This document shows, piece after piece, positions 1-60,000 of a stretch of 60,000 nucleotides of DNA (its first letter is position 1; every line of letters starts with the position of its first letter). Under the pieces are notes generated by a model. That model did not search any database and had not been told where the DNA came from. It saw only the letters and a program-made list of their open reading frames with translations. Source of the DNA: Paracoccaceae bacterium. Its GTDB lineage: Bacteria > Pseudomonadota > Alphaproteobacteria > Rhodobacterales > Rhodobacteraceae. The position numbers and the translations under genes were made by a program. The DNA lies in NCBI GenBank assembly GCA_019911965.1, contig JAIOJF010000020.1:1-60000 (forward strand), read 5' to 3'.

Positions 1-297
1 CAGCGCGTCGCCATCGCCCGCGCCCTGGCGATGAAGCCGAAAGTTCTGCTGTTTGACGAACCGACATCCGCGCTCGATCCCGAACTGGTGGGCGAGGTGC
101 TGCGTGTCATGCGGCATCTGGCGGATCAGGGCCGCACGATGATCGTGGTCACCCACGAAATGGGCTTCGCACGCGAAGTCTCCAACAAGGTCATTTTCCT
201 GCATGACGGCAAGGTCGAAGAAGAAGGCCCGCCCGCCGACGTGTTCGGAAACCCGAAATCAGAGCGATGCAAGGCATTCCTTGCCAGCACACTTTGA
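1..297 (+). CDS. Polar amino acid ABC transporter ATP-binding protein (3' part only)
   Basis: C-terminal 98 residues of an ABC ATPase whose 5' end lies left of the window. The reading frame is open from base 1 and starts just after the signature motif (QRVAIARAL). It continues through Walker B and D-loop ([12 protein letters not shown]) and the H-loop (VVTHEM). The tail ([19 protein letters not shown]) is typical of the HisP/GlnQ/ArtP class that energises import of polar amino acids at the inner membrane. A binding protein and two permeases follow on the same strand, so it is the ATPase of that transporter. The family assignment is firm; the substrate is not. Confidence 0.95.
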
Positions 298-332
298 CAA
301 CCCGAAACCAGAAATCCAAGGGAGACAATCAC

Positions 333-1070
333 ATGATGAAACTGGTTAGACTCGCAGGGGCAGCCGCCCTTGCCACCGCCTTCGCCGCCACTTCGCTGGC
401 CGCCGATACCGTCCGCATGGGCACCGAGGGCGCCTACCCTCCGTACAACTTCATCAACGACAAGGGCGAAGTTGACGGGTTCGAGCGCGAACTGGGCGAT
501 GAATTGTGCAAGCGCGCCGCGCTCGACTGCGTCTGGGTGACCAATGACTGGGATTCGATCATTCCCAACCTGGTGTCCGGCAACTACGACACCATCATCG
601 CCGGCATGTCGATCACGGCCGAACGCGACGAGGTCATCGACTTCACCCAGGAATATTTCCCGCCCGATCCGTCGACCTATGTCGCGCTGGCCGGTGCCTC
701 GGCTGACGTGACCAAGGGTGTGGTTGCGGCGCAGACCGCGACGATCCAGGCCGCCTATATCGCCTCGTCCGGGGCGACGCTGGTGGAATTTGCCACGCCG
801 GATGAAACCGTCGCCGCCGTGCGCTCGGGCGAGGCCGACGCGGTTCTGGCCGATGACGCCTTCCTGGCCGATATCGTCAAGGCGTCGAACGGCGAACTTG
901 CCTTTGTCGGCGAGCCGGTCGCCATCGGCGGCGGCATCGGCATGGGTGTGCGTGAATCCGATGGCGAGTTGAAAGCCAAGATGAACGCCGCGATCGATTC
1001 GATGAAGAAGGACGGCTCGCTCAGCGCGCTGATCGCCAAGTGGTTCGACGGCCGGGTCGTGAACTACTGA
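333..1070 (+). CDS. Polar amino acid ABC transporter periplasmic substrate-binding protein
   Basis: A 245-aa secreted protein of the family-3 solute-binding fold (PBP type 2). An N-terminal signal peptide of about 22 residues (ending near SLAAD) is followed by the typical opening MGTEGAYPPYNFIN and the later IAGMSITAERDEVIDFT block. It should capture an amino acid in the periplasm for the permeases at 1151 and 2011. The start at 333 is chosen because AAGGGAG lies about 7 bases upstream; a longer reading from 267 would overlap the ATPase gene. The best family resemblance is to lysine/arginine/ornithine/histidine binders, but specificity cannot be read from the sequence. Confidence 0.93.
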   Translation: MMKLVRLAGAAALATAFAATSLAADTVRMGTEGAYPPYNFINDKGEVDGFERELGDELCKRAALDCVWVTNDWDSIIPNLVSGNYDTIIAGMSITAERDEVIDFTQEYFPPDPSTYVALAGASADVTKGVVAAQTATIQAAYIASSGATLVEFATPDETVAAVRSGEADAVLADDAFLADIVKASNGELAFVGEPVAIGGGIGMGVRESDGELKAKMNAAIDSMKKDGSLSALIAKWFDGRVVNY

Positions 1071-1150
1071 TCAGGTTCTGAACGAAGTTCTGAAACCTTG
1101 AAACCGGCCGGGCCTCCAGGGCCCGGCCAATTTCCAGCGGGACCGCGCCG

Positions 1151-2014
1151 ATGTTCACCTATTGCCAAGAGCCGGGCCTGCTCAGCGGTTTCGACTGGTG
1201 GTCGTGCTACCTGACAACCGGCAAGCACCTGGCCTTCTATGGCTCGTTCGGCACGGTCATGATGCTGCTGCTGCTGACGGTGCCGCTGATCCTGATCCTC
1301 GGCTTTGCTGGCGCATTGGCGCGGCGGGCATCGTTTGCCCCGGTAAGGTGGCTGGGGCTGATCTATACCTCGATGGTGCGCGGCGTGCCCGACATCGTGT
1401 TTTTCCTGTTCGCGCTGATCGCGCTGGATCAGGGCATCGAATACATGCGCCATATCGTCCTTTGCCCCGACTGGAGCGAGCCGATCCGCCAGGGCAACGA
1501 TTTCCGCGTCTGCGACATCGCCAAGATGCCGCTGTCCAGCGCGCCGCAATGGCAGCACGAGGTTTACGGCTTCTTCTTGGCGATGGTCGGCTTCGCGGTG
1601 GTGTTCGGGGCCTTTGCCGCCAACACGATCTATGGCGCGCTTTGTGCCGTGCCGCACAGCCAGCTTGAAACCGGCGCCGCCTTCGGCATGACCCAGCGCC
1701 AGGTGTTCCGCCGCATCCTGCTGCCTCAGATGTGGGTCTATGCGCTGCCGGGCCTGTCGAATCTGTGGATGATCCTGATCAAGGCAACGCCGCTTCTGTT
1801 CCTGCTTGGGGTCGAGGATATCGTCTACTGGGCGCGTGAGCTTGGCGGGGCCAAGACCGGCCGCTTTGAATATCCCCATCCTGACTGGCGGCTGGGCTAT
1901 TTCCTGGCGTTGCTGGTGTTCTACCTGTTCCTGACCTGGATCAGCGAACGGATATTCGCCCGCCTGAACGCACGGGTTTCGCGGGGTCAGGCGACAATGG
2001 GAGGGACGGTATGA
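1151..2014 (+). CDS. Amino acid ABC transporter permease (HisQ/ArtQ-like)
   Basis: A 287-aa polytopic inner-membrane protein of the HisQM permease family. The EAA-type cytoplasmic loop that contacts the ATPase is visible as ETGAAFGMTQRQVFRRILL, roughly residues 175-195. Compared with usual HisQ proteins (about 230 aa) it is longer. There is a cysteine-containing N-terminal segment before the first helix, and a hydrophilic insert of about 40 residues after the second or third helix (around residues 95-140) that contains two cysteines. It overlaps the next permease by 4 bases (ATGA at 2011), showing translational coupling. It pairs with the 2011 gene to form the channel. Confidence 0.92.
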   Translation: MFTYCQEPGLLSGFDWWSCYLTTGKHLAFYGSFGTVMMLLLLTVPLILILGFAGALARRASFAPVRWLGLIYTSMVRGVPDIVFFLFALIALDQGIEYMRHIVLCPDWSEPIRQGNDFRVCDIAKMPLSSAPQWQHEVYGFFLAMVGFAVVFGAFAANTIYGALCAVPHSQLETGAAFGMTQRQVFRRILLPQMWVYALPGLSNLWMILIKATPLLFLLGVEDIVYWARELGGAKTGRFEYPHPDWRLGYFLALLVFYLFLTWISERIFARLNARVSRGQATMGGTV

Positions 2015-2814
2015 GCTGCGCCGAAACCTTCGCTGGCTACGCGCTCCGCTCACTCGGCATTGGCGAGCGGCTGTTGCCAAGGTCCGACTTCACGCTCTGC
2101 GAACAGGTGGTGCTGATCGGCTCGGGCATGATCTGGAACGTCTATTTCGCGGTGTTTGCGCTGGCCTTCGGGTTTTTCGCCGCCACCGCCGTTGCCGTGG
2201 CCCGCGCATCCGAGCGCTGGTGGCTGCGCGAACCGGCGCGCGCCTTCATCTTCGTGCTGCGCGGCTCGCCCCTGTTCATCCAGTTCTTCATCGCCTACGA
2301 GACCTTCGTGCTGATCCCCAAGGCCGGCATCGACATCAATCTCGGCTTCATCGAGATCACCGCTGAAACCCGCTGGCTGACCAAGGCCTGGCTGGGGGCG
2401 CTGATCGTGTTGTTCCTGAACACCACCGCCTATACCGCGCAGATATTCCACGGGGCGCTGATGTCGGTGCCCAAGGGCGATCTGGAGGCGGCCGATTCGA
2501 TCGGCATGCCGCCCTTCAGACGCTTCCGCCGGATCGTCTTTCCGTCGATGCTGCGGCTTGCCTGGGCGAGCTACACCAACGAGGCGATCTTTCTGTTCCA
2601 CGCCACGTCGCTGGTGTTCTTCTCATCCTTCCCGGCCTGGCGGCAGGCGGGGGATGCGCTTTATTACGCCAATTACTTCGCCGACAAGACCTTCAACCCC
2701 TTCATCCCCTATCCGATCATCGCCGGCTATTTCATCGCCTTCACACTGTTGCTGACCATCGGTTTCGGCTTCGTCAACCGGCACCTGAACCGGCACTTGC
2801 GCGAATCGCGCTGA
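2011..2814 (+). CDS. Amino acid ABC transporter permease (HisM/ArtM-like)
   Basis: A 267-aa polytopic membrane protein, second permease of the importer. The EAA loop reads EAADSIGMPPFRRFRRIVF (about residues 160-180), and the segment FVLRGSPLFIQFFI is characteristic of HisM/GlnP permeases. It starts inside the stop of the preceding permease (ATGA). This is the last gene of the operon, which runs ATPase, binding protein, permease, permease. An AAATACTC-core repeat follows about 55 bases after the stop. Substrate unknown; the divergent Lrp/putA locus next door makes a glutamate- or proline-family substrate possible, but that is only proximity. Confidence 0.92.
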   Translation: MSCAETFAGYALRSLGIGERLLPRSDFTLCEQVVLIGSGMIWNVYFAVFALAFGFFAATAVAVARASERWWLREPARAFIFVLRGSPLFIQFFIAYETFVLIPKAGIDINLGFIEITAETRWLTKAWLGALIVLFLNTTAYTAQIFHGALMSVPKGDLEAADSIGMPPFRRFRRIVFPSMLRLAWASYTNEAIFLFHATSLVFFSSFPAWRQAGDALYYANYFADKTFNPFIPYPIIAGYFIAFTLLLTIGFGFVNRHLNRHLRESR

Positions 2815-2869
2815 GGCCAGGCCGGATGCCACGCGCCCCTGCCTTTCGCCCTCAACTACTAGAAGCCGC

Positions 2870-2904
2870 CTTCTTTTTGGTCCAAATACTCCCGCCGGAG
2901 GCGG
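2870..2904 (+). repeat. AAATACTC-core intergenic repeat, copy A
   Basis: Short element between two convergent genes: a CTTCTTTTTGG head, a small palindrome TTTGGTCCAAA, the core AAATACTC and a CGCCGGAGGCGG tail. The tail GGCGGC can pair with GCCGCC just before the head to close a stem. Related copies lie at 7018, 31476 and, inverted, at 31527. It sits between the ends of the permease gene and the Lrp-type gene, so a 3'-end or terminator role is possible. There is no clean run of T after the stem. Confidence 0.7.
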
Positions 2905-2925
2905 CCGGAAAAAAGGCTTGCGCCT

Positions 2926-3414
2926 TCAGAACGCCCGGTCCTTGACCGCCTGCATCGACACATGCGTCGAGGTATTGCCGACATGCGGCAGCGCCGAAAT
3001 GGTCTCGCCCAGGATCTGGCGGTAGGCGCGGATATCGCTGGTGCGGATTTTCAGCAGGTAGTCGAACGATCCGGCGATCATGTGGCATTGCTCGATCTCG
3101 GGCACCAGCCGCACCGCCGCGTTGAACGCGCTCAGCGCCTTTTCGGTTGTGTCGGTCAGTTTCACCTCGGCAAAGGCGACATGATCGCGGCCCAGTTTCT
3201 CGGGGTTCAGCACGGCGCGAAAGCCAAGGATGAAGCCTTCGTCCTGCAACCGGCGCACCCTGATCTGGCAGGGCGTCTTGGACAGCCCGACCCGCCGCGC
3301 CAGTTCCGTCACCGGCAAGCGCCCGTCGCGGGCCAGCGCGTCCAGTATCTTGCGGTCGAACCGGTCCAGTAGCCCTGAATCGACTTTTTCCGATATCTTT
3401 GAAGCCACATTCAC
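2926..3414 (-). CDS. Lrp/AsnC family transcriptional regulator, probable proline-responsive activator of putA
   Basis: About 162 aa, the usual length for the Lrp family. The N-terminal winged helix-turn-helix is visible as LDRFDRKILDALARDGRLPVTELARRVGLSKTP, followed by a RAM/AsnC ligand-binding domain (VRLVPEIEQCHMIAGSFDYLLKI). It is divergent from putA, the classical arrangement of PutR, which activates putA in the presence of proline. No ATG is available in a sensible place. Two in-frame GTG codons (3414 and 3408) give family-length proteins, and 3414 is used here. Two dyads in the shared intergenic region are probable binding sites. Regulation of putA is an inference from position and family. 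Confidence 0.9.
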   Translation of the reverse strand: MNVASKISEKVDSGLLDRFDRKILDALARDGRLPVTELARRVGLSKTPCQIRVRRLQDEGFILGFRAVLNPEKLGRDHVAFAEVKLTDTTEKALSAFNAAVRLVPEIEQCHMIAGSFDYLLKIRTSDIRAYRQILGETISALPHVGNTSTHVSMQAVKDRAF

Positions 3415-3423
3415 CGCCAACTT

Positions 3424-3468
3424 CAGGCAAATTGCCCAATACAGCCTTTCATTCAGGCAACATGCCTG
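3424..3468. promoter_or_regulatory. Two dyad operators in the lrp-like/putA intergenic region
   Basis: Two inverted repeats share a related half-site. GGCAA-A-TTGCC is centred at 3431, and CAGGCA-ACA-TGCCTG at 3461 is a perfect 15-mer. Their centres are 30 bp apart, close to three helical turns, so both would lie on the same DNA face. This is as expected for an Lrp-type octamer or dimer of dimers. The left dyad sits just in front of the regulator's start, so autoregulation is plausible. The palindromes are directly visible; the binding protein is inferred. Confidence 0.65.
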
Positions 3469-3516
3469 TCCGTAACCTGTTAGGAATATCCGGTCCCAGA
3501 TGCAAGGAAAACCGGC

Positions 3517-6500
3517 ATGTCCAACCTGCAAGAACACCGCGATGCCATCCGCGCCGCCCATTCCCAGCCCGAGGCGGCGCGGCTTCAGGCCCTCGCCGCC
3601 GCCCACCCCGTCCCGGACGACCTGCGCAAGCGTGCCACCGCCCGCGCGGTGAAGCTGGTCCGCGCCATCCGCAACGACAGCCGCCCCGGCCTGATGGAGG
3701 TGTTCCTGGCCGAATACGGCCTGTCAACCGATGAAGGTGTCGCGCTGATGTGCCTGGCCGAGGCGCTGCTGCGGGTGCCCGATGCCTACACGATGGACGC
3801 CCTGATCGAAGACAAGATCGCACCCTCGGCCTGGGGCGCGCATCTGGGTCATTCCTCGTCCTCGCTGGTCAATGCCTCGACCTGGGCACTGATGCTGACG
3901 GGCAAGGTGTTGCAGGATGAGGGCGCGGGCATGGCCGCAATCCTGCACGGCGCGATCCGCCGCCTGGGCGAGCCGGTGATCCGCAAAGCCGTCAACCGCG
4001 CCATCCGCGAGATGGGCCATCAATTCGTGCTGGGCCGCAGCATTGACGAGGCGATCAGCCGGGGCCGCAAGCTGGCCAAGCAGGGTTACACCTTCTCCTA
4101 CGACATGCTGGGCGAGGCGGCCTTGACCGCCGACGACGCCCGCAAGTATTTCGATGCCTATTCCGCAGCCATCCGCGAACTGGCCGGAGAATGCCGCGCC
4201 AGCGATATCCGCGCCAATCCCGGCATTTCGGTCAAGCTGTCGGCCCTGCATCCGCGCTACGAGGTCGGCCAGCGCGACCGCGTGTTGCGCGAACTGGTCG
4301 CCGCAACCCGCAAACTGGCCAGGCAAGCCGCCAAGGCCGGCATGGGCTTCAACATCGACGCCGAAGAGGCCGACCGCCTCGATCTGTCGCTGGACGTGAT
4401 CGAGGCAGTCCTGCGCGATCCCGATCTGGCGGGCTGGGACGGTTTCGGCGTGGTGGTGCAGGCCTATGGCAAACGCACCGGCCCGGTGCTGGACTGGCTG
4501 CACGCGCTGGCGGAAAAGCTGGATCGCCGCATCATGGTGCGGCTGGTCAAGGGGGCCTATTGGGACGCCGAGGTGAAAAAGGCGCAAGTGGACGGGCTGG
4601 ACGGCTTCCCCGTCTATACCCGCAAGGCGGCGACCGATATGTCCTACCTGATCTGTGCGCGCAAGCTTCTGGGCATGACGGATCGTATCTACCCGCAATT
4701 CGCCACCCACAACGCCCATAGCGTGGCGATGATCCTCGAGATGGCGGATGACAGGCAAGCATTCGAGTTTCAGCGCCTGCAGGGCATGGGCGAATCGCTG
4801 CATGATCTGGTGCTGAAGGGCGAAGGCACGCGCTGCCGCATCTATGCGCCGGTCGGCACGCATCGCGATCTTCTGGCCTATCTGGTGCGCCGCCTGCTGG
4901 AAAACGGTGCCAATTCATCCTTCGTAAACCAGATCGTCGATGCCGATGTGCCGCCGGAAGTGGTCGCCGCCGATCCGTTCGCGGCGCTGGCGGCTTTGGG
5001 CGATGCACCGGCGGCGGGCGTGGTTCCCCCGGCGCAGCTTTACGCTCCGAAGCGAAGGAATTCGCGCGGCTGGGATTTGCACGATGTCGATGATCTGGCG
5101 GAAATCGAGGCCGCCCGCGCCCCGTTCCGCAGCGCTGATTGGCAGGCCGGCCCGCTGATCGCCGGGGCGCTGGCAGGCACCGAGACCCATACCGTCATCA
5201 ACCCCGCCAACCCCGCCGATCAGGTCGGCATTGTCCGCCTCGCCTCGGAGGTCGATTGCGACACCGCGCTGGCCGCCGCACGCAACTGGTCCGCCACCGA
5301 TGCCGCCGAACGCGCCCGCATCCTGCGCGACGCCTCGGACCTGTACGAGGAAAACTTCGCCGAATTTTTCGCCATCCTGACCCGCGAAGCCGGCAAGACC
5401 CCGCGCGACGCCATCGCTGAGTTGCGCGAGGCGGTGGATTTCCTGCGCTACTACGCCGACGAGGGCGAGGCCGGCGGTGATGCCGCCCCCGCCGGGCTGT
5501 TCGCCTGCATCTCGCCCTGGAACTTCCCGCTGGCGATCTTCACAGGCCAGATTGCCGCCGCACTGGCCGCCGGAAACGGCGTGCTGGCGAAACCGGCGGA
5601 AACGACCGGACTGGTGGCGCATCTGGCGGTGCGGCTTCTGCACCGCGCTGGCGTGCCTGCCGATGTCCTGCAATTGCTTCCCGGCCACGGTGCCGTGATC
5701 GGTGCCCGCCTGAGTGCCGATCCCCGCATCAGCGGCACCTGTTTCACCGGCTCCACCGCCACCGCGCAGCGGATCGACCGCACGATGGCCGCCAGTCTCG
5801 ATCCCGGCGCGCCGCTGATTGCGGAAACCGGCGGGCTGAACGCGATGATCGTCGATTCCACGGCGCTGCCGGAACAGGCGATCCGCGACATCATCACCGG
5901 CGCGTTCCAATCCGCCGGGCAACGCTGCTCGGCGCTGCGGATGCTCTATCTGCAACAGGATATTGCCGAACCGTTCCTGGAGATGCTGTTCGGCGCGATG
6001 GATGAACTGGTGCTGGGCGATCCCTGGGCGCTGGAAACCGATATCGGCCCGGTCATCTCGGGGCAAGCCCGCAACGACATCACCGCCTATATCGACGCCG
6101 CCGCAAAGGCAGGCCGCCTGATCAAACGCCTGCCTGTCCCGGCGAATGGCAATTTCGTGCCACCCGCCGTGATCCGCGTCGGCGGCATCGCCGATCTGGC
6201 GGGCGAGGTGTTCGGCCCGGTGCTGCACATCGCCACCTTCCGCGCCGATGCCATCGACGCGGTGATCGACCAGATCAACGCCACCGGCTATGGCCTGACC
6301 TTCGGGATGCACTCAAGGATCGACGACCGGGTGGAGCAGGTGACGGCGCGGCTGAAGGCCGGCAACATCTACATCAACCGCAACCAGATCGGCGCCATCG
6401 TCGGCTCGCAACCTTTCGGCGGCGAGGGCCTTTCGGGCACCGGCCCCAAGGCGGGCGGCCCGGCCTATCTGCCGCGCTTCCGCCATCACGCGGCAATCGC

Positions 6501-7005
6501 ACTGGACGCGCCTGCGGGCGAAATGGTCGATCAAACCCGCCTGCAGGCGGCCCTGTCGGAGGCCGGAAAGTCCGCGCCCGCCTGCCTCGGCACCGAGGCG
6601 CTGCCCGGCCCGACGGGGGAATCCAACCTTCTGTCCAGCTATGGTCGCGGCACCATCCTGTGCCTGGGGCCAACCGCCGAGTCGGCATTGGAACAGGCCG
6701 CTATCGCCCGCGCCAATGGCTGTCAGGCCATCGCCGTCGCGCCGGGGCTAAGTCATCTGGACGGCCTGAACGGGCGGATCGAACCCGAATGGCTGACCGG
6801 CCTTGCGGGTGTCGATCTGGTCGCCTTCTGGGGCGATCCTGCCGAGGCCGCCCGCCTCCGGCAGGCACTGGCTGCGCGTGACGGTGCGCTGATCGGGCTG
6901 TCCACCGGGCAGGACCTGGCCGGGAAATGCCGGATTGAGCGGCATATCTGCATCGACACCACCGCCGCCGGCGGCAACGCCACCTTGCTGGCCGCCGCCG
7001 ACTGA
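3517..7005 (+). CDS. putA: Bifunctional proline dehydrogenase / L-glutamate gamma-semialdehyde dehydrogenase
   Basis: A 1162-aa enzyme that oxidises proline to glutamate in two steps: FAD-dependent proline dehydrogenase, then NAD-dependent semialdehyde dehydrogenase. The PRODH barrel includes GYTFSYDMLGEAALT (near residue 190) and RLVKGAYWDAE (near 344). The aldehyde dehydrogenase part includes SPWNFPLAIFTGQIAAAL, FTGST, ETGGLNAMIVDS (near 769) and SAGQRCSALR with the catalytic Cys near 804. The N-terminus lacks the ribbon-helix-helix DNA-binding domain of E. coli PutA, so it should not regulate itself, consistent with the divergent Lrp-type gene. About 160 residues follow the dehydrogenase domain, as in larger PutA types. 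Confidence 0.97.
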   Translation: MSNLQEHRDAIRAAHSQPEAARLQALAAAHPVPDDLRKRATARAVKLVRAIRNDSRPGLMEVFLAEYGLSTDEGVALMCLAEALLRVPDAYTMDALIEDKIAPSAWGAHLGHSSSSLVNASTWALMLTGKVLQDEGAGMAAILHGAIRRLGEPVIRKAVNRAIREMGHQFVLGRSIDEAISRGRKLAKQGYTFSYDMLGEAALTADDARKYFDAYSAAIRELAGECRASDIRANPGISVKLSALHPRYEVGQRDRVLRELVAATRKLARQAAKAGMGFNIDAEEADRLDLSLDVIEAVLRDPDLAGWDGFGVVVQAYGKRTGPVLDWLHALAEKLDRRIMVRLVKGAYWDAEVKKAQVDGLDGFPVYTRKAATDMSYLICARKLLGMTDRIYPQFATHNAHSVAMILEMADDRQAFEFQRLQGMGESLHDLVLKGEGTRCRIYAPVGTHRDLLAYLVRRLLENGANSSFVNQIVDADVPPEVVAADPFAALAALGDAPAAGVVPPAQLYAPKRRNSRGWDLHDVDDLAEIEAARAPFRSADWQAGPLIAGALAGTETHTVINPANPADQVGIVRLASEVDCDTALAAARNWSATDAAERARILRDASDLYEENFAEFFAILTREAGKTPRDAIAELREAVDFLRYYADEGEAGGDAAPAGLFACISPWNFPLAIFTGQIAAALAAGNGVLAKPAETTGLVAHLAVRLLHRAGVPADVLQLLPGHGAVIGARLSADPRISGTCFTGSTATAQRIDRTMAASLDPGAPLIAETGGLNAMIVDSTALPEQAIRDIITGAFQSAGQRCSALRMLYLQQDIAEPFLEMLFGAMDELVLGDPWALETDIGPVISGQARNDITAYIDAAAKAGRLIKRLPVPANGNFVPPAVIRVGGIADLAGEVFGPVLHIATFRADAIDAVIDQINATGYGLTFGMHSRIDDRVEQVTARLKAGNIYINRNQIGAIVGSQPFGGEGLSGTGPKAGGPAYLPRFRHHAAIALDAPAGEMVDQTRLQAALSEAGKSAPACLGTEALPGPTGESNLLSSYGRGTILCLGPTAESALEQAAIARANGCQAIAVAPGLSHLDGLNGRIEPEWLTGLAGVDLVAFWGDPAEAARLRQALAARDGALIGLSTGQDLAGKCRIERHICIDTTAAGGNATLLAAAD

Positions 7006-7017
7006 TCGCCCTCGCGG

Positions 7018-7049
7018 CTTCTTTTTGGTAAAAATACTCAATCCGGCGG
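7018..7049 (+). repeat. AAATACTC-core intergenic repeat, copy B
   Basis: Starts 13 bases after the putA stop: CTTCTTTTTGG, then TAAAAATACTC, then a shorter CCGGCGG tail. It lacks most of the GC-rich second half seen in copies A and C. It lies in the spacer between putA and the next co-directional gene. Confidence 0.65.
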
Positions 7050-7103
7050 TGCAACTTCACATGCGGCTTGCCCTTGGCACCCGCCGGGGGCAAATCTGCA
7101 CCC

Positions 7104-7919
7104 ATGCACAACGCCATTGGCAGAACCCGAACCATCACCGACCGGCTGGACCCGGCCCGCGCCGCCGCGCTGCACGCCACGCTTGGCCTCGCCGGGCCGC
7201 CACCGCTGGCTGGTGATACCCTGCCGCCCTTCTGGCACTACATCCATTTCTGGGAACCGCAGGCGCCTTCCGCGCTGGGCCGCGACGGCCATCCGAAAAC
7301 CGGCGATTTCATCCCCGATACCGGCCTGCCGCGCCGGATGTGGGCGGGCGGAAGGCTGGACTTCCAGCACCCTGTCAGGCTGGGCCAGGACGCCGAAAAA
7401 ACTTCGACCATCGCCGCGATTGATGTGAAATCGGGCCGAAGCGGCGATCTGGCCATCGTGTGTATCGACCATGAAATCACCCAGCGCGGCCAGACCTGCA
7501 TCCGCGAACGCCAGGACCTTGTCTATCGCGCCGACCCGGACCCGGACGCCCCCGCCCCGGTGCCCCCAACCGCCCCCGGCGTTGAGGCCCATTGCCGCCG
7601 CGCGACCTTCGATACCACGCTGTTGTTTCGCTATTCTGCCCTCACCTTCAACGGCCACCGCATCCATTACGACCGTGATTACTGCGCCAATGTTGAAGGC
7701 TATCCCGGCCTCGTCGTCCACGGCCCGCTGCTGGCGCAATTGCTGATCCACGAGGCCGAGGCGCTGCTGGGCGGCCTGCGATCCTTCGAGTTCCGCGCCA
7801 CCGCGCCATTGTTCGATTTCGAGGCCGCCGATTTGTGCGCCCGGCCCGACGGCGATATTCTGTCCCTGTGGGTGCGCGGCCCCGACGGGCGGCAATGCAT
7901 GATCGCCACAGCCACCTGA
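7104..7919 (+). CDS. FAS1-like / MaoC-type acyl-CoA hydratase (mesaconyl-C4-CoA or itaconyl-CoA hydratase-like)
   Basis: A 271-aa cytoplasmic protein with two hot-dog halves. The N-terminal half resembles the FAS1-like dehydratase domain (PPFWHYIHFWEP, then PRRMWAGGRLDF). The C-terminal half carries the hydratase segment FRYSALTFNGHRIHYDRDY followed by GLVVHGPLLAQLL. This layout matches proteins annotated as mesaconyl-C(4)-CoA hydratase or itaconyl-CoA hydratase, which add water to branched C5 acyl-CoA. The ATG at 7104 is chosen; an in-frame TTG at 7068 would add 12 residues. No other gene of a C5-dicarboxylate pathway is adjacent, so the exact substrate is open. Confidence 0.75.
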   Translation: MHNAIGRTRTITDRLDPARAAALHATLGLAGPPPLAGDTLPPFWHYIHFWEPQAPSALGRDGHPKTGDFIPDTGLPRRMWAGGRLDFQHPVRLGQDAEKTSTIAAIDVKSGRSGDLAIVCIDHEITQRGQTCIRERQDLVYRADPDPDAPAPVPPTAPGVEAHCRRATFDTTLLFRYSALTFNGHRIHYDRDYCANVEGYPGLVVHGPLLAQLLIHEAEALLGGLRSFEFRATAPLFDFEAADLCARPDGDILSLWVRGPDGRQCMIATAT

Positions 7920-7924
7920 GGCGC

Positions 7925-8977
7925 TCAGGCCAGATTGGCCGCAACCGAGAAGCTGTCGGGGATGTCTGCTGCGCCGTTCAGGATCAGGTCGGCCATCACT
8001 TCGCCCGCCATGATCGCCACGCCAAAGCCGATCTTGAAGCCGCCATTGGCGACAAAAACGCCATCCCGGCCCGGCCAGGCCCCCAGTATCGGTGCCCGCC
8101 GCGCCCCGCGCGGGCGGATGCCGGCCCAGCGGCGCAGCACCGGCGCGCCGCGCAGGGCGGGGCAGGCGGCAATGGCGCGTTCATGCAGGGCGTCCAGCAG
8201 ATCGTCGGTCTGATCGGGTGCGGTCCAGTCAGCTTCGGAGGTGGAGCCGACCGCGACCGTGCCATCCACATGCGGAATGATCAAAAGGCCGTCGCCGTAG
8301 ATCTGCGGCACCTCGCCGGCATCAAGGCCAAGCGTCAGGGCCTGCCCCTTGATGCCCTTGCCAACCTCCGCTCCGAATGCCGATGACAGGTCCGCCAGCC
8401 CTTCATAGCCGGTACAATACACCGATGCCGCCGCGCCGCGCCCTTCGGTTTCGCCCTCGGCAATCTCGCCGCCCAAGGCCCGGATCGCCCCGGCCAGCGC
8501 GTGGCAGGCGGCGGCGGGCGCAATCAGCGCCGACAGCGTGTCATGCACCACGAACCCGGTCGGGCTGGCCATTTCCCAACCGGGATATTGCCCGGCCTTT
8601 TGCACCCGCCAGTCGGCCAGCCCCTGCCAATGCTCGCGGGCGGATATTTCCCGCGCCTGCGCCAGGGCCACCTCGCGCGCATCCATCAGCGCCACCAGCC
8701 GCCCGGCAGCGCGATAGCCCGAAGCGAGGCCGCTTAGGCGTTCCACCTCGCGCCAGTATTCGGCACCCCTGATCAGGCTTTGGAACTGGAACTCCTTCTT
8801 GTCGTTCCAGTTGTCCGGCGTATGGGGAAACAAAGCGCCGACCACGCCGCCCGAGGCCCCGGCCCCGATCTGCCGCTTCTCGATCAGCCGCGTGCGTACG
8901 CCGCGCCTCAGGCAGGCATAGGCCACGGACAGCCCGAAAATCCCGCCGCCGAACACCTCGATTTCCGCCATTGCCAT
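7925..8977 (-). CDS. FAD-dependent oxidoreductase (DAO family; MnmC oxidoreductase-domain-like)
   Basis: A 350-aa flavoprotein. The dinucleotide-binding fold opens with EVFGGGIFGLSVAYACLRRG, and the C-terminal FAD contact is GVFVANGGFKIGFG, as in the D-amino-acid oxidase/glycine oxidase superfamily. It is divergent from mnmD. In E. coli the MnmC protein fuses an mnmD-like methyltransferase to a DAO-type domain that removes the carboxymethyl group from cmnm5U34. This gene may therefore supply the second activity as a separate protein. That role is an inference from linkage; a D-amino acid or sarcosine-type oxidase is the alternative. An ATG 6 bases further in (8971) is an equally possible start. 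Confidence 0.75.
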   Translation of the reverse strand: MAMAEIEVFGGGIFGLSVAYACLRRGVRTRLIEKRQIGAGASGGVVGALFPHTPDNWNDKKEFQFQSLIRGAEYWREVERLSGLASGYRAAGRLVALMDAREVALAQAREISAREHWQGLADWRVQKAGQYPGWEMASPTGFVVHDTLSALIAPAAACHALAGAIRALGGEIAEGETEGRGAAASVYCTGYEGLADLSSAFGAEVGKGIKGQALTLGLDAGEVPQIYGDGLLIIPHVDGTVAVGSTSEADWTAPDQTDDLLDALHERAIAACPALRGAPVLRRWAGIRPRGARRAPILGAWPGRDGVFVANGGFKIGFGVAIMAGEVMADLILNGAADIPDSFSVAANLA

Positions 8978-9035
8978 TCGCTTGCCGCTCGCCCAGTCTG
9001 CCTTGGTTGTTGGATTTTCTCTAAGGTATGGGCTG

Positions 9036-9713
9036 GTGCGCGAAAAGGTGGAACTCGACTGGCGCGACGATATGGTTCCGGTTTCGCACCGGTTCGGCGA
9101 TCCCTATTTCTCGGTGGTGAACGGTCTGGAGGAAACCCGTCATGTTTTCCTGGCGGGCAATGACCTGCCGGCGCGGTTCCGGGATGGCTTTCATATTGCC
9201 GAACTCGGCTTTGGCACCGGGCTGAACCTGCTGGCGACGTGGGAATCGTGGCTTACAAGCGGGCAGGCGGGAACCTTGTACTTTACCAGTTTCGAGGCCT
9301 TCCCGATGGCCGAACCCGACACAGCCCGCGCATTGGCGGCCTTCCCGGGCCTTGCCCCGCTGGCCGCAGATCTGCTGGCGGCGCTGGCCACCGGGGCCAC
9401 GCGGTTCGATCTTGGCGCGATCCGGGTGGAGATCATCGAAGGCGATGCGCGTCAAACCCTGCCAGGCTGGCCGGGCCGCGCCGATGCCTGGTATCTGGAC
9501 GGCTTCGCACCAGCGAAAAACCCCGAAATGTGGTCACCCGGGTTGATGCAGGCGGTCGCCGCACATACCGCGCCGGGCGGCACCCTGGCCACCTACAGCG
9601 CCGCCGGGCATGTTCGCCGCAGCCTGGCCGAGGCCGGATTTGCCATTGACCGGGTCGCCGGTTTCGGGCGTAAGCGGCACATGACCACCGGCGTATTGAA
9701 AGCCACGACATGA
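9036..9713 (+). CDS. mnmD: tRNA (5-methylaminomethyl-2-thiouridine)(34)-methyltransferase MnmD
   Basis: A 225-aa SAM-dependent methyltransferase (DUF752/MnmD family) that methylates nm5(s2)U34 of tRNA wobble uridines. The SAM-binding loop is HIAELGFGTGLNLLATWE, and the family signature WYLDGFAPAKNPEMWSP is present intact. The GTG at 9036 is chosen because TAAGG lies 9 bases upstream and the family starts just before the segment VELDWRDDMVP. A longer reading from TTG 8982 would leave almost no space to the divergent oxidoreductase. The stop overlaps the next start (ATGA at 9710). Confidence 0.9.
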   Translation: MREKVELDWRDDMVPVSHRFGDPYFSVVNGLEETRHVFLAGNDLPARFRDGFHIAELGFGTGLNLLATWESWLTSGQAGTLYFTSFEAFPMAEPDTARALAAFPGLAPLAADLLAALATGATRFDLGAIRVEIIEGDARQTLPGWPGRADAWYLDGFAPAKNPEMWSPGLMQAVAAHTAPGGTLATYSAAGHVRRSLAEAGFAIDRVAGFGRKRHMTTGVLKATT

Positions 9714-10600
9714 GCCAGAACAACACCCGCCTCGGCATTCTGCTGATGATCGCCACGACCTTCGTGTTCGCCATGCAGGACGGCATCTCGCGCCATCTGG
9801 GCGGCACCTATAACGTGATGATGGTGGTGATGATCCGCTACTGGTTCTTCGCCGCTTTCGTGATCGTCTATGCCGTGCGCCAGACCGGCAAGCGCGGCTT
9901 TCGCGCCACCATTCATACCGATCAATTGCCGCTGCAGATCCTGCGCGGCTTCCTGCTGGCCGGCGAGATCATCGTGGCGGTGCTGGCCTTCGTGCTCTTG
10001 GGCCTGATCGAGGCGCATGCGATCTTTGCCTCCTATCCGCTGATGGTGGCGGCACTGGCCGGGCCGGTGCTGGGCGAACAGGTCGGCTGGCGGCGCTGGG
10101 CGGCGATCGCGGTCGGGTTCATCGGCATGATGATCATCCTGCGCCCCGGTGCCGGGGTGTTTTCGCCCTATTCGATGATTGCCGTCATCTCGGCGCTGAT
10201 GTTCGCGGTTTATGGCTTGCTGACGCGCTATGTCGCGCGCAAGGACAGCGCCGTCACCAGTTTCTTCTGGACCGGGGTTTCGGGCTGCGTGCTGGCCACG
10301 TTCATCGGTGTGTGGTTCTGGGAGCCGATGGCGCGCGGGGATTGGCTGTGGATGGGCATCCTGTGCCTGACCGGCGCGGGCGGGCATTTCCTCTTGATCA
10401 AGACGCTGGAAGTGGCCGAGGCCAGCGCGGTGCAGCCGTTTTCATACTTTCAGCTTGTCTTTGTCAGCGTGATCGCGGTGCTGGTCTTTGGCGAAACCAT
10501 CGAGGCGCATGTGGCGCTGGGGGCCGGGATCATCGTGGTGGCGGGGCTGTTCACCTTCTGGCGCGAACGCATGCGGGCGCGGCGCGAGGCGCGGGTGTGA
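9710..10600 (+). CDS. DMT superfamily (EamA) transporter
   Basis: A 296-aa inner-membrane protein with about ten hydrophobic helices arranged as two EamA repeats, typical of drug/metabolite exporters of unknown substrate. Recognisable stretches are the first-helix MIATTFVFAMQDGISRHLGG and the second-repeat end GAGIIVVAGLFTFWRERM. It starts in the ATGA overlap with mnmD, so the two genes are translationally coupled. No substrate can be deduced. It ends 15 bases from the convergent small membrane gene, with no obvious terminator between. Confidence 0.88.
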   Translation: MSQNNTRLGILLMIATTFVFAMQDGISRHLGGTYNVMMVVMIRYWFFAAFVIVYAVRQTGKRGFRATIHTDQLPLQILRGFLLAGEIIVAVLAFVLLGLIEAHAIFASYPLMVAALAGPVLGEQVGWRRWAAIAVGFIGMMIILRPGAGVFSPYSMIAVISALMFAVYGLLTRYVARKDSAVTSFFWTGVSGCVLATFIGVWFWEPMARGDWLWMGILCLTGAGGHFLLIKTLEVAEASAVQPFSYFQLVFVSVIAVLVFGETIEAHVALGAGIIVVAGLFTFWRERMRARREARV

Positions 10601-10615
10601 GACAGACCAACCACC

Positions 10616-10879
10616 CTACCGCTTCTGGATACGCTCCGCGATCTGCACCGCCCAGTCGCCGATGATCGGGATGAAGTCGATCGAGGCCAGCGAATAGAGC
10701 AGCGCCGAAACCACCAGCGTCGCGCCCAGAAAACTGCCGAGACCAAAGGCCACGCCTTTCAGGAAGCTGCGCCCCATGCTGCGGAACACCGATTCGCCCA
10801 GCCGCGCGGTCAGCCGCCCGGCCTGTTCGCGCAGGGCGGCGATTTCGCGTTCCAGATCGCTTGGCGCTTGCGGCTCCAA
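10616..10879 (-). CDS. Small membrane protein, DUF5665-like
   Basis: An 87-aa protein. An acidic/basic amphipathic N-terminus (APSDLEREIAALREQAGRLT, likely a short coiled coil) is followed by one strong transmembrane segment (GVAFGLGSFLGATLVVSALL) and a second weaker hydrophobic stretch ending near DFIPIIGDW. Length and layout match the DUF5665 family common in Rhodobacterales; no function is known. It lies just downstream of the mlaA-mlaC pair on the same strand, 23 bases after mlaC, so it may be the last gene of that operon. Confidence 0.7.
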   Translation of the reverse strand: MEPQAPSDLEREIAALREQAGRLTARLGESVFRSMGRSFLKGVAFGLGSFLGATLVVSALLYSLASIDFIPIIGDWAVQIAERIQKR

Positions 10880-10902
10880 TATCCTGCCCTTTCAGCCGGC
10901 GT

Positions 10903-11514
10903 TCAGCCTGCCGATTTCAGATCGCGGATCAACTGGTCCAGATTGCCCTTGCGCTGGTCCAGCATGGCGGTGATCTCGGTGCGTTCGGTGGCCAGCAGCG
11001 ACACGCCCTCGATATAGATATTGAACATCTTGTTCTGGCCGCTCTTGTCGGAAACCTGCCATTCCACCGCGAAGGGTGCCGACCCCGCCAGATGCGCCAT
11101 CGACGAGACCAGATAGCCGCTTTTCACCTTCTTCGCCCCGGTGACGACGATCTTGCCGCCGATGAACTCGCGGAACCGCTTGCCGTATTTGGTGGCCATG
11201 TAAGTGCGGAACGCGGCGACATAGGCCGATTGCTGCGAGGCCGAGGCGCTGCGCCAGGCCGCCCCGAGCGATGAGCGCGCAATGATCGGCACATCGCCGT
11301 ATTTGGCAAACAAAGCCTCGAAATCGCGGAACATCGCCTGTTCGGACCGGCCGGAATTGATGATCGCGTTCAGATCGTCCACAAGCTTGCCGATCAGTGC
11401 CTTTGCCTCGGCATCGTTCAGCGCCAGGGCAGGAAACGGCATGGCCAGCGCGATGCTGCCGGCCAGAAGCCCGGCCAGGGCAAGGCGGCGGTTCGGCATC
11501 GGGTCATTCGGCAT
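10903..11514 (-). CDS. MlaC-family periplasmic phospholipid-binding protein
   Basis: A 203-aa secreted protein of the MlaC/Ttg2D family. It shuttles phospholipids between the outer-membrane MlaA complex and the inner-membrane MlaFEDB transporter. The signal peptide runs to about residue 32 (RRLALAGLLAGSIALAMPFPALA). Conserved features include a Tyr/Phe-rich core (FRTYMATKYGKRFREF) and a late INIYIEGVSL-like strand (FNIYIEGVSLLATER). The ATG at 11514 has a perfect GGAGG 6 bases upstream, which lies inside the end of mlaA; the two genes overlap by 11 bases. The Mla ATPase and permease genes are not in this window. Confidence 0.9.
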   Translation of the reverse strand: MPNDPMPNRRLALAGLLAGSIALAMPFPALALNDAEAKALIGKLVDDLNAIINSGRSEQAMFRDFEALFAKYGDVPIIARSSLGAAWRSASASQQSAYVAAFRTYMATKYGKRFREFIGGKIVVTGAKKVKSGYLVSSMAHLAGSAPFAVEWQVSDKSGQNKMFNIYIEGVSLLATERTEITAMLDQRKGNLDQLIRDLKSAG

Positions 11515-12235
11515 AGGGGTCCTCCAGATCATCGTCGTTCAACTGGCCATACAGATCGTGCCGCCGGCTTTGCAGGTACAACAGGCGCGACTGGGCGTAG
11601 CTGTCTTCGCTGTCATATAGTACCGAATCCACCAGATCGGAATAGCGTCCGCGATCCCCGACCCGGTTCAGCAGCTTGGCGGTAGTCCCGATATAGCGTT
11701 CCGGCGACGGTACGACGAAATTTAAGGGATCCATCACGAAATCGACAATCACCCCGGCCGCGTCGCGTTCGGTGCTGGGGCCAAGAACCGGCAGTTCCAG
11801 ATAGGACCCTTCGTGAAAGCCCCAGACATGCAGGGTTTCGCCGAAATCGGTATATTGCTCGTCCAGGCCGTTCTGCGTGGCGACATCCAGCAGGCCGGCA
11901 AGCCCGATAGTCGAATTCATCACGAACCGCGCGGTGTTCTGAAAGGCATCCGCCACGTCCAGTTGCAACAGGTCGTTCACCACCTTGCCCGGCAGCGACA
12001 GGTTCGACGCGAAATTGCTGATCCCGGTCGAGACCGGACCCGCCGTCACCTTGCCATAGCCGCTGGACAGGGGCTTCAGGATATTGCGGTCCAGGCTCTT
12101 GTTCAGATCGTGGGTGCGGCGGTTCATCGCCTCGTGCGGATCGTTGATGGTGGACATCTGCGGCGCGTTGGAACATGCCGAAACCAGCGCCACAAGCGCC
12201 AGTACCAGCCATCCGTTCCGCCATTTCCGTGCCAT
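11504..12235 (-). CDS. mlaA: MlaA (VacJ) family outer-membrane lipoprotein
   Basis: A 243-aa lipoprotein that removes mislocalised phospholipids from the outer leaflet of the outer membrane. The signal sequence ends in a lipobox LVSAC near residue 21. Family blocks are NDPHEAMNRRTHDLNKSLD, SNFASNLSLPGKVVNDLLQ, TARFVMNSTIGLAGLLD and LPVLGPSTERDAAG. The start is set at 12235 because it directly precedes the lipoprotein signal; longer readings up to 12442 add residues with no family match. It overlaps mlaC, the usual alphaproteobacterial pairing, and is divergent from the type I secretion genes. Confidence 0.93.
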   Translation of the reverse strand: MARKWRNGWLVLALVALVSACSNAPQMSTINDPHEAMNRRTHDLNKSLDRNILKPLSSGYGKVTAGPVSTGISNFASNLSLPGKVVNDLLQLDVADAFQNTARFVMNSTIGLAGLLDVATQNGLDEQYTDFGETLHVWGFHEGSYLELPVLGPSTERDAAGVIVDFVMDPLNFVVPSPERYIGTTAKLLNRVGDRGRYSDLVDSVLYDSEDSYAQSRLLYLQSRRHDLYGQLNDDDLEDPYAE

Positions 12236-12436
12236 CCGAGGCAACCTCGTATCCCATGAGTCTATCCCGAAACGGGACCCGGGCCAGTGAATGCCAGATG
12301 CCGGTTCAGTGCAAGGCCGGTATGTTGAATTTTTAACACATATCAGGGAATTACTGTTGGATATCAGAGGTGATTCCAATACTGTCCGGGCAAAATCGCA
12401 GCATTGTCGCGGAATGATCGAGGTTTGAGAACCGTT

Positions 12437-14164
12437 ATGCAATCCGACACCGGCCGCAGCGAACTGAAGAAGGCGCTCAGGGCAAGCTGGTGGCTGTTCC
12501 TCACCACCTTCATCTTCAGCTTCTTCGTCAACGCGCTGATGCTGACCGGGCCGATCTTCATGTTACAGATCTATGACCGCGTGCTGGGCAGCCGGTCCGA
12601 GGAAACGCTGATCGCATTGGCGATTCTGGTGACATTTCTCTACCTGATGATGGGCATCCTGGATTACGCCCGTGGCCGGGTGATGGCGCGTGCCGGTGCG
12701 GTGTTCCAGACGCTGCTGGATTTCCGGGTATTCTCCGCCGTGCTGAAACATGCCGGGCTTGCTGCCGGGCGGCTGGGGCCGAATACCGGGCTGCGCGATC
12801 TTGAGGCGGTGCAGCGGCTGTTATCCTCGCCCGCTTTGTTCGCGGTGTTCGATGTGCCGTGGACGCCGGTTTTCCTGTTTGCCATCTTCATCTTCCATCC
12901 CTGGCTTGGCTATCTGGCCATCTCGGGCGGCGCGGTGCTGATTCTGATCACCTTCCTCAACCAGATTCTGACCAAGCGCATCGTCGGCGAGGCCAATCAG
13001 GCCACCATGCAGGCGGATATTTTCGCCGATGCGGTGCGTTCCGAGGCGGAACTGGTGCAAAGCCTCGGCATGCGCTCGGCGGTCTATGATCGCTGGATGC
13101 GGTTCCGCGAAGTGTCGCTGGCGCGGACCATTTCATCGAGCGATTACACCGGCACATTTTCCAGCGCCACCAAGACGTTACGCCTGTTCCTGCAATCCGC
13201 GATGCTGGGGCTGGGTGCGTATCTCGTGCTGCAGAACGAGATGACGGCGGGTGCGATGATCGCCGGGTCGATCCTGCTGGGCCGTGCCCTGGCGCCGGTA
13301 GAACAGGCCATCGGCCAGTGGCCATTGGTGCAGCGGGCGCAAAGCGGCTGGGCCCGGCTGGTGGAACTGCTGGAGAAAACCCCGCCGGAAGCACCGAAAA
13401 CCCCGCTGCCGGTGCCGCGCGCCATTCTTGAAGCCCAGCAACTGACGATCATCCCCCCCGGCGAGAAACAGGCCTGCCTTCGGATGATCTCGTTCCGGCT
13501 TGAACCCGGCCAGGCGATGGGCGTGATCGGCCAGAGCGGGGCGGGCAAATCGACACTGGCGCGCGCCATTATCGGCGTGTGGCCCGCCGCTGGCGGCAAG
13601 ATCCGCCTCGATGGCGCGTCGATTGACCAATACGAGGCCGACACGCTGGGCAGCTATGTCGGATATCTGCCGCAGCGGATCACGCTGTTTGACGGCACGA
13701 TTGCGGAAAACATCGCCCGCATGGCCACCGAGCCCGATCCGAAACTGGTGGTCGAGGCGGCGAAGAAGGCCGGGGCGCATGACATGATCGTGCATATGCC
13801 CGAAGGCTACGACACCCGTGTCAGCCCGCATGGCGGCCGGCTGTCCGGTGGTCAGGTGCAGCGAATCGGGCTGGCCCGCGCGGTTTACGGCAATCCGGTG
13901 ATTCTGGTGCTGGACGAGCCGAATTCAAACCTCGACGCCATCGGCTCGGACGCGCTGAACTCGACCATCCGCGAGATGAAGGCGGACGGGCGCTCGGTCA
14001 TCATCATGGCGCACCGCCCGGCGGCAATCGCCGAATGCGATCTGCTGCTGGTGCTGGAAGACGGCATGCGCAAGGCCTACGGCCCGCGCGACGAGGTGCT
14101 GAAGGCGCAGGTGAAGAACCACGGCCAGATCACCCAGGCTATCGGAAAGGACGGCCAGTCATGA
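12437..14164 (+). CDS. Type I secretion system permease/ATPase (PrtD family)
   Basis: A 575-aa inner-membrane ABC exporter. An N-terminal six-helix domain (first helix LRASWWLFLTTFIFSFFVNA) is followed by a nucleotide-binding domain with Walker A GQSGAGKST near residue 365, signature LSGGQ near 469 and Walker B VILVLDEPNSNLD near 487. There is no C39 peptidase-like N-terminal domain, which fits the PrtD/AprD subgroup that exports RTX-type proteins with C-terminal signals. It overlaps the HlyD gene by 4 bases. No outer-membrane TolC and no RTX substrate gene lie next to it. The start could also be TTG 12404; ATG 12437 is preferred although its SD is weak. Confidence 0.93.
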   Translation: MQSDTGRSELKKALRASWWLFLTTFIFSFFVNALMLTGPIFMLQIYDRVLGSRSEETLIALAILVTFLYLMMGILDYARGRVMARAGAVFQTLLDFRVFSAVLKHAGLAAGRLGPNTGLRDLEAVQRLLSSPALFAVFDVPWTPVFLFAIFIFHPWLGYLAISGGAVLILITFLNQILTKRIVGEANQATMQADIFADAVRSEAELVQSLGMRSAVYDRWMRFREVSLARTISSSDYTGTFSSATKTLRLFLQSAMLGLGAYLVLQNEMTAGAMIAGSILLGRALAPVEQAIGQWPLVQRAQSGWARLVELLEKTPPEAPKTPLPVPRAILEAQQLTIIPPGEKQACLRMISFRLEPGQAMGVIGQSGAGKSTLARAIIGVWPAAGGKIRLDGASIDQYEADTLGSYVGYLPQRITLFDGTIAENIARMATEPDPKLVVEAAKKAGAHDMIVHMPEGYDTRVSPHGGRLSGGQVQRIGLARAVYGNPVILVLDEPNSNLDAIGSDALNSTIREMKADGRSVIIMAHRPAAIAECDLLLVLEDGMRKAYGPRDEVLKAQVKNHGQITQAIGKDGQS

Positions 14165-15489
14165 GCGCCGACAAGCAGCTTTCCGGCAAGAAAAGCTGGC
14201 GCGCGCGCGGGCAGATCACGTTCGGCTATCTGGCGCTGATCGTGCTGATCGTGCTGGTCGCGGGGTTCGGCACCTGGGCGTTCGTGACCAATATTTCCGG
14301 CGCCATCGTCGCCGGCGGCCAGATCGAGGTGGAGCGCAACCGCCAGCCGGTGCAGCATTTAAGCGGCGGCGTGGTCGGCGAAATCCTTGTCGCCGAGGGC
14401 GATCGTGTGAAGGCGGGTGATGTGCTGATCCGGCTGGACGACACGTCGCTGAAATCGGAACTGGCGGTGATCGACAGCCAGTATTTTGAACTGATGGCGC
14501 GGCGCGGGCGGCTGGATGCGGAACGCGACGAGGCCGAGGCGATCACCTTCGATCCCCGCCTGATCGAGGCATCGGCGGCCAATCCCGAACTTGCCGACCT
14601 GATGGACGGGCAGGCAAGGCTGTTCGTGACCCGGCGCGAAAGCCAGGAACGCGAGGTCGCCCAGATGGCCGAACGCAAGGTCCAGATCGCCGCCCAGATC
14701 GAGGGGCTGGCAGCGCAATACGACGCCCAGACCCGCCAGTTGGAGCTGATCCGCGAAGAACTGGCCGATCTGGAAACCCTGCTGGAAAAGGGCCTGACGC
14801 AAGGCTCGCGCGTTTCCGGCGTGCGCCGCGAAGAGGCGCGGCTGGCCGGCGTGATGGGCGAGGTCGCGGCCTCCAAGGCCGAGGCCGCGGGCCGCATGAT
14901 CGAAACCGATATCGCCATCACCCGCCTGTTGATCCAGCGCCGCGAAGAGGCGATCACCCGCCTGCGCGATCTGCAGTATCGCGAACTGGAACTGTCGGAA
15001 CGCCGCATCCTGGTGATCGACAATCTGGCAAGGCTGGATATCCGCGCGCCGGTCTCGGGCTCGGTCTACGGGATGCAGGTGAATTCCATCCGCTCGGTCA
15101 TCCGGCCCGCCGAACCGGTGATGTACATCGTGCCGGAGGATATCCCGCTGGTGATCTCCAGCCGGATCAGCCCGATCCATATCGATCAGGTCTATGTCGG
15201 CCAGGACGTGACCTTGCGGTTCTCCGCCTTCAACCAGCGCTCGACCCCGGAATTGTTCGGCAAGGTGGTCAAGGTATCCGCCGATGCCTTTGTCGATCAG
15301 GCGACGCAGATATCCTATTACAAGGCCGAGATTACCCCCAATCCCGGCGAATACGACAAGTTGCAGGGGCTGGAACTGCTGCCCGGCATGCCGGTCGAGG
15401 CCTATATCCGCACCGATGACCGCACGCCGATGAACTACCTGATCAAGCCGATTGCGGATTATTTCAACAAGGCGTTCCGCGAAAGCTGA
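14161..15489 (+). CDS. HlyD family type I secretion periplasmic adaptor subunit
   Basis: A 442-aa membrane-fusion protein linking the ABC exporter to an outer-membrane channel. One N-terminal transmembrane helix (ITFGYLALIVLIVLVAGFG, about residues 18-45) is followed by a lipoyl half-motif and a long alpha-helical hairpin rich in Glu, Arg and Gln (about residues 90-290). The second lipoyl half (LDIRAPVSGSVYGMQVNS) and the HlyD C-terminal beta-barrel come next. It starts in the ATGA overlap with the ATPase gene. The substrate must be encoded elsewhere. Confidence 0.94.
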   Translation: MSADKQLSGKKSWRARGQITFGYLALIVLIVLVAGFGTWAFVTNISGAIVAGGQIEVERNRQPVQHLSGGVVGEILVAEGDRVKAGDVLIRLDDTSLKSELAVIDSQYFELMARRGRLDAERDEAEAITFDPRLIEASAANPELADLMDGQARLFVTRRESQEREVAQMAERKVQIAAQIEGLAAQYDAQTRQLELIREELADLETLLEKGLTQGSRVSGVRREEARLAGVMGEVAASKAEAAGRMIETDIAITRLLIQRREEAITRLRDLQYRELELSERRILVIDNLARLDIRAPVSGSVYGMQVNSIRSVIRPAEPVMYIVPEDIPLVISSRISPIHIDQVYVGQDVTLRFSAFNQRSTPELFGKVVKVSADAFVDQATQISYYKAEITPNPGEYDKLQGLELLPGMPVEAYIRTDDRTPMNYLIKPIADYFNKAFRES

Positions 15490-15525
15490 GCGATGCAGCA
15501 CAAGACACAGCCAGGGAGAACAGAC

Positions 15526-15990
15526 ATGAGCGGCAGAATCGAAGCGAAACTCGCGGAACTTGGCGTCACCCTGCCGGCCGCCCCGGCCCCGGCGGCGGCC
15601 TATGTGCCGTTTGTCATTGCCGGTGATCTGGTATTCGTGTCGGGGCAGGTCTCGGTCGGGCCGGACGGGCCGATCAAGGGCAAGCTGGGCGATGACATGT
15701 CGATCGAACAGGGGCAGGCGGCGGCGAAGGTCTGTGCGCTGAACCTGCTGGCGCAAGTCAAGGCGGCCTGCGGCGGCGATCTGGACCGGTTGGTGCGGGT
15801 GGTCAAGCTGGGCGGTTTCGTCAATTCCACGCCCGATTTCGATTCGCATCACCTGGTGATCAACGGCGCCTCGAACTTCATCGGCGAAGCCCTCGGCGAT
15901 GCCGCCGCCCATGCCCGCGCGGCGGTCGGAACCTCGTCGCTGCCGCTGGGTGTCGCGGTCGAGATCGAGGGCATTTTCCAGATCCGCTGA
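15526..15990 (+). CDS. RidA family protein (YjgF/YER057c/UK114)
   Basis: A 154-aa cytoplasmic protein of the Rid superfamily. RidA members hydrolyse reactive enamine/imine intermediates released by PLP enzymes; other subfamilies have different roles. Family features are the early FVIAGDLVFVSGQV, the middle LDRLVRVVKLGGFVNS and the late Arg-containing HARAAVGTSSLPLGVAVEIE. The ATG at 15526 is preceded by GGGAGAA at proper spacing. It is longer at the N-terminus than canonical RidA (about 128 aa), resembling the YjgF-like subgroup common in Rhodobacterales. It lies 1 base before the next gene, so the two are probably co-transcribed. Confidence 0.9.
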   Translation: MSGRIEAKLAELGVTLPAAPAPAAAYVPFVIAGDLVFVSGQVSVGPDGPIKGKLGDDMSIEQGQAAAKVCALNLLAQVKAACGGDLDRLVRVVKLGGFVNSTPDFDSHHLVINGASNFIGEALGDAAAHARAAVGTSSLPLGVAVEIEGIFQIR

Positions 15991-15991
15991 A

Positions 15992-16744
15992 ATGCCGCTT
16001 CACCCCGCCTTCCTGACCCGCCCGCTGGCGCATCGCGGGCTGCATGACCGCCGCAACGGCATTATCGAGAACTCGGTTTCGGCGTTTCGCGCCGCGATTG
16101 CCGCTGGCTACGGCATCGAACTGGATATCCAGATGTCGGCGGATCGCCGCGCGATGGTGTTTCACGACGAATGGCTGGACCGGCTGACGCATCAGACAGG
16201 CCCGGTCAACGCGCACCGAGCCGCAACTCTGCGCGCGATGCCGCTGAAAGACAGCGCAGATGCGATTCCGACCCTGGCCGAGGTGCTGGAACTGGTCGCT
16301 GGCCGGGTGCCGCTGCTGATCGAGATCAAGGATCAGGATTGCACGCTTGGCCCCCATACCGGCGCGCTGGAGGCCGATACCGCCCGCCTGCTGGCCGGCT
16401 ATGCCGGGCCGGTGGCGGTGATGTCGTTCAACCCCCATGCCATCGGCGTCATGCGTGCCATCGCGCCCAGTATCGCGGCGGGACTGGTGACCGATCCGTT
16501 CGATCCCGCCGAATGGCCCGATGTGCCCACCGAGCGCCTGCAGGCCCTTGCGGCAATGCCCGATCTTGCCCGCCTCAGGGCCGATTTCATCTCGCATAAC
16601 CGCGCCGATCTTCACAGCCCGGTGGTGGCAGGCGTGAAGGCAAATGGCCTCGCCGTTCTGTGCTGGACCGTGCGTTCGCCGGAACAGGAGGCCGAGGCGC
16701 GCAGGGTTGCGGACAACATCACGTTTGAGGGATACCTGCCCTAA
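15992..16744 (+). CDS. Glycerophosphodiester phosphodiesterase family protein
   Basis: A 250-aa TIM-barrel phosphodiesterase of the GDPD family, which hydrolyses glycerophosphodiesters to glycerol-3-phosphate and an alcohol. Active-site residues are visible: H14-R15 in LAHRGLHD, E43 and D45 in YGIELDIQ, and H58 in VFHDE. There is no signal peptide, so it is probably cytoplasmic. The start lies immediately after the RidA stop. The C-terminal block WTVRSPEQEAEAR is also family-typical. Confidence 0.92.
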   Translation: MPLHPAFLTRPLAHRGLHDRRNGIIENSVSAFRAAIAAGYGIELDIQMSADRRAMVFHDEWLDRLTHQTGPVNAHRAATLRAMPLKDSADAIPTLAEVLELVAGRVPLLIEIKDQDCTLGPHTGALEADTARLLAGYAGPVAVMSFNPHAIGVMRAIAPSIAAGLVTDPFDPAEWPDVPTERLQALAAMPDLARLRADFISHNRADLHSPVVAGVKANGLAVLCWTVRSPEQEAEARRVADNITFEGYLP

Positions 16745-16769
16745 GCGCCCTACCAGACGCAGCGAGCCG

Positions 16770-17954
16770 ATGAACGACAAGACGGAAATCGAAATCTCGG
16801 TCCTTGGCAGCATTGCCGATATCGCCGGGGCCGACTGGGATGCGCTGGCCAATCCCGGCGGCGGCGTGCCGTTGGACCCGTTCACCACGCATCGTTTCCT
16901 GATGGCGCTGGAGGTCTCCGGCTCGGTCGGGGGAGGCACCGGCTGGACGCCTCGCCACCTGATCGCCCGGCGGGGCGGGCAGGTGCTGGCGGCGATGCCG
17001 TTGTACCTGAAGGGCCACAGCCAGGGCGAATACGTGTTCGATCATTCCTGGGCGCATGCCTATGAACGCGCGGGCGGTGAGTATTACCCCAAACTGCAGG
17101 CAGCGGTGCCGTTCACGCCTGCCACCGGTCGGCGCTTCCTGACCCGCGCGGGCGACGAGGCGCTGGGTGCGGCCGTATTGGCCGAAGGCGCGGTCAGGCT
17201 GGCGGCGGAGAACGGCCTGTCCTCGCTCCACATCACCTTCTGTACGGCGGCCGAGGCGAAGGCGGGCGCGGCTTTGGGCCTGATGCACCGCACCGGCCAG
17301 CAGTTTCACTGGCTGAACGACGGCTACACCGATTTCGCCGACTTCCTGTCGCGCCTGTCGTCGCGCAAACGAAAGGCGATCCGGCGTGAACGCGCACGCG
17401 CGCAGGCCTTCGGCGGCACCATCCGGCATTTGCGGGGCGAGGATATCCGCCCCGAGCGCTGGGATGCCTTCTGGCAATTCTACCAGGATACCGGCGCGCG
17501 CAAATGGGGCCGCCCGTATCTGACGCGCGGGTTTTTCGACGAGGTGCAGGCGCATCTGCGCGATGATGCGCTGCTGATCCTGTGCGAGCGGGATGGCCGC
17601 CCGGTGGCGGGCGCGCTGAACTTCATTGGTCGCGAGGCGCTGTTCGGGCGCTACTGGGGCTGTGTCGAGGATCACCCCTTCCTGCATTTCGAGACCTGCT
17701 ATTACCAGGCGATGGATTACGCCATTGCACATGGCCTTGCGCGCATCGAGGCCGGGGCGCAGGGCGAACACAAGCTGGCGCGGGGCTATCTGCCGGTGGC
17801 CACGCATTCGCTGCACTGGATCGCGGATGAGGGCTTTCGCCGCGCCGTGGCGCAATACCTGGAACAGGAACGCGCGGCGGTGGATGACGATATCGAAATC
17901 CTGACCAGCTATGGCCCGTTCCGCCGGGGCGGGGCCGAGGCGGAACAGGCGTAA
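16770..17954 (+). CDS. GNAT-like N-acyltransferase, DUF482 / FemAB-like (COG3146)
   Basis: A 394-aa protein of the DUF482 family (PF04339), related to FemAB/GNAT acyltransferases and sometimes labelled a peptidoglycan biosynthesis protein. Conserved stretches are the N-terminal DWDALANPGGG and FTTHRFLMALE, the middle LSSRKRKAIRRERARA, and the C-terminal FLHFETCYYQAMDYAIAHG followed by EAGAQGEHKLARGY. The substrate is unknown for the family. A 6-bp dyad (GTTTCC/GGAAAC, 17957-17973) lies right after the stop, without a T tract. It is the last gene before a 640-base non-coding stretch. Confidence 0.88.
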   Translation: MNDKTEIEISVLGSIADIAGADWDALANPGGGVPLDPFTTHRFLMALEVSGSVGGGTGWTPRHLIARRGGQVLAAMPLYLKGHSQGEYVFDHSWAHAYERAGGEYYPKLQAAVPFTPATGRRFLTRAGDEALGAAVLAEGAVRLAAENGLSSLHITFCTAAEAKAGAALGLMHRTGQQFHWLNDGYTDFADFLSRLSSRKRKAIRRERARAQAFGGTIRHLRGEDIRPERWDAFWQFYQDTGARKWGRPYLTRGFFDEVQAHLRDDALLILCERDGRPVAGALNFIGREALFGRYWGCVEDHPFLHFETCYYQAMDYAIAHGLARIEAGAQGEHKLARGYLPVATHSLHWIADEGFRRAVAQYLEQERAAVDDDIEILTSYGPFRRGGAEAEQA

Positions 17955-18047
17955 CTGTTTCCCAAGCGGAAACCAACTGTCCCGGCATTTTAGGGATTAG
18001 CCACGGCTAGGCCGCAATCGCTGCACCTTTCCGCCCTGATCGAGCGT

Positions 18048-18182
18048 CATACCAATCCCTGTAGCGAGCGAAGGCTCACCCCGGTGTTGCGGTTATCAGC
18101 CCCCACCCAGATCCGCGATGCCGGGGGCTACTATAAAACTGAAGAGCATCTGCCCCCGGCATGTTCGGGGGCATTTTTCTTT
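18048..18182 (+). ncRNA. Candidate small RNA, copy 1 of a tandem pair
   Basis: No gene fits here. An 84-base block (18048-18131) is repeated at 18360-18444 with two substitutions and one inserted A. Within it I see a short hairpin GAGC-GAAG-GCTC, a CACC/GGTG hairpin, and a larger AGCCCCC...GGGGGCT stem enclosing a C-rich/GATCC loop. A unique linker follows, then a perfect intrinsic terminator at 18151-18182. Conserved structured 5' part plus terminator on the same strand suggests an independently transcribed RNA. No clear promoter was found, and the element may instead be a dispersed palindromic repeat. Confidence 0.5.
18151..18182 (+). terminator. Intrinsic terminator of candidate sRNA copy 1
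   Basis: A perfect 8-bp stem (TGCCCCCG / CGGGGGCA) with a 7-base loop, followed directly by TTTTTCTTT. It is oriented for + strand transcripts only: the minus strand lacks a T run after the stem. Confidence 0.8.
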
Positions 18183-18359
18183 GGAACCCCAAATAGTTAA
18201 CAAATTGCACCGGCAGCTTTGCAGCGTTCAGGCCGCCCGCCTGCGAATCCTCGGTCCGTCTGCCGATTGTTTCCATATCCCCCACGCAGCGTTTCCGCGA
18301 ATCCGCGCTTTGCCACGCCGCTGCCCGAAACCGCGCAACTTTCTGCCGCGAACCACCGG

Positions 18360-18500
18360 CATACCGATCCCTGTAGCGAGCGAAGGCTCACCCCGGTGTC
18401 GCGGTTAATCAGCCCCCACCCAGATCCGCGATGCCGGGGGCTACGAAGGTTCAAGACTGCTCGAACTTCACCCCCCGGCCTGGTCCGGGGGTTTTCTTTT
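18360..18500 (+). ncRNA. Candidate small RNA, copy 2 of a tandem pair
   Basis: Second copy of the block at 18048 (about 82 of 85 positions identical). It is followed by a different linker that forms its own hairpin (GAAGGTTC with GAACTTC, one bulge) and by a different but similar terminator at 18472-18500. The pattern is conserved 5' block, divergent middle, and terminator with a re-made sequence but the same shape. It resembles duplicated regulatory RNA genes more than simple DNA duplication. The element starts 312 bases after copy 1 and ends about 95 bases before the M16 peptidase gene. Confidence 0.5.
18472..18500 (+). terminator. Intrinsic terminator of candidate sRNA copy 2
   Basis: A 7-bp perfect stem (CCCCCGG / CCGGGGG) with a 6-base loop followed by TTTTCTTTT. 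It lies upstream of the M16 peptidase start, so the peptidase needs a promoter between here and 18596. Confidence 0.8.
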
Positions 18501-18595
18501 GTCGCACGCAAAGTCACAACCGCGTTGATGGCGCTTGCCAGCGGGCGGCGCATCCTTACATTCGACCGGATGATTGACAGCCGGAGGCATTGCTC

Positions 18596-19936
18596 ATGCG
18601 TTTTCTGACCCTGCTGGCGGGAATGATCCTGACTTTGCCGCAAATCGCGTCGGCGGCGCAGAACGTCACCACCTTCCGGCTGGACAACGGCATGGAAGCG
18701 GTGGTGATCGAGGATCACCGCGCCCCGGTCGTCACCCACATGGTCTGGTATCGCACCGGCGCGGCGGACGAGGCTCCGGGCAAGTCCGGCATCGCACATC
18801 TGCTGGAGCATCTGTTGTTCAAGGGCACGCTCTATCGTGAACCGGGCGAGTTCTCGCGGCTGGTCGCGGCCAATGGCGGCTCGGAGAATGCCTTCACGTC
18901 CTATGATTACACCGGCTACTGGCAGCGTGTCGCCGCCGACCGGCTGGAATTGATGATGGAACTGGAATCCGACCGGATGCGCAATCTGGTGATCTCGGAC
19001 GAGGACGTGGCCACCGAACGCGACGTGGTGCTGGAGGAACGCAATACAAGGACGGAAAACAATCCCGGCGCGCTGTTTTCCGAACAAAGGATGGCGGCGC
19101 TATACCTGAACCACCCCTACGGCATCCCGATCATCGGCTGGAAGCACGAGGTTTCGGCGCTGACCCGCGATGATGCGCTGGCCTTCTACCAGAAATACTA
19201 TGCCCCCAATAACGCCATCCTGATCGTCGCCGGCGATGTCGATCCGGAATATGTGCAGGCGCTGGCGGAACATTATTACGGCCAGTTGGAGCCAAGCCGC
19301 GGACTGGAACCGCGCCAGCGCCCAGGCGAGCCGCCACAGATCGCCGAACGCCGGTTGCTTTACGCCGATACGCGGGTGTCGCAGCCTTACGTGATCCGAA
19401 CCTATCTGGCCCCGGAACGCAATCCCGGCGATCAGAAGCCCGCCGCCGCGCTGACGCTGCTGGCGGAATTGCTGGGGGGCAGCGGTTTAAGCTCGGTGAT
19501 GGGGCAGAAACTGCAACTGGACGACAAGATCGCCATCAATGTCGCGGCGTTTTATGACGGGCTGTCGCTGGATCGGTCGGGCTTCGGGCTGGTGGTGGTC
19601 CCGGCGGAGGGCATCAGCCTGCAACAGGCCGAGGCGGCGATGGACAAGGTGCTGGCCGAGTTTCTGGATAGCGGCATTGACGCCGATCATCTGGACCGCC
19701 TGAAGGCGCAGATACTCGCCGCCGAAATTTACGCCGAGGACAGCGTGCAGGGCATCGCCCGGCGCTATGGCGAGGCGCTGACCTCGGGGCTGGGGGTTGA
19801 GGATGTGGCCGAGTGGCCCTCGGTCCTGCATTCCGTCACCGGCGACGATATCATGCGGGCGGCGCGGGCGCTGTTCGACCGGCGGCAATCGGTCACGGGC
19901 TGGCTGATGCGCGAACCGGCGGAGGCGGAGCAATGA
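18596..19936 (+). CDS. M16 family zinc metallopeptidase, catalytic subunit
   Basis: A 446-aa secreted peptidase of the pitrilysin/processing-peptidase family. A signal peptide of about 20 residues is followed by the inverted zinc motif HLLEH (H68, E71, H72) in GIAHLLEHLLFKGT. The downstream Glu region VLEERNTRTENNPG supplies the third ligand. The ATG at 18596 has GGAGG 8 bases upstream; TTG 18590 would be too close to it. It overlaps the next M16 gene by 4 bases. Together they form the catalytic/non-catalytic pair usual for bacterial periplasmic M16 proteases. The physiological substrate is unknown. Confidence 0.93.
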   Translation: MRFLTLLAGMILTLPQIASAAQNVTTFRLDNGMEAVVIEDHRAPVVTHMVWYRTGAADEAPGKSGIAHLLEHLLFKGTLYREPGEFSRLVAANGGSENAFTSYDYTGYWQRVAADRLELMMELESDRMRNLVISDEDVATERDVVLEERNTRTENNPGALFSEQRMAALYLNHPYGIPIIGWKHEVSALTRDDALAFYQKYYAPNNAILIVAGDVDPEYVQALAEHYYGQLEPSRGLEPRQRPGEPPQIAERRLLYADTRVSQPYVIRTYLAPERNPGDQKPAAALTLLAELLGGSGLSSVMGQKLQLDDKIAINVAAFYDGLSLDRSGFGLVVVPAEGISLQQAEAAMDKVLAEFLDSGIDADHLDRLKAQILAAEIYAEDSVQGIARRYGEALTSGLGVEDVAEWPSVLHSVTGDDIMRAARALFDRRQSVTGWLMREPAEAEQ

Positions 19937-21246
19937 TGCGATTTCTGACCCTTGCGGCATTCCTGATCCTGGCCGCGCTGCCGGTACGGGCCGGACAGAA
20001 TATCCAGATCGTCACCTCGCTGGGCGGTGTGACCGCCTGGCTGGTGGAAGAACACTCGATCCCGTTCATCGCGCTGGAAATCCGCTTTCGCGGTGGCACC
20101 TCGCTGGATCTGCCGGGCAAGGAAGGGGCCACCTACATGATGGCCGGCCTCTTGGAAGAAGGCGCGGGCGAGCTTGACGCCGAAGCCTTCCTGAAAGCAC
20201 GGGAGGCGCTGGCTGCTTCGTTCGGCTTCGATGCCCACGGCGATGCGATCAGCGTATCGGCGCAATTCCTGACGGAAAACCGCGCCGAGGCCCAGGCCCT
20301 GCTGCGCCTTGCCCTGCTGGAGCCGCGCTTTGACAGCCAGGCGCTGGACCGGGTGCGGGCACAGGTGATCTCGATCATCGCCAGCGACCGCAAGGACCCA
20401 CATAGTATCGCCTCGGCCGAATTCGATCGCCAGGCCTTCGGCGATCATCCCTATGGCGGGCCATCGACCGGCACCGAGGACAGCGTGAACCGCCTTGGCC
20501 GTGACGACATGATCGCGGCCTATCAAAACGCGATGGCGCGCGATCGGGTTTACGTGGCGGCGGTGGGCGATATCACCGCCGATCAGCTTGCCGAATTGCT
20601 GGACGATCTGCTGGGCGGCCTGCCGGAAACCGGTGCGGCGCTGCCGCCACCTGCCGAGGTGGCCCTGAGCGGCGGTATGACCGTGATCGACTACCCCTCG
20701 CCGCAGGCAGTGGCGGTATTCGGCCATGCCGGTATCCGGCGCGACGATCCGGATTTCTTCGCCGCCTACGTGATGAACCAGGTGTTCGGGGCCGGTGGCC
20801 TGACCTCGCGCCTGTCCGAGGAAGTGCGCGAAAAACGCGGCCTGACCTACGGCGTTTATACCTATCTGGCGAATTACGATCTGGCGGATCTGTTCATAGG
20901 CTCGGTCGCCTCGTCCAATGACCGCATTGCCGAGGCGGTGTCGGTGATCCGGGCGGAATGGCAGCGCATGGCGAGCGCGGGCGTGACCGGGGAAGAACTG
21001 GAAGCGGCCAAGAAATACCTGACCGGGGCCTATCCGCTGCGCTTTGACGGCAATGGCAGGATCGCCAAGATACTTGTCGGCATGCAGCTTGACGGTCTGC
21101 CGCCCAGCTATATCGACACACGCAACGATCTGGTCAACGCGGTGACACAGGACGATGTGGCACGGGTGGCGGCGCGTCTGCTCCGGTCTGACGACCTGCG
21201 AATTGTGGTGGTCGGTCAGCCGGTCGGGCTGGCAAGCAGCGATTAG
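19933..21246 (+). CDS. M16 family peptidase homologue, non-catalytic subunit
   Basis: A 437-aa secreted M16 homologue beginning in the ATGA overlap with the catalytic partner. A signal peptide (MMRFLTLAAFLILAALPVRA) precedes the domain. At the place of the zinc motif the sequence reads GATYMMAGLLEEGAG, so the HxxEH ligands are absent. It does keep the C-terminal substrate-binding R/Y pattern of alpha-type subunits (VREKRGLTYGVYTYLA). It is expected to bind substrate and dimerise with the preceding protein, like the alpha subunit of mitochondrial processing peptidase. Confidence 0.92.
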   Translation: MMRFLTLAAFLILAALPVRAGQNIQIVTSLGGVTAWLVEEHSIPFIALEIRFRGGTSLDLPGKEGATYMMAGLLEEGAGELDAEAFLKAREALAASFGFDAHGDAISVSAQFLTENRAEAQALLRLALLEPRFDSQALDRVRAQVISIIASDRKDPHSIASAEFDRQAFGDHPYGGPSTGTEDSVNRLGRDDMIAAYQNAMARDRVYVAAVGDITADQLAELLDDLLGGLPETGAALPPPAEVALSGGMTVIDYPSPQAVAVFGHAGIRRDDPDFFAAYVMNQVFGAGGLTSRLSEEVREKRGLTYGVYTYLANYDLADLFIGSVASSNDRIAEAVSVIRAEWQRMASAGVTGEELEAAKKYLTGAYPLRFDGNGRIAKILVGMQLDGLPPSYIDTRNDLVNAVTQDDVARVAARLLRSDDLRIVVVGQPVGLASSD

Positions 21247-21343
21247 GGCGGGTTGGCGGGCCGGAAAAAGTCGATAGGGCCAACCGTTCCCTACCCGGAA
21301 AGATCATGGTCGAATCGCCCGCACCCATGCTATCCATTGTGGC

Positions 21344-23164
21344 ATGACCGCCCTTCGCCCCAAGATGATGCAAACCCAGCCGGTGATCCGGCAGCTTGAC
21401 GATGCCGCGATCAACCGCATCGCGGCGGGCGAGGTGGTGGAACGTCCGGCCTCTGCGGTCAAGGAACTGGTGGAAAACGCGCTGGATGCCGGGGCGTCGC
21501 GGATCGCCATCACCATCGCCGATGGCGGCAAGACGCTGATCCGCGTGGTGGATGACGGCTGCGGCATCGCGCCCGATCAATTGCCGCTGGCGCTGTCGCG
21601 CCACGCCACCTCGAAAATCGACGGCTCGGATTTGCTGAACATCCGGTCCTTCGGCTTTCGCGGCGAGGCCTTGCCCTCGCTCGGCGCGGTCGGGCGGCTG
21701 AGCATCACCTCGCGCAGTGACGGGGCCGAGGCGGCGACGATCTCGGTCTCCGGCGGGCGGCTCGGGGCGGTGAAACCGGCGGCCTTGCGGCAGGGCACGG
21801 TGGTCGATCTCAGCGATCTGTTCCACGCCACCCCGGCGCGGTTGAAATTCCTGCGCTCGGACCGGGCGGAAACGCAAGCCATCGGCGATGTGGTCAAACG
21901 GCTGGCGATGGCGGAGCCTTATGTGTCCTTCACCCTGACCGACACATCCGGCGACAAGCCCCGCGTGACCTTCCGCGCCGATGCCGAAACCGGCGATCTG
22001 TTCGACGCGCTGCATGGCCGCCTGCGGCAGGTGCTGGGGGCCGATTTCGCCGAGAACGCGGTGCCGCTGGATGCCAGCCGCGAGGGTCTCGGCCTGACCG
22101 GCTATGCCGGCCTGCCGACCTTTTCGCGCGGCGCGGCGGTGATGCAATATCTGTTCGTCAATGGCCGCCCGGTGCGCGACCGCCTGCTGATCGGGGCGCT
22201 GAAAGGGGCCTATGCCGATTTCCTGAGCCGCGATCGCCATCCGGCAGCGGTGCTTTACCTGGAATGCGACCCGACGGAGGTGGATGTGAACGTACACCCC
22301 GCCAAGGCCGAGGTCCGGTTCCGCGAACCGGGTCTGGCGCGGGGCCTGATCGTGTCGGGCATCCGCCACGCGCTGGCCGGGGCCGGGCACCGCGCCTCGA
22401 CCACGGTGTCAACGGCGACTTTGGGCGCGTTCCGCCCCGCCAGTGGCGCACCGGCCTATCAGATGGACCGCCCGTCCACTCAGGCGCTGCGCACCGCCTA
22501 TCAGGCGCAGGCCCCCGGCTTTGCCGAAACCCGGGCGGTCTATGGGCGGGTCGAAACGCCGGAGGCCGACCCTGCCCGAACCGATCACCCGCTGGGTGCG
22601 GCGCGCGGCCAGGTGCATGAAAACTACATCATCGCACAGACAACCGACGGCATGGTCATTGTCGATCAACATGCCGCGCATGAACGGCTGGTCTATGAAC
22701 GGCTGAAGCGCCAGATGGCGGAAAACGGCGTGGCGGCACAGGCGCTGCTGATCCCCGAGATTGTGGATCTCGGGCCAAGCGATTGCGCAAGGCTGCTGGC
22801 GGTGGTGGATGATCTGGCGCGGCTTGGCCTGAGCGTCGAGCCGTTCGGCGGCGCGGCAATTTGCGTGCGCGAAACTCCGGCGATCCTCGGGCCGGTCAAC
22901 GCCGCCGCGATGATCGCCGACATTCTGGACGAACTGGACGATCAGGGCGAAACCACCACGCTCGGCACCCGGATCGACGCGATCCTGAGCCGGGTCGCCT
23001 GCCACGGCTCGATCCGCTCCGGGCGGCGGATGAGCGGTGACGAGATGAACGCGCTGTTGCGCGAGATGGAGGCAACCCCGCATTCCGGCCAGTGCAACCA
23101 CGGCCGGCCCACCTATGTTGAACTGAAACTGGCCGATATCGAACGGCTGTTCGGGCGCACATGA
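21344..23164 (+). CDS. mutL: DNA mismatch repair protein MutL
   Basis: A 606-aa mismatch-repair ATPase and nicking endonuclease. The GHKL ATPase motifs are [12 protein letters not shown] (catalytic E41, Mg-ligand N45), [15 protein letters not shown] and [11 protein letters not shown]. The C-terminal domain has the metal-binding endonuclease motif [12 protein letters not shown] near residue 440, plus ACHGSIRSG and GQCNHGRPT. It is therefore the nicking type found in bacteria without MutH. The ATG at 21344 is used; 21365 and 21368 are also in frame. It overlaps rmuC by 4 bases. Confidence 0.96.
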
Positions 23165-24321
23165 TCCAGATCGGCGACATGCACCTGGATTTCAGCGATC
23201 CGATCATTGCCGGGCTGGCGCTGGTGGCCGCGCTGCTGTTGGTGTTGATCGTCGTGGTTGCCCGTCAGCGGGGGCGCGGCATTGATCCGATGCTGGGCCA
23301 GATCTCGGCCCTGTCGGACAATATCCGCGCCCTGTCGGATGGCCAGCATCAACTGAATGGCGGGCTGAAAACCGTGGCCGAAGCCCAGGTCGAGGCGCAG
23401 GCGCGGATGATCCAGAAGGTCGAGGCACGGCTGGCCGAAGTGCAACGCGGCATGACCGATACGCTGCATGGCAGCGCGGTGAAAACCACCCGCTCGCTGA
23501 CCGAATTGCAGGAACGCCTGGCGACCATCGACAAGGCGCAGACCAATATCGAGAAATTGTCGGGCGATGTCCTCAGCCTTCAGGATATCCTGTCGAACAA
23601 GCAGACGCGCGGCGCGTTCGGTGAAATCCAGTTGAACGATATCGTCTCCAAGGCGCTGCCGCCGGATGCCTATACGCTGCAGGCGACGCTTTCCAACGGC
23701 AAGCGGGCCGATTGCCTGGTGCATCTGCCGAACCCGCCGGGGCCGATCGTGATCGACGCCAAGTTTCCGCTGGAAGCCTACGAGGCGATCCGGGGCGCCG
23801 AAACCCCCCAGCACAAGGCCGAGGCGGCGCGCCTGATGCGGGCCGCCGTGCGCCTGCATATCAAGGCCATCGCCGAGCGTTACATCATCGAGGGTGAAAC
23901 CGCCGATGGCGCGCTGATGTTCCTGCCGTCCGAGGCGGTCTATGCCGAACTGCACGCCAATTTCGCCGATGTGGTGCGCGAAGGGTTTTCCGCAAGGGTC
24001 TGGATCGTATCGCCCACCACCTGCATGGCAACACTGAACACCATGCGGGCGGTCCTGAAAGATGCCCGCATGCGCGAACAGGCCGGGGCGATCCGCCGTG
24101 AACTGGGCCTTCTGTACAAGGATGTCGAACGCCTGGAAGGGCGCGTGGGCAATCTGGACAAGCATTTCGGACAGGCCGCGAAGGATATCGAGGAGATCAA
24201 GATCTCCGCCACCAAGGCCGGAAACCGCGCCCGCCGGCTGGACGATTTCGATTTTGCCGAAATCACCGACGAGGGTGGAACGCCCGAGATGCCGCAGCTT
24301 TCCGCCGGGCCGCGCGGATAA
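23161..24321 (+). CDS. rmuC: DNA recombination protein RmuC homologue
   Basis: A 386-aa protein with one N-terminal membrane helix ([20 protein letters not shown]), a long coiled coil (about residues 45-140) and a PD-(D/E)XK nuclease-like core. The core is visible as [17 protein letters not shown] and then [16 protein letters not shown]. RmuC limits inversion and recombination at short inverted repeats in E. coli; the biochemical activity is presumed nucleolytic. Translation is coupled to mutL (ATGA at 23161), forming a genome-stability operon. The length is slightly below E. coli RmuC (475 aa), with a shorter C-terminal tail. Confidence 0.93.
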
Positions 24322-24376
24322 TCCTTTCCTTGGCCTTGCCGCTTTGGCAATATGGCCCCGGTTCAGGGAGGCTTTG

Positions 24377-24769
24377 ATGCTGGAAATCAGCCCACGAAAA
24401 ATCGCCCGCGTCATCGTCCGCGCCCGCGCGCTGGATGCCAAGGTGGCCCGCTGGGACAGCCCCGGCGATACCGCCGATGGCGACGCCATCCTGGAAACCC
24501 GCCCCGGCGACGGCATGGAAAGCGAACTGCGCCAGTATATCGCCGATCTGAACGATGACGAGCAGGCCAGCCTTGTCGCGGTGATGTGGATCGGGCGCGG
24601 CACCTACGACGCCGATGAACTGGCCGAGGCGATCGAGACCGCCAAGCAGGAAAAGACCTCGCCCACCGAAAGCTACCTGATGGGCGTGCCGATGCTGTCG
24701 GATTTCCTGGAAGACGGGCTGGACGCGCTGGGCTACTCGGTCGAGGAGGCCGAGGAGGGTATTCTGTAG
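24377..24769 (+). CDS. DUF3775 domain-containing protein
   Basis: A 130-aa acidic cytoplasmic protein of unknown function. The family pattern is LEISPRKIARVIVRARALDAKV at the start (a stretch typical of DUF3775), a central block of LNDDEQASLVAVMWIGRG, and the C-terminal block YLMGVPMLSDFLEDGLDALG. The ATG at 24377 has GGGAGG 7 bases upstream. It lies 55 bases after rmuC on the same strand, so it may share that transcript. Nothing in the sequence suggests a catalytic site. Confidence 0.85.
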   Translation: MLEISPRKIARVIVRARALDAKVARWDSPGDTADGDAILETRPGDGMESELRQYIADLNDDEQASLVAVMWIGRGTYDADELAEAIETAKQEKTSPTESYLMGVPMLSDFLEDGLDALGYSVEEAEEGIL

Positions 24770-24914
24770 GGCGGGGTGCGGGGTGCCCCGGGCCAAAAGC
24801 GGGGCGCGATAGGGGTTTTGAAGTGAAATTGCCCAATCCCCGCGACAGCCTGATACAGTGATTTCCCGATCAAACGCAGGCAGGTTGCCCTTCTGAACCG
24901 CGCCGGAGGACAAG

Positions 24915-26216
24915 ATGCCGCGATTGCAGGACCACAAGCAGCGCTATGCCCTGGCGAATGAATTGCATGCGCGGCCATTCCTTGAAATCCCCGATACCTG
25001 CACCGCCCTCTATCTGGCGCTGTCCAACCCCGACGGACCGGATGCGGCGCGGCAGCGGCTGGGGGATCTGCTGGATCGCTTCGGGGCGCGCCGACCGGCG
25101 GAGAACGGCAACCACCACCATTGCGACCTGGGGCGCAACCTTCTGAAATGGGAGCTGTTTTCGGAATTCGAGGCCTACACCCTGTTCATCCCCGATGACG
25201 GCACGGCGGCGTTTTCCGACGGCCTGATGCGCCATTTCCCCGGTGACTGGCTGGCGGCCCTGCCGGGGCAGGTAATGACGGCGGTACAGCTTCGGGTGGA
25301 ACGCAGCAAGGATGCCGACATTGTGGAAAAGCGGCTTGGCGGCGATGCGCTGGGCTGGTTCGTCGGCGAAAGCCTGGCAGCGGCCTTCGTTCTGGACCGC
25401 AACGCCGCGATTGCGGGTGACTTCCGCATTGATGCCGCCGGGCAGGTGCGTTTCGCGGTGTTCGGTATCGGTGCGGTCGGCCCGCGGCGTCTGGGCCGGG
25501 TGGTGCAGCGGGTGCTGGAGATCGAGGCCTACAAGTCGATGGCGATGCTGACCCTGCCGGTTGCACGCAAGGTGTTTGCGCGGGTTGGCCAACTGGACGC
25601 GGAACTGACCGCCATCGCCGGCGAAATGACCCAGACCGACCTGCCCGCCGACAAGACGCTGGACCGCTTGCTGAGGATTTCGGCCGAGATCGGGGCGCTG
25701 GCCTCGGAATCCGCCTTCCGGTTTTCCGCCGGGCGGGCCTATCGCGCCATTGTCGATCAGCGCATCGCGGTACTGCGCGAGGACCGGCTGGCGGAGCGGC
25801 AGCTATTCTCGGAATTCATGATGCGCCGGTTCGATCCGGCCATGCGCACCTGCGAGGCGGCGGAAAAGCGGCTGGACGAATTGTCCGCACGCGCGGCGCG
25901 GGCGGCGGAATTGCTGGCCACACGGGTTGGCGTGGCGGCGGCGGAACAGAACCGCGCCTTGCTGGAATCGATGAACCGGCGGGCGGCGATGCAGATGCGG
26001 CTGCAGGAAACCGTCGAGGGCCTGTCGGTGGTCGCGGTCGGCTATTACGCGGTGAACCTGCTAAGTTACCTCGCCGCGCCGCTGGCCAAGCCCTATATCG
26101 GCAAGGGCTGGCTGATGGCGCTGCTGGTGCCGCCGGTTCTGGGCGTGGTCTGGCTGATGCTGGCCCGCATCAAGCGCCGGGTCGCGGCGGCGTTCGGCGA
26201 GACCGGGGCGAAGTGA
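24915..26216 (+). CDS. DUF3422 family membrane protein
   Basis: A 433-aa protein of the DUF3422 family (PF11902). It begins with the family hallmark LANELHARPFLEI. A large soluble region includes HHCDLGRNLLKWELFSEFE and a helical, coiled-coil-like part at roughly residues 270-370. Two C-terminal transmembrane helices (VVAVGYYAVNLLSYLAAP and a second ending VWLMLARIKRR) anchor it in the inner membrane. The GGAGG before the ATG at 24915 supports the start. Function is unknown for the family; the helical region before paired C-terminal helices recalls CorA-like topology, which is only a resemblance. Confidence 0.9.
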   Translation: MPRLQDHKQRYALANELHARPFLEIPDTCTALYLALSNPDGPDAARQRLGDLLDRFGARRPAENGNHHHCDLGRNLLKWELFSEFEAYTLFIPDDGTAAFSDGLMRHFPGDWLAALPGQVMTAVQLRVERSKDADIVEKRLGGDALGWFVGESLAAAFVLDRNAAIAGDFRIDAAGQVRFAVFGIGAVGPRRLGRVVQRVLEIEAYKSMAMLTLPVARKVFARVGQLDAELTAIAGEMTQTDLPADKTLDRLLRISAEIGALASESAFRFSAGRAYRAIVDQRIAVLREDRLAERQLFSEFMMRRFDPAMRTCEAAEKRLDELSARAARAAELLATRVGVAAAEQNRALLESMNRRAAMQMRLQETVEGLSVVAVGYYAVNLLSYLAAPLAKPYIGKGWLMALLVPPVLGVVWLMLARIKRRVAAAFGETGAK

Positions 26217-26295
26217 TTGCAGCGGATGCCTGTTTTTTCAGTCCCGAACCTGTGCGTCCCGGACCTGCGCCCACTTTGGCTCGGGGTGAAACCCC

Positions 26296-26420
26296 GGGCC
26301 GCGCCCGAACCTCCCCCAGGAGGGCGCTCTGCGGCGTTGCAAGCCGCGGAAATATTTGGGTTTTGGCATCCAACCCTCCAAGCCAAGACCGGGAGCGCCC
26401 TCCAGGTTCGGGCGCGGCCC
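26296..26420. repeat. Long inverted repeat with inner hairpins (palindromic intergenic element)
   Basis: Left arm 26296-26329 and right arm 26393-26420 are reverse complements over about 28 bases (GGGCCGCGCCCGAACCT and GGAGGGCGCTC), with six extra bases in the left arm. The 63-base centre holds a further GCGGC/GCCGC hairpin and an AAATATTTGGGTTTTGG stretch. A CGGGG-TGAAA-CCCCG hairpin (26282-26296) adjoins the left arm. No coding potential fits. It follows the DUF3422 gene and could act as a 3' structure, but size and arm length resemble a non-autonomous repeat element. Confidence 0.75.
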
Positions 26421-26455
26421 TCTGCTGGTAGCGGTGGTGGAAAAAATTAAAGCAA

Positions 26456-26543
26456 TTCGGGTCAAACCTGGATCGGATGTTCGCTGCCTCTCCCTTCGGT
26501 CGAACGCGAAATCCGATGCTCGATGTTTCAGGTTAAACCCGAA
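26456..26543. repeat. Second inverted repeat, 15-base arms with nested inner arms
   Basis: Outer arms TTCGGGTCAAACCTG (26456-26470) and CAGGTTAAACCCGAA (26529-26543) pair with one mismatch. Inner arms ATCGGAT (26472-26478) and ATCCGAT (26511-26517) nest within them. The base composition is clearly lower in GC than surrounding genes. Together with the element at 26296 it fills the gap between the DUF3422 gene and the HMA gene (26217-26582), which contains no believable gene. Confidence 0.7.
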
Positions 26544-26582
26544 ACGCCCTAGTCCGAGACGCGCAAAGGTCTTGCGCCGCCC

Positions 26583-26783
26583 TCAACCCGCCACGCTGGC
26601 CGGATAGCCCTCGGCCTTCAGCGCCTCCAGCACCTGTACCAGATCGGCGGCGGCGGTGAACTCGACGCGCCGCGCCTCCATATCAAAGGCGATTTCGGCG
26701 GATGCATCCAACTGCCGGATGGTTTTCTCGATGGCGGCCTTGCAATGGCCGCAGGACATGTCGGGTACGTTCAATCTGGTCAT
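26583..26783 (-). CDS. Heavy-metal-associated (HMA) domain protein, CopZ-like copper chaperone
   Basis: A 66-aa single ferredoxin-like HMA domain with the metal-binding loop DMSCGHCKAAIE (C11 and C14), family-typical length and a C-terminal GYPASVAG. It would bind Cu(I) or a similar soft metal in the cytoplasm. The ATG at 26783 gives the canonical family start (MTRLNVPDM); longer readings to 26927 run into the divergent rluE gene. No copper ATPase or cue-type regulator is adjacent, so its partner is elsewhere. Confidence 0.9.
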   Translation of the reverse strand: MTRLNVPDMSCGHCKAAIEKTIRQLDASAEIAFDMEARRVEFTAAADLVQVLEALKAEGYPASVAG

Positions 26784-26901
26784 CTCGGGGCCTTTGCTGC
26801 TTGTCTGCACCTGATACACCGGCGCGGGCCCCATCGGCAATCCGCTTTCGCGGCGCATCCCGGCTTGCGGCATCATCCCGCATCGGGCAGAACGCCGGAC
26901 C

Positions 26902-27468
26902 ATGACCCGGATCATCCTGTTCAACAAACCCTATGGTGTGCTGTCGCAATTCACCGACAAGGGCAGCGAAGGCGCGCCGCGCGCCACCTTGTCGGATTAC
27001 ATCGACGTGCCGGGTGTCTATCCTGCGGGCCGGCTGGACCGCGACAGCGAGGGCCTTCTGGTGCTGACCGATGATGGCCGCCTGCAGGCCCGGATCGCCG
27101 AGCCGAGGCACAAGCTGGCCAAGACCTACTGGGCCCAGGTGGAGGGCATTCCGGACAAGGCGGCGCTGGCGGCGCTTCGCCAGGGGGTGGCGCTGAAGGA
27201 CGGGCCTACCCGCCCCGCCGAGGCCCGGGCGATCGCGGAACCGGCGGACCTGTGGCCGCGCGATCCGCCGATCCGTTTTCGCGCCAGCATTCCCGAAAGC
27301 TGGCTGGAACTGACCATTCGCGAAGGCCGCAACCGGCAGGTCCGGCGCATGACGGCGGCCATCGGGCATCCGACGCTCAGGCTGATCCGGGTGCGGATCG
27401 GCGGCTGGTCACTGGACGGATTGCCAACCGGCGCGTGGCGGGATGGCGAAATGCCGACTGACCGTTAG
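26902..27468 (+). CDS. 23S rRNA pseudouridine synthase, RluE/RsuA family
   Basis: A 188-aa pseudouridine synthase of the RsuA/RluB/E/F family without an N-terminal S4 domain, as in RluE (which modifies U2457 in E. coli 23S rRNA). The catalytic loop [19 protein letters not shown] contains D46. The C-terminal motif [27 protein letters not shown] is intact. RluE is the closest type by length and domain content, but the exact target uridine cannot be read from sequence. It is divergent from the HMA gene and converges on the secreted Cys-rich gene, with 5 bases between stops. Confidence 0.9.
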
Positions 27469-27473
27469 CTCCG

Positions 27474-27842
27474 TCAGTTCGATAACGTGATCGTTGGCAC
27501 TGTCCCGCCGTCACAGACAGCACAGCAATTGGAACAGGTATGGCTGTCATTCATGCCGACACCCCAATAGATGTTGGAATTGCCGGTCGCCCAGGCACCA
27601 TAGCAGATCTGCTCGCCGCTTTCGCAGTTCAGCGAATAGGAATGGGTGTCCCAGTCATTGATATTGTAGGCTTTGCCGCTGCCCGGCCAGGCGCGGTTAT
27701 AGCGCTGGCTGTAGAACTCCACCTGGACCTTGTACTGGTAGTTGCTCTTGATGTTGAACACGATATTGCCCGCATGGCTGATCTGCGGCAGCAGCAGCAG
27801 CATGGCTGCGGTCAGAAGGGTCAGAAATGGCCGGGTCTGCAT
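27474..27842 (-). CDS. Small secreted cysteine-rich protein, function unknown
   Basis: A 122-aa protein with a clear signal peptide (MQTRPFLTLLTAAMLLLLPQ, cleavage likely after ISHA). The mature part has aromatic/Asn-rich beta-like sequence (FNIKSNYQYKVQVEFYSQRY). The C-terminal half contains six cysteines, including HTCSNCCAVCDGG, that could form disulfides or bind metal. AGAGGA lies 7 bases before the ATG at 27842, deciding the start. I recognise no family. It is transcribed divergently from the Hint-domain gene across a 282-base spacer. Confidence 0.75.
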   Translation of the reverse strand: MQTRPFLTLLTAAMLLLLPQISHAGNIVFNIKSNYQYKVQVEFYSQRYNRAWPGSGKAYNINDWDTHSYSLNCESGEQICYGAWATGNSNIYWGVGMNDSHTCSNCCAVCDGGTVPTITLSN

Positions 27843-28124
27843 GGTAAGTCCTCTGGTATCTGGTGCTGTTAATTCTGGGTGGTGTAGCGCCATGATACCG
27901 CCGAAGCCGGTTTCCGCAACGAAAATTAACCGTTTGGTCCAGAAGCTTTTGGCATTTCGGCCAAAGGTATTCGCCTTTCAGGGGCCTGTTTCGCGCCAAA
28001 TTTCGGACAATTTCAATCTTTACACCTGAACCTAGCTGATTAGGCGCAAGCTTGGATTGATTCCGGTGCGCGCCCGGAAAGGGTGGGGTTTCCCCGCACC
28101 CATTATGTCGAGAGGGAGGCGGAT
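27843..28124. other. Divergent intergenic region between the Cys-rich gene and the Hint gene
   Basis: No gene seen. The region is noticeably less GC-rich than the coding DNA, which fits two divergent promoters. A perfect dyad TTTGGC-ATTTCG-GCCAAA lies at 27948-27965. A stretch around 28005-28050 contains TTTACA and other AT-rich boxes that could serve a promoter towards 28125. No specific sigma factor site can be named with confidence. Confidence 0.4.
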
Positions 28125-29150
28125 ATGGCGCTTCAGAACATGCTGGTGTACCGGATCAATTCAGGGGATTCGACCTATCCGCATTTCGGTAATTTCGGGA
28201 TCGAGATCGCAGGCAGCATCACGATCGACGATTCCAACGGCAGCCGCGACTGGGAGTTCGGCGACGACACCCATACCGGCGGCTCGGACGTGCCGGATCA
28301 GGATGTCACGCAATCCAGCGTGGCGGGGATCAGCATCGGCGATACGGTCGATTCGCGTTATCAATATACCTTCACCGGCTCGGACGGCTCGTCCGGCAAT
28401 ATCTACTTCCTCGCCACCAACGAGGCCAATAATTACGGGCCTCTGATCGTTTCGGATACGCCGCTGAATCCGGGCGTGACCTATACCTTCGGTACGTTCA
28501 ACACCGACGGCGCGGTGGCCTACAACAATCTCGTGACCTGTTTCACCACCGGCACCCTGATCGACACCGCGAACGGTGCGGTTGCGGTCGAGGCGCTGTC
28601 GGTCGGCGATCCGGTGCGCACGCTGGATGACGGGTTGCAGCCGGTCCGCTGGATCGGCGTGCGGCGGCTGGATGCGATCGACCTCAGGCTTAATCCCAGG
28701 CTGCGCCCGGTGCGCATTGCTGCCGGTGCGCTGGGTGACGGCAAACCGGCGCGCGATCTGGTCGTGTCGCCGCAGCACCGGGTGCTGGTGCGCTCGCGCA
28801 TCGCGCGGCGGATGTTCGACAATGACGAAACGCTGGTGCCGGCGGGCAAGCTGATCGGCCTGCCGGGCGTTACGGTGGATGACGATGCAAGCGACGTGAC
28901 CTATTTCCACATCCTGTTCGATGCGCATCAGATCGTGTTTTCCGAAGGTGCCGCCACCGAAAGCCTGTATCTGGGCACCGAGGCGCTGAAAGCGGTCAGC
29001 GGCCCGGCCCGGGCCGAGATCGCGGCGCTGTTTCCGTTCGTGCTGCAGCCGGATTACGAACCGGTTCCGGTGCGTCCGATCCCGCCAAGCGGGCGGCTGA
29101 TGCGCAAGCTGGTATCCCGGCACGCCCGCAACAGGCACCCGGTTCAGTAG
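28125..29150 (+). CDS. Hint-domain-containing protein (Hedgehog/intein fold)
   Basis: A 341-aa protein. The first 138 residues are a Gly/Asp/Ser-rich beta-type region without a signal peptide. At C139 a Hint domain begins: CFTTGTLIDTANGAVAVEAL, then DPVRTLDDGLQPVRWIG and the later SPQHRVLV and TYFHILFDAHQIVF blocks. Bacterial Hint proteins of this class are frequent in Rhodobacterales; autoprocessing is assumed but rarely tested. The start at 28125 has GGGAGG 7 bases upstream. Lack of a Sec signal together with acidic repeats suggests type I export. The exporter genes at 12437-15489 are a possible but unproven route. Confidence 0.85.
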   Translation: MALQNMLVYRINSGDSTYPHFGNFGIEIAGSITIDDSNGSRDWEFGDDTHTGGSDVPDQDVTQSSVAGISIGDTVDSRYQYTFTGSDGSSGNIYFLATNEANNYGPLIVSDTPLNPGVTYTFGTFNTDGAVAYNNLVTCFTTGTLIDTANGAVAVEALSVGDPVRTLDDGLQPVRWIGVRRLDAIDLRLNPRLRPVRIAAGALGDGKPARDLVVSPQHRVLVRSRIARRMFDNDETLVPAGKLIGLPGVTVDDDASDVTYFHILFDAHQIVFSEGAATESLYLGTEALKAVSGPARAEIAALFPFVLQPDYEPVPVRPIPPSGRLMRKLVSRHARNRHPVQ

Positions 29151-29177
29151 CGCAAGCTGCCAGCCCGGCGCAGCGCG

Positions 29178-30323
29178 TCAGGCCAGATGATCCACCACGT
29201 CCAGATGCTGGGCAATCTCGCCCACCGCGCCCATCCAGCGGCTGACCAGTTTGGCATCGCCCGGCGCGGCGGACACGCCCGGCGCGATTTCACCGGCCAG
29301 CACCGCCTCGACCGCCAGCGATACCGGCACCGAGACCAGTTGCGCCATCGCGGTGCCGTTCTCGTTGCCATGCGCATCCATCGCATAGGTCTTGTGATAG
29401 ACCACCTTGCCGTCTTTTTCCGCCTTCAGCCCGACGCACAGGACCACGCGGTCAGGCTCGCCCGGCTCATAGGAATTGTCGCGCCAGAACTGATCCGACA
29501 TTTCCTTCAGGCGGGCATCGCCCTCGGCCCCGGCCAGGCTTTCAACCTCGCGGAAGACATCGGCCCAGGCCTCGGACCAGCCGTTCAGCCTGAGCGTGCC
29601 GCGCACGAATTGCTTGACCGGCCAGACGGTATCGAAGCCGTAGTCGCGCATGAACGGCAGCGAATCGCGGTTCGGGTAGACCTCGAAACTTTCCGCTTCG
29701 GGCAGCGGCGCGATATAGGAGGTGATGGCGTCCCAGGGCCGATCGACATTCAACTCCTGAAAATCGCTGATCGAGCGTGACGGCGAGCGCAGCGCCTTCA
29801 GCACGCCAAGCGGCGACCACGAGAATTTGTAGCGAAACGGATTTTCATGCTTCGGCACGCCGCCGCAATAGGAAATGAACGACAGCTCATTGGCCGGATC
29901 GAACGCCGCCGAGGCACGGTAATCCGCCACCAGCCAATGCGCCATCGAATGATCAATACCGGGGTCCAGCCCGACCTCGTTCACCAGCGCCAGCCCGGCC
30001 GCCCTGGCCTTGGCGTCCAGCGCCCGCATTTCCGGCGCGATATAGGAGGACGAGACGAACTGCGCCCCTTTCGCAAGGCACAATTCCGCCAGCGGCACAT
30101 GCCAGTCGCCGGGCAGCATCGACACCAGCACATCGCCCTTGGCAAGGGCAGCGGTGATCGCCTCCATCGAGAACGCCCGGATATCGCCGGTCAGATCGCC
30201 AACCGCCTTTTGCGCCTTGTCGGTCGAACGGTTCCAGACCACGACCTTGTGGCCGTTTTCGATCAGGCGGCGCAGGCCGGGAACAGCGCTGAGGCCGGTG
30301 CCGATCCAGTGGATTGCGGGCAT
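29178..30323 (-). CDS. Saccharopine dehydrogenase, glutamate-forming type (LYS9/SDH-like)
   Basis: A 381-aa NAD(P)-dependent oxidoreductase. A Rossmann N-terminus (IHWIGTGLSAVPGLRRLIENG, one Gly less classical than usual) is followed by the saccharopine dehydrogenase catalytic region with NEVGLDPGIDHSMAHWL and SYCGGVPKHENPFRYKFSWS. It should split saccharopine to glutamate and aminoadipate semialdehyde. The start at 30323 has AAGGAG upstream. It lies 11 bases after the lysine-forming partner on the same strand, making a two-gene saccharopine operon that would convert lysine to aminoadipate semialdehyde in the cytoplasm. Confidence 0.88.
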   Translation of the reverse strand: MPAIHWIGTGLSAVPGLRRLIENGHKVVVWNRSTDKAQKAVGDLTGDIRAFSMEAITAALAKGDVLVSMLPGDWHVPLAELCLAKGAQFVSSSYIAPEMRALDAKARAAGLALVNEVGLDPGIDHSMAHWLVADYRASAAFDPANELSFISYCGGVPKHENPFRYKFSWSPLGVLKALRSPSRSISDFQELNVDRPWDAITSYIAPLPEAESFEVYPNRDSLPFMRDYGFDTVWPVKQFVRGTLRLNGWSEAWADVFREVESLAGAEGDARLKEMSDQFWRDNSYEPGEPDRVVLCVGLKAEKDGKVVYHKTYAMDAHGNENGTAMAQLVSVPVSLAVEAVLAGEIAPGVSAAPGDAKLVSRWMGAVGEIAQHLDVVDHLA

Positions 30324-30334
30324 GGGATTCTCCT

Positions 30335-31408
30335 TCAGAGGTTGGCGATGTGGCGGTCAAACAGGGCGCGGGCGCGGGCCCAGACACCGGTATCTTCGGG
30401 GGCAAGCTGCAACAGGCTGGGCAGAAGCTGGGCGGCGAAATCCTGGCTGCTTTCCACCGGCAGCATCGAGGGCAGGTTGTCAATCGCCATCACGTCCAGC
30501 ACCGGATCGTCGGCGACGCGGATCACCGGATCGCTGAAACTGGTGGCGTGGTCATAGACCGGGATCGGATTGTAGGGGCTGGAGGGATCGCAGGACACAT
30601 CGGCAATCACCGACAGGCGGCGCTTCGCGCTCAGCGCGGAGCGCGGCACGAAGACCGGGATGCCGGGCAGCGCCAGCACGCAATTGACGAAGATATCGTG
30701 GTCAAGGATTTCGGGAAACGGCCCGCCGCTGGCGGTCTCATCCATGTCCCAGCGGGTGGAGGGCAGGCCCATCGCATCAAACAGATCGCCCGCCCCGGTG
30801 CCGACCCGCCCCTTGGCGCCGATGATGATCGCGCCCGGACGCGGCGCATCACTGGCAAGTCCGGCCTTCAGGTTGCGGGCCAGATCGGCCAGCAGATCCG
30901 CCCGCCCGCCATAGGGCTGCACGCCCGCCGGGCCGGGGGCGTCGCCGGTCTGCTGCGCCGCCCAGACCTTCAGCCCCATCGCCGCCCCGGCATAACCGGC
31001 CCAGTAGCCGAAGGCAGCAACGCGCCGGCCGGTTTCGTCCGTCAGGTATTCCAGATCGTAAAGCGCACCGCCGCCGTCGCGGAAGCGGCTGAGCAGGGCC
31101 GGCCCGTCGGCCTGGCCCTTGAAGGCATGGCCGAACATGATGTGGCGATGCGGCAGGGCGGTGCCGTCTTCCGGCAATTCCTTCAGCCCGAAGATGATTG
31201 CATCTACGGGTGCTTGGGGCCATGAATTTTCCGCCGCGATTTCCGCCCCGGCGGCGCGGTAGCCGTCAATCGCAATGGCCCGGCAGCTACTATCCTCGAC
31301 CGTCACGCGCAGCCCTGCGGCGATCAGTGCCGCCGCGCCGTCCGGTGTCAGCCCGACGCGCTGTTCGCTTTGCCGCTGTTCGGCGCGGACCCAGAGATGC
31401 AATTGCAT
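30335..31408 (-). CDS. Saccharopine dehydrogenase, L-lysine-forming type (LYS1/LKR-like)
   Basis: A 357-aa protein of the alanine dehydrogenase/LYS1 superfamily. The family-typical start (HLWVRAEQRQSEQRVGLTPDGA) and the central blocks IIFGLKELPED, HIMFGHAFKGQ and GGALYDLEYLTDETGRRVAAFG are all visible. It corresponds to the lysine-ketoglutarate reductase half of the eukaryotic LKR/SDH fusion. AGGAGG lies before the ATG at 31408. With the following gene it would channel lysine through saccharopine. In related marine Rhodobacterales this pathway has been linked to lysine breakdown and osmotic stress; here that is inference. Confidence 0.9.
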   Translation of the reverse strand: MQLHLWVRAEQRQSEQRVGLTPDGAAALIAAGLRVTVEDSSCRAIAIDGYRAAGAEIAAENSWPQAPVDAIIFGLKELPEDGTALPHRHIMFGHAFKGQADGPALLSRFRDGGGALYDLEYLTDETGRRVAAFGYWAGYAGAAMGLKVWAAQQTGDAPGPAGVQPYGGRADLLADLARNLKAGLASDAPRPGAIIIGAKGRVGTGAGDLFDAMGLPSTRWDMDETASGGPFPEILDHDIFVNCVLALPGIPVFVPRSALSAKRRLSVIADVSCDPSSPYNPIPVYDHATSFSDPVIRVADDPVLDVMAIDNLPSMLPVESSQDFAAQLLPSLLQLAPEDTGVWARARALFDRHIANL

Positions 31409-31475
31409 GAACGCCTCCTTGTTCGGCGATCAGGCTTAGCCAAGCCGGCCCGGATTGCCAATGGGAATCCCCAGG

Positions 31476-31510
31476 CTTCTTTTTGGCAAAAATACTCGCG
31501 CCGCAGGCGG
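31476..31510 (+). repeat. AAATACTC-core intergenic repeat, copy C1
   Basis: Same layout as copy A: CTTCTTTTTGG, CAAAAATACTC, then GCGCCGCAGGCGG. It is followed 17 bases later by a second element in the opposite orientation, so the pair can fold into one long imperfect hairpin. Confidence 0.7.
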
Positions 31511-31526
31511 CCCGGGCGGTCGGGGA

Positions 31527-31560
31527 CGCCTCCGGCGGGAGTATTTGGGCCAACAGGAAA
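31527..31560 (-). repeat. AAATACTC-core intergenic repeat, copy C2 (inverted)
   Basis: Read on the minus strand: TTTCCTGTTGG, CCCAAATACTC, CCGCCGGAGGCG, closest to copy A in the core and tail. Together with C1 it fills much of the 254-base divergent spacer between the saccharopine operon and the formate dehydrogenase gene. Confidence 0.7.
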
Positions 31561-31662
31561 CCGAAGGCGCAAAGAAGGGCCGGTATGTCGGGTTTCGGAA
31601 TGGAGCTTGGCGGGGTCTGTGGTCTATGCTGCGGGCAATGCCGAAACACCGCGAGGGTTTAG

Positions 31663-34443
31663 ATGTCTGATTCCATCCGCTTCACGCTTGATGGCCGCGA
31701 AGTCAGCGCCGCAGCCGGGGAAACCATCTGGGAGGTGGCCAAACGCGAAGGCACCGCGATCCCGCATCTGTGCCATTCCAATCAGCCGGGCTACCGCGCC
31801 GATGGCAATTGCCGGGCCTGCATGGTGGAAATCGACGGCGAGCGCGTGCTGGGGGCCTCCTGCGTGCGTCAACCCGCCGAAGGAATGGTGGTCAAATCGG
31901 CCTCGGACCGGGCGGTGACGGCGCGCAGGATGGTGATGGAATTGCTGCTGGCGGACCAGCCGCCGCAGCCCGAGGCGCGCGATCGCTCGGCGGTGTTCTG
32001 GGACATGGCGGCGGCCAATGGCGTGGCCGACAGCCGGTTTCCGCGTATGGATGCAACGCGGGTGCCGTTGCTGGATGACAGCCATGTGGCGATGCGGGTC
32101 AATCTGGATGCCTGCATCCAGTGCAATCTCTGTGTGCGGGCCTGCCGCGAGGTGCAGGTGAACGATGTGATCGGCATGGCCGGGCGTGGCCATGATGCCT
32201 ATCCGGTATTCGATCTCGGCGATCCGATGGGCGCGTCGACCTGTGTGGCCTGCGGCGAATGCGTGCAGGCCTGCCCGACCGGGGCCTTGATGCCCGCGAC
32301 CGTGCTGGATGACCGCCAGGTCGGCGACCGCGCCGATTTCGACCGCGAGGTTGCCAGCGTCTGCCCGTTCTGCGGCGTCGGCTGCCAGATTTCGCTGAAG
32401 GTGAAGGATAGCAGGGTTCTATATGTCGAGGGGCTGAACGGCCCGGCCAATGAACAGCGGCTCTGCGTCAAGGGCCGGTTCGGGTTTGACTATATCCACC
32501 ATCCGCACCGCCTGACGCGCCCGCTGATCCGCCGCGACGATGCCCCGGCCAAGGGGCTGAATGTCGATCCCGCCAACTGGCAGACGCATTTCCGCGAGGC
32601 AAGCTGGGACGAGGCGATGGACCTGGCTGCCGGTGGGCTGGCGAGGTTGCGCGACAGCGCGGGGGGGCGTTCGGTGGCCGGGTTCGGCAGCGCCAAATGC
32701 ACCAACGAGGAGGCCTATCTGTTCCAGAAGCTGATCCGCCAGGGCTTTGGCCATAACAATGTCGATCACTGTACGCGGTTGTGCCATGCCTCAAGCGTGG
32801 CGGCGCTGATGGAAAATGTCGGCTCGGGCGCGGTGACGGCGACGTTCAACGAGATCGAGAACGCCGATGTGGCGATCGTGATCGGGGCCAATCCGGTGGA
32901 AAACCATCCTGTCGCTGCAACCTATTTCAAGCAATTCGCGCGTCGTGGCGGCAAGCTGATCGTGATGGACCCTCGCGGCGTCGGCCTTGGCCGCTATGCC
33001 ACGCACCGGGTGCAGTTCCGCCCCGGCGCGGATGTGTCGCTGCTGAACGCGATCATGCATGTGATCGTGGAGGAGGGCCTCTATGATCGCGCCTATATCG
33101 ACCGGTTCACCGAGAACTGGGAGGCCGAGAAGGCGCATCTGAAGGCGTTCAGCCCCGAGGCGATGGCGGAAATCTGCGGCGTGCCGACCGAGCAGATCCG
33201 CGCCGTCGCCCGCGATTTCGCCAATGCCAAGGCGGGGATGATCTTCTGGGGCATGGGGATTTCGCAGCATATCCACGGCACCGACAATTCGCGTTGCCTG
33301 ATCTCGCTGGCGCTGATGACGGGCAATGTCGGCAAGCCGGGTGCCGGGCTGCATCCGCTGCGCGGCCAGAACAACGTGCAGGGCGCGTCGGATGCCGGGA
33401 TGATCCCGATGTTCCTGCCGGATTATCAAAGCGTTACGGATGACGGCGTGCGTTCGGCCTTCCGGGAAATCTGGGGCTCGGACGCTTATGACGATGCCGA
33501 GAAGGGCCTGACCGTGGTCGAGATCATGGGGGCGATCCATGACGGGCAGGTCAGGGGGATGTATATCCTGGGCGAGAACCCGGCCATGTCGGACCCCGAT
33601 GCCGATCATGCCCGCGCCGCCTTGGCCAAGCTGGAGCATCTGGTGGTGCAGGATATCTTCCTGACCGAAACCGCCAATTTCGCCGACGTGATCCTGCCGG
33701 CCAGTGCCTTTGCCGAGAAGTCCGGCACCGTGACCAATACCAACCGTCAGGTACAGATGGGCCGCCCGGCCCTGCCGCCGCCGGGCGAGGCGCGCGAGGA
33801 TTGGGCGATCACCGTCGATCTGGCGCAGCGGCTGGGGCTGGACTGGACCTATAGCCATCCTGCGCAGGTGTTTGCCGAGATGAAACGGTCGATGAAATCG
33901 CTGGACAACATTACCTGGGAGCGGCTGGAGGCCGAGAATGTTGTGACCTATCCGTCGCTGGCCCCCGATGATCCGGGCCAGCCGATCGTGTTTGCCGATG
34001 GCTATCCGCGTGCCGGCGGGCGGGCGAAATTCACCCCCGCCAGCGTGATCGCGCCGGACGAGGTGCCGGATGCGGAATATCCGATGGTCCTGACCACCGG
34101 GCGGCAGTTGGAGCATTGGCATACCGGCTCCATGACGCGCCGCTCCAAGGTGCTGGACGCGATGGAGCCGGAGGCGAATTGCTCGTTGCATCCCAGGACG
34201 CTTGGCCGTCTGGGGATCGAGGCGGGCGGCATGATCCGGCTGACCACGAGGCGCGGCTCGGTCGTGACGATGGCGCGGGCGGACCGGGCGGTGGCCGAGG
34301 ATATGGTGTTCCTGCCGTTTGCCTATGTCGAGGCGGCGGCGAATATCCTGACCAATCCGGCGCTGGACCCCTATGGCAAGATCCCGGAATTCAAGTTCGC
34401 GGCGGTCCGGGTGGAGAAGGTCGAAGACGTGGCGGCTGAATAG
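31663..34443 (+). CDS. Formate dehydrogenase alpha subunit, molybdenum bis-MGD type (FdsA/FdhF-like)
   Basis: A 926-aa cytoplasmic molybdoenzyme oxidising formate to CO2. An N-terminal [2Fe-2S] domain (C37, C50, C53, C67) is followed by two [4Fe-4S] clusters (CIQCNLCVRAC from about 151, CVACGECVQACP from about 193). The catalytic domain has CPFCGVGC (from 233) and the active-site loop DHCTRLCHASSV with C374 as the predicted metal ligand. The ligand codon is TGC, so it is not a selenoprotein. Domains match FdsA of NAD-dependent enzymes, but no fdsG/fdsB, fdhD or other partner gene is adjacent. The SD GAGGG precedes the ATG. The electron acceptor is unclear. Confidence 0.93.
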   Translation: MSDSIRFTLDGREVSAAAGETIWEVAKREGTAIPHLCHSNQPGYRADGNCRACMVEIDGERVLGASCVRQPAEGMVVKSASDRAVTARRMVMELLLADQPPQPEARDRSAVFWDMAAANGVADSRFPRMDATRVPLLDDSHVAMRVNLDACIQCNLCVRACREVQVNDVIGMAGRGHDAYPVFDLGDPMGASTCVACGECVQACPTGALMPATVLDDRQVGDRADFDREVASVCPFCGVGCQISLKVKDSRVLYVEGLNGPANEQRLCVKGRFGFDYIHHPHRLTRPLIRRDDAPAKGLNVDPANWQTHFREASWDEAMDLAAGGLARLRDSAGGRSVAGFGSAKCTNEEAYLFQKLIRQGFGHNNVDHCTRLCHASSVAALMENVGSGAVTATFNEIENADVAIVIGANPVENHPVAATYFKQFARRGGKLIVMDPRGVGLGRYATHRVQFRPGADVSLLNAIMHVIVEEGLYDRAYIDRFTENWEAEKAHLKAFSPEAMAEICGVPTEQIRAVARDFANAKAGMIFWGMGISQHIHGTDNSRCLISLALMTGNVGKPGAGLHPLRGQNNVQGASDAGMIPMFLPDYQSVTDDGVRSAFREIWGSDAYDDAEKGLTVVEIMGAIHDGQVRGMYILGENPAMSDPDADHARAALAKLEHLVVQDIFLTETANFADVILPASAFAEKSGTVTNTNRQVQMGRPALPPPGEAREDWAITVDLAQRLGLDWTYSHPAQVFAEMKRSMKSLDNITWERLEAENVVTYPSLAPDDPGQPIVFADGYPRAGGRAKFTPASVIAPDEVPDAEYPMVLTTGRQLEHWHTGSMTRRSKVLDAMEPEANCSLHPRTLGRLGIEAGGMIRLTTRRGSVVTMARADRAVAEDMVFLPFAYVEAAANILTNPALDPYGKIPEFKFAAVRVEKVEDVAAE

Positions 34444-34811
34444 GATTGCGCCAGCGGGACGGGTCCGCACCTTTCGCGGGTGCGGCTGCCCGGCTGGGGA
34501 GCGTTTCCTCGTATGATCGTCGAATAGGATAGGCGGGCCCGCCAGGGGCGGTCGTGCTGCCGAAGACAGGGGTTGCCCCCTGAACCTGTCGATCGTTCGG
34601 TATGTTCGGCAGGCCCTGCGCCGGGTTTTGGGGCATGTTGTGTCTGATCGGGTTCGAGTTTCACCCAATTGGGCGATTTCGAGTCAAATCCACATGCCGT
34701 TCCGGTGTTTTGTGCAGGACCGTGACCATTTCGTGCAAGCGCTTGGCGGGAATATTCGGCAAATTTGATGAAAATTGCGTTGTGCGGGCGTTCGGTGGGG
34801 TGGGCGTGGGC
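34444..34811. other. Non-coding stretch downstream of the formate dehydrogenase gene
   Basis: I find no convincing gene. Hairpins are visible at CCGCACC/GGGTGCGG just after the stop (about 34468-34490) and at CAGGGG-TTGC-CCCCTG (34567-34582); neither is followed by a run of T. The right half, from about 34640, is less GC-rich. Short open frames here lack ribosome sites and have no recognisable product. Confidence 0.4.
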
Positions 34812-34973
34812 CTAATATCCCAGCCAGGCCTTCACGAATGGCAGCGCCACCGCGGCAATCGCGCCGGTGGTCAGGCCGAACAGGATACGCCGGAAGCCGG
34901 TTTCCAGGAGCGGCGCGCCCCAGCCGACAAGGGCGCAGATCAGGGCGTAATAGGCGAGCGCGAAGATATCCAT
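34812..34973 (-). CDS. Small two-helix membrane protein, function unknown
   Basis: A 53-aa open frame from ATG 34973 to TAG 34812. It reads as two hydrophobic helices around a short loop: ALAYYALICALVGWGAPLLE, then an Arg-Arg turn, then ILFGLTTGAIAAVALPFVKA. Codon choice is GC-rich at third positions like the neighbours, and both hydrophobic segments are coherent, which supports a real gene. The SD is weak (CCGGA). Its orientation matches the two-component genes to the right, but 178 bases separate it from the response regulator. No family recognised. Confidence 0.6.
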   Translation of the reverse strand: MDIFALAYYALICALVGWGAPLLETGFRRILFGLTTGAIAAVALPFVKAWLGY

Positions 34974-35151
34974 TCCGGTATTCTAGAACGCCGGAGCGGG
35001 GGCACGTCAACCGGGATTTCGGTATGGGCGCAGATGCGCAGAGGGGTCGGCGCCCAGCGGTCCTGATTTACGGAAAAACATCCGGTCGCCGCGATGGCGT
35101 GGTCAGGGGAAACACGCAGCGTCAGGAGTTGAACCGGCCTGACGGCCCGCT

Positions 35152-35862
35152 TCACGACCACCCCACCTCGCCCAGAAAGATATACCCCGCCCCATATATC
35201 GTCTTGATAAGTTTGGGGTTCTTCGGATCCTCGCGCAGCTTCGTGCGCAGGCGCGATACCCGCACATCCATCGCCCGGTCAAAACTTTCACCGGCGGTGC
35301 CGCCCAGCACCTCCTGCATGCGCGCGCGGCTGATCAGGCGGTTGGGGCTGTCCAGGAACAGGCGCAGAACCTCGCCTTCGGCCTGGGAAAAGGCGATGGT
35401 TTCGCCGTCGGCGGCGGTCAGGGTGAACTGATCGAACCGGGCGATCCAGCCGGCGAAACGCGCCTCGTTGCGGGAGCCTGGGCGGTCGGTCCGGCCACGG
35501 CGCAGCAGGGCGCGCACGCGGGCCACAACCTCGGTCGGATCGAACGGCTTGATGATGTAATCGTCCGCCCCCAGTTCCAGCCCGGTCACCTTGTCCTGCA
35601 CCTGGGCGCGGCCGGAAATGATGATGATCGCGGCACCGCTTTCCAGCGCCAGGCGGTGCACCAGCGCCAGACCGTCGCGGTCCGGCAGGCCAAGATCGAC
35701 CAGACAGAGCGCCGGCGACAGCCCTGGCAGCGCCGCCTCGAATTCGGTGGCGCGTGCGAAAGAAGCGGTGCGGAACCCGGCCTCGCCCAGGGCGTCGGCC
35801 AGCATCAGGCGGATTTGCGGCTCATCGTCCAGAATGGCGACCATCGGCGATCTGTCGGTCAT
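35152..35862 (-). CDS. OmpR-family response regulator
   Basis: A 236-aa DNA-binding response regulator. The receiver domain has DDE at 12-14, phospho-acceptor D56 in LVDLGLPDRDG, and the conserved Lys in DDYIIKPFDP. A winged-helix output domain follows, ending MDVRVSRLRTKLREDPKNPK then TIYGAGYIF. It starts within the stop of the upstream hybrid kinase (ATGA), so it is its cognate partner. The most likely target is the divergent CoA-ligase/ABC-transporter promoter at 37.8-38.0 kb, where tandem repeats are visible. Confidence 0.93.
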   Translation of the reverse strand: MTDRSPMVAILDDEPQIRLMLADALGEAGFRTASFARATEFEAALPGLSPALCLVDLGLPDRDGLALVHRLALESGAAIIIISGRAQVQDKVTGLELGADDYIIKPFDPTEVVARVRALLRRGRTDRPGSRNEARFAGWIARFDQFTLTAADGETIAFSQAEGEVLRLFLDSPNRLISRARMQEVLGGTAGESFDRAMDVRVSRLRTKLREDPKNPKLIKTIYGAGYIFLGEVGWS

Positions 35863-37799
35863 GCGTGGTGTTCCGTGGCAAGGATCTGGGCCAGTTCGGG
35901 CGGGCTGAACGGTTTGGCGATCAGCGGAAACGATGCGGCAGCGCGCACCCTGAGCGGGTTTGCCGGCGGCAGCGAGGTCATCATGAACAGGCGCGGCGGC
36001 GAGGGACGCTCCGCCAGCGCCAGCGCCAGATCAAGGCCGGTGCGGCTGCCATCCAGCGTGATGTCGGACAATACCATGTCGATGCCGGGAATATCGGCCA
36101 GCGCCTCGGCCTCGTCGGCATTGGTGGATTCGATCACCGCATGGCCCAGGTCGCGCAGCATGGCGCGGATATTGGCGCGGATATCGGGATCATCCTCGAC
36201 CAGCAGCACAAGGCGCGGCTCGGCACTCTGCGCCCCCCATTTCACCGGCAGGCGCAATTCGACACTGGCACCGCCGCAATCGCGGTTGGCGATTTTCAGA
36301 TGGCCGCCGGACAATTGCGCGAAGTCGTAGACCATCGACAGCCCTAGGCCCGATCCGGATTCGTTGCGCTTGGTGGTGTAGAAGGGATCGAGCGCGTGCT
36401 GCAGCGCATCGCCGGTAAAGCCCGGCCCGGTATCGGTGACGGTGAATTCCAGCCACAGATCGCGGATATTGCGGGCGCGGATGTCGATCACGCCCCCGGC
36501 CTCGGCGGAATCGGCAATCGCGTCGCGGGCGTTCAGCACGAGGTTCAAAAGCGAATCCTGCAGGAACCCGGCATCGGTCAGTACCGGGCGGGCAAGTCCG
36601 CTGCATGAGAGGTTCAACGCCACCCCTTCCGGCAACGACGGCGTGGCCAGCGCCCGGATATCGCCCAGCAGCGTGGCGATATCGGTGGCCACCGGGTTCA
36701 GGCGGCGCGGTCCGGCGATATTCGACAACCGGTCCAGCAGCACGCCGCCGCGAAGGGCCGCCGCGCGGGTGGTGGCGATCATCTCGCGGGCTTGATCGGG
36801 CAGCGCCTCCAGCTTTTCAAGCCGGCCCTGCAGCCCAAGGATGATCGTCAGCAGATTGGCGAAATCATGCGCGAGGCCACTGGTAAGCTGCGCCGCCAGT
36901 TCGCGCTTGTGGCTTTGCGCCAGCGCGGCGCGGGCCTGTGCCTCTTCGGTGATATCCATCGACAACACGTAGACGCCGGTCACGCCGTGTGGCCCGGTTT
37001 CGGGCGTAAAGGCGGTGCGGATACGCCGCGCGGCCCCGGCATGGTTGAACTCGAACACGCTGGCCTCGCCGGCATAGGCGCGTTCCAGCCAGGGGCGGAT
37101 GGCGGCATAGGCCTCGTCGCCCAGCGCCTCGGGCGCGTACATTCCGGTGATATCGACGGCCCGGTCAGGCAGGATCGAGGGCAGCTTGCGGTTGGAATAG
37201 GTGTAACGCTGATCGAGGTCCAGATGCGCGATATGCGCCGGCATCATCTCGGTCGTGGTGCGGGTCAGGGCCTCGCTGTCGGTCAGGTCGCGCTTGGCCT
37301 GTTCCAGCGCGGCAATGGTGGCGGCCAGTTCGCGGTTGGTGCGGGCCAGTTCCTCGGAATGGGTCAGAAGCTGATCCGACAGATGCTCCGAGCGGCTGCG
37401 CAACAGGGCTTCCTGGCGCTTGATGTCGGTAATATCGGTATAGACCGTGACCCAGCCGCCCTGCCGGAGGGGGTTGCCCTCGACCGAGATCATCCGCCCG
37501 TTGGAGCGGCGGCGTTCCATGTAATGCGGCACGAAATCACGCGCCTGCGCCACCCGTTCGCCGACGAAGGCCTCCAGATCGTCCACCGCGCCGTATTCGC
37601 CGGTTTCGGCCAGGTAGCGGATGGTTTCGGAAAACGCGGCGCCTTTGCGCGTCAGGTGGTCGGGCAGGCTGAACATTTCACGAAAGCGCGAATTGCAGAC
37701 CGCCAGCTTCAGGTCGTGGTCATAGATCGACAAAGCCTGCTGGATCAGGTTCAGCCCCGCCTGCATCAGCCCGTCATTCTGTGTCATGTCCTGCGCCAT
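35859..37799 (-). CDS. Hybrid sensor histidine kinase with PAS domains and C-terminal receiver
   Basis: A 646-aa cytoplasmic-type kinase without transmembrane helices. PAS-7-like domain near residues 12-130 (LNLIQQALSIYDHDLKLAVC), short coiled coil, second PAS region (about 175-295), HisKA with H311 in LTSGLAHDFANLLTI, then an HATPase domain (NLVLNARDAI, DTGPGFTG, GSGLGLSMVYDF). A C-terminal receiver has D579 in VLSDITLDG. The start at 37799 has GAGG upstream; longer readings are unlikely. It is divergent from the acyl-CoA ligase and coupled to the response regulator. It probably senses an internal signal related to the adjacent uptake and activation genes (inference). Confidence 0.92.
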   Translation of the reverse strand: MAQDMTQNDGLMQAGLNLIQQALSIYDHDLKLAVCNSRFREMFSLPDHLTRKGAAFSETIRYLAETGEYGAVDDLEAFVGERVAQARDFVPHYMERRRSNGRMISVEGNPLRQGGWVTVYTDITDIKRQEALLRSRSEHLSDQLLTHSEELARTNRELAATIAALEQAKRDLTDSEALTRTTTEMMPAHIAHLDLDQRYTYSNRKLPSILPDRAVDITGMYAPEALGDEAYAAIRPWLERAYAGEASVFEFNHAGAARRIRTAFTPETGPHGVTGVYVLSMDITEEAQARAALAQSHKRELAAQLTSGLAHDFANLLTIILGLQGRLEKLEALPDQAREMIATTRAAALRGGVLLDRLSNIAGPRRLNPVATDIATLLGDIRALATPSLPEGVALNLSCSGLARPVLTDAGFLQDSLLNLVLNARDAIADSAEAGGVIDIRARNIRDLWLEFTVTDTGPGFTGDALQHALDPFYTTKRNESGSGLGLSMVYDFAQLSGGHLKIANRDCGGASVELRLPVKWGAQSAEPRLVLLVEDDPDIRANIRAMLRDLGHAVIESTNADEAEALADIPGIDMVLSDITLDGSRTGLDLALALAERPSPPRLFMMTSLPPANPLRVRAAASFPLIAKPFSPPELAQILATEHHA

Positions 37800-37859
37800 T
37801 CGCGCCTCGCTAGCACCGTTTCCGCCGGTTTGGCCAGAGGATCGGAGAATTCTTCGCTT

Positions 37860-37892
37860 GTTACAATTCGTTACATTCACGAAAAATTCACG
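37860..37892. promoter_or_regulatory. Tandem direct repeats in the kinase/CoA-ligase divergent promoter region
   Basis: GTTACA occurs at 37860-37865 and 37870-37875, 10 bases apart. ATTCACG occurs at 37875-37881 and 37886-37892, 11 bases apart. Tandem half-sites with one-turn spacing are the classic target form of OmpR-family regulators. The stretch is distinctly AT-richer than its surroundings and lies between two divergent starts. Binding by the adjacent response regulator is inferred. Confidence 0.5.
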
Positions 37893-37998
37893 TATCATTT
37901 GACGTACAGGTCTGTAGCGTCAAAATCGCGACCGGATTCGCCCTTGGAGAAGGGTGACTAAGGTTGGCGGCGGGGAACCGGCGCAGGGAGGAAACATC

Positions 37999-39966
37999 GT
38001 GACTACCGACGTCGCGCCGCAAGGCGATCTGGACAGCATTCCGAAACTTCTGGCGCGTAACGCCAAGGTCTATGGCGACAAGGCGGCCAGCCGGGAAAAG
38101 GAATTCGGCATCTGGCAAAGCTGGACCTGGGCCGAGGTGCAGGAAGAAACCCGCGCGCTGGCGATGGGCCTGCTGGCGCTGGAACTGGCCCCCGGCGACC
38201 ATGTGGCGATCATCGGGGCCAATCGCCCGGCGCTTTACTGGGCGATGGTGGCGGTGCAGATGTGCGGCGCGGTGCCGGTGCCCTTGTATCAGGATGCGGC
38301 TGCCGAAGAGATGGCCTATGTGCTGGATCATTGCGGCGCGCGCTTCGTCATTGCCGAGGATCAGGAACAGATCGACAAGGTGCTGGAGATCGCCGACCGC
38401 CTGGGCAGCCTTGAGCAGATGGTCTATCTCGACAAGCGCGGCATGCGCAAATACGACCACACGACGCTGAATTCCTATGCCGATGTGCAGGCCGAGGGCC
38501 GCGCCGGGCATTACCGGCTGGAGCCGATCCTGGAACAGCGGATTGCCGAGCTGACTTACGATTCGACCTGCGTGATGCTGTACACATCCGGCACCACCGG
38601 CAAGCCCAAGGGCGTGGTGCTGTCGAATCGCAATATCATCGAAGCCTCGCGCACCTCGTCGGAATTCGATCATTTGAATGCCGGCGATTCGGTGCTGGCC
38701 TATCTGCCGATGGCCTGGGTCGGCGATTTCATCTTCTCCATCGGCCAGTGCTACTGGACCGGCTTCTGCGTTGCCTGCCCGGAAAGTGCGGCCACGATGC
38801 AGGCCGACCTGAAGGAAATCGGCCCCAGCTATTTCTTCGCGCCGCCTCGCTTCTTCGAGGGCCTGCTGACCACGGTGATGATCCGCATGGAAGATGCCAG
38901 CAAGCTGAAGCAGCGGATGTTCCACTACTTCATGGAGCATGCCAGGCGCGTTGGCGGCTGCATTCTGGACGGCAAGCCGGTCAGCGGCATGGACCACCTG
39001 AAATACCGCCTGGGCGAATTCCTGGTCTATGGCCCCCTGAAAAACCAGTTGGGCATGAGCCGGGTGCGCATCGGCTATACCGCGGGCGAGGCGATCGGGC
39101 CGGAGATTTTCGAATTTTACCGCTCGATCGGGGTCAACCTGAAACAGCTTTACGGCCAGACCGAAGCCAGCGTGTTCATCACCGTGCAGCCCGATGGCGA
39201 GGTTCGCGCCGATACCGTGGGCGTGCCGGCCCCGGGCGTCGAAATCCGCATCGGCGACAATGGCGAGGTTTACTACCGCTCGCCCAGCACCTTCGTGAAG
39301 TATTACAAGAACCCCGAAAGCACCGCCGATACCAAGGATGCCGAAGGCTGGGTGGCCACCGGCGATGCCGGGTATTTCGAGGAAGGCACCGGGCATCTGA
39401 AGATCATCGACCGGGCCAAGGATGTCGGCAAGATGGCCGATGGCAGCCTGTTCGCGCCGAAATACGTGGAAAACAAGCTGAAATTCTATCCAAACGTGCT
39501 GGAAGCGGTGCTGTTCGGGATGAATGCCGACAAATGCGTCGCCTTCATCAACATTGATCTGGCGGCGGTCGGCAACTGGGCCGAGCGCAACAATGTCGGC
39601 TATGCCTCGTATCAGGAACTGGCCGGCAACAAGCGCGTGCTGGACATGATCCAGGGCCATGTCGAAGAGGTGAATGCCAGTCTCGCGGATGATCCGATCC
39701 TGAACGGCTGCCAGGTGCACCGCTTCCTGATCCTGCACAAGGAACTGGACCCCGATGACGGCGAGATGACGCGCACCCGCAAGGTCCGCCGCAAGATCGT
39801 GGCCGAGAAATTCGATGATCTGATCGGGGCTTTGAACGATGGCTCGCCGACGATCTCGACCGAGACCGAAGTGACCTACGAGGACGGCCGCAAGGGCTTG
39901 ATCAAGGCGACACTGGAAATCCGGGACGCGAAAGTGTTCCCGAGGAAGGCAATGGCGGCGGAATGA
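37999..39966 (+). CDS. AMP-dependent acyl-CoA synthetase (long-chain fatty acid-CoA ligase family)
   Basis: A 655-aa adenylate-forming ligase activating a carboxylic acid to its CoA thioester with ATP. The P-loop-like motif is LYTSGTTGKPKGVVLSNRN; later motifs are YTAGEAIGPEIFEFYRSIG, LYGQTEASVF and GWVATGDAGYF with the hinge IIDRAKDVGKMADG. The GTG at 37999 is preceded by AGGGAGGA with ideal spacing and is chosen over GTG 37954. It heads an operon with a LIV-type ABC transporter, suggesting the imported solute is its substrate. An AT-rich gene starts in its stop codon. Confidence 0.92.
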   Translation: MTTDVAPQGDLDSIPKLLARNAKVYGDKAASREKEFGIWQSWTWAEVQEETRALAMGLLALELAPGDHVAIIGANRPALYWAMVAVQMCGAVPVPLYQDAAAEEMAYVLDHCGARFVIAEDQEQIDKVLEIADRLGSLEQMVYLDKRGMRKYDHTTLNSYADVQAEGRAGHYRLEPILEQRIAELTYDSTCVMLYTSGTTGKPKGVVLSNRNIIEASRTSSEFDHLNAGDSVLAYLPMAWVGDFIFSIGQCYWTGFCVACPESAATMQADLKEIGPSYFFAPPRFFEGLLTTVMIRMEDASKLKQRMFHYFMEHARRVGGCILDGKPVSGMDHLKYRLGEFLVYGPLKNQLGMSRVRIGYTAGEAIGPEIFEFYRSIGVNLKQLYGQTEASVFITVQPDGEVRADTVGVPAPGVEIRIGDNGEVYYRSPSTFVKYYKNPESTADTKDAEGWVATGDAGYFEEGTGHLKIIDRAKDVGKMADGSLFAPKYVENKLKFYPNVLEAVLFGMNADKCVAFINIDLAAVGNWAERNNVGYASYQELAGNKRVLDMIQGHVEEVNASLADDPILNGCQVHRFLILHKELDPDDGEMTRTRKVRRKIVAEKFDDLIGALNDGSPTISTETEVTYEDGRKGLIKATLEIRDAKVFPRKAMAAE

Positions 39967-40358
39967 GGTTGTTGATACATCGACCGACTTGGATTGTTGG
40001 GATTCTGCTTTCGATGTCGGTAGCAAGTTCAGCACAAGCGGGAACTGCCTTTGAGAATTGGCAAACCACGATGTTTGCTTGTCAGAAAATTGTTTTGAAA
40101 CTGAACGCACAGTGGGGCCAATCGCCTGATGCTTACTTTTCAGGAAACCCACAAGTTTCTGGGCAGCTACAAAAAGGCACAATGCTGCGTTTGCTTGGGG
40201 CACAAAAGGCGTCAGATGGCTCACGAATGATGAGAATCGAAGTTTTCCCGTCCGACGGTAAAATTATTGGCAAGTCCGGCAACAAAGTATGGGTGGCTTG
40301 GGGCGCAACTAGCACAGAAGAACAGGTGCTAATGATTGCTTATTCTTGTGAGGACTGA
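39963..40358 (+). CDS. AT-rich orphan gene for a small secreted protein inside the ligase/transporter operon
   Basis: A 131-aa protein with a signal peptide (WIVGILLSMSVASSAQA, cleaved near residue 26). The mature beta-type domain has a two-cysteine layout: one in TMFACQKIVLKLNA and one near the C-terminus (IAYSCED). The part KGTMLRLLGAQKASDG vaguely recalls SH3-like domains; no family is certain. Codon use (many TTG, TCA, ACA, AAA, TTT) and visibly lower GC set it apart from every neighbour, indicating foreign origin. It begins in an ATGA overlap with the ligase and ends directly before the GTG start of the ABC ATPase, so it is transcribed and probably translated with the operon. Confidence 0.8.
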   Translation: MRLLIHRPTWIVGILLSMSVASSAQAGTAFENWQTTMFACQKIVLKLNAQWGQSPDAYFSGNPQVSGQLQKGTMLRLLGAQKASDGSRMMRIEVFPSDGKIIGKSGNKVWVAWGATSTEEQVLMIAYSCED

Positions 40359-41183
40359 GTGTTGAACAATATGACCCAAGACGGCTACACCACCCCGGAC
40401 GGTCGCAAGATCGGTTCCGTGGTGATGGAGATGAAGAACATCACCCTCAGATTCGGCGGCGTGGTGGCGATCAAGGATATCAGTTTCGACATCCGCGAGG
40501 GCGAAATCCGCGCCATCATCGGCCCGAACGGGGCGGGAAAATCCTCGATGCTGAACGTGATCAACGGGTTTTATCACCCGCAGGAAGGCGAAATCTGGTT
40601 TCACGGCGCACGCCGCGCGCCGATGAAGCCCTACGAGGTGGCCTATCAGGGCATCGCCCGGACGTTCCAGAACATCGCGCTGTTCAAGGGCATGTCGACG
40701 CTGGACAACATCATGACCGGGCGGCTGACGCATATGAAGGCCGGTATCGTGGCGCAGGCGATCTGGAAAGGTGCCGCCGAGCGCGAGGAAACGGCGAACC
40801 GCGAGGCGGTGGAAAAGATCATCGACTTCCTGGAAATCCAGCATATCCGCAAGACGCCGGTGGGCCGGCTGCCATACGGTCTGCAAAAGCGGGTGGAACT
40901 GGCGCGCGCACTGGCCGCCGAGCCGAAGCTTCTGCTGCTGGACGAGCCGATGGCCGGCATGAATGTCGAGGAGAAAGAGGACATGTCCCGCTTCATCCTC
41001 GACGTGAACGACGAGTTCGGCACCACCATCGCTTTGATCGAACACGACATGGGTGTGGTGATGGACATTTCCGACCGCGTGGTGGTGATGGATTACGGCA
41101 AGAAAATCGGTGACGGCACGCCCGACGAGGTGCGCAACAACCAGGAAGTCATCGACGCCTATCTCGGCGTGGCGCACGATTGA
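40359..41183 (+). CDS. Branched-chain amino acid-type ABC transporter ATP-binding protein (LivG-like)
   Basis: A 274-aa ABC ATPase with Walker A GPNGAGKSSMLN, signature region LPYGLQKRVELARAL, Walker B LLLLDEPMAGM and H-loop IALIEHDMGVVMDI. The insert after Walker B (NVEEKEDMSRF) and the C-terminal VIDAYLGVAHD are LivG hallmarks. GTG 40359 directly follows the preceding stop with GAGG 5 bases upstream; ATG 40371 is an alternative four codons in. It energises import together with LivF at 44695. The substrate is presumably a carboxylic acid or amino acid, judged from flanking CoA ligases. Confidence 0.92.
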   Translation: MLNNMTQDGYTTPDGRKIGSVVMEMKNITLRFGGVVAIKDISFDIREGEIRAIIGPNGAGKSSMLNVINGFYHPQEGEIWFHGARRAPMKPYEVAYQGIARTFQNIALFKGMSTLDNIMTGRLTHMKAGIVAQAIWKGAAEREETANREAVEKIIDFLEIQHIRKTPVGRLPYGLQKRVELARALAAEPKLLLLDEPMAGMNVEEKEDMSRFILDVNDEFGTTIALIEHDMGVVMDISDRVVVMDYGKKIGDGTPDEVRNNQEVIDAYLGVAHD

Positions 41184-41195
41184 GGAAACGGACAT

Positions 41196-42182
41196 ATGCC
41201 TGATCAAGTACTCTTTGGGATCGAAGCGGCCACCAACGGCCTGATGGCCGGGGTGATGTATTCACTGGTGGCGCTGGGCTTCGTTCTGATCTTCAAGGCC
41301 TCCGGCATCTTCAACTACGCGCAGGGCGTGATGGCCCTGTTCGCGGCGCTGACGCTGGTTGGATTGCAGGAAGGGCAGGTGCCGTTCGCGCATCTGATCA
41401 ACGCCATTTTCGGCACCGAGGTTCATCATTTCGGCTGGCACATGCCGGCGCTTCTGGCGATCCTGCTGGCGCTGGCGGTGATGGTGCTGTTTGCCATTCT
41501 GGTGGAACGCTACGTGCTGAAGCATCTGGTCAACCAGGAGCCGATCATCCTGTTCATGGCGACCATCGGGCTGGCCTATTTCATGGAAGGTTTCGGCGAT
41601 CTGATGTGGGGGTCGGACATCAAGAAACTGGATGTCGGGCTGATCCAGGGCATCAATGCCACCATCGACGAGACCACCTATAACTGGTTCGGTTACGGCT
41701 TCTACATCGACAACCTGGATATCTCGGCCACCATCGTGGCGGCGATTCTGGTGACGGTGCTGGTGCTGTTCTCGCAATATACCAAGCAGGGCCGGGCGAT
41801 GCGGGCGGTGGCGGACGACCATCAGGCGGCATTGTCGGTTGGCATCAGCCTTCGGTTCATCTGGGTGCTGGTCTGGTCGATTGCCGGTTTCGTGGCGCTG
41901 GTTGCGGGCATCATGTGGGGGTCGAAATCGGGGGTGCAGTTCTCGCTGTCGCTGATCGCGCTGAAGGCGCTGCCGGTGCTGATGCTGGGCGGCTTCACCT
42001 CGATCCCCGGTGCCATCGTCGGCGGGCTGATCATCGGCATGGGCGAGAAGCTGTTCGAATTTGCCATCGGCCCGATGATCGGCGGCGCGACGGAAAACTG
42101 GTTTGCCTACATGCTGGCGCTGATCTTCCTGGTGTTCCGACCGCAGGGCCTGTTCGGCGAAAAGATCATCGAGAGGGTGTGA
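41196..42182 (+). CDS. Branched-chain amino acid-type ABC transporter permease (LivH-like)
   Basis: A 328-aa inner-membrane permease. LivH features are the N-terminal GLMAGVMYSLVALGFVLIFK followed by SGIFNYAQGVMALFAA, and the cytoplasmic coupling loop QGRAMRAVADDHQAALSVGI. About eight hydrophobic helices are visible. A loop of some 50 residues between helices (WGSDIKKLDVGLIQGINATI onward) is periplasmic. A GAGGAAAC ribosome site precedes the ATG. It forms the channel with LivM, 3 bases downstream. Confidence 0.94.
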   Translation: MPDQVLFGIEAATNGLMAGVMYSLVALGFVLIFKASGIFNYAQGVMALFAALTLVGLQEGQVPFAHLINAIFGTEVHHFGWHMPALLAILLALAVMVLFAILVERYVLKHLVNQEPIILFMATIGLAYFMEGFGDLMWGSDIKKLDVGLIQGINATIDETTYNWFGYGFYIDNLDISATIVAAILVTVLVLFSQYTKQGRAMRAVADDHQAALSVGISLRFIWVLVWSIAGFVALVAGIMWGSKSGVQFSLSLIALKALPVLMLGGFTSIPGAIVGGLIIGMGEKLFEFAIGPMIGGATENWFAYMLALIFLVFRPQGLFGEKIIERV

Positions 42183-42185
42183 GCA

Positions 42186-43262
42186 ATGCTTTACCGTGAA
42201 GCCGGCGATTTCAAGACAAGCTACGCCGAAGACAGCCAGACATTCCCGATCGTCATCGACCGGGTGGGCTATTACGTGGTGCTGGCGATCGCCTTTGGTG
42301 TCATCCCGTTCCTGATCAACGATTACTGGGCGAACGCGGTGTTCGTTCCCCTGCTGATCTACGCCATCGCCACGCTGGGGCTGAATATCCTGACCGGTTA
42401 TTGCGGGCAGGTCAGCCTGGGCACCGGCGGATTCATGGCGGTGGGGGCCTATGCCTGTTACAAGCTGATGACGGCCTTTCCCGAATTGAACATCTTCTTC
42501 TGCGTGCTGCTGGCGGGCGGCGTGACGGCGGGTGTCGGTGTGCTGTTCGGCCTGCCGTCGCTTCGGATCAAGGGCTTTTACCTGGCGGTGGCCACGCTGG
42601 CGGCGCAGTTCTTCCTGGTCTGGATGTTCAACAAGGTGCCGTGGTTCTACAACTACTCGGCCTCGGGCCAGATCAACGCGCCCGAGCGCACGCTGGCGGG
42701 CATCGTGATCACCGGGCCGCATACCGAAGCCTGGGCGAAATACCTGTTCTGCCTGGTCTTCGTGGTGCTGCTGGCCTGGCTGGCGCGCAACCTGACGCGG
42801 GGCAATTTCGGGCGTCAGTGGATGGCGATCCGCGACATGGACATCGCAGCCGAGATCATTGGCGTCAACCCGCTGAAGGCCAAGCTGAGCGCCTTTGCCG
42901 TATCGTCGTTCTTCATCGGCATCGCGGGCGCGCTGTTCTTCGCGGTCTATCTTGGCGCTGCCGAAGTGGGCGAAGCGTTCGGCATCCAGAAATCGTTCCT
43001 GATCCTGTTCATGGTGATCATCGGCGGGCTTGGTTCGATCTTCGGGTCCTTCGCGGGCGCGGCTTTCCTGGTGCTGATGCCGGTCATCCTGAAGAACGTG
43101 CTGGTTGGCATGCTGGGCTGGCAGACGGATATCGCGGCGCATCTGGAATTTGTTATTGTCGGGGCGCTGATCGTCACGTTCCTGATTCTGGAACCGCACG
43201 GGCTGGCGCAGCTCTGGCGGATCATCAAGGAAAAACTGCGTCTTTGGCCCTTCCCGCATTAG
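42186..43262 (+). CDS. Branched-chain amino acid-type ABC transporter permease (LivM-like)
   Basis: A 358-aa inner-membrane permease. Recognisable LivM blocks are LNILTGYCGQVSLGTGGFMA, LPSLRIKGFYLAVATLAAQF, and the coupling loop FGRQWMAIRDMDIAAEIIGV, followed by IIGGLGSIFGSFAGAAFLVL. The transmembrane count is about nine to ten. Its start lies 3 bases after the livH-like stop. The next gene, the binding protein, has its own strong ribosome site after a 71-base spacer. Confidence 0.94.
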   Translation: MLYREAGDFKTSYAEDSQTFPIVIDRVGYYVVLAIAFGVIPFLINDYWANAVFVPLLIYAIATLGLNILTGYCGQVSLGTGGFMAVGAYACYKLMTAFPELNIFFCVLLAGGVTAGVGVLFGLPSLRIKGFYLAVATLAAQFFLVWMFNKVPWFYNYSASGQINAPERTLAGIVITGPHTEAWAKYLFCLVFVVLLAWLARNLTRGNFGRQWMAIRDMDIAAEIIGVNPLKAKLSAFAVSSFFIGIAGALFFAVYLGAAEVGEAFGIQKSFLILFMVIIGGLGSIFGSFAGAAFLVLMPVILKNVLVGMLGWQTDIAAHLEFVIVGALIVTFLILEPHGLAQLWRIIKEKLRLWPFPH

Positions 43263-43333
43263 GGCAGGGCCAACTTACCTGCGCCCGAGAAATCCGGCGC
43301 ATCAACAGTCGTAACCCAAGGGAGGATAACGAC

Positions 43334-44623
43334 ATGAAACTTACCAAGATTGCAGCAGCGGCTGCGGTGGCTGTGGTGGCCGCCAGCCCGGTGATGGCGG
43401 ACCTTGTGTTCCCGTCGCTGAGCTATCGTACCGGCGCCTATGCCGTCGGCGGTATTCCGTTCGCGGATGGCTATGCCGATTACATGACGCTGGTAAACGA
43501 GCGTGATGGCGGCGTTGGCGGCGTGATGACTCGCGTCATCGAATGCGAAACCGCCTATAACACCGAAAAAGGTGTGGAATGCTACGAGGCGACCAAGGGC
43601 GAAGGCGCGCTGATCTATCAGCCGCTGTCGACCGGCATCACCTACCAGTTGATCCCCAAAGCCTCGGCTGACGGTATCCCGGTACATTCGATGGGCTACG
43701 GCCGGACCTCGGCTGCGAACGGCAAGGTGTTTGAGTGGGTGTTCAACTACCCGGCAAACTACTGGACCGGCGCATCGGCCGCGGTCAACTACATCAGCGC
43801 ACAGGAAGGCGGCAGCCTGAAGGGCAAGACCATCGCTCTGGTCTACCACAATTCGGGCTACGGCAAGGAGCCGATCCGCACCCTGGAAGTTCTGGCCGAA
43901 AAGCATGGCTATAGCCTGATGCTGGTGCCGGTTGACCATCCCGGTCAGGAGCAGAAGTCGCAGTGGTTGCAGATCCGCCAGCAAAAGCCGGACTATGTTC
44001 TGCTTTGGGGCTGGGGCGTGATGAACCAGGTTGCCATTCAGGAAGCTGCCAATATCCGCTTCCCGATGGATCACATGATCGGTATCTGGTGGTCCGGTGC
44101 CGAAGCTGACGTGCTGCCCGCGGGCGATGCGTCGAACGGCTACAAGGCTCTTGCGCTGACCGGCGTTGGCAACGAATACCCGTTGTTCGCTGACATCCAG
44201 AAATACGTTGTGGATGCCGGCAAGGCAGCGGGTGCCGGCGATCAGATCGGTACGGTTCCCTACAACCGGGGTATCTATGCCGCGATGCTGGCCGTGGAAG
44301 CGGTGAAGACGGCTCAGGCGATGCATGGCGTGGCGGATATCACCCCGGTGATGATGCGTGACGGCATGGAGAACCTGATGATGGACGAGGCCAAGATGAC
44401 GGCCCTCGGCCTGCCGAACTTCGGCCCGACCTTCAACGTGTCGTGCGAAAACCACGGTGGTCCGGGCCTTGCCTCGGTCACCCAGTGGGATGCCGGCGCG
44501 AAGAAGTGGAACGTGATCGCACCGTTCGAGGCACCTGACATGGACGTGATCTCCGCCCTGGTTGCCGCCGATTCCGAGGCCTATGCCGCGGAAAACGCCA
44601 TCACCCCGCGCGACTGCAAGTAA
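43334..44623 (+). CDS. ABC transporter periplasmic substrate-binding protein (LivJ/K class)
   Basis: A 429-aa secreted type 1 periplasmic binding protein. The signal peptide is about 22 residues (MKLTKIAAAAAVAVVAASPV, then MAD). The mature protein has two lobes typical of Leu/Ile/Val-binding proteins, with GIPFADGYADYMTLVNERDG early and KTIALVYHNSGYGKEPI in the middle. GGAGG precedes the ATG at 43334. Apparent longer readings starting in livM are out-of-gene. It is larger than LivJ (about 365 aa), similar to binders for aromatic acids, urea or amides. With two CoA ligases nearby, a carboxylic acid ligand is the best guess. Confidence 0.92.
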   Translation: MKLTKIAAAAAVAVVAASPVMADLVFPSLSYRTGAYAVGGIPFADGYADYMTLVNERDGGVGGVMTRVIECETAYNTEKGVECYEATKGEGALIYQPLSTGITYQLIPKASADGIPVHSMGYGRTSAANGKVFEWVFNYPANYWTGASAAVNYISAQEGGSLKGKTIALVYHNSGYGKEPIRTLEVLAEKHGYSLMLVPVDHPGQEQKSQWLQIRQQKPDYVLLWGWGVMNQVAIQEAANIRFPMDHMIGIWWSGAEADVLPAGDASNGYKALALTGVGNEYPLFADIQKYVVDAGKAAGAGDQIGTVPYNRGIYAAMLAVEAVKTAQAMHGVADITPVMMRDGMENLMMDEAKMTALGLPNFGPTFNVSCENHGGPGLASVTQWDAGAKKWNVIAPFEAPDMDVISALVAADSEAYAAENAITPRDCK

Positions 44624-44640
44624 GCGCGCGACCTGATCCT

Positions 44641-44666
44641 TTCCGGCGCGGGAAATCGCGCCGGAA
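44641..44666 (+). promoter_or_regulatory. Perfect intercistronic hairpin after the binding-protein gene
   Basis: Inverted repeat TTCCGGCGCG / CGCGCCGGAA: a 10-bp perfect stem with a 6-base loop, 18 bases after the binding-protein stop and 29 bases before the LivF start. There is no T run. Such hairpins commonly protect the abundant binding-protein mRNA from 3' decay and lower expression of the next gene; that role is inferred here. Confidence 0.6.
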
Positions 44667-44694
44667 CCACCCTTAAAGACAGCGACGTAACACC

Positions 44695-45519
44695 ATGCTC
44701 GATGCCGGAAAAAACCAAGAGACGCTGCTTCAGGTCAGCAATATCGAGGTGATCTACAATCACGTCATCCTTGTGCTGAAAGGCGTCAGCCTGTCGGTTC
44801 CAAAGGGCGGTATCACGGCGCTGCTGGGCGGCAACGGAGCCGGCAAGACGACCACGCTGAAGGCTGTCTCGAATCTTCTGCATTCCGAGCGCGGCGAGGT
44901 CACCAAGGGCTCGATCCATTATCGCGGCGATCCGATTGCCGATCTCAACCCGTCGGAACTGGTGAACCGGGGTGTCATTCAGGTGATGGAAGGCCGCCAT
45001 TGCTTTGAGCACCTGACGATCGAGGAAAATCTGCTGACCGGGGCCTATACCCGCAAGGACGGCAAGGCGGCGATCAACGCCTCGCTCGATCTGGTCTATA
45101 CCTATTTCCCGCGCCTGAAAGAGCGGCGCAAATCGCAGGCCGGATACACCTCCGGCGGCGAACAGCAGATGACGGCGATTGGCCGCGCGCTGATGTCGAA
45201 CCCGGAAACCATCCTGCTGGACGAACCGTCAATGGGACTTGCGCCGCAACTGGTGGAAGAGATTTTCGGCATCGTCAAGGATCTGAACGAAAAGGAAGGC
45301 GTGTCCTTCCTGCTGGCCGAACAGAATACCAACGTGGCGCTGCGCTTCGCGCATTACGGATATATCCTGGAATCCGGCCGGGTGGTGATGGACGGCCCCG
45401 CCGCCGAGCTGCGCGAGAACCCGGACGTGAAGGAATTCTATCTTGGCGTCAGCGACGAGGGCCGCAAATCATTCCGCGACGTGCGTTCGTACCGCCGCCG
45501 GAAACGCTGGCTGAGTTGA
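44695..45519 (+). CDS. Branched-chain amino acid-type ABC transporter ATP-binding protein (LivF-like)
   Basis: A 274-aa second ATPase of the importer: Walker A GGNGAGKTTTLK, signature YTSGGEQQMTAIGRAL, Walker B ILLDEPSMGLAPQLVEEIF and H-loop FLLAEQNTNVALRFA. It is slightly longer than LivF because of a basic C-terminal tail (GRKSFRDVRSYRRRKRW) not found in most family members. It is the last gene of the ligase/transporter operon. It converges on the duplicated-domain gene with a 98-base spacer that contains no clear terminator. Confidence 0.92.
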   Translation: MLDAGKNQETLLQVSNIEVIYNHVILVLKGVSLSVPKGGITALLGGNGAGKTTTLKAVSNLLHSERGEVTKGSIHYRGDPIADLNPSELVNRGVIQVMEGRHCFEHLTIEENLLTGAYTRKDGKAAINASLDLVYTYFPRLKERRKSQAGYTSGGEQQMTAIGRALMSNPETILLDEPSMGLAPQLVEEIFGIVKDLNEKEGVSFLLAEQNTNVALRFAHYGYILESGRVVMDGPAAELRENPDVKEFYLGVSDEGRKSFRDVRSYRRRKRWLS

Positions 45520-45617
45520 TGCCTGACCCACGCGAAATACGGCCGGACACAGACGCCGGACAGGACAGGTGCATCCAGATGCGCGACACGAATCCGATCC
45601 TTGCCGCCAGTGGCGGT

Positions 45618-46430
45618 TCAGTCCGGACCGGCCTGCATCTCGGCAATCCGTTCCAGCGCTTCCGCGCGCGAATTGCGGATATTGGGGCTGAAATCCTGGC
45701 TTTCCGCCCGCAGGCGGATCTCGGCCTCGGTCTCGGAACCGGGCGCGTAACGGACCGAGCCAAGCCCGAACACCATGTTCAGCCGCTTGCCGCGCTGGGC
45801 GTATTGCACCCAGGCCTCGGGGTTGATCCGGCAATCCTCGTAATTGACCAGAAAGTACCATTTGCGGCGGGTGGCGGTGATCCGGTCCTCGATGAAGTCG
45901 TAGAAATTGTCGACATCCAGCGAGTGTTCAAAGGTGACGTTCGAGAAATCGACATCCATCACCTGCGTTGCGTCATCGAAGGTGATGCGCGGCGCGAAAT
46001 CGGCATCGGTCAGGCTGGCCTTGTGAACAACTTCTTGAAGGCGTCTGGACGGCAGGCTTTTCAGGCGCTCGATCGCATCGTCACGGTCGGCAAACAAGTT
46101 GGCGTCGAATGCTTCGGATTCGGAGCGCCGGGCAATCTCGGCCCGGGTCTCCTCGGACGGATCGTATCGAACCGAGCCTTGCGAATGCGCCATGTTCAGC
46201 GTCTTGCCGCGTTGCGAATAGGCGAACCAGGCATCCGGGTCGATGCGGGTATTGTGCAGGTTGACCAGAAAATACCAGAAATCATGGCCGGTGGCGGCGA
46301 TGCGATCTTCCAGCAGATCGTAAAACTCGTTCACGTCTTTCGAGGTTTCAAAGGTGAAGTCGGAAAAGTCGACCTCCATGACCTCGATTTCGTCGTGAAA
46401 GGTGATGCGGCTGTCAAATGCGTGCGCCAT
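45618..46430 (-). CDS. Protein with two tandem copies of an uncharacterised domain
   Basis: A 270-aa soluble protein without signal peptide or membrane helices. It consists of two similar halves (about residues 5-125 and 145-265). Shared blocks include RITF-D-----V-VDFS--TFE, EFYDLLEDRIAAT matched by NFYDFIEDRITAT, WYFLVN in both, IDPDAWFAYSQRGKTLNM matched by INPEAWVQYAQRGKRLNM, and GSVRY in both. The closeness of the halves indicates a rather recent internal duplication. I recognise no named family. It is divergent from the phenylacetate-CoA-ligase-like gene. ATG 46430 is chosen because similarity between the halves starts just after it. Confidence 0.8.
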   Translation of the reverse strand: MAHAFDSRITFHDEIEVMEVDFSDFTFETSKDVNEFYDLLEDRIAATGHDFWYFLVNLHNTRIDPDAWFAYSQRGKTLNMAHSQGSVRYDPSEETRAEIARRSESEAFDANLFADRDDAIERLKSLPSRRLQEVVHKASLTDADFAPRITFDDATQVMDVDFSNVTFEHSLDVDNFYDFIEDRITATRRKWYFLVNYEDCRINPEAWVQYAQRGKRLNMVFGLGSVRYAPGSETEAEIRLRAESQDFSPNIRNSRAEALERIAEMQAGPD

Positions 46431-46527
46431 GCCTTGAAAATCCTTTTTCGGCCTTGGGCAATGTCGCTTCCGGATATTGCCGTGCGGATCGTAGATTCGC
46501 GGTCGGTATACCATTGCATACCAGTAA

Positions 46528-46543
46528 CGGCAACATATTGCCG
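46528..46543. promoter_or_regulatory. Perfect dyad in the divergent promoter of the CoA ligase and duplicated-domain genes
   Basis: CGGCAA-CATA-TTGCCG is a perfect 6-4-6 inverted repeat, 33 bases before the ligase start. Its right part ATATTGCCG also occurs at 46474-46482 as a direct repeat 61 bases away, and a separate palindrome GGTATACC lies at 46505-46512. The cluster of symmetric sites suggests a dimeric regulator acting on one or both divergent genes; the regulator is not identified. Confidence 0.5.
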
Positions 46544-46576
46544 CAAGCTGAATCGAACACGAAGAGGACCAGTCTG

Positions 46577-47803
46577 ATGGGACCATATTACGACGATCTT
46601 GAGGTTCGTTCCAGCGATCAGCGCGATGCTGACATGGCGCGTGATCTGCCGGCCCTGCTGGCCTCGGCGGTGAAAAAGGCACCCGGCATTGCCGCGATGC
46701 TGGCGGAATTCGAGCCGGAGGCGATCACCGACCGGGCGGCGCTGGCCCGGCTGCCGGTGCTGCGGAAATCCGAATTGCACCGTGCGCAGGGTATCGCCGC
46801 GCCCTTTGGCGGGTTCACCACCCGGCCCGCCAACCGGTTCGAGCATGTCTTCCAATCCCCCGGCCCGATCTACGAGCCGGGCCGCACCAGCCGCGACTGG
46901 TGGCGGATGGGGCGATTCCTGTTCGCCTGCGGCATCGGGCCGGACGACATCGTGCAGAACTGCTTTTCCTATCACATGACACCGGCTGGCATGATGTTTG
47001 AAAACGCCGCCCGCGCGGTCGGGGCGACGGTTTTTCCCGCCGGAACCGGCCAGACCGAATTGCAGGTCCGCGCCGCTGCCGATCTGGGTGTGACCGCCTA
47101 TGCCGGGACGCCGGATTACCTGAAGATGATCCTGGACAAGGCCGACGAGATGGGTGTCGATCTGTCCGGCATTACCCGCGCGGCGGTGGGCGGCGGGGCG
47201 CTGTTCCCCTCGCTGCGCCAGGAATATGCGGATCGCGGCATCCGGTGCCTGCAGGGCTATGGCACCGCCGATCTTGGAAATATCGCGCATGAAACCCCGG
47301 CGATGGAGGGCATGGTGGTGGATGAAGGCGTGATCGTCGAGATTGTCACCCCCGGCACCGGCACACCGGTGGCCGAAGGCGAGGTGGGCGAGGTGCTGGT
47401 GACCACGCTCAACCCCGATTATCCGCTGATCCGCTTTGCCACCGGCGATCTGTCCGCCGTGCTGCCGGGGCAAAGCCCCTGCGGGCGCACCAACATGCGC
47501 ATCCGGGGCTGGATGGGCCGGGCGGACCAGACCACCAAGATCAAGGGCATGTTCGTGCGCCCCGAGCAGGTGGCGGCGCTGGTGGCGCGGCATCCCGAGA
47601 TCATCAAGGCCCGCGTGATCGCCACCCGCGACGGCGAGCGTGACGCCATGACGGTGCAGATCGAGGCTACGGGTGGCGCGCCCGAGGCCTATGAAAAGTC
47701 CGTGATGGAGACTCTGAAACTGCGCGGGACTGTGGTATTGCTGGAACCCGGCACGCTGCCCAATGATGGCAAGGTCATCGACGATCAGCGGAGCTACGAC
47801 TGA
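46577..47803 (+). CDS. Phenylacetate-CoA ligase family protein (PaaK-like AMP-binding enzyme)
   Basis: A 408-aa adenylate-forming enzyme of the PaaK class, shorter than typical acyl-CoA synthetases, as usual for this group. Motifs are RTSRDWWRMGRFLFACGI, NCFSYHMTPAGMMFE, LQGYGTADLGNIAHE, GEVLVTTLNPDYPLIRFATG and the C-terminal DQTTKIKGMFVRPEQV with the catalytic-Lys region DGKVIDDQRS. The usual Ser/Gly/Thr-rich nucleotide loop is weakly preserved (FQSPGPIYEPGR), a feature also seen in some family members. It should make an aryl- or acyl-CoA. Position beside the LIV-type operon suggests a related substrate. Confidence 0.88.
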   Translation: MGPYYDDLEVRSSDQRDADMARDLPALLASAVKKAPGIAAMLAEFEPEAITDRAALARLPVLRKSELHRAQGIAAPFGGFTTRPANRFEHVFQSPGPIYEPGRTSRDWWRMGRFLFACGIGPDDIVQNCFSYHMTPAGMMFENAARAVGATVFPAGTGQTELQVRAAADLGVTAYAGTPDYLKMILDKADEMGVDLSGITRAAVGGGALFPSLRQEYADRGIRCLQGYGTADLGNIAHETPAMEGMVVDEGVIVEIVTPGTGTPVAEGEVGEVLVTTLNPDYPLIRFATGDLSAVLPGQSPCGRTNMRIRGWMGRADQTTKIKGMFVRPEQVAALVARHPEIIKARVIATRDGERDAMTVQIEATGGAPEAYEKSVMETLKLRGTVVLLEPGTLPNDGKVIDDQRSYD

Positions 47804-47829
47804 TCGGGAAAAGCCAAAAGGGGGGCATC

Positions 47830-49476
47830 ATGATCCGGCTGCTGACAACGAAACTGATCGCGGTGGTGCTTCTGGGGGTCTCGGCCCTGAATGCGATGGC
47901 GGGCGATGTGGCGCTGGTGATCGGCAACCGGGGCTATTATCGCTGGTCGCCGGCATTCTTTGCCGAACGTGCCGCCAATGCTGCCGATGCGTTGCGCCGC
48001 GCCGGGTATACGGTGATTTCCGGCGGCGATCTTTCGATTGAAGGCACCCGCCGCACGCTGCATCTGCTGGGCGAAAGGCTGGGCGATGCGGACCGGCTGG
48101 TGATCGTGCTGAACGGCCATTTCGCGCATTCCGCCTCGGATAGCTGGTTCCTGCCGGTGGATGCCTTCACCCCCAATCCGATCAGCCTGAATTACGAGGG
48201 CCTGTCACTGAACCTGCTGCTGGACATCGCGGCATCGCGGCCGGGTCGTGCGGCCCTGTTCCTGGGTCTGCCCGCTGGCGGCATGGCAACGACCGGCGGC
48301 ATTCAACCCGGGCTTGGCGATCTGGATATTCCGCAGGGCGTGTTCGTGGCGCGCGGCACGCCGGTGGATATCGCCCTGACGGTGGGCCGGGATTTCCTGG
48401 CACCGGGGGCGGGGCTGGCCTCGGCTTTGGCGGCGGCACCGGATTCGGTGATCGGGTCGGGCTATATCTCGGATGCTTCCAGCCTGTCGGCGGGCGGGCC
48501 AGTGGCGGGCGGAGGTACGCCCGAGGAAGGCTATTGGCAGGCAGTTCTGGATATCGGCAATGAAAAGGCGATGCGGGCCTATCTGAACGCCTGGCCGAAC
48601 GGCGCCCATGCCGCCGAGGCGCAGGCCTGGCTGGATGCGCAGATTGTGCGCACGCCCGAGGATATCGCCCGCGAACAGGAAGCGGCGCTGAACCTCAACC
48701 GCGAGGCGCGCAAGGAGATCCAGGAGAACCTGACGCTGCTGGGCTACAACACCCGAGGCATTGACGGCGTATTCGGGCGCGGCAGCCGCAGCGCCATCGC
48801 CGCCTGGCAGCGCGATCAGGGGATCGAGGTCAGCGGCTATCTGAAGGCCGGCCAGATCAACCGGCTGGACCGGATGGCACGGGCGAAAGCCCGCGAACTG
48901 GCCGATGAGGCGCGGCGCAAGCAGCAGGAAATGGAGGATGCCGACCGCAAGTTCTGGGTAGATTCCGGTGCCGCGGCGGGCAACGAACAGGGCCTGAGGC
49001 GGTATTTGCGCAATTACCCGGATGGCCTGTATGCCGATATCGCGGAACTGCGCCTGCGGGCGATCCAGGACGACAAGAGCAACCGTCTGAACGCGCAGGA
49101 AAAGCGGGTCTGGGAACAGGCCGAGGCGCAGGATACCGAAGCAGCCTACCAGGATTACCTGAACCGCTATCCAAACGGCGCATTTGCCGAGGATGCGCGT
49201 GACCGGCTGCAAAAGCTGGAAGACCAGGAAGAACGCAAGGCCGAGACAGCGGCGGCGCGGGCCGAGGAAGACGCGCTGCGGCTGAACGATTTCGGGCGGT
49301 CGCTGATCGAGCAGCAACTGGCCAAGCTGGGCGTTGATCCCGGCCCGCTGGACGGCAAGTTTGATCGCCAGACCCGCAAGGCAATCCGGCAATTCCAGCG
49401 TAGCCGCAACCTGCCGGTCACCGGCTACCTGACCCGCGATACGGTGGTGCGGCTGGTGGCCGAGGCCGGGCGCTGA
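47830..49476 (+). CDS. Secreted caspase-fold pseudo-protease with two peptidoglycan-binding domains
   Basis: A 548-aa secreted protein. Signal peptide (LIAVVLLGVSALNAMAG, cleavage near 24), then a caspase/peptidase C14-like domain (about 25-220) starting VALVIGNRGYYRW. The catalytic His is kept (H97 in LNGHFAHSASDSWFLPVD). Where a DxCR-type catalytic Cys is expected, the sequence is ALFLGLPAGG (about 142-151), so it should be inactive. Tetratricopeptide-like segments and a PG_binding_1 domain (about 293-345, GIDGVFGRGSRSAIAAWQRD) follow. A Glu/Ala-rich region and a second PG_binding_1 (about 488-546, PLDGKFDRQTRKAIRQFQRS) complete it. GGGGGG precedes the ATG. Role unknown; probably bound to the periplasmic cell wall. 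Confidence 0.85.
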   Translation: MIRLLTTKLIAVVLLGVSALNAMAGDVALVIGNRGYYRWSPAFFAERAANAADALRRAGYTVISGGDLSIEGTRRTLHLLGERLGDADRLVIVLNGHFAHSASDSWFLPVDAFTPNPISLNYEGLSLNLLLDIAASRPGRAALFLGLPAGGMATTGGIQPGLGDLDIPQGVFVARGTPVDIALTVGRDFLAPGAGLASALAAAPDSVIGSGYISDASSLSAGGPVAGGGTPEEGYWQAVLDIGNEKAMRAYLNAWPNGAHAAEAQAWLDAQIVRTPEDIAREQEAALNLNREARKEIQENLTLLGYNTRGIDGVFGRGSRSAIAAWQRDQGIEVSGYLKAGQINRLDRMARAKARELADEARRKQQEMEDADRKFWVDSGAAAGNEQGLRRYLRNYPDGLYADIAELRLRAIQDDKSNRLNAQEKRVWEQAEAQDTEAAYQDYLNRYPNGAFAEDARDRLQKLEDQEERKAETAAARAEEDALRLNDFGRSLIEQQLAKLGVDPGPLDGKFDRQTRKAIRQFQRSRNLPVTGYLTRDTVVRLVAEAGR

Positions 49477-49513
49477 GGGCAGCCCCCGTTCAGGCGCTAC
49501 ACGCGCGCAAACG

Positions 49514-49547
49514 AAAAAGGCCGCCGGGGATCGCCCGGCGGCCTTTT
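49514..49547. terminator. Bidirectional intrinsic terminator between the pseudo-caspase gene and rpmJ
   Basis: Perfect 10-bp stem GGCCGCCGGG / CCCGGCGGCC with a 5-base loop, flanked by AAAAA on the left and TTTT on the right, so it can end transcripts from both converging genes. Confidence 0.9.
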
Positions 49548-49566
49548 GCAAGTCTGTCGCCCGAAA

Positions 49567-49692
49567 TCAGCCCTGGCGGGCCTTGAAACGGGGCTGGGTC
49601 TTGTTGATCACGTATACGCGGCCCTTGCGGCGCACGACCCGGCAATCCCGGTGGCGCGCTTTCAAAGAGCGAAGCGAGTTTCTGACCTTCAT
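49567..49692 (-). CDS. rpmJ: 50S ribosomal protein L36
   Basis: A 41-aa ribosomal protein, the longer alphaproteobacterial L36 form. It reads [20 protein letters not shown] followed by [21 protein letters not shown]. Only one Cys (C17) remains at the zinc site, so it is the zinc-independent (C-minus) type. AGGAGA lies 8 bases before the ATG. It stands alone between a bidirectional terminator and tRNA-Val, not in the spc operon, as is usual in this bacterial group. Confidence 0.95.
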
Positions 49693-49753
49693 GGTCTTTC
49701 TCCTGTTTCGCGGCGCCTGCCGCCTGTTGTCCGGGACATCCCCTGGAAGGGAA

Positions 49754-49828
49754 TGGTGGGCGTAACTGGGATTGAACCAGTGACCCCTTCGATGTCAACG
49801 AAGTGCTCTCCCGCTGAGCTATACGCCC
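49754..49828 (-). tRNA. tRNA-Val (anticodon GAC)
   Basis: Read on the minus strand. Acceptor GGGCGTA pairs with TACGCCC, and the D stem is GCTC/GAGC. The anticodon stem is CTTCG/CGAAG with loop TTGACAT, giving anticodon GAC (codon GUC). The T arm is ACTGG-TTCAATC-CCAGT. Discriminator A and an encoded CCA end it. All stems are complete, so it is a functional gene. It lies 61 bases upstream of rpmJ on the same strand. Confidence 0.96.
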
Positions 49829-49968
49829 GAAATAGTCAGGGCGCTGCCATTTCCTGTGGGAATGCGGCAACGCCCGCGCCGTGGTTCTATACTGAGAGTC
49901 GCTTTGGGGTTCAAGAGGTTTTCGGAAAATGAAATGCTGTGTCTCCATCGAGTGATTCCGGATTTCAG

Positions 49969-50829
49969 ATGCAGCGTGTGCCTCATATCCTGACGATGCC
50001 GGAAAAGCAGACAACCGCCTGCATTTTTGCCTCGCCGCATTCCGGGCGGGATTATCCGTGGAGCTTCATCCGCGATTCGGCGCTGGACGAACATGCGATC
50101 CGATCCTCCGAGGATGCCTTCGTCGATGCGTTGTTCGCGACGGCCCCGGGGCATGGTGCGCCGCTCCTGGCGGCGACGGTGCCGCGTGCCTTTGTCGATC
50201 TGAACCGCGCACCTGAGGAACTGGACCCGGCGCTGATCGAAGGGGTGCGCCAGCGCAGCCATAATCCCCGCATCGCCTCGGGGCTGGGGGTGATCCCGCG
50301 CGTGGTGGCCGGGGCAAGGTCGATCCGGTCGGGCAAGATCACGCGGGTCGAGGCCGAGCGGCGGCTGGACCTATATTATCATCCCTATCACGCCGAGCTG
50401 ACAAACCTGATGGAGGCCACGCGTCGGGATTTCGGCCGGGCGATCCTGTTTGATTGCCATTCAATGCCGCACGAGGCGCTGGCCGCAACCGCCTATGCCT
50501 TCGATCAGCGCCCCGAAATCGTGCTGGGCGATCGGTTTGGCGCGGCCTGTGGCCAGGAGATTCTGGAAGCGGTCGAGGCCATTTTCCGCGATGCCGGTCT
50601 GCGGGTGGCGCGCAACCTGCCCTTTGCGGGGGCCTATATCACCCAGACTTACGGGCGGCCCTCGGCGGGATTTCACGCCATCCAGATCGAGATCGACCGT
50701 GCGCTTTATCTGGACGAAGCCCGGATCGAGCCGGGGCCGGATTTCGAGGCGTTCCGTATCGTGCTGGATGCCGTGATCGGCAAGCTGGCCGATCTGGGGC
50801 GGCGGCGTTTGCGCATGGCGGCGGAATAG
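49969..50829 (+). CDS. N-formylglutamate amidohydrolase family protein
   Basis: A 286-aa hydrolase of the HutG/FGase family (PF05013), which releases formate from N-formyl-L-glutamate or acts on related N-acyl amino acids. Family motifs are FASPHSGRDYPWSF, VDLNRAPEELDP, AILFDCHSMPHEAL and SAGFHAIQIEIDRALYLDE; the His/Asp/Glu residues are probable metal ligands. The ATG at 49969 is used; a GTG at 49939 would extend it by ten residues. No hut genes adjoin, so a role in histidine degradation is not shown. Confidence 0.9.
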   Translation: MQRVPHILTMPEKQTTACIFASPHSGRDYPWSFIRDSALDEHAIRSSEDAFVDALFATAPGHGAPLLAATVPRAFVDLNRAPEELDPALIEGVRQRSHNPRIASGLGVIPRVVAGARSIRSGKITRVEAERRLDLYYHPYHAELTNLMEATRRDFGRAILFDCHSMPHEALAATAYAFDQRPEIVLGDRFGAACGQEILEAVEAIFRDAGLRVARNLPFAGAYITQTYGRPSAGFHAIQIEIDRALYLDEARIEPGPDFEAFRIVLDAVIGKLADLGRRRLRMAAE

Positions 50830-50888
50830 CGCAAGCCCGGATGCGGCGGGCCTCGGGCGCAACATGCTCTCGAACAAAGATGGTCTGT

Positions 50889-52142
50889 TCAGCGAAGCGA
50901 CCGGCCCTTCAGGATGGCGGCTTCGCCGAAGCGGCGGCGAATCTCGTCGGTGGCGCGTTCGGCCTGTTCGCGGCGGGTGGCGTCGGGGTCCAGCAGATCG
51001 CCCAGCGCGGTGCCGGTGGCGGCGTCTTCCAGATGGCTGAGGCCGGCACCGATCAGGCGGAACGGGGCCTCGCCGATCACCTGATCCAGCAGGCTGCGGG
51101 CGGTGGCGTAGATGCGGTCGGCGATCTGGGTCGGGGCGTGCAGGGTATGGCGGCGCGTGAGGATGCGGTGATCGGCGCGTTTGACCTTCAGCACCACCAC
51201 CAGCCCCGACAGCCCGCGCGCCTTGGCCCGGTCGGCCACCTTTTCCGACAGCCGCCACAGATGGCCGTCGAGGACCGAGATGTCGGATGTGTCATCGAAA
51301 AAGGTGGTTTCGTTGGAGATGCTCTTGACCGGTTCATGCGCCGAGACCCGGCGGTAATCGAGGCCGCGTGCCAGATGCCAGAGGCGATCGCCCATCATGC
51401 CGTAGCGTTCGCCGAGGTCCTTGCGGTCGCGCAGGCGCAGATCGGCAATGGTGCGGATGCCGTCGCGTTCCAGCCTGGCCTGCATCGCCTTGCCGACACC
51501 CCAGATGATGCCGACCGGCCTGCCGGACAGGAAGCTGTCGGTTTCGGCGCGTCCGATGATGGCAAAGCCGCGCGGTTTGTCGAGGTCAGAAGCGATCTTG
51601 GCAAGGAACTTGTTGTGGCTGAGGCCGACCGAGCCGGACAGGCCAAGCTCGACCTCCATCCGCCGGATCAGCCGCGCCATCAACAGTGCCGGCGGCGCGT
51701 GGTGCAGGCGGGCGGTGCCGGTCAGATCAAGGAAGGCTTCGTCCAGCGACAGAGGCTCGATGGCGGGTGTGAGGTCCTGCATCATGTCGCGGATCTGGCG
51801 CGATACGGCGACATAGGCGGCCATGCGCGGGCGCACCACCACCGCCTCGGGACAGAGTTTCAGGGCCTGGAACATCGGCATGGCCGAGCGCACGCCCTTG
51901 ATGCGGGCGATATAGCAGGCGGTGGACACGACGCCGCGCTTGCCGCCGCCGATGATCACCGGCTTGTTGCGAAGCTCCGGGTTGTCGCGTTTCTCGACCG
52001 AGGCGAAAAAGGCATCGCAATCCATATGAGCGACGGAAAGGTCGAACAATTCGGGATGCGACAGCACGCGCGGCGAGCCGCAATGCCCGCAGCGGCTGGC
52101 GGCGGGGATTTCTGTCAGGCAATCGCGGCAGAGGGCGGGCAT
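50889..52142 (-). CDS. dinB: DNA polymerase IV (Y-family) with N-terminal zinc ribbon
   Basis: A 417-aa translesion polymerase. The Y-family catalytic acidic residues appear in VAHMDCDAFFASVE (D41, D43) and EPLSLDEAFLDLTG. Other motifs are STACYIARIKGVRSAMP, SVGLSHNKFLAKIASDLDKP and GIIWGVGKAM. Before the polymerase core there is a short Cys4 ribbon (CRDC at 5-8, CGHC at 18-21) absent from E. coli DinB. Start 52142 is decided by TGACATG coupling to the upstream membrane gene; longer readings overlap it. The C-terminus has no clear beta-clamp peptide that I can name. Confidence 0.94.
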   Translation of the reverse strand: MPALCRDCLTEIPAASRCGHCGSPRVLSHPELFDLSVAHMDCDAFFASVEKRDNPELRNKPVIIGGGKRGVVSTACYIARIKGVRSAMPMFQALKLCPEAVVVRPRMAAYVAVSRQIRDMMQDLTPAIEPLSLDEAFLDLTGTARLHHAPPALLMARLIRRMEVELGLSGSVGLSHNKFLAKIASDLDKPRGFAIIGRAETDSFLSGRPVGIIWGVGKAMQARLERDGIRTIADLRLRDRKDLGERYGMMGDRLWHLARGLDYRRVSAHEPVKSISNETTFFDDTSDISVLDGHLWRLSEKVADRAKARGLSGLVVVLKVKRADHRILTRRHTLHAPTQIADRIYATARSLLDQVIGEAPFRLIGAGLSHLEDAATGTALGDLLDPDATRREQAERATDEIRRRFGEAAILKGRSLR

Positions 52143-52143
52143 G

Positions 52144-52872
52144 TCAGGGCTGATCGGCGGCGCGCGACAATACCCGCATCGTGGCCTCGATCGTCTCGCC
52201 CTTGACCAGCCAGGACAGGGCAAAGGCCCAGACCGCAATCACTTCCAGCCAGAACAGCCAGTCGGGAATCAGGGTATCGGGGTCGAATATCCCCAGCTCT
52301 CTCAGCCCCATCATCAGGGCGATGATGAACAGGCAGGCGAAAATCGTTCGCCCTGAGGCGATGTAGATGCGGTTGTTGCGGTGTTTTGCGGCCGGCCATT
52401 CGGATTTCGGGGTGGCCGAGCGGGTGAACTTGAACAACGCGAAACAGCCAAGCGAGCCAAGGAACATGGCAGCGGACAAAAGATGCAGTTTGGGGACGAT
52501 ACCGGATGTGGATTCGACGGCTGCAGCGGCAGAATCGCGGTCGATGAAGCCGTTTGCGGGCAGAAGCGCGACGCCGATTGCACCGAAGGCGGCGATGCGG
52601 GCCAGATTGTGGTCGCTGATCCATTCGGCATGGGTCGCAACGTAGCCGCGATAGGAGCCAAGGAAGGCGGCGATGGCGGCCAGCGTGCCGACCAGCACAT
52701 CGCCCATGCCGGTATAGTAATAGGCGCTGATCGAGGGTTCGGTATCGCGGCGGATGATGGCCGCGACGATCAGCGAGACAGGCAGCAGGAAGCCGAGTAT
52801 CCCGACAACGCGCCTCAGGCCCTTGTAGGACGCGGCGTGGTCTTCTTCGGCGCGGATCGGCAGTTCCGGCAT
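52144..52872 (-). CDS. Multi-pass membrane protein of unknown function
   Basis: A 242-aa inner-membrane protein with about six hydrophobic segments. The first is VVGILGFLLPVSLIVAAII, then GDVLVGTLAAIAAFLGSYRG, AAFGAIGVALLPANGFID, LHLLSAAMFLGSLGCFALFK, IFACLFIIALMMGLRELGIF and LFWLEVIAVWAFALSWLVKG. Motif SISAYYYTGMGDVLVG and the loop HAEWISDHNLARIAAFGA are reminiscent of small DUF-type membrane families; no name is certain. It ends 1 base before the dinB start and is likely co-transcribed with it. No functional link to DNA repair is evident. Confidence 0.8.
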   Translation of the reverse strand: MPELPIRAEEDHAASYKGLRRVVGILGFLLPVSLIVAAIIRRDTEPSISAYYYTGMGDVLVGTLAAIAAFLGSYRGYVATHAEWISDHNLARIAAFGAIGVALLPANGFIDRDSAAAAVESTSGIVPKLHLLSAAMFLGSLGCFALFKFTRSATPKSEWPAAKHRNNRIYIASGRTIFACLFIIALMMGLRELGIFDPDTLIPDWLFWLEVIAVWAFALSWLVKGETIEATMRVLSRAADQP

Positions 52873-52958
52873 GGCGGCCTCGGGTCTGGCAGATTGGCCG
52901 CAGGCTAGCACGAAACCGGGCCGCTTGCAGCCTGATTCCGGGTGGTTTCGGGATGGTG

Positions 52959-53672
52959 TCAGGCGGTTTGCAGGTCCTCGCGGATGGCGCGGGCGGCGGC
53001 GGCGGGGTTGGCGGCCTGCCAGATCGGGCGACCGACGACGATATGATCGGCCCCGGCGCGGATCGCCTCGGCGGGGGTGGCGATGCGCTTCTGGTCGCCC
53101 TTGTCGCTGCCCGCCGGGCGCACGCCGGGGGTGACGATCAGGCGGCCCGCCGCCTCGGGCAGGGCGCGGATCAGCGCGGCTTCCTGCGGCGAGGCGATCA
53201 CGCCGTCGGCCCCGGCGGCGAAGGCCAGGGCGGCGCGTTCGACGACAAGATCGCCGATCTTTCCGGGCTTGATCAGCGCGGCGTCGAGATCGGCGCGATC
53301 GAGGCTGGTCAGGATGGTGACGGCGAGGATTTTCGTTTCACTGTCGCCGCGGCCTTTGACGGCGGCGCGCACCACCGATGGATCGCCGTGGACGGTCAGG
53401 AAATCGAGGTTGTAGCGGGCGAGTCCGGTGACGGCGGCCTGTACCGTGGCGCCGATATCGAACAGCTTCATGTCAAGGAAGATGCGTTTGCCGGCCTGCT
53501 TCAACTCGTCCGCCAGGGCCAGCCCGCCGCCGGTCAGCATGCCGAGGCCGATCTTGTAAAAGCTCACCTCGTCGCCCAGAGCCTCGGCAATGGCCAGTGC
53601 TTCGAGGGCGTTCGATACGTCCAAGGCGACAATCAGGCGGTCATCGGGCAGGCGGTCATCGGCCGTTTGCAT
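52959..53672 (-). CDS. pyrF: Orotidine 5'-phosphate decarboxylase
   Basis: A 237-aa TIM-barrel enzyme making UMP from OMP in pyrimidine synthesis. The catalytic D-K-D array is in FLDMKLFDIGATV (D67, K69, D72), preceded by LIVALDVSNALEAL and YKIGLGML. The C-terminal phosphate-binding parts are LIVTPGVRPAGSDKGDQKR and GADHIVVGRPI. In most homologues the residue between K and D is Leu-His; here Leu-Phe is seen, which is unusual but leaves the key residues intact. It lies 86 bases upstream of the membrane gene on the same strand. Confidence 0.95.
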   Translation of the reverse strand: MQTADDRLPDDRLIVALDVSNALEALAIAEALGDEVSFYKIGLGMLTGGGLALADELKQAGKRIFLDMKLFDIGATVQAAVTGLARYNLDFLTVHGDPSVVRAAVKGRGDSETKILAVTILTSLDRADLDAALIKPGKIGDLVVERAALAFAAGADGVIASPQEAALIRALPEAAGRLIVTPGVRPAGSDKGDQKRIATPAEAIRAGADHIVVGRPIWQAANPAAAARAIREDLQTA

Positions 53673-53759
53673 GGGTGCTCCGTTTTTCAGGTGCTACATT
53701 CCGTGGCGCGGTGTCGGTGTCAAGCGCAAGGGACGGCGTATTTCCGGAACAAGGTCGGC

Positions 53760-54455
53760 TCAGTCATACATGCGCCGGAGGTCCGGGGCTTCAGTGCAAT
53801 ACATATGCACCCAGATATAGCCCTGCTGGAACAGCGCAAGAACCAGCGCGTTCCACGAGCCGAACAGCAGCGCGATGCCCCAGAGGCCGGTGAATACCAC
53901 GCCGTACATCGCGTTGTCGGTATGGTTGAAGGCACCGCCAGTGACCTTGGGCAGGGCGCGGATCTCCTCGCGGAAATGGTCGCCGCCAAGGGCGCGGGGC
54001 AGGGTGAAGTGAACCAGCGTCGAATGCATGGCCCAGATCGCCGGGGCGAGAAGGGCGAGGCCCAGCAGGATTTCGGCGCTGCGATAGCCGGTGATCGGCA
54101 CGGTATCGGCCCAGCCTGTCAGGATCACCGTCAGGGGCCGCGCGATCAGCAGCGGCATGAAGATCACGGCCCAGATTTTCATGTCGGCGGCCCCGAACAG
54201 GCGGCTGAGGAGGTTCCGGTGCAGTTGCAGACGAAACACGATGGCGACGATGATCTGGTGGATGAGGGCCAGCGCGATGCTGGTGATGGCCCAGCAGGTT
54301 GCGCTGAGGCCAAGCAGCGTGGGCGCATCTTCGGGGGAGATCATCAGGGCGCAGGCACCGGATGCCATCAGCACCGCCATCATGGCATGTTGCGGCTGGC
54401 CTTCGATGATCTGGCCCCAGGTGGACCGGGCGCGGATATCGCTGAGTGTCGGCAT
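53760..54455 (-). CDS. PEMT/ICMT-like integral membrane methyltransferase
   Basis: A 231-aa polytopic membrane protein. The C-terminal part fits the phospholipid/isoprenylcysteine methyltransferase pattern: [20 protein letters not shown] (equivalent to the R-HPxYxG SAM region, degenerate), then a further helix and a terminal [10 protein letters not shown] matching the E-xP-D-RR-Y end motif. Five or so helices precede it. It could methylate phosphatidylethanolamine or a quinone-type lipid, but the degenerate SAM motif makes this uncertain. The start at 54455 has AAGGGGAA upstream. It is divergent from clpB. Confidence 0.6.
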
Positions 54456-54541
54456 GATGGTTCCCCTTTGCACCACCCTAGCATGGCCGCGCGATTGCGC
54501 AAAATGCCCGTATCCGGTGGCTTTTTTGTCCAATTGCCGCA

Positions 54542-54570
54542 CTTGCCAAGCGGCGAAACACTTCCCACAT
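54542..54570 (+). promoter_or_regulatory. Possible heat-shock (sigma-32-type) promoter of clpB
   Basis: CTTGCC at 54542-54547, 16 bases of spacer, then CCCACAT at 54564-54570. This resembles the alphaproteobacterial RpoH consensus (CTTG, about 16-18 bases, CCCCAT-like) and lies about 80 bases before the clpB start. It is the only such pair I see in the divergent spacer. Confidence 0.45.
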
Positions 54571-54648
54571 CCTTGCCAACAAGGCCCGGACCCGGATGTG
54601 CCTGCGACAGGGCGTCCACCAGACGGGCGCTTAACCAAGGAGAACATG

Positions 54649-57258
54649 ATGAACCTGGAAAAGTTCACCGAGCGGTCGCGTGGTTTCGTTCAGGCAGCCC
54701 AGACCATCGCAATGCGCGAAAGCCACCAGCGGATCAACCCCGAGCACCTTCTGAAGGCGCTGATGGATGATGCCGAAGGCCTGGCCGCGAACCTGATCAA
54801 TGCCGCCGGAGGCGATGCGCGGCTGGTCAAGGCGGCGGCGGATGCTGCGGTTGGCAAGATTGCCAAGGTCAGCGGTGCCGGCGATCAGATCTATGTCGAT
54901 ACCCAGACCGCGCGGGTGCTGGACGAGGCGGAAAAGCTGGCCACCAAGGCGGGCGACAGTTTCGTGCCGGTCGAGCGTATCCTGACCGCGCTGGCGGTGG
55001 TGAAATCGGCGGCGGCGGATGCGCTGAAGAATGGCGGCGTGACGGCGCAGGCGCTGAACGCGGCGATCAATGACGTGCGCAAGGGCCGCACGGCGGACAG
55101 CGCCAGTGCCGAGGATACCTTTGAGGCGCTGAAGAAATATGCCCGCGACCTGACCGAGGCGGCGCGTGACGGCAAGATCGACCCGATCATCGGGCGTGAC
55201 GAGGAAATCCGCCGCGCCATGCAGGTGCTGTCGCGCCGCACCAAGAACAACCCGGTGTTGATCGGCGAACCCGGTGTCGGCAAGACGGCGATTGCCGAAG
55301 GCCTGGCGCTCAGGATCGTCAATGGCGATGTGCCGGAAAGCCTGGCCAACAAGAAGCTGATGGCGCTGGATATGGGTGCGCTGATTGCCGGTGCGAAATA
55401 TCGCGGCGAGTTCGAAGAACGCCTGAAGGCGATCCTGAACGAGGTGACCTCGGCTGCCGGGGAGATCATCCTGTTCATCGACGAGATGCACACCCTTGTC
55501 GGGGCGGGCAAATCCGAAGGTGCGATGGATGCGGCCAACCTGATCAAGCCGGCGCTGGCGCGCGGTGAATTGCATTGTATCGGTGCAACCACCTTGGATG
55601 AATATCGCAAGCATGTGGAGAAAGACGCCGCCCTGGCGCGGCGGTTCCAGCCGGTGCTGATCGAGGAACCGACGGTCGAGGACACGATCAGTATCCTGCG
55701 CGGCATCAAGGAAAAGTACGAACTGCACCACGGTATCCGCATTTCCGACAGTGCCCTGGTGGCGGCGGCGACGCTCAGCCATCGCTATATCACCGACCGG
55801 TTCCTGCCGGACAAGGCGATCGACCTGATGGACGAAGCCGCCAGCCGGTTGCGGATGGAGGTGGATTCCAAGCCCGAGGAACTGGACGCGCTGGACCGCG
55901 AATTGCTGCAAAAGCAGATCGAGGCGGAGGCGCTGAAGAAGGAAACCGATGCGGCCTCGCAGGATCGTCTGGGACGGCTGGAAAAGGAACTGGCCGATCT
56001 GCAGGAGAAATCCAGCCAGATGACGGCCCGCTGGCAGGCGGAACGCGACAAGCTGGCGGGTGCCCGCGATATCAAGGAATTGCTGGACAAGGCGCGCAAC
56101 GATTTTGAAACCGCACGCCGCGCCGGTGATCTGGCGAAGATGGGTGAATTGCAATACGGCGTGATCCCCGATCTGGAACGCAAACTGGCCAAGGCCGAGG
56201 AAGCCGGCGACGACGTGATGGTCGACGAGGCGGTGCGCCCCGAGCATATCGCATCGGTGGTCGAACGCTGGACCGGCATTCCGGTGGACAAGATGCTGGA
56301 AGGCGAGCGCGACAAGTTGCTGCGCATGGAAGAGGCCATTGGCCGGCGGGTCATCGGCCAGTCGGCGGCGGTGCGGGCGGTCTCCAATGCGGTGCGCCGG
56401 GCGCGCGCCGGGCTGAACGATCCGAACCGGCCGCAGGGCTCGTTCCTGTTCCTCGGGCCGACCGGCGTCGGCAAGACCGAACTGACCAAGGCGCTGGCGG
56501 AATTCCTGTTCGATGACGATACCGCGATGGTGCGCATCGACATGTCGGAATTCATGGAAAAGCACGCGGTCAGCCGCCTGATCGGTGCGCCGCCGGGCTA
56601 TGTCGGCTATGACGAGGGCGGCGTGCTGACCGAAGCGGTGCGGCGCCGGCCCTATCAGGTGGTGCTGTTCGACGAGGTGGAAAAGGCGCATCCCGATGTC
56701 TTCAACGTACTGTTGCAGGTGCTGGATGACGGGGTTCTGACCGACGGGCAGGGAAGGACGGTTGATTTCAAGCAGACGCTGATCATCCTGACGTCCAACC
56801 TTGGCTCGCAGGCGCTGAGCACCTTGCCGGAAGGCCAGGATTCCTCTGCCGTGCGGGCCGAGGTGATGGAGGCGGTCCGGGCGCATTTCCGGCCGGAATT
56901 CCTGAACCGGCTGGACGAGATCGTGCTGTTCGACCGGCTGAGCCGCGACAACATGGACGGCATCGTCGATATCCAGCTTGCGATCCTTGGCAAGCGGCTG
57001 GAAGGGCGGAAAATCCGGCTGGATGTGGACGACAAGGCGCAGACCTGGCTGGCCAATCAGGGCTATGATCCGGTCTATGGCGCGCGTCCGCTGAAGCGGG
57101 TGATCCAGAAGGCCCTGCAGGACCCGCTGGCGGAATTGCTGCTGGGCGGCAAGGTGCTGGACGGGGCCGAGGTCGATGTTTCGGCGGATGATGCCGGGCT
57201 GGTGATCGACGGTATGTCGGCGGTTGATCGTCCGCCGGAAGGTGTGCGGCTGAACTGA
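54649..57258 (+). CDS. clpB: ATP-dependent disaggregase ClpB
   Basis: An 869-aa AAA+ hexameric disaggregase that works with DnaK to dissolve protein aggregates. Order: Clp N-domain ([19 protein letters not shown] at the start), AAA1 with Walker [16 protein letters not shown] near residue 206, a coiled-coil middle domain (about 400-525), AAA2 with Walker [17 protein letters not shown] near 603, and a C-terminal small domain. AAGGAG precedes two consecutive ATGs; 54649 gives the family-typical start and best spacing. Length equals E. coli ClpB (857) within a few residues. An intrinsic terminator follows. Confidence 0.97.
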
Positions 57259-57279
57259 TCGGCTGACAGATTGGGAAAG

Positions 57280-57305
57280 GCCCCGGATCGTGGTCCGGGG
57301 CTTTT
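57280..57305 (+). terminator. Intrinsic terminator of clpB
   Basis: Stem GCCCCGGA / TCCGGGGC (8 bp) with a 6-base loop followed by TTTT, 21 bases after the clpB stop. Confidence 0.88.
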
Positions 57306-57402
57306 CGGCGCGGGGTGCATTTCGGTTTGACCCGCCCTTGCACCTGTGGTTCAAGCGGCATCGCAGGCGGCATGCCCGCGCCAGAGATTGAGGCCCGATC
57401 CC

Positions 57403-57870
57403 ATGAACTCCGCGACCCGCGCGCAGAACCTGATCCCCTATGAAAGTTTCGAGGTCGGGCAGGTGGTGACCTTTGGGGCCTACAAGGTGACCGAGGCCGA
57501 AATCATCGAATTTGCCAGCAAATACGATCCGCAATTCTTCCACCTGGACCACGAGGCGGCGAAGAAGTCGCTGTTTGGCGGGCTATGCGCCAGTGGCTGG
57601 CATACCTGCGCGATGACGATGTCGATGCTGGTGGAGAACATGGCCAGGACCGGCGGTTCGCTGGGCTCGCCCGGGGTGGATGATCTGCGCTGGAAAAAGC
57701 CGGTCTATCCCGGTGATGTGCTGTCGGTGACGATGGAAGTGGAAGAACTGATCCCGTCGAAAAACCGCCCGCAGATCGGTATCGTCGCCAGCCGGGTCAC
57801 GGTACGCAACCAGTCGGGCGATGCGGTGATGACGTTCCTGAGCAAGGGGATATTTCCCCGCACGGCGTGA
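57403..57870 (+). CDS. MaoC family dehydratase (single hot-dog, R-hydratase type)
   Basis: A 155-aa cytoplasmic hot-dog protein. The hydratase-2 motif FASKYDPQFFHLDHEAAKKS contains the catalytic Asp and His. FGGLCASGWHT and WKKPVYPGDVLSVTMEVEE are typical of MaoC proteins that hydrate 2-enoyl-CoA. The ATG at 57403 is chosen; the longer reading from 57346 has no family similarity. Length matches the single-domain group. The substrate cannot be predicted. It is separated from clpB by a terminator, so it has its own promoter. Confidence 0.92.
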   Translation: MNSATRAQNLIPYESFEVGQVVTFGAYKVTEAEIIEFASKYDPQFFHLDHEAAKKSLFGGLCASGWHTCAMTMSMLVENMARTGGSLGSPGVDDLRWKKPVYPGDVLSVTMEVEELIPSKNRPQIGIVASRVTVRNQSGDAVMTFLSKGIFPRTA

Positions 57871-57954
57871 CGGGGCGGATTCCCAACTGCGCCGGAATGC
57901 GGTAGTCTGGCGGCAAGGACCGGCAATGCAGACCGGCAATCAGGGGGGAATATC

Positions 57955-58425
57955 ATGACTCGCAGGATCGACGCCTTGCTGGCGGAATACGGCGAAAGCC
58001 ATCAGAACCCGACGAACAAGGCAGTACACTGGATATGCGTGCCGGTGATCGTCTGGACCGTGGCGGCCTTGTTATGGTCGCTGCCTGTCCCGGCAAGCTG
58101 GGCTGCCAATCCCTACATGACCTGGCTGTCGCCGGTGCTGGCCGGGGCCTTGATCTACTATATCATCATGTCCTGGCAACTGGCCGTCGGCTTCGCCATC
58201 TTCGCGGGTTTGTGTTTCTGGGTGATCCTGAAGGTGGATGCGGCATTCACCGCCCCGGTCTGGCAGATCGCGCTGGTGGTGTTCGTGCTGGCCTGGATCG
58301 GGCAGTTCTGGGGCCACAAGGTCGAGGGCAAGAAGCCGTCCTTCTTCAAGGACGTGCAGTTCCTGCTGATCGGCCCGGCATGGTTGCTGCATTTCCTGTA
58401 TCGCCGGTTCGGCATCTCTTATTGA
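57955..58425 (+). CDS. Mpo1-like (DUF962) membrane protein
   Basis: A 156-aa membrane protein of the DUF962/Mpo1 family. The yeast member is an Fe(II) dioxygenase in alpha-oxidation of 2-hydroxy fatty acids. Hallmarks are ESHQNPTNKAVHWICVPVIV near the N-terminus (H16 and H25, probable metal ligands), four hydrophobic helices, and the second His block IGQFWGHKVEGKKPSFFKD. GGGGGGAA precedes the ATG. Bacterial function is not established, so enzymatic activity is inferred from conserved His residues. It converges on the DUF302-like gene. Confidence 0.88.
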   Translation: MTRRIDALLAEYGESHQNPTNKAVHWICVPVIVWTVAALLWSLPVPASWAANPYMTWLSPVLAGALIYYIIMSWQLAVGFAIFAGLCFWVILKVDAAFTAPVWQIALVVFVLAWIGQFWGHKVEGKKPSFFKDVQFLLIGPAWLLHFLYRRFGISY

Positions 58426-58431
58426 GGCGCG

Positions 58432-58451
58432 GCCCGGCGGTGCCGCCGGGC
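58432..58451. terminator. GC-rich dyad between convergent genes, terminator-like
   Basis: GCCCGGCGG-TG-CCGCCGGGC, a perfect 9-bp palindrome 6 bases after the Mpo1-like stop and 17 bases before the DUF302-like stop. There is no T tract, so termination is possible but not certain. Confidence 0.5.
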
Positions 58452-58467
58452 GGGGTGGTTTCGCCGG

Positions 58468-58911
58468 TCAATCCAGAGCCAGCGCGTCCCTGACGATGCC
58501 CGACAGCAGATCCTCGACCGCCTGCATCTCGTTGTCTGGATAATCGTCATGCCCGACAATGGTGGTGTCCATCGCATCCGGCGTGGTGTAGGCGAAGATG
58601 GTGTAGGGGCAATAGGCGAGGTTGGCGGGGTTCACCTGCATCACCTCGCGCGAGATGGTGGCCGAGCAGAACGAGAATACCTGTGCGCGGAAGAAAATCT
58701 TCTCGGACGCCCCGACATCCATCGCGGTCCGGTCCAGCATCGCGCCGACATGGCTGACATTGTCGATCTTCAGCCCGCGCCCGATGATCTCGGATTCCAG
58801 CGAGAACAATACATCCTCGATATCTTCCTGCACGATATAGGTGATCGCCTTGTCGGCCATCGCAGGCGTCGCCAGCATGACCGCCAGCAGGGGGGCAAGA
58901 TGGAGTTTCAT
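58468..58911 (-). CDS. Secreted DUF302-like protein
   Basis: A 147-aa protein with a signal peptide (MKLHLAPLLAVMLATPAMA). The mature part follows the DUF302 plan: IVQEDIEDVLFSLESEIIGR, a helix and strand region around NVSHVGAMLDRTAMDVG, and ISREVMQVNPANLAYCPYTI before FAYTTPD. Two cysteines (in FSFCSAT and AYCPYT) are positioned to form a disulfide. The ATG at 58911 is chosen as it opens the signal peptide. It is divergent from msrP, an oxidised-protein repair enzyme of the same compartment; a functional link is only suggested. Confidence 0.75.
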   Translation of the reverse strand: MKLHLAPLLAVMLATPAMADKAITYIVQEDIEDVLFSLESEIIGRGLKIDNVSHVGAMLDRTAMDVGASEKIFFRAQVFSFCSATISREVMQVNPANLAYCPYTIFAYTTPDAMDTTIVGHDDYPDNEMQAVEDLLSGIVRDALALD

Positions 58912-59104
58912 GATGCGGGCCTCCTTGGGGCGACAGGTGTCGATAAAGCATAGGCCGGGGGCATCGGCACGGTCACGCGAAACTTCATGCGCCTTGGTCG
59001 CAGGCGGCATTGAAAGATTTTCAACGCCTTCGTGAGCGGTGTTGTTTTGCCAGCGGCGTTGCGCCAGCATATTGCAGGGTGAAACGCGACCGGAGAAAGC
59101 CCAG

Positions 59105-60000
59105 ATGACCTATCGTTTCAGAACCACGCTGCGCGACCGCGATGTGACGCCGGAAGTGCATTACCTTAATCGCCGGCAGGTGATCGGCGGGGCATTGGCG
59201 CTGGGCGGGATCGGCAGCGCGGCGGGCGCGGCGGTGCCGTTTGCCGAGGGCGAGGTGCCCAATTCCTTCGAGGATATATCGAGCTACAACAATTTCTACG
59301 AATTCGGCACCGGCAAGGAAGACCCGAAACGCCATGCCGGCAGTCTGACCACCAAGCCGTGGAGCGTGAAGATCGACGGCCTGGTCGACAAGCCGGGCGA
59401 TTACGCGCTGGAAGACATCCTGTCGGGTGTCAGCATCGAGGAACGCATCTATCGCATGCGCTGTGTCGAGGCGTGGTCGATGATCGTGCCCTGGAACGGG
59501 TTCCAGTTGTCCGAGCTGCTGGCGCGGGTCGGGCCGAAAAGCGATGCGCGCTTTGTCGCCTTTGAAACCCTGGTCCGCCCCGAGGAAATGCCGGGGCAGA
59601 CCTCGCGGATGCTCGATTGGCCCTACCGCGAGGGGTTGCGCCTGGACGAGGCGATGAATCCGCTGACGCTGCTGGCGACCGGGATTTACGGGCGCGATCT
59701 GCCCAACCAGAACGGCGCGCCGCTCCGGCTGGTGGTGCCGTGGAAATATGGCTTCAAGTCGATCAAGTCGATCGTGCGGATAACCCTGACCGCGCGGATG
59801 CCGCAATCCACCTGGAACATGTTGATCCCGAACGAGTATGGCTTTTATTCCAACGTCAACCCGGAGGTCGATCACCCGCGCTGGTCGCAGGCCAGCGAAC
59901 GCGCGGTTGGCGGCGGGCTGTTCGCCAAACGAAAACCGACCCTGATGTTCAACGGCTACGCCGACGAGGTGGCGGCGATGTATGACGGCATGGACCTGAG
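59105..60000 (+). CDS. msrP: Protein-methionine-sulfoxide reductase catalytic subunit MsrP (5' part)
   Basis: The first 298 codons of a periplasmic molybdopterin enzyme that repairs oxidised methionines; the gene runs off the right edge. A twin-arginine signal ([16 protein letters not shown]) is followed by the sulfite-oxidase-fold domain with molybdenum ligand C120 in [12 protein letters not shown]. Later motifs are [20 protein letters not shown] and a typical [15 protein letters not shown]. The family length is about 310-330 residues, so little is missing. GGAGAAA lies before the ATG. Its heme partner MsrQ is expected just downstream, outside the window. Confidence 0.95.

Follow-up and report, generated by a model that had tools for sequence, protein, structure and literature searches.

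A tandem pair of candidate small RNA genes from a Rhodobacteraceae structured RNA family absent from Rfam 15

The window analyzed here is a 60,000-nucleotide stretch of a Paracoccaceae bacterium genome, in which two near-identical blocks are flanked on one side by a FemAB-like gene that ends at 17954 and on the other by an M16 peptidase frame, listed as beginning at 18590. A first-pass annotation of this DNA had read the blocks as candidate twin small RNAs. Alignment showed that the block at 18048-18131 is repeated at 18360-18444 with two substitutions and a single-base insertion across its 84/85 nt, and reproduced the spacing of 312 given in that annotation. Beyond the blocks, weaker similarity (79% over 99 nt) extends upstream to 17997/18309. 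The terminator scan also bore out the claim that each copy is followed by a separate linker and its own + strand terminator, and the M16 peptidase frame has a promoter-like site at 18535-18562, downstream of the second terminator. GTTTCC-type sequences were observed at 17955-17983 and 18267-18296, about 80-100 nt upstream of each core, as a GTTTCC...GGAAAC pair before copy 1 and two GTTTCC before copy 2; they occur similarly upstream of many RNA copies in the window's genus and are possibly a further regulatory site. A single tRNA gene at 49757-49828 (- strand) is the only feature of the window to reach an Rfam gathering score.

On the + strand, both units fold more strongly than their shuffles (z -4.28 for unit 1 and -3.44 for unit 2), and the - strand folds are weaker (z -1.80 and -1.68). 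Three hairpins had been proposed in the block, and folding resolved them into an outer stem of 5 bp and two hairpins of 4 and 14 bp, with the C-rich stretch GCCCCCACCC located in the loop of the 14-bp hairpin. The structured core of RNA 1 (18061-18131, + strand), defined by folding and by covariation of the 14-bp stem, comprises the outer stem 18061-18065/18127-18131, the short hairpin 18066-18077 and the 14-bp stem 18079-18092/18113-18126. The corresponding core of RNA 2 (18373-18444, + strand), defined in the same way, comprises the outer stem 18373-18377/18440-18444, the short hairpin 18378-18389 and the 14-bp stem 18391-18404/18426-18439. The loop motif itself occupies 18099-18108 in RNA 1 and 18412-18421 in RNA 2 (both + strand), as assigned from its position in the sequence and its conservation in relatives. 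Scanning the pair region for terminators revealed four terminator-like sites where 0.8 were expected. For RNA 1, the intrinsic terminator (18151-18180, + strand), a hairpin at 18151-18173 followed by TTTTTC, folded alone better than 200/200 shuffles (z -3.66). That of RNA 2 (18472-18498, + strand), a hairpin at 18472-18491 followed by TTTTCTTTT, was not unusual against shuffles when folded alone (z -1.45, 20/200 equally good). The two remaining sites lie at 18157-18142 (- strand) and 18251-18266 (+ strand). Transcription would run from about the GTAG opening each core to the terminator, with a predicted RNA 1 of about 120 nt (18061 to about 18180) and a predicted RNA 2 of about 126 nt (18373 to about 18498).

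The first-pass annotation had proposed a search with covariance models from Rhodobacterales genomes, and a covariance model of the block found matches in 233 of 292 genomes of the order sample, covering 96 of 112 genera, and in 4 of 289 genomes of the class sample, all four in the window's family; both scans used strict filters and scored no more than the 16 best candidates of each genome, so that these counts are minimum figures and do not prove absence outside the family. All genomes listed from the order sample belong to the window's own family, with 39 genomes lacking a match unlisted, and most matching genomes hold one or two RNA copies. When copy 2 was used as a blastn query, 17 of 61 genomes matched, own genome included, and all nine other genomes of the same genus carried a tandem of two or three matches on a single contig, with spacings of about 210-250. 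Tandem pairs about 190 to 304 apart were also found outside the window's genus, and tandem arrays occur in several genera. The RNA was present in 15 of 22 loci that were chosen, among 80, so as to reach named genomes, and was not found in the chosen Maritimibacter, Amaricoccus, Falsirhodobacter, Profundibacterium, Tranquillimonas, Albimonas and Donghicola genomes of this set. Carriers include Roseivivax, Roseovarius, Pacificoceanicola, Litoreibacter, Oceaniovalibus, Thalassovita, Nioella, Yoonia, Jannaschia and Ruegeria, and it is from the carrier genome names that we call the family Rhodobacteraceae. Litoreibacter ascidiaceicola, Yoonia vestfoldensis SKA53 and Thalassovita litoralis are cultured carriers. 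A plasmid search gave no match to the RNA. In the viral collection, 80 of at least 120 stretches were searched with the model, yielding one strong match (68.2 bits) and one weak match (24.3 bits). The strong family member lies at 833-910 of a 6.9-kb contig (L207) that encodes none of the six neighbor proteins, and is either phage-borne or misassigned bacterial DNA.

Compensatory base changes had been named in advance as support for an RNA, and they were abundant. In a 34-row set, both-sided changes were found in 12 of 23 pairs, the 54 double-sided change cells exceeded the shuffled mean of 13.8 (0/500 shuffles as high), and the signal was lost when the pairing partners were slid. A 52-row set, found and aligned by the covariance model but lying outside the rows used for building it, gave 110 double-sided changes against 37.5 in shuffles (0/500 as high), after L146, L149, L201, L203 and L206 had been left out as near-duplicates or overlapping. 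Pairing in the 14-bp helix reaches 98.2% in these 52 rows, and compensation is seen at 11 of its 14 pairs; the outer stem is 62% and the short hairpin 47% paired, and the short hairpin varies between forms of the RNA, so that only the long helix is claimed firmly. The loop GCCCCCACC is kept in 51/52 of the rows outside model building and GCCCCC[A/G]CC in 52/52. This count is fairer than that from alignment A1, whose rows were picked by the loop motif so that loop invariance there is partly selection, though the 52 rows were themselves found and aligned by the model. Four divergent loops, GCCCCCACCTT (L196, 477-545), GCCCCCACCAG (L204, 1749-1822), GCCCCCACCGA (L329, 1501-1576) and GCCCCCGCCGT (L330, 1501-1572), reveal the loop positions that can change.

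A conserved promoter-like region ends just upstream of the structured part. In relatives it consists of an A-rich hexamer at -12 to -7 relative to the GTAG opening the core, and of four half-sites GCC-C-AAT, 11 bp apart, spanning -62 to -19. Among 53 elements outside the genus, [GT]CC triplets spaced 11, 22 and 33 apart exceed shuffles (z 20.7, 24.7 and 11.6, respectively), and lesser peaks occur at 3, 10 and 19 (z 4.8-6.2). At least three phased CC were found in 60/81 near regions versus 4/81 far regions, and the strict GCC-N8-GCC in 26/81 near versus 3/81 far regions (shuffle mean 1.6, largest 6). Three of the four half-site registers are matched in both window copies, and their distance from the RNA start equals that in relatives. 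GCC stands at 18000, 18011 and 18033 for copy 1 (18000-18035, + strand) and at 18312, 18323 and 18345 for copy 2 (18312-18347, + strand), and the third register is degenerate in each. The putative -10 elements are ATACCA at 18049-18054 (+ strand, -12 to -7 from GTAG, its A-rich positions conserved in relatives) and ATACCG at 18361-18366 (+ strand, position conserved in relatives). The ChvI-type direct repeat GCC-N8-GCC is present upstream of both copies; the GCC pattern by itself is common in this GC-rich window, with 14 matches against 5.4 expected.

Direct repeats of such spacing are typical of PhoB. They are likewise described as typical of OmpR-family regulators in passages of one report, where another member, CenR, is given TGA-N8-TGA with identical spacing (PMC9275681), and excerpts of a Sinorhizobium study give the ChvI motif as N-GCC-N8-GCC (PMC9731502). 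The half-site pattern is consistent with a regulator of the OmpR/PhoB family and with the reported ChvI motif, and the promoter pattern hints at an envelope-stress regulator. A response regulator of the OmpR/PhoB family, most likely ChvI, would control transcription of the RNAs. The window's own genome encodes a response regulator, a sensor kinase and an HPr kinase in the order chvI-chvG-hprK; the HPr kinase gene was assigned by family search, and we take the other two to be chvI-like and chvG-like. The 388 nt upstream of the chvI-like gene contain no GCC-N8-GCC on that gene's strand. Should the promoter reading be true, a conserved two-component system would be linked to a family-wide small RNA.

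The RNA recurs at two main genomic sites, upstream of ggt (site 1) and beside DUF2794 (site 2). Gene context was checked for 90 loci (one further locus lacked the motif), which overlap so that the site counts are not independent: ggt follows directly downstream in 43, DUF2794 stands divergently upstream in 27, both are present in 11, and 9 fall elsewhere. The last nine are five own-genome copies, L101 and L105 with the site-1 STAS and HATPase genes upstream, L167 with ggt at a distance of 774 nt, and one viral-collection contig. The neighbors identified were ggt, STAS, HATPase, DUF2794 and NlpC/P60. At site 1, the usual upstream neighbors are STAS and HATPase_c_2 genes, presumably RsbV/RsbW-like, and several genomes of the window's genus combine both sites in a single locus.

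The recurrence of site-1 copies about 80-200 nt upstream of ggt, together with a long hairpin followed by a C/U-rich tract at this site, would suit an element acting in cis on the downstream gene, as a leader or attenuator. A separate terminator was found after 0/40 site-1 elements and 0/3 of their upstream tandem partners, and after 21/34 site-2 elements and 2/2 window copies (shuffles about 0), in a scan that missed some longer-loop hairpins and counted one site-1-type row under site 2. Sixteen of the 21 terminator-bearing site-2 copies belong to the window's genus (16/20), the proportion outside the genus being 5/14. However, a promoter-like site separates the RNA from ggt in 27/40 site-1 loci, compared with 2.8% of single-base shuffles (13/40 loci lacked one in the same test), suggesting that the RNA is probably not simply a ggt leader. 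Site-2 and window copies also precede other genes, and many end in a terminator. We consider the leader explanation improbable.

Six copies of the RNA, window pair included, were detected by blastn in the window's own genome, where the sites are split, with one copy beside DUF2794 and two before ggt. The window pair and one more copy have none of the neighbors sought. Since the sites are split in this genome and the pair is at neither, the pair has probably been relocated. A search for the window site in relatives (80 contigs of unequal length around FemAB-like genes) gave three weak matches, the best with E 0.088. The two best other own-genome copies match 18265-18447 and 18265-18444 at 93%, ending 0-3 nt past the block. 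The similarity of the window pair to other own copies takes in the upstream region and the core and goes no further, as would fit a 5' part that was conserved while the terminators were made anew.

The first-pass annotation had itself allowed for a dispersed palindromic repeat, and would have taken many scattered copies without terminators as telling against RNA genes. REP elements begin with GTAG, as does the RNA core, and are known as many scattered copies. The four further own-genome copies do lack a recognized terminator, and three of the six lie away from the two recurring sites. Yet both window copies have terminators, and most matching genomes hold one or two copies at two recurring sites, with which a dispersed DNA palindrome, REP-like or mobile and devoid of RNA function, fits badly. 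Compensatory changes around a fixed loop, and promoter-like and terminator sequences in a single orientation, speak against it as well, and we regard it as very improbable. Membership among the REP elements, with their many scattered copies, was rejected given six copies here and one or two in most matching genomes. Window-type own-genome copies at L006 2196-2271, L007 2254-2329 and L008 2153-2227, in which a terminator was not recognized, are perhaps decaying.

As for function, the loop, kept open by the stem, may pair with G-rich mRNA stretches, probably around translation starts, a proposal modeled on the anti-Shine-Dalgarno loops of AbcR1 and NfeR1, which are described in excerpts of the respective reports as pairing with ribosome sites (PMC3712013, PMC10746234). 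Across 61 genomes, the perfect 10-nt loop complement was not clearly enriched (1087 versus 1007 control matches; mean difference 1.31 with se 0.84, in counts that retain the RNAs' own copies). Nine genomes, of which seven had been selected for low counts, were then examined further but were of little help, since the RNA did not show up in 7/9. Two specific candidates were considered. The own genome contains an 11-nt perfect loop complement in the GMGGGTG codons of ftsZ, but in 139 genomes searched (132 with a match) these codons were used in only 4/133 matches, from three genomes (G000, G030 twice and G306), and ftsZ was rejected as a target. The UpsM/mraZ upstream region, scanned over 400 nt before mraZ, contains a loop complement of at least 8 in 1/15 genomes (no start was found in L183, and that in L186 is doubtful), and is not supported as a partner. 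A universal perfect RNA partner for the loop was sought and not found; a dedicated partner may instead read a shorter stretch, or be a protein.

A loop that is near-fixed over 9 nt is constrained beyond what a general anti-Shine-Dalgarno role requires. Such constancy, the multiplication of copies in tandem arrays in several genera and the failure to find a universal perfect complement would all be expected of a decoy or ligand, with a loop reserved for binding one dedicated partner, either a protein or a single RNA, and with extra copies that raise the dose and titrate that partner. Set against this, no partner is known, and each RNA has one loop, whereas known protein sponges carry repeated sites. 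We hold the decoy or ligand explanation to be possible, if rather unlikely. Its fuller form, in which an envelope-stress RNA found throughout Rhodobacteraceae and governed by ChvI uses its loop for one dedicated partner and is amplified in tandem to raise the dose, making it a dedicated sponge or ligand and not a general anti-Shine-Dalgarno RNA, is speculative and slightly more doubtful still.

Taken together, the compensatory changes, the near-fixed loop, the promoter-like region, the terminators, the synteny and the absence from Rfam favor two RNA genes over passive duplication, as the first-pass annotation had argued. The reading we prefer, and hold to be probable with some reservation, is that the pair are paralogous stand-alone small RNA genes of a Rhodobacteraceae family absent from Rfam, controlled by ChvI and pairing through the loop with G-rich mRNA sites. 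A structured RNA carried by 233/292 sampled genomes of a large and well-studied group is nonetheless missing from Rfam 15, and the covariance model allows others to annotate the family.

The window copies reached the cut-off of no Rfam 15 family, consistent with the failure of the first-pass annotation to name one; their sub-threshold matches were weak, and 12 relatives' loci gave no Rfam match at E 0.1. We recognized no description of the RNA among the papers listed by literature searches; an earlier report, for example among Paracoccus or Ruegeria small RNAs, may exist. Anti-hemB RNA (RF02837) matched both copies weakly (22.9 and 20.1 bits versus a cut-off of 49.5), and its pairs conflict with the covarying stem found here; membership was rejected on this score and the inconsistent fold. 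A parallel in arrangement is AbcR1/AbcR2 (ar15), described in excerpts of the source as homologous tandem small RNAs acting as independent units, with a C-rich loop on the 5' hairpin and a terminator at the end (PMC3712013); the window holds two units, each with a terminator and upstream half-sites. However, the ar15/AbcR loop is UCCUCCC and that of the window RNA GCCCCCACC(C), 1/85 elements carries TCCTCCC at 60 nt or less from the loop motif, and the gene neighbors differ. Membership in ar15/AbcR was rejected, as copy 2 scores 13.2 bits against the RF02345 cut-off of 40.

NfeR1 (ar14) resembles the RNA described here in retaining an identical loop motif while its stems diverge, according to parts of the report on it (PMC10746234). 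It differs in that ar14 has CCUCCUCCC in three hairpins, whereas the present RNA has one loop with another motif. This ar14/cuckoo motif, which lies in unpaired regions of those RNAs, was found in 0/85 elements here, as was CCTCCTCCC. CcsR RNAs carry CCUCCUCCC as their loop motif. The CcsR1-4 'cuckoo' RNAs also exist as several homologous copies, as here, but are reported to be co-transcribed with a DUF1127 gene, and the neighbors identified here are others. UpsM of Rhodobacter sphaeroides, reported in part of its source as a small RNA characteristic of Rhodobacteraceae (PMC5089854), is there described as part of the mraZ leader, unlike the RNA here. ChvR of Caulobacter, likened by description and not by sequence, is a small RNA under ChvI-ChvG control (excerpts of PMC6237742) and provides the model proposed for the present RNA; ChvR is reported there as C. 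crescentus-specific, whereas the RNA described here is family-wide, with its control by ChvI being predicted.
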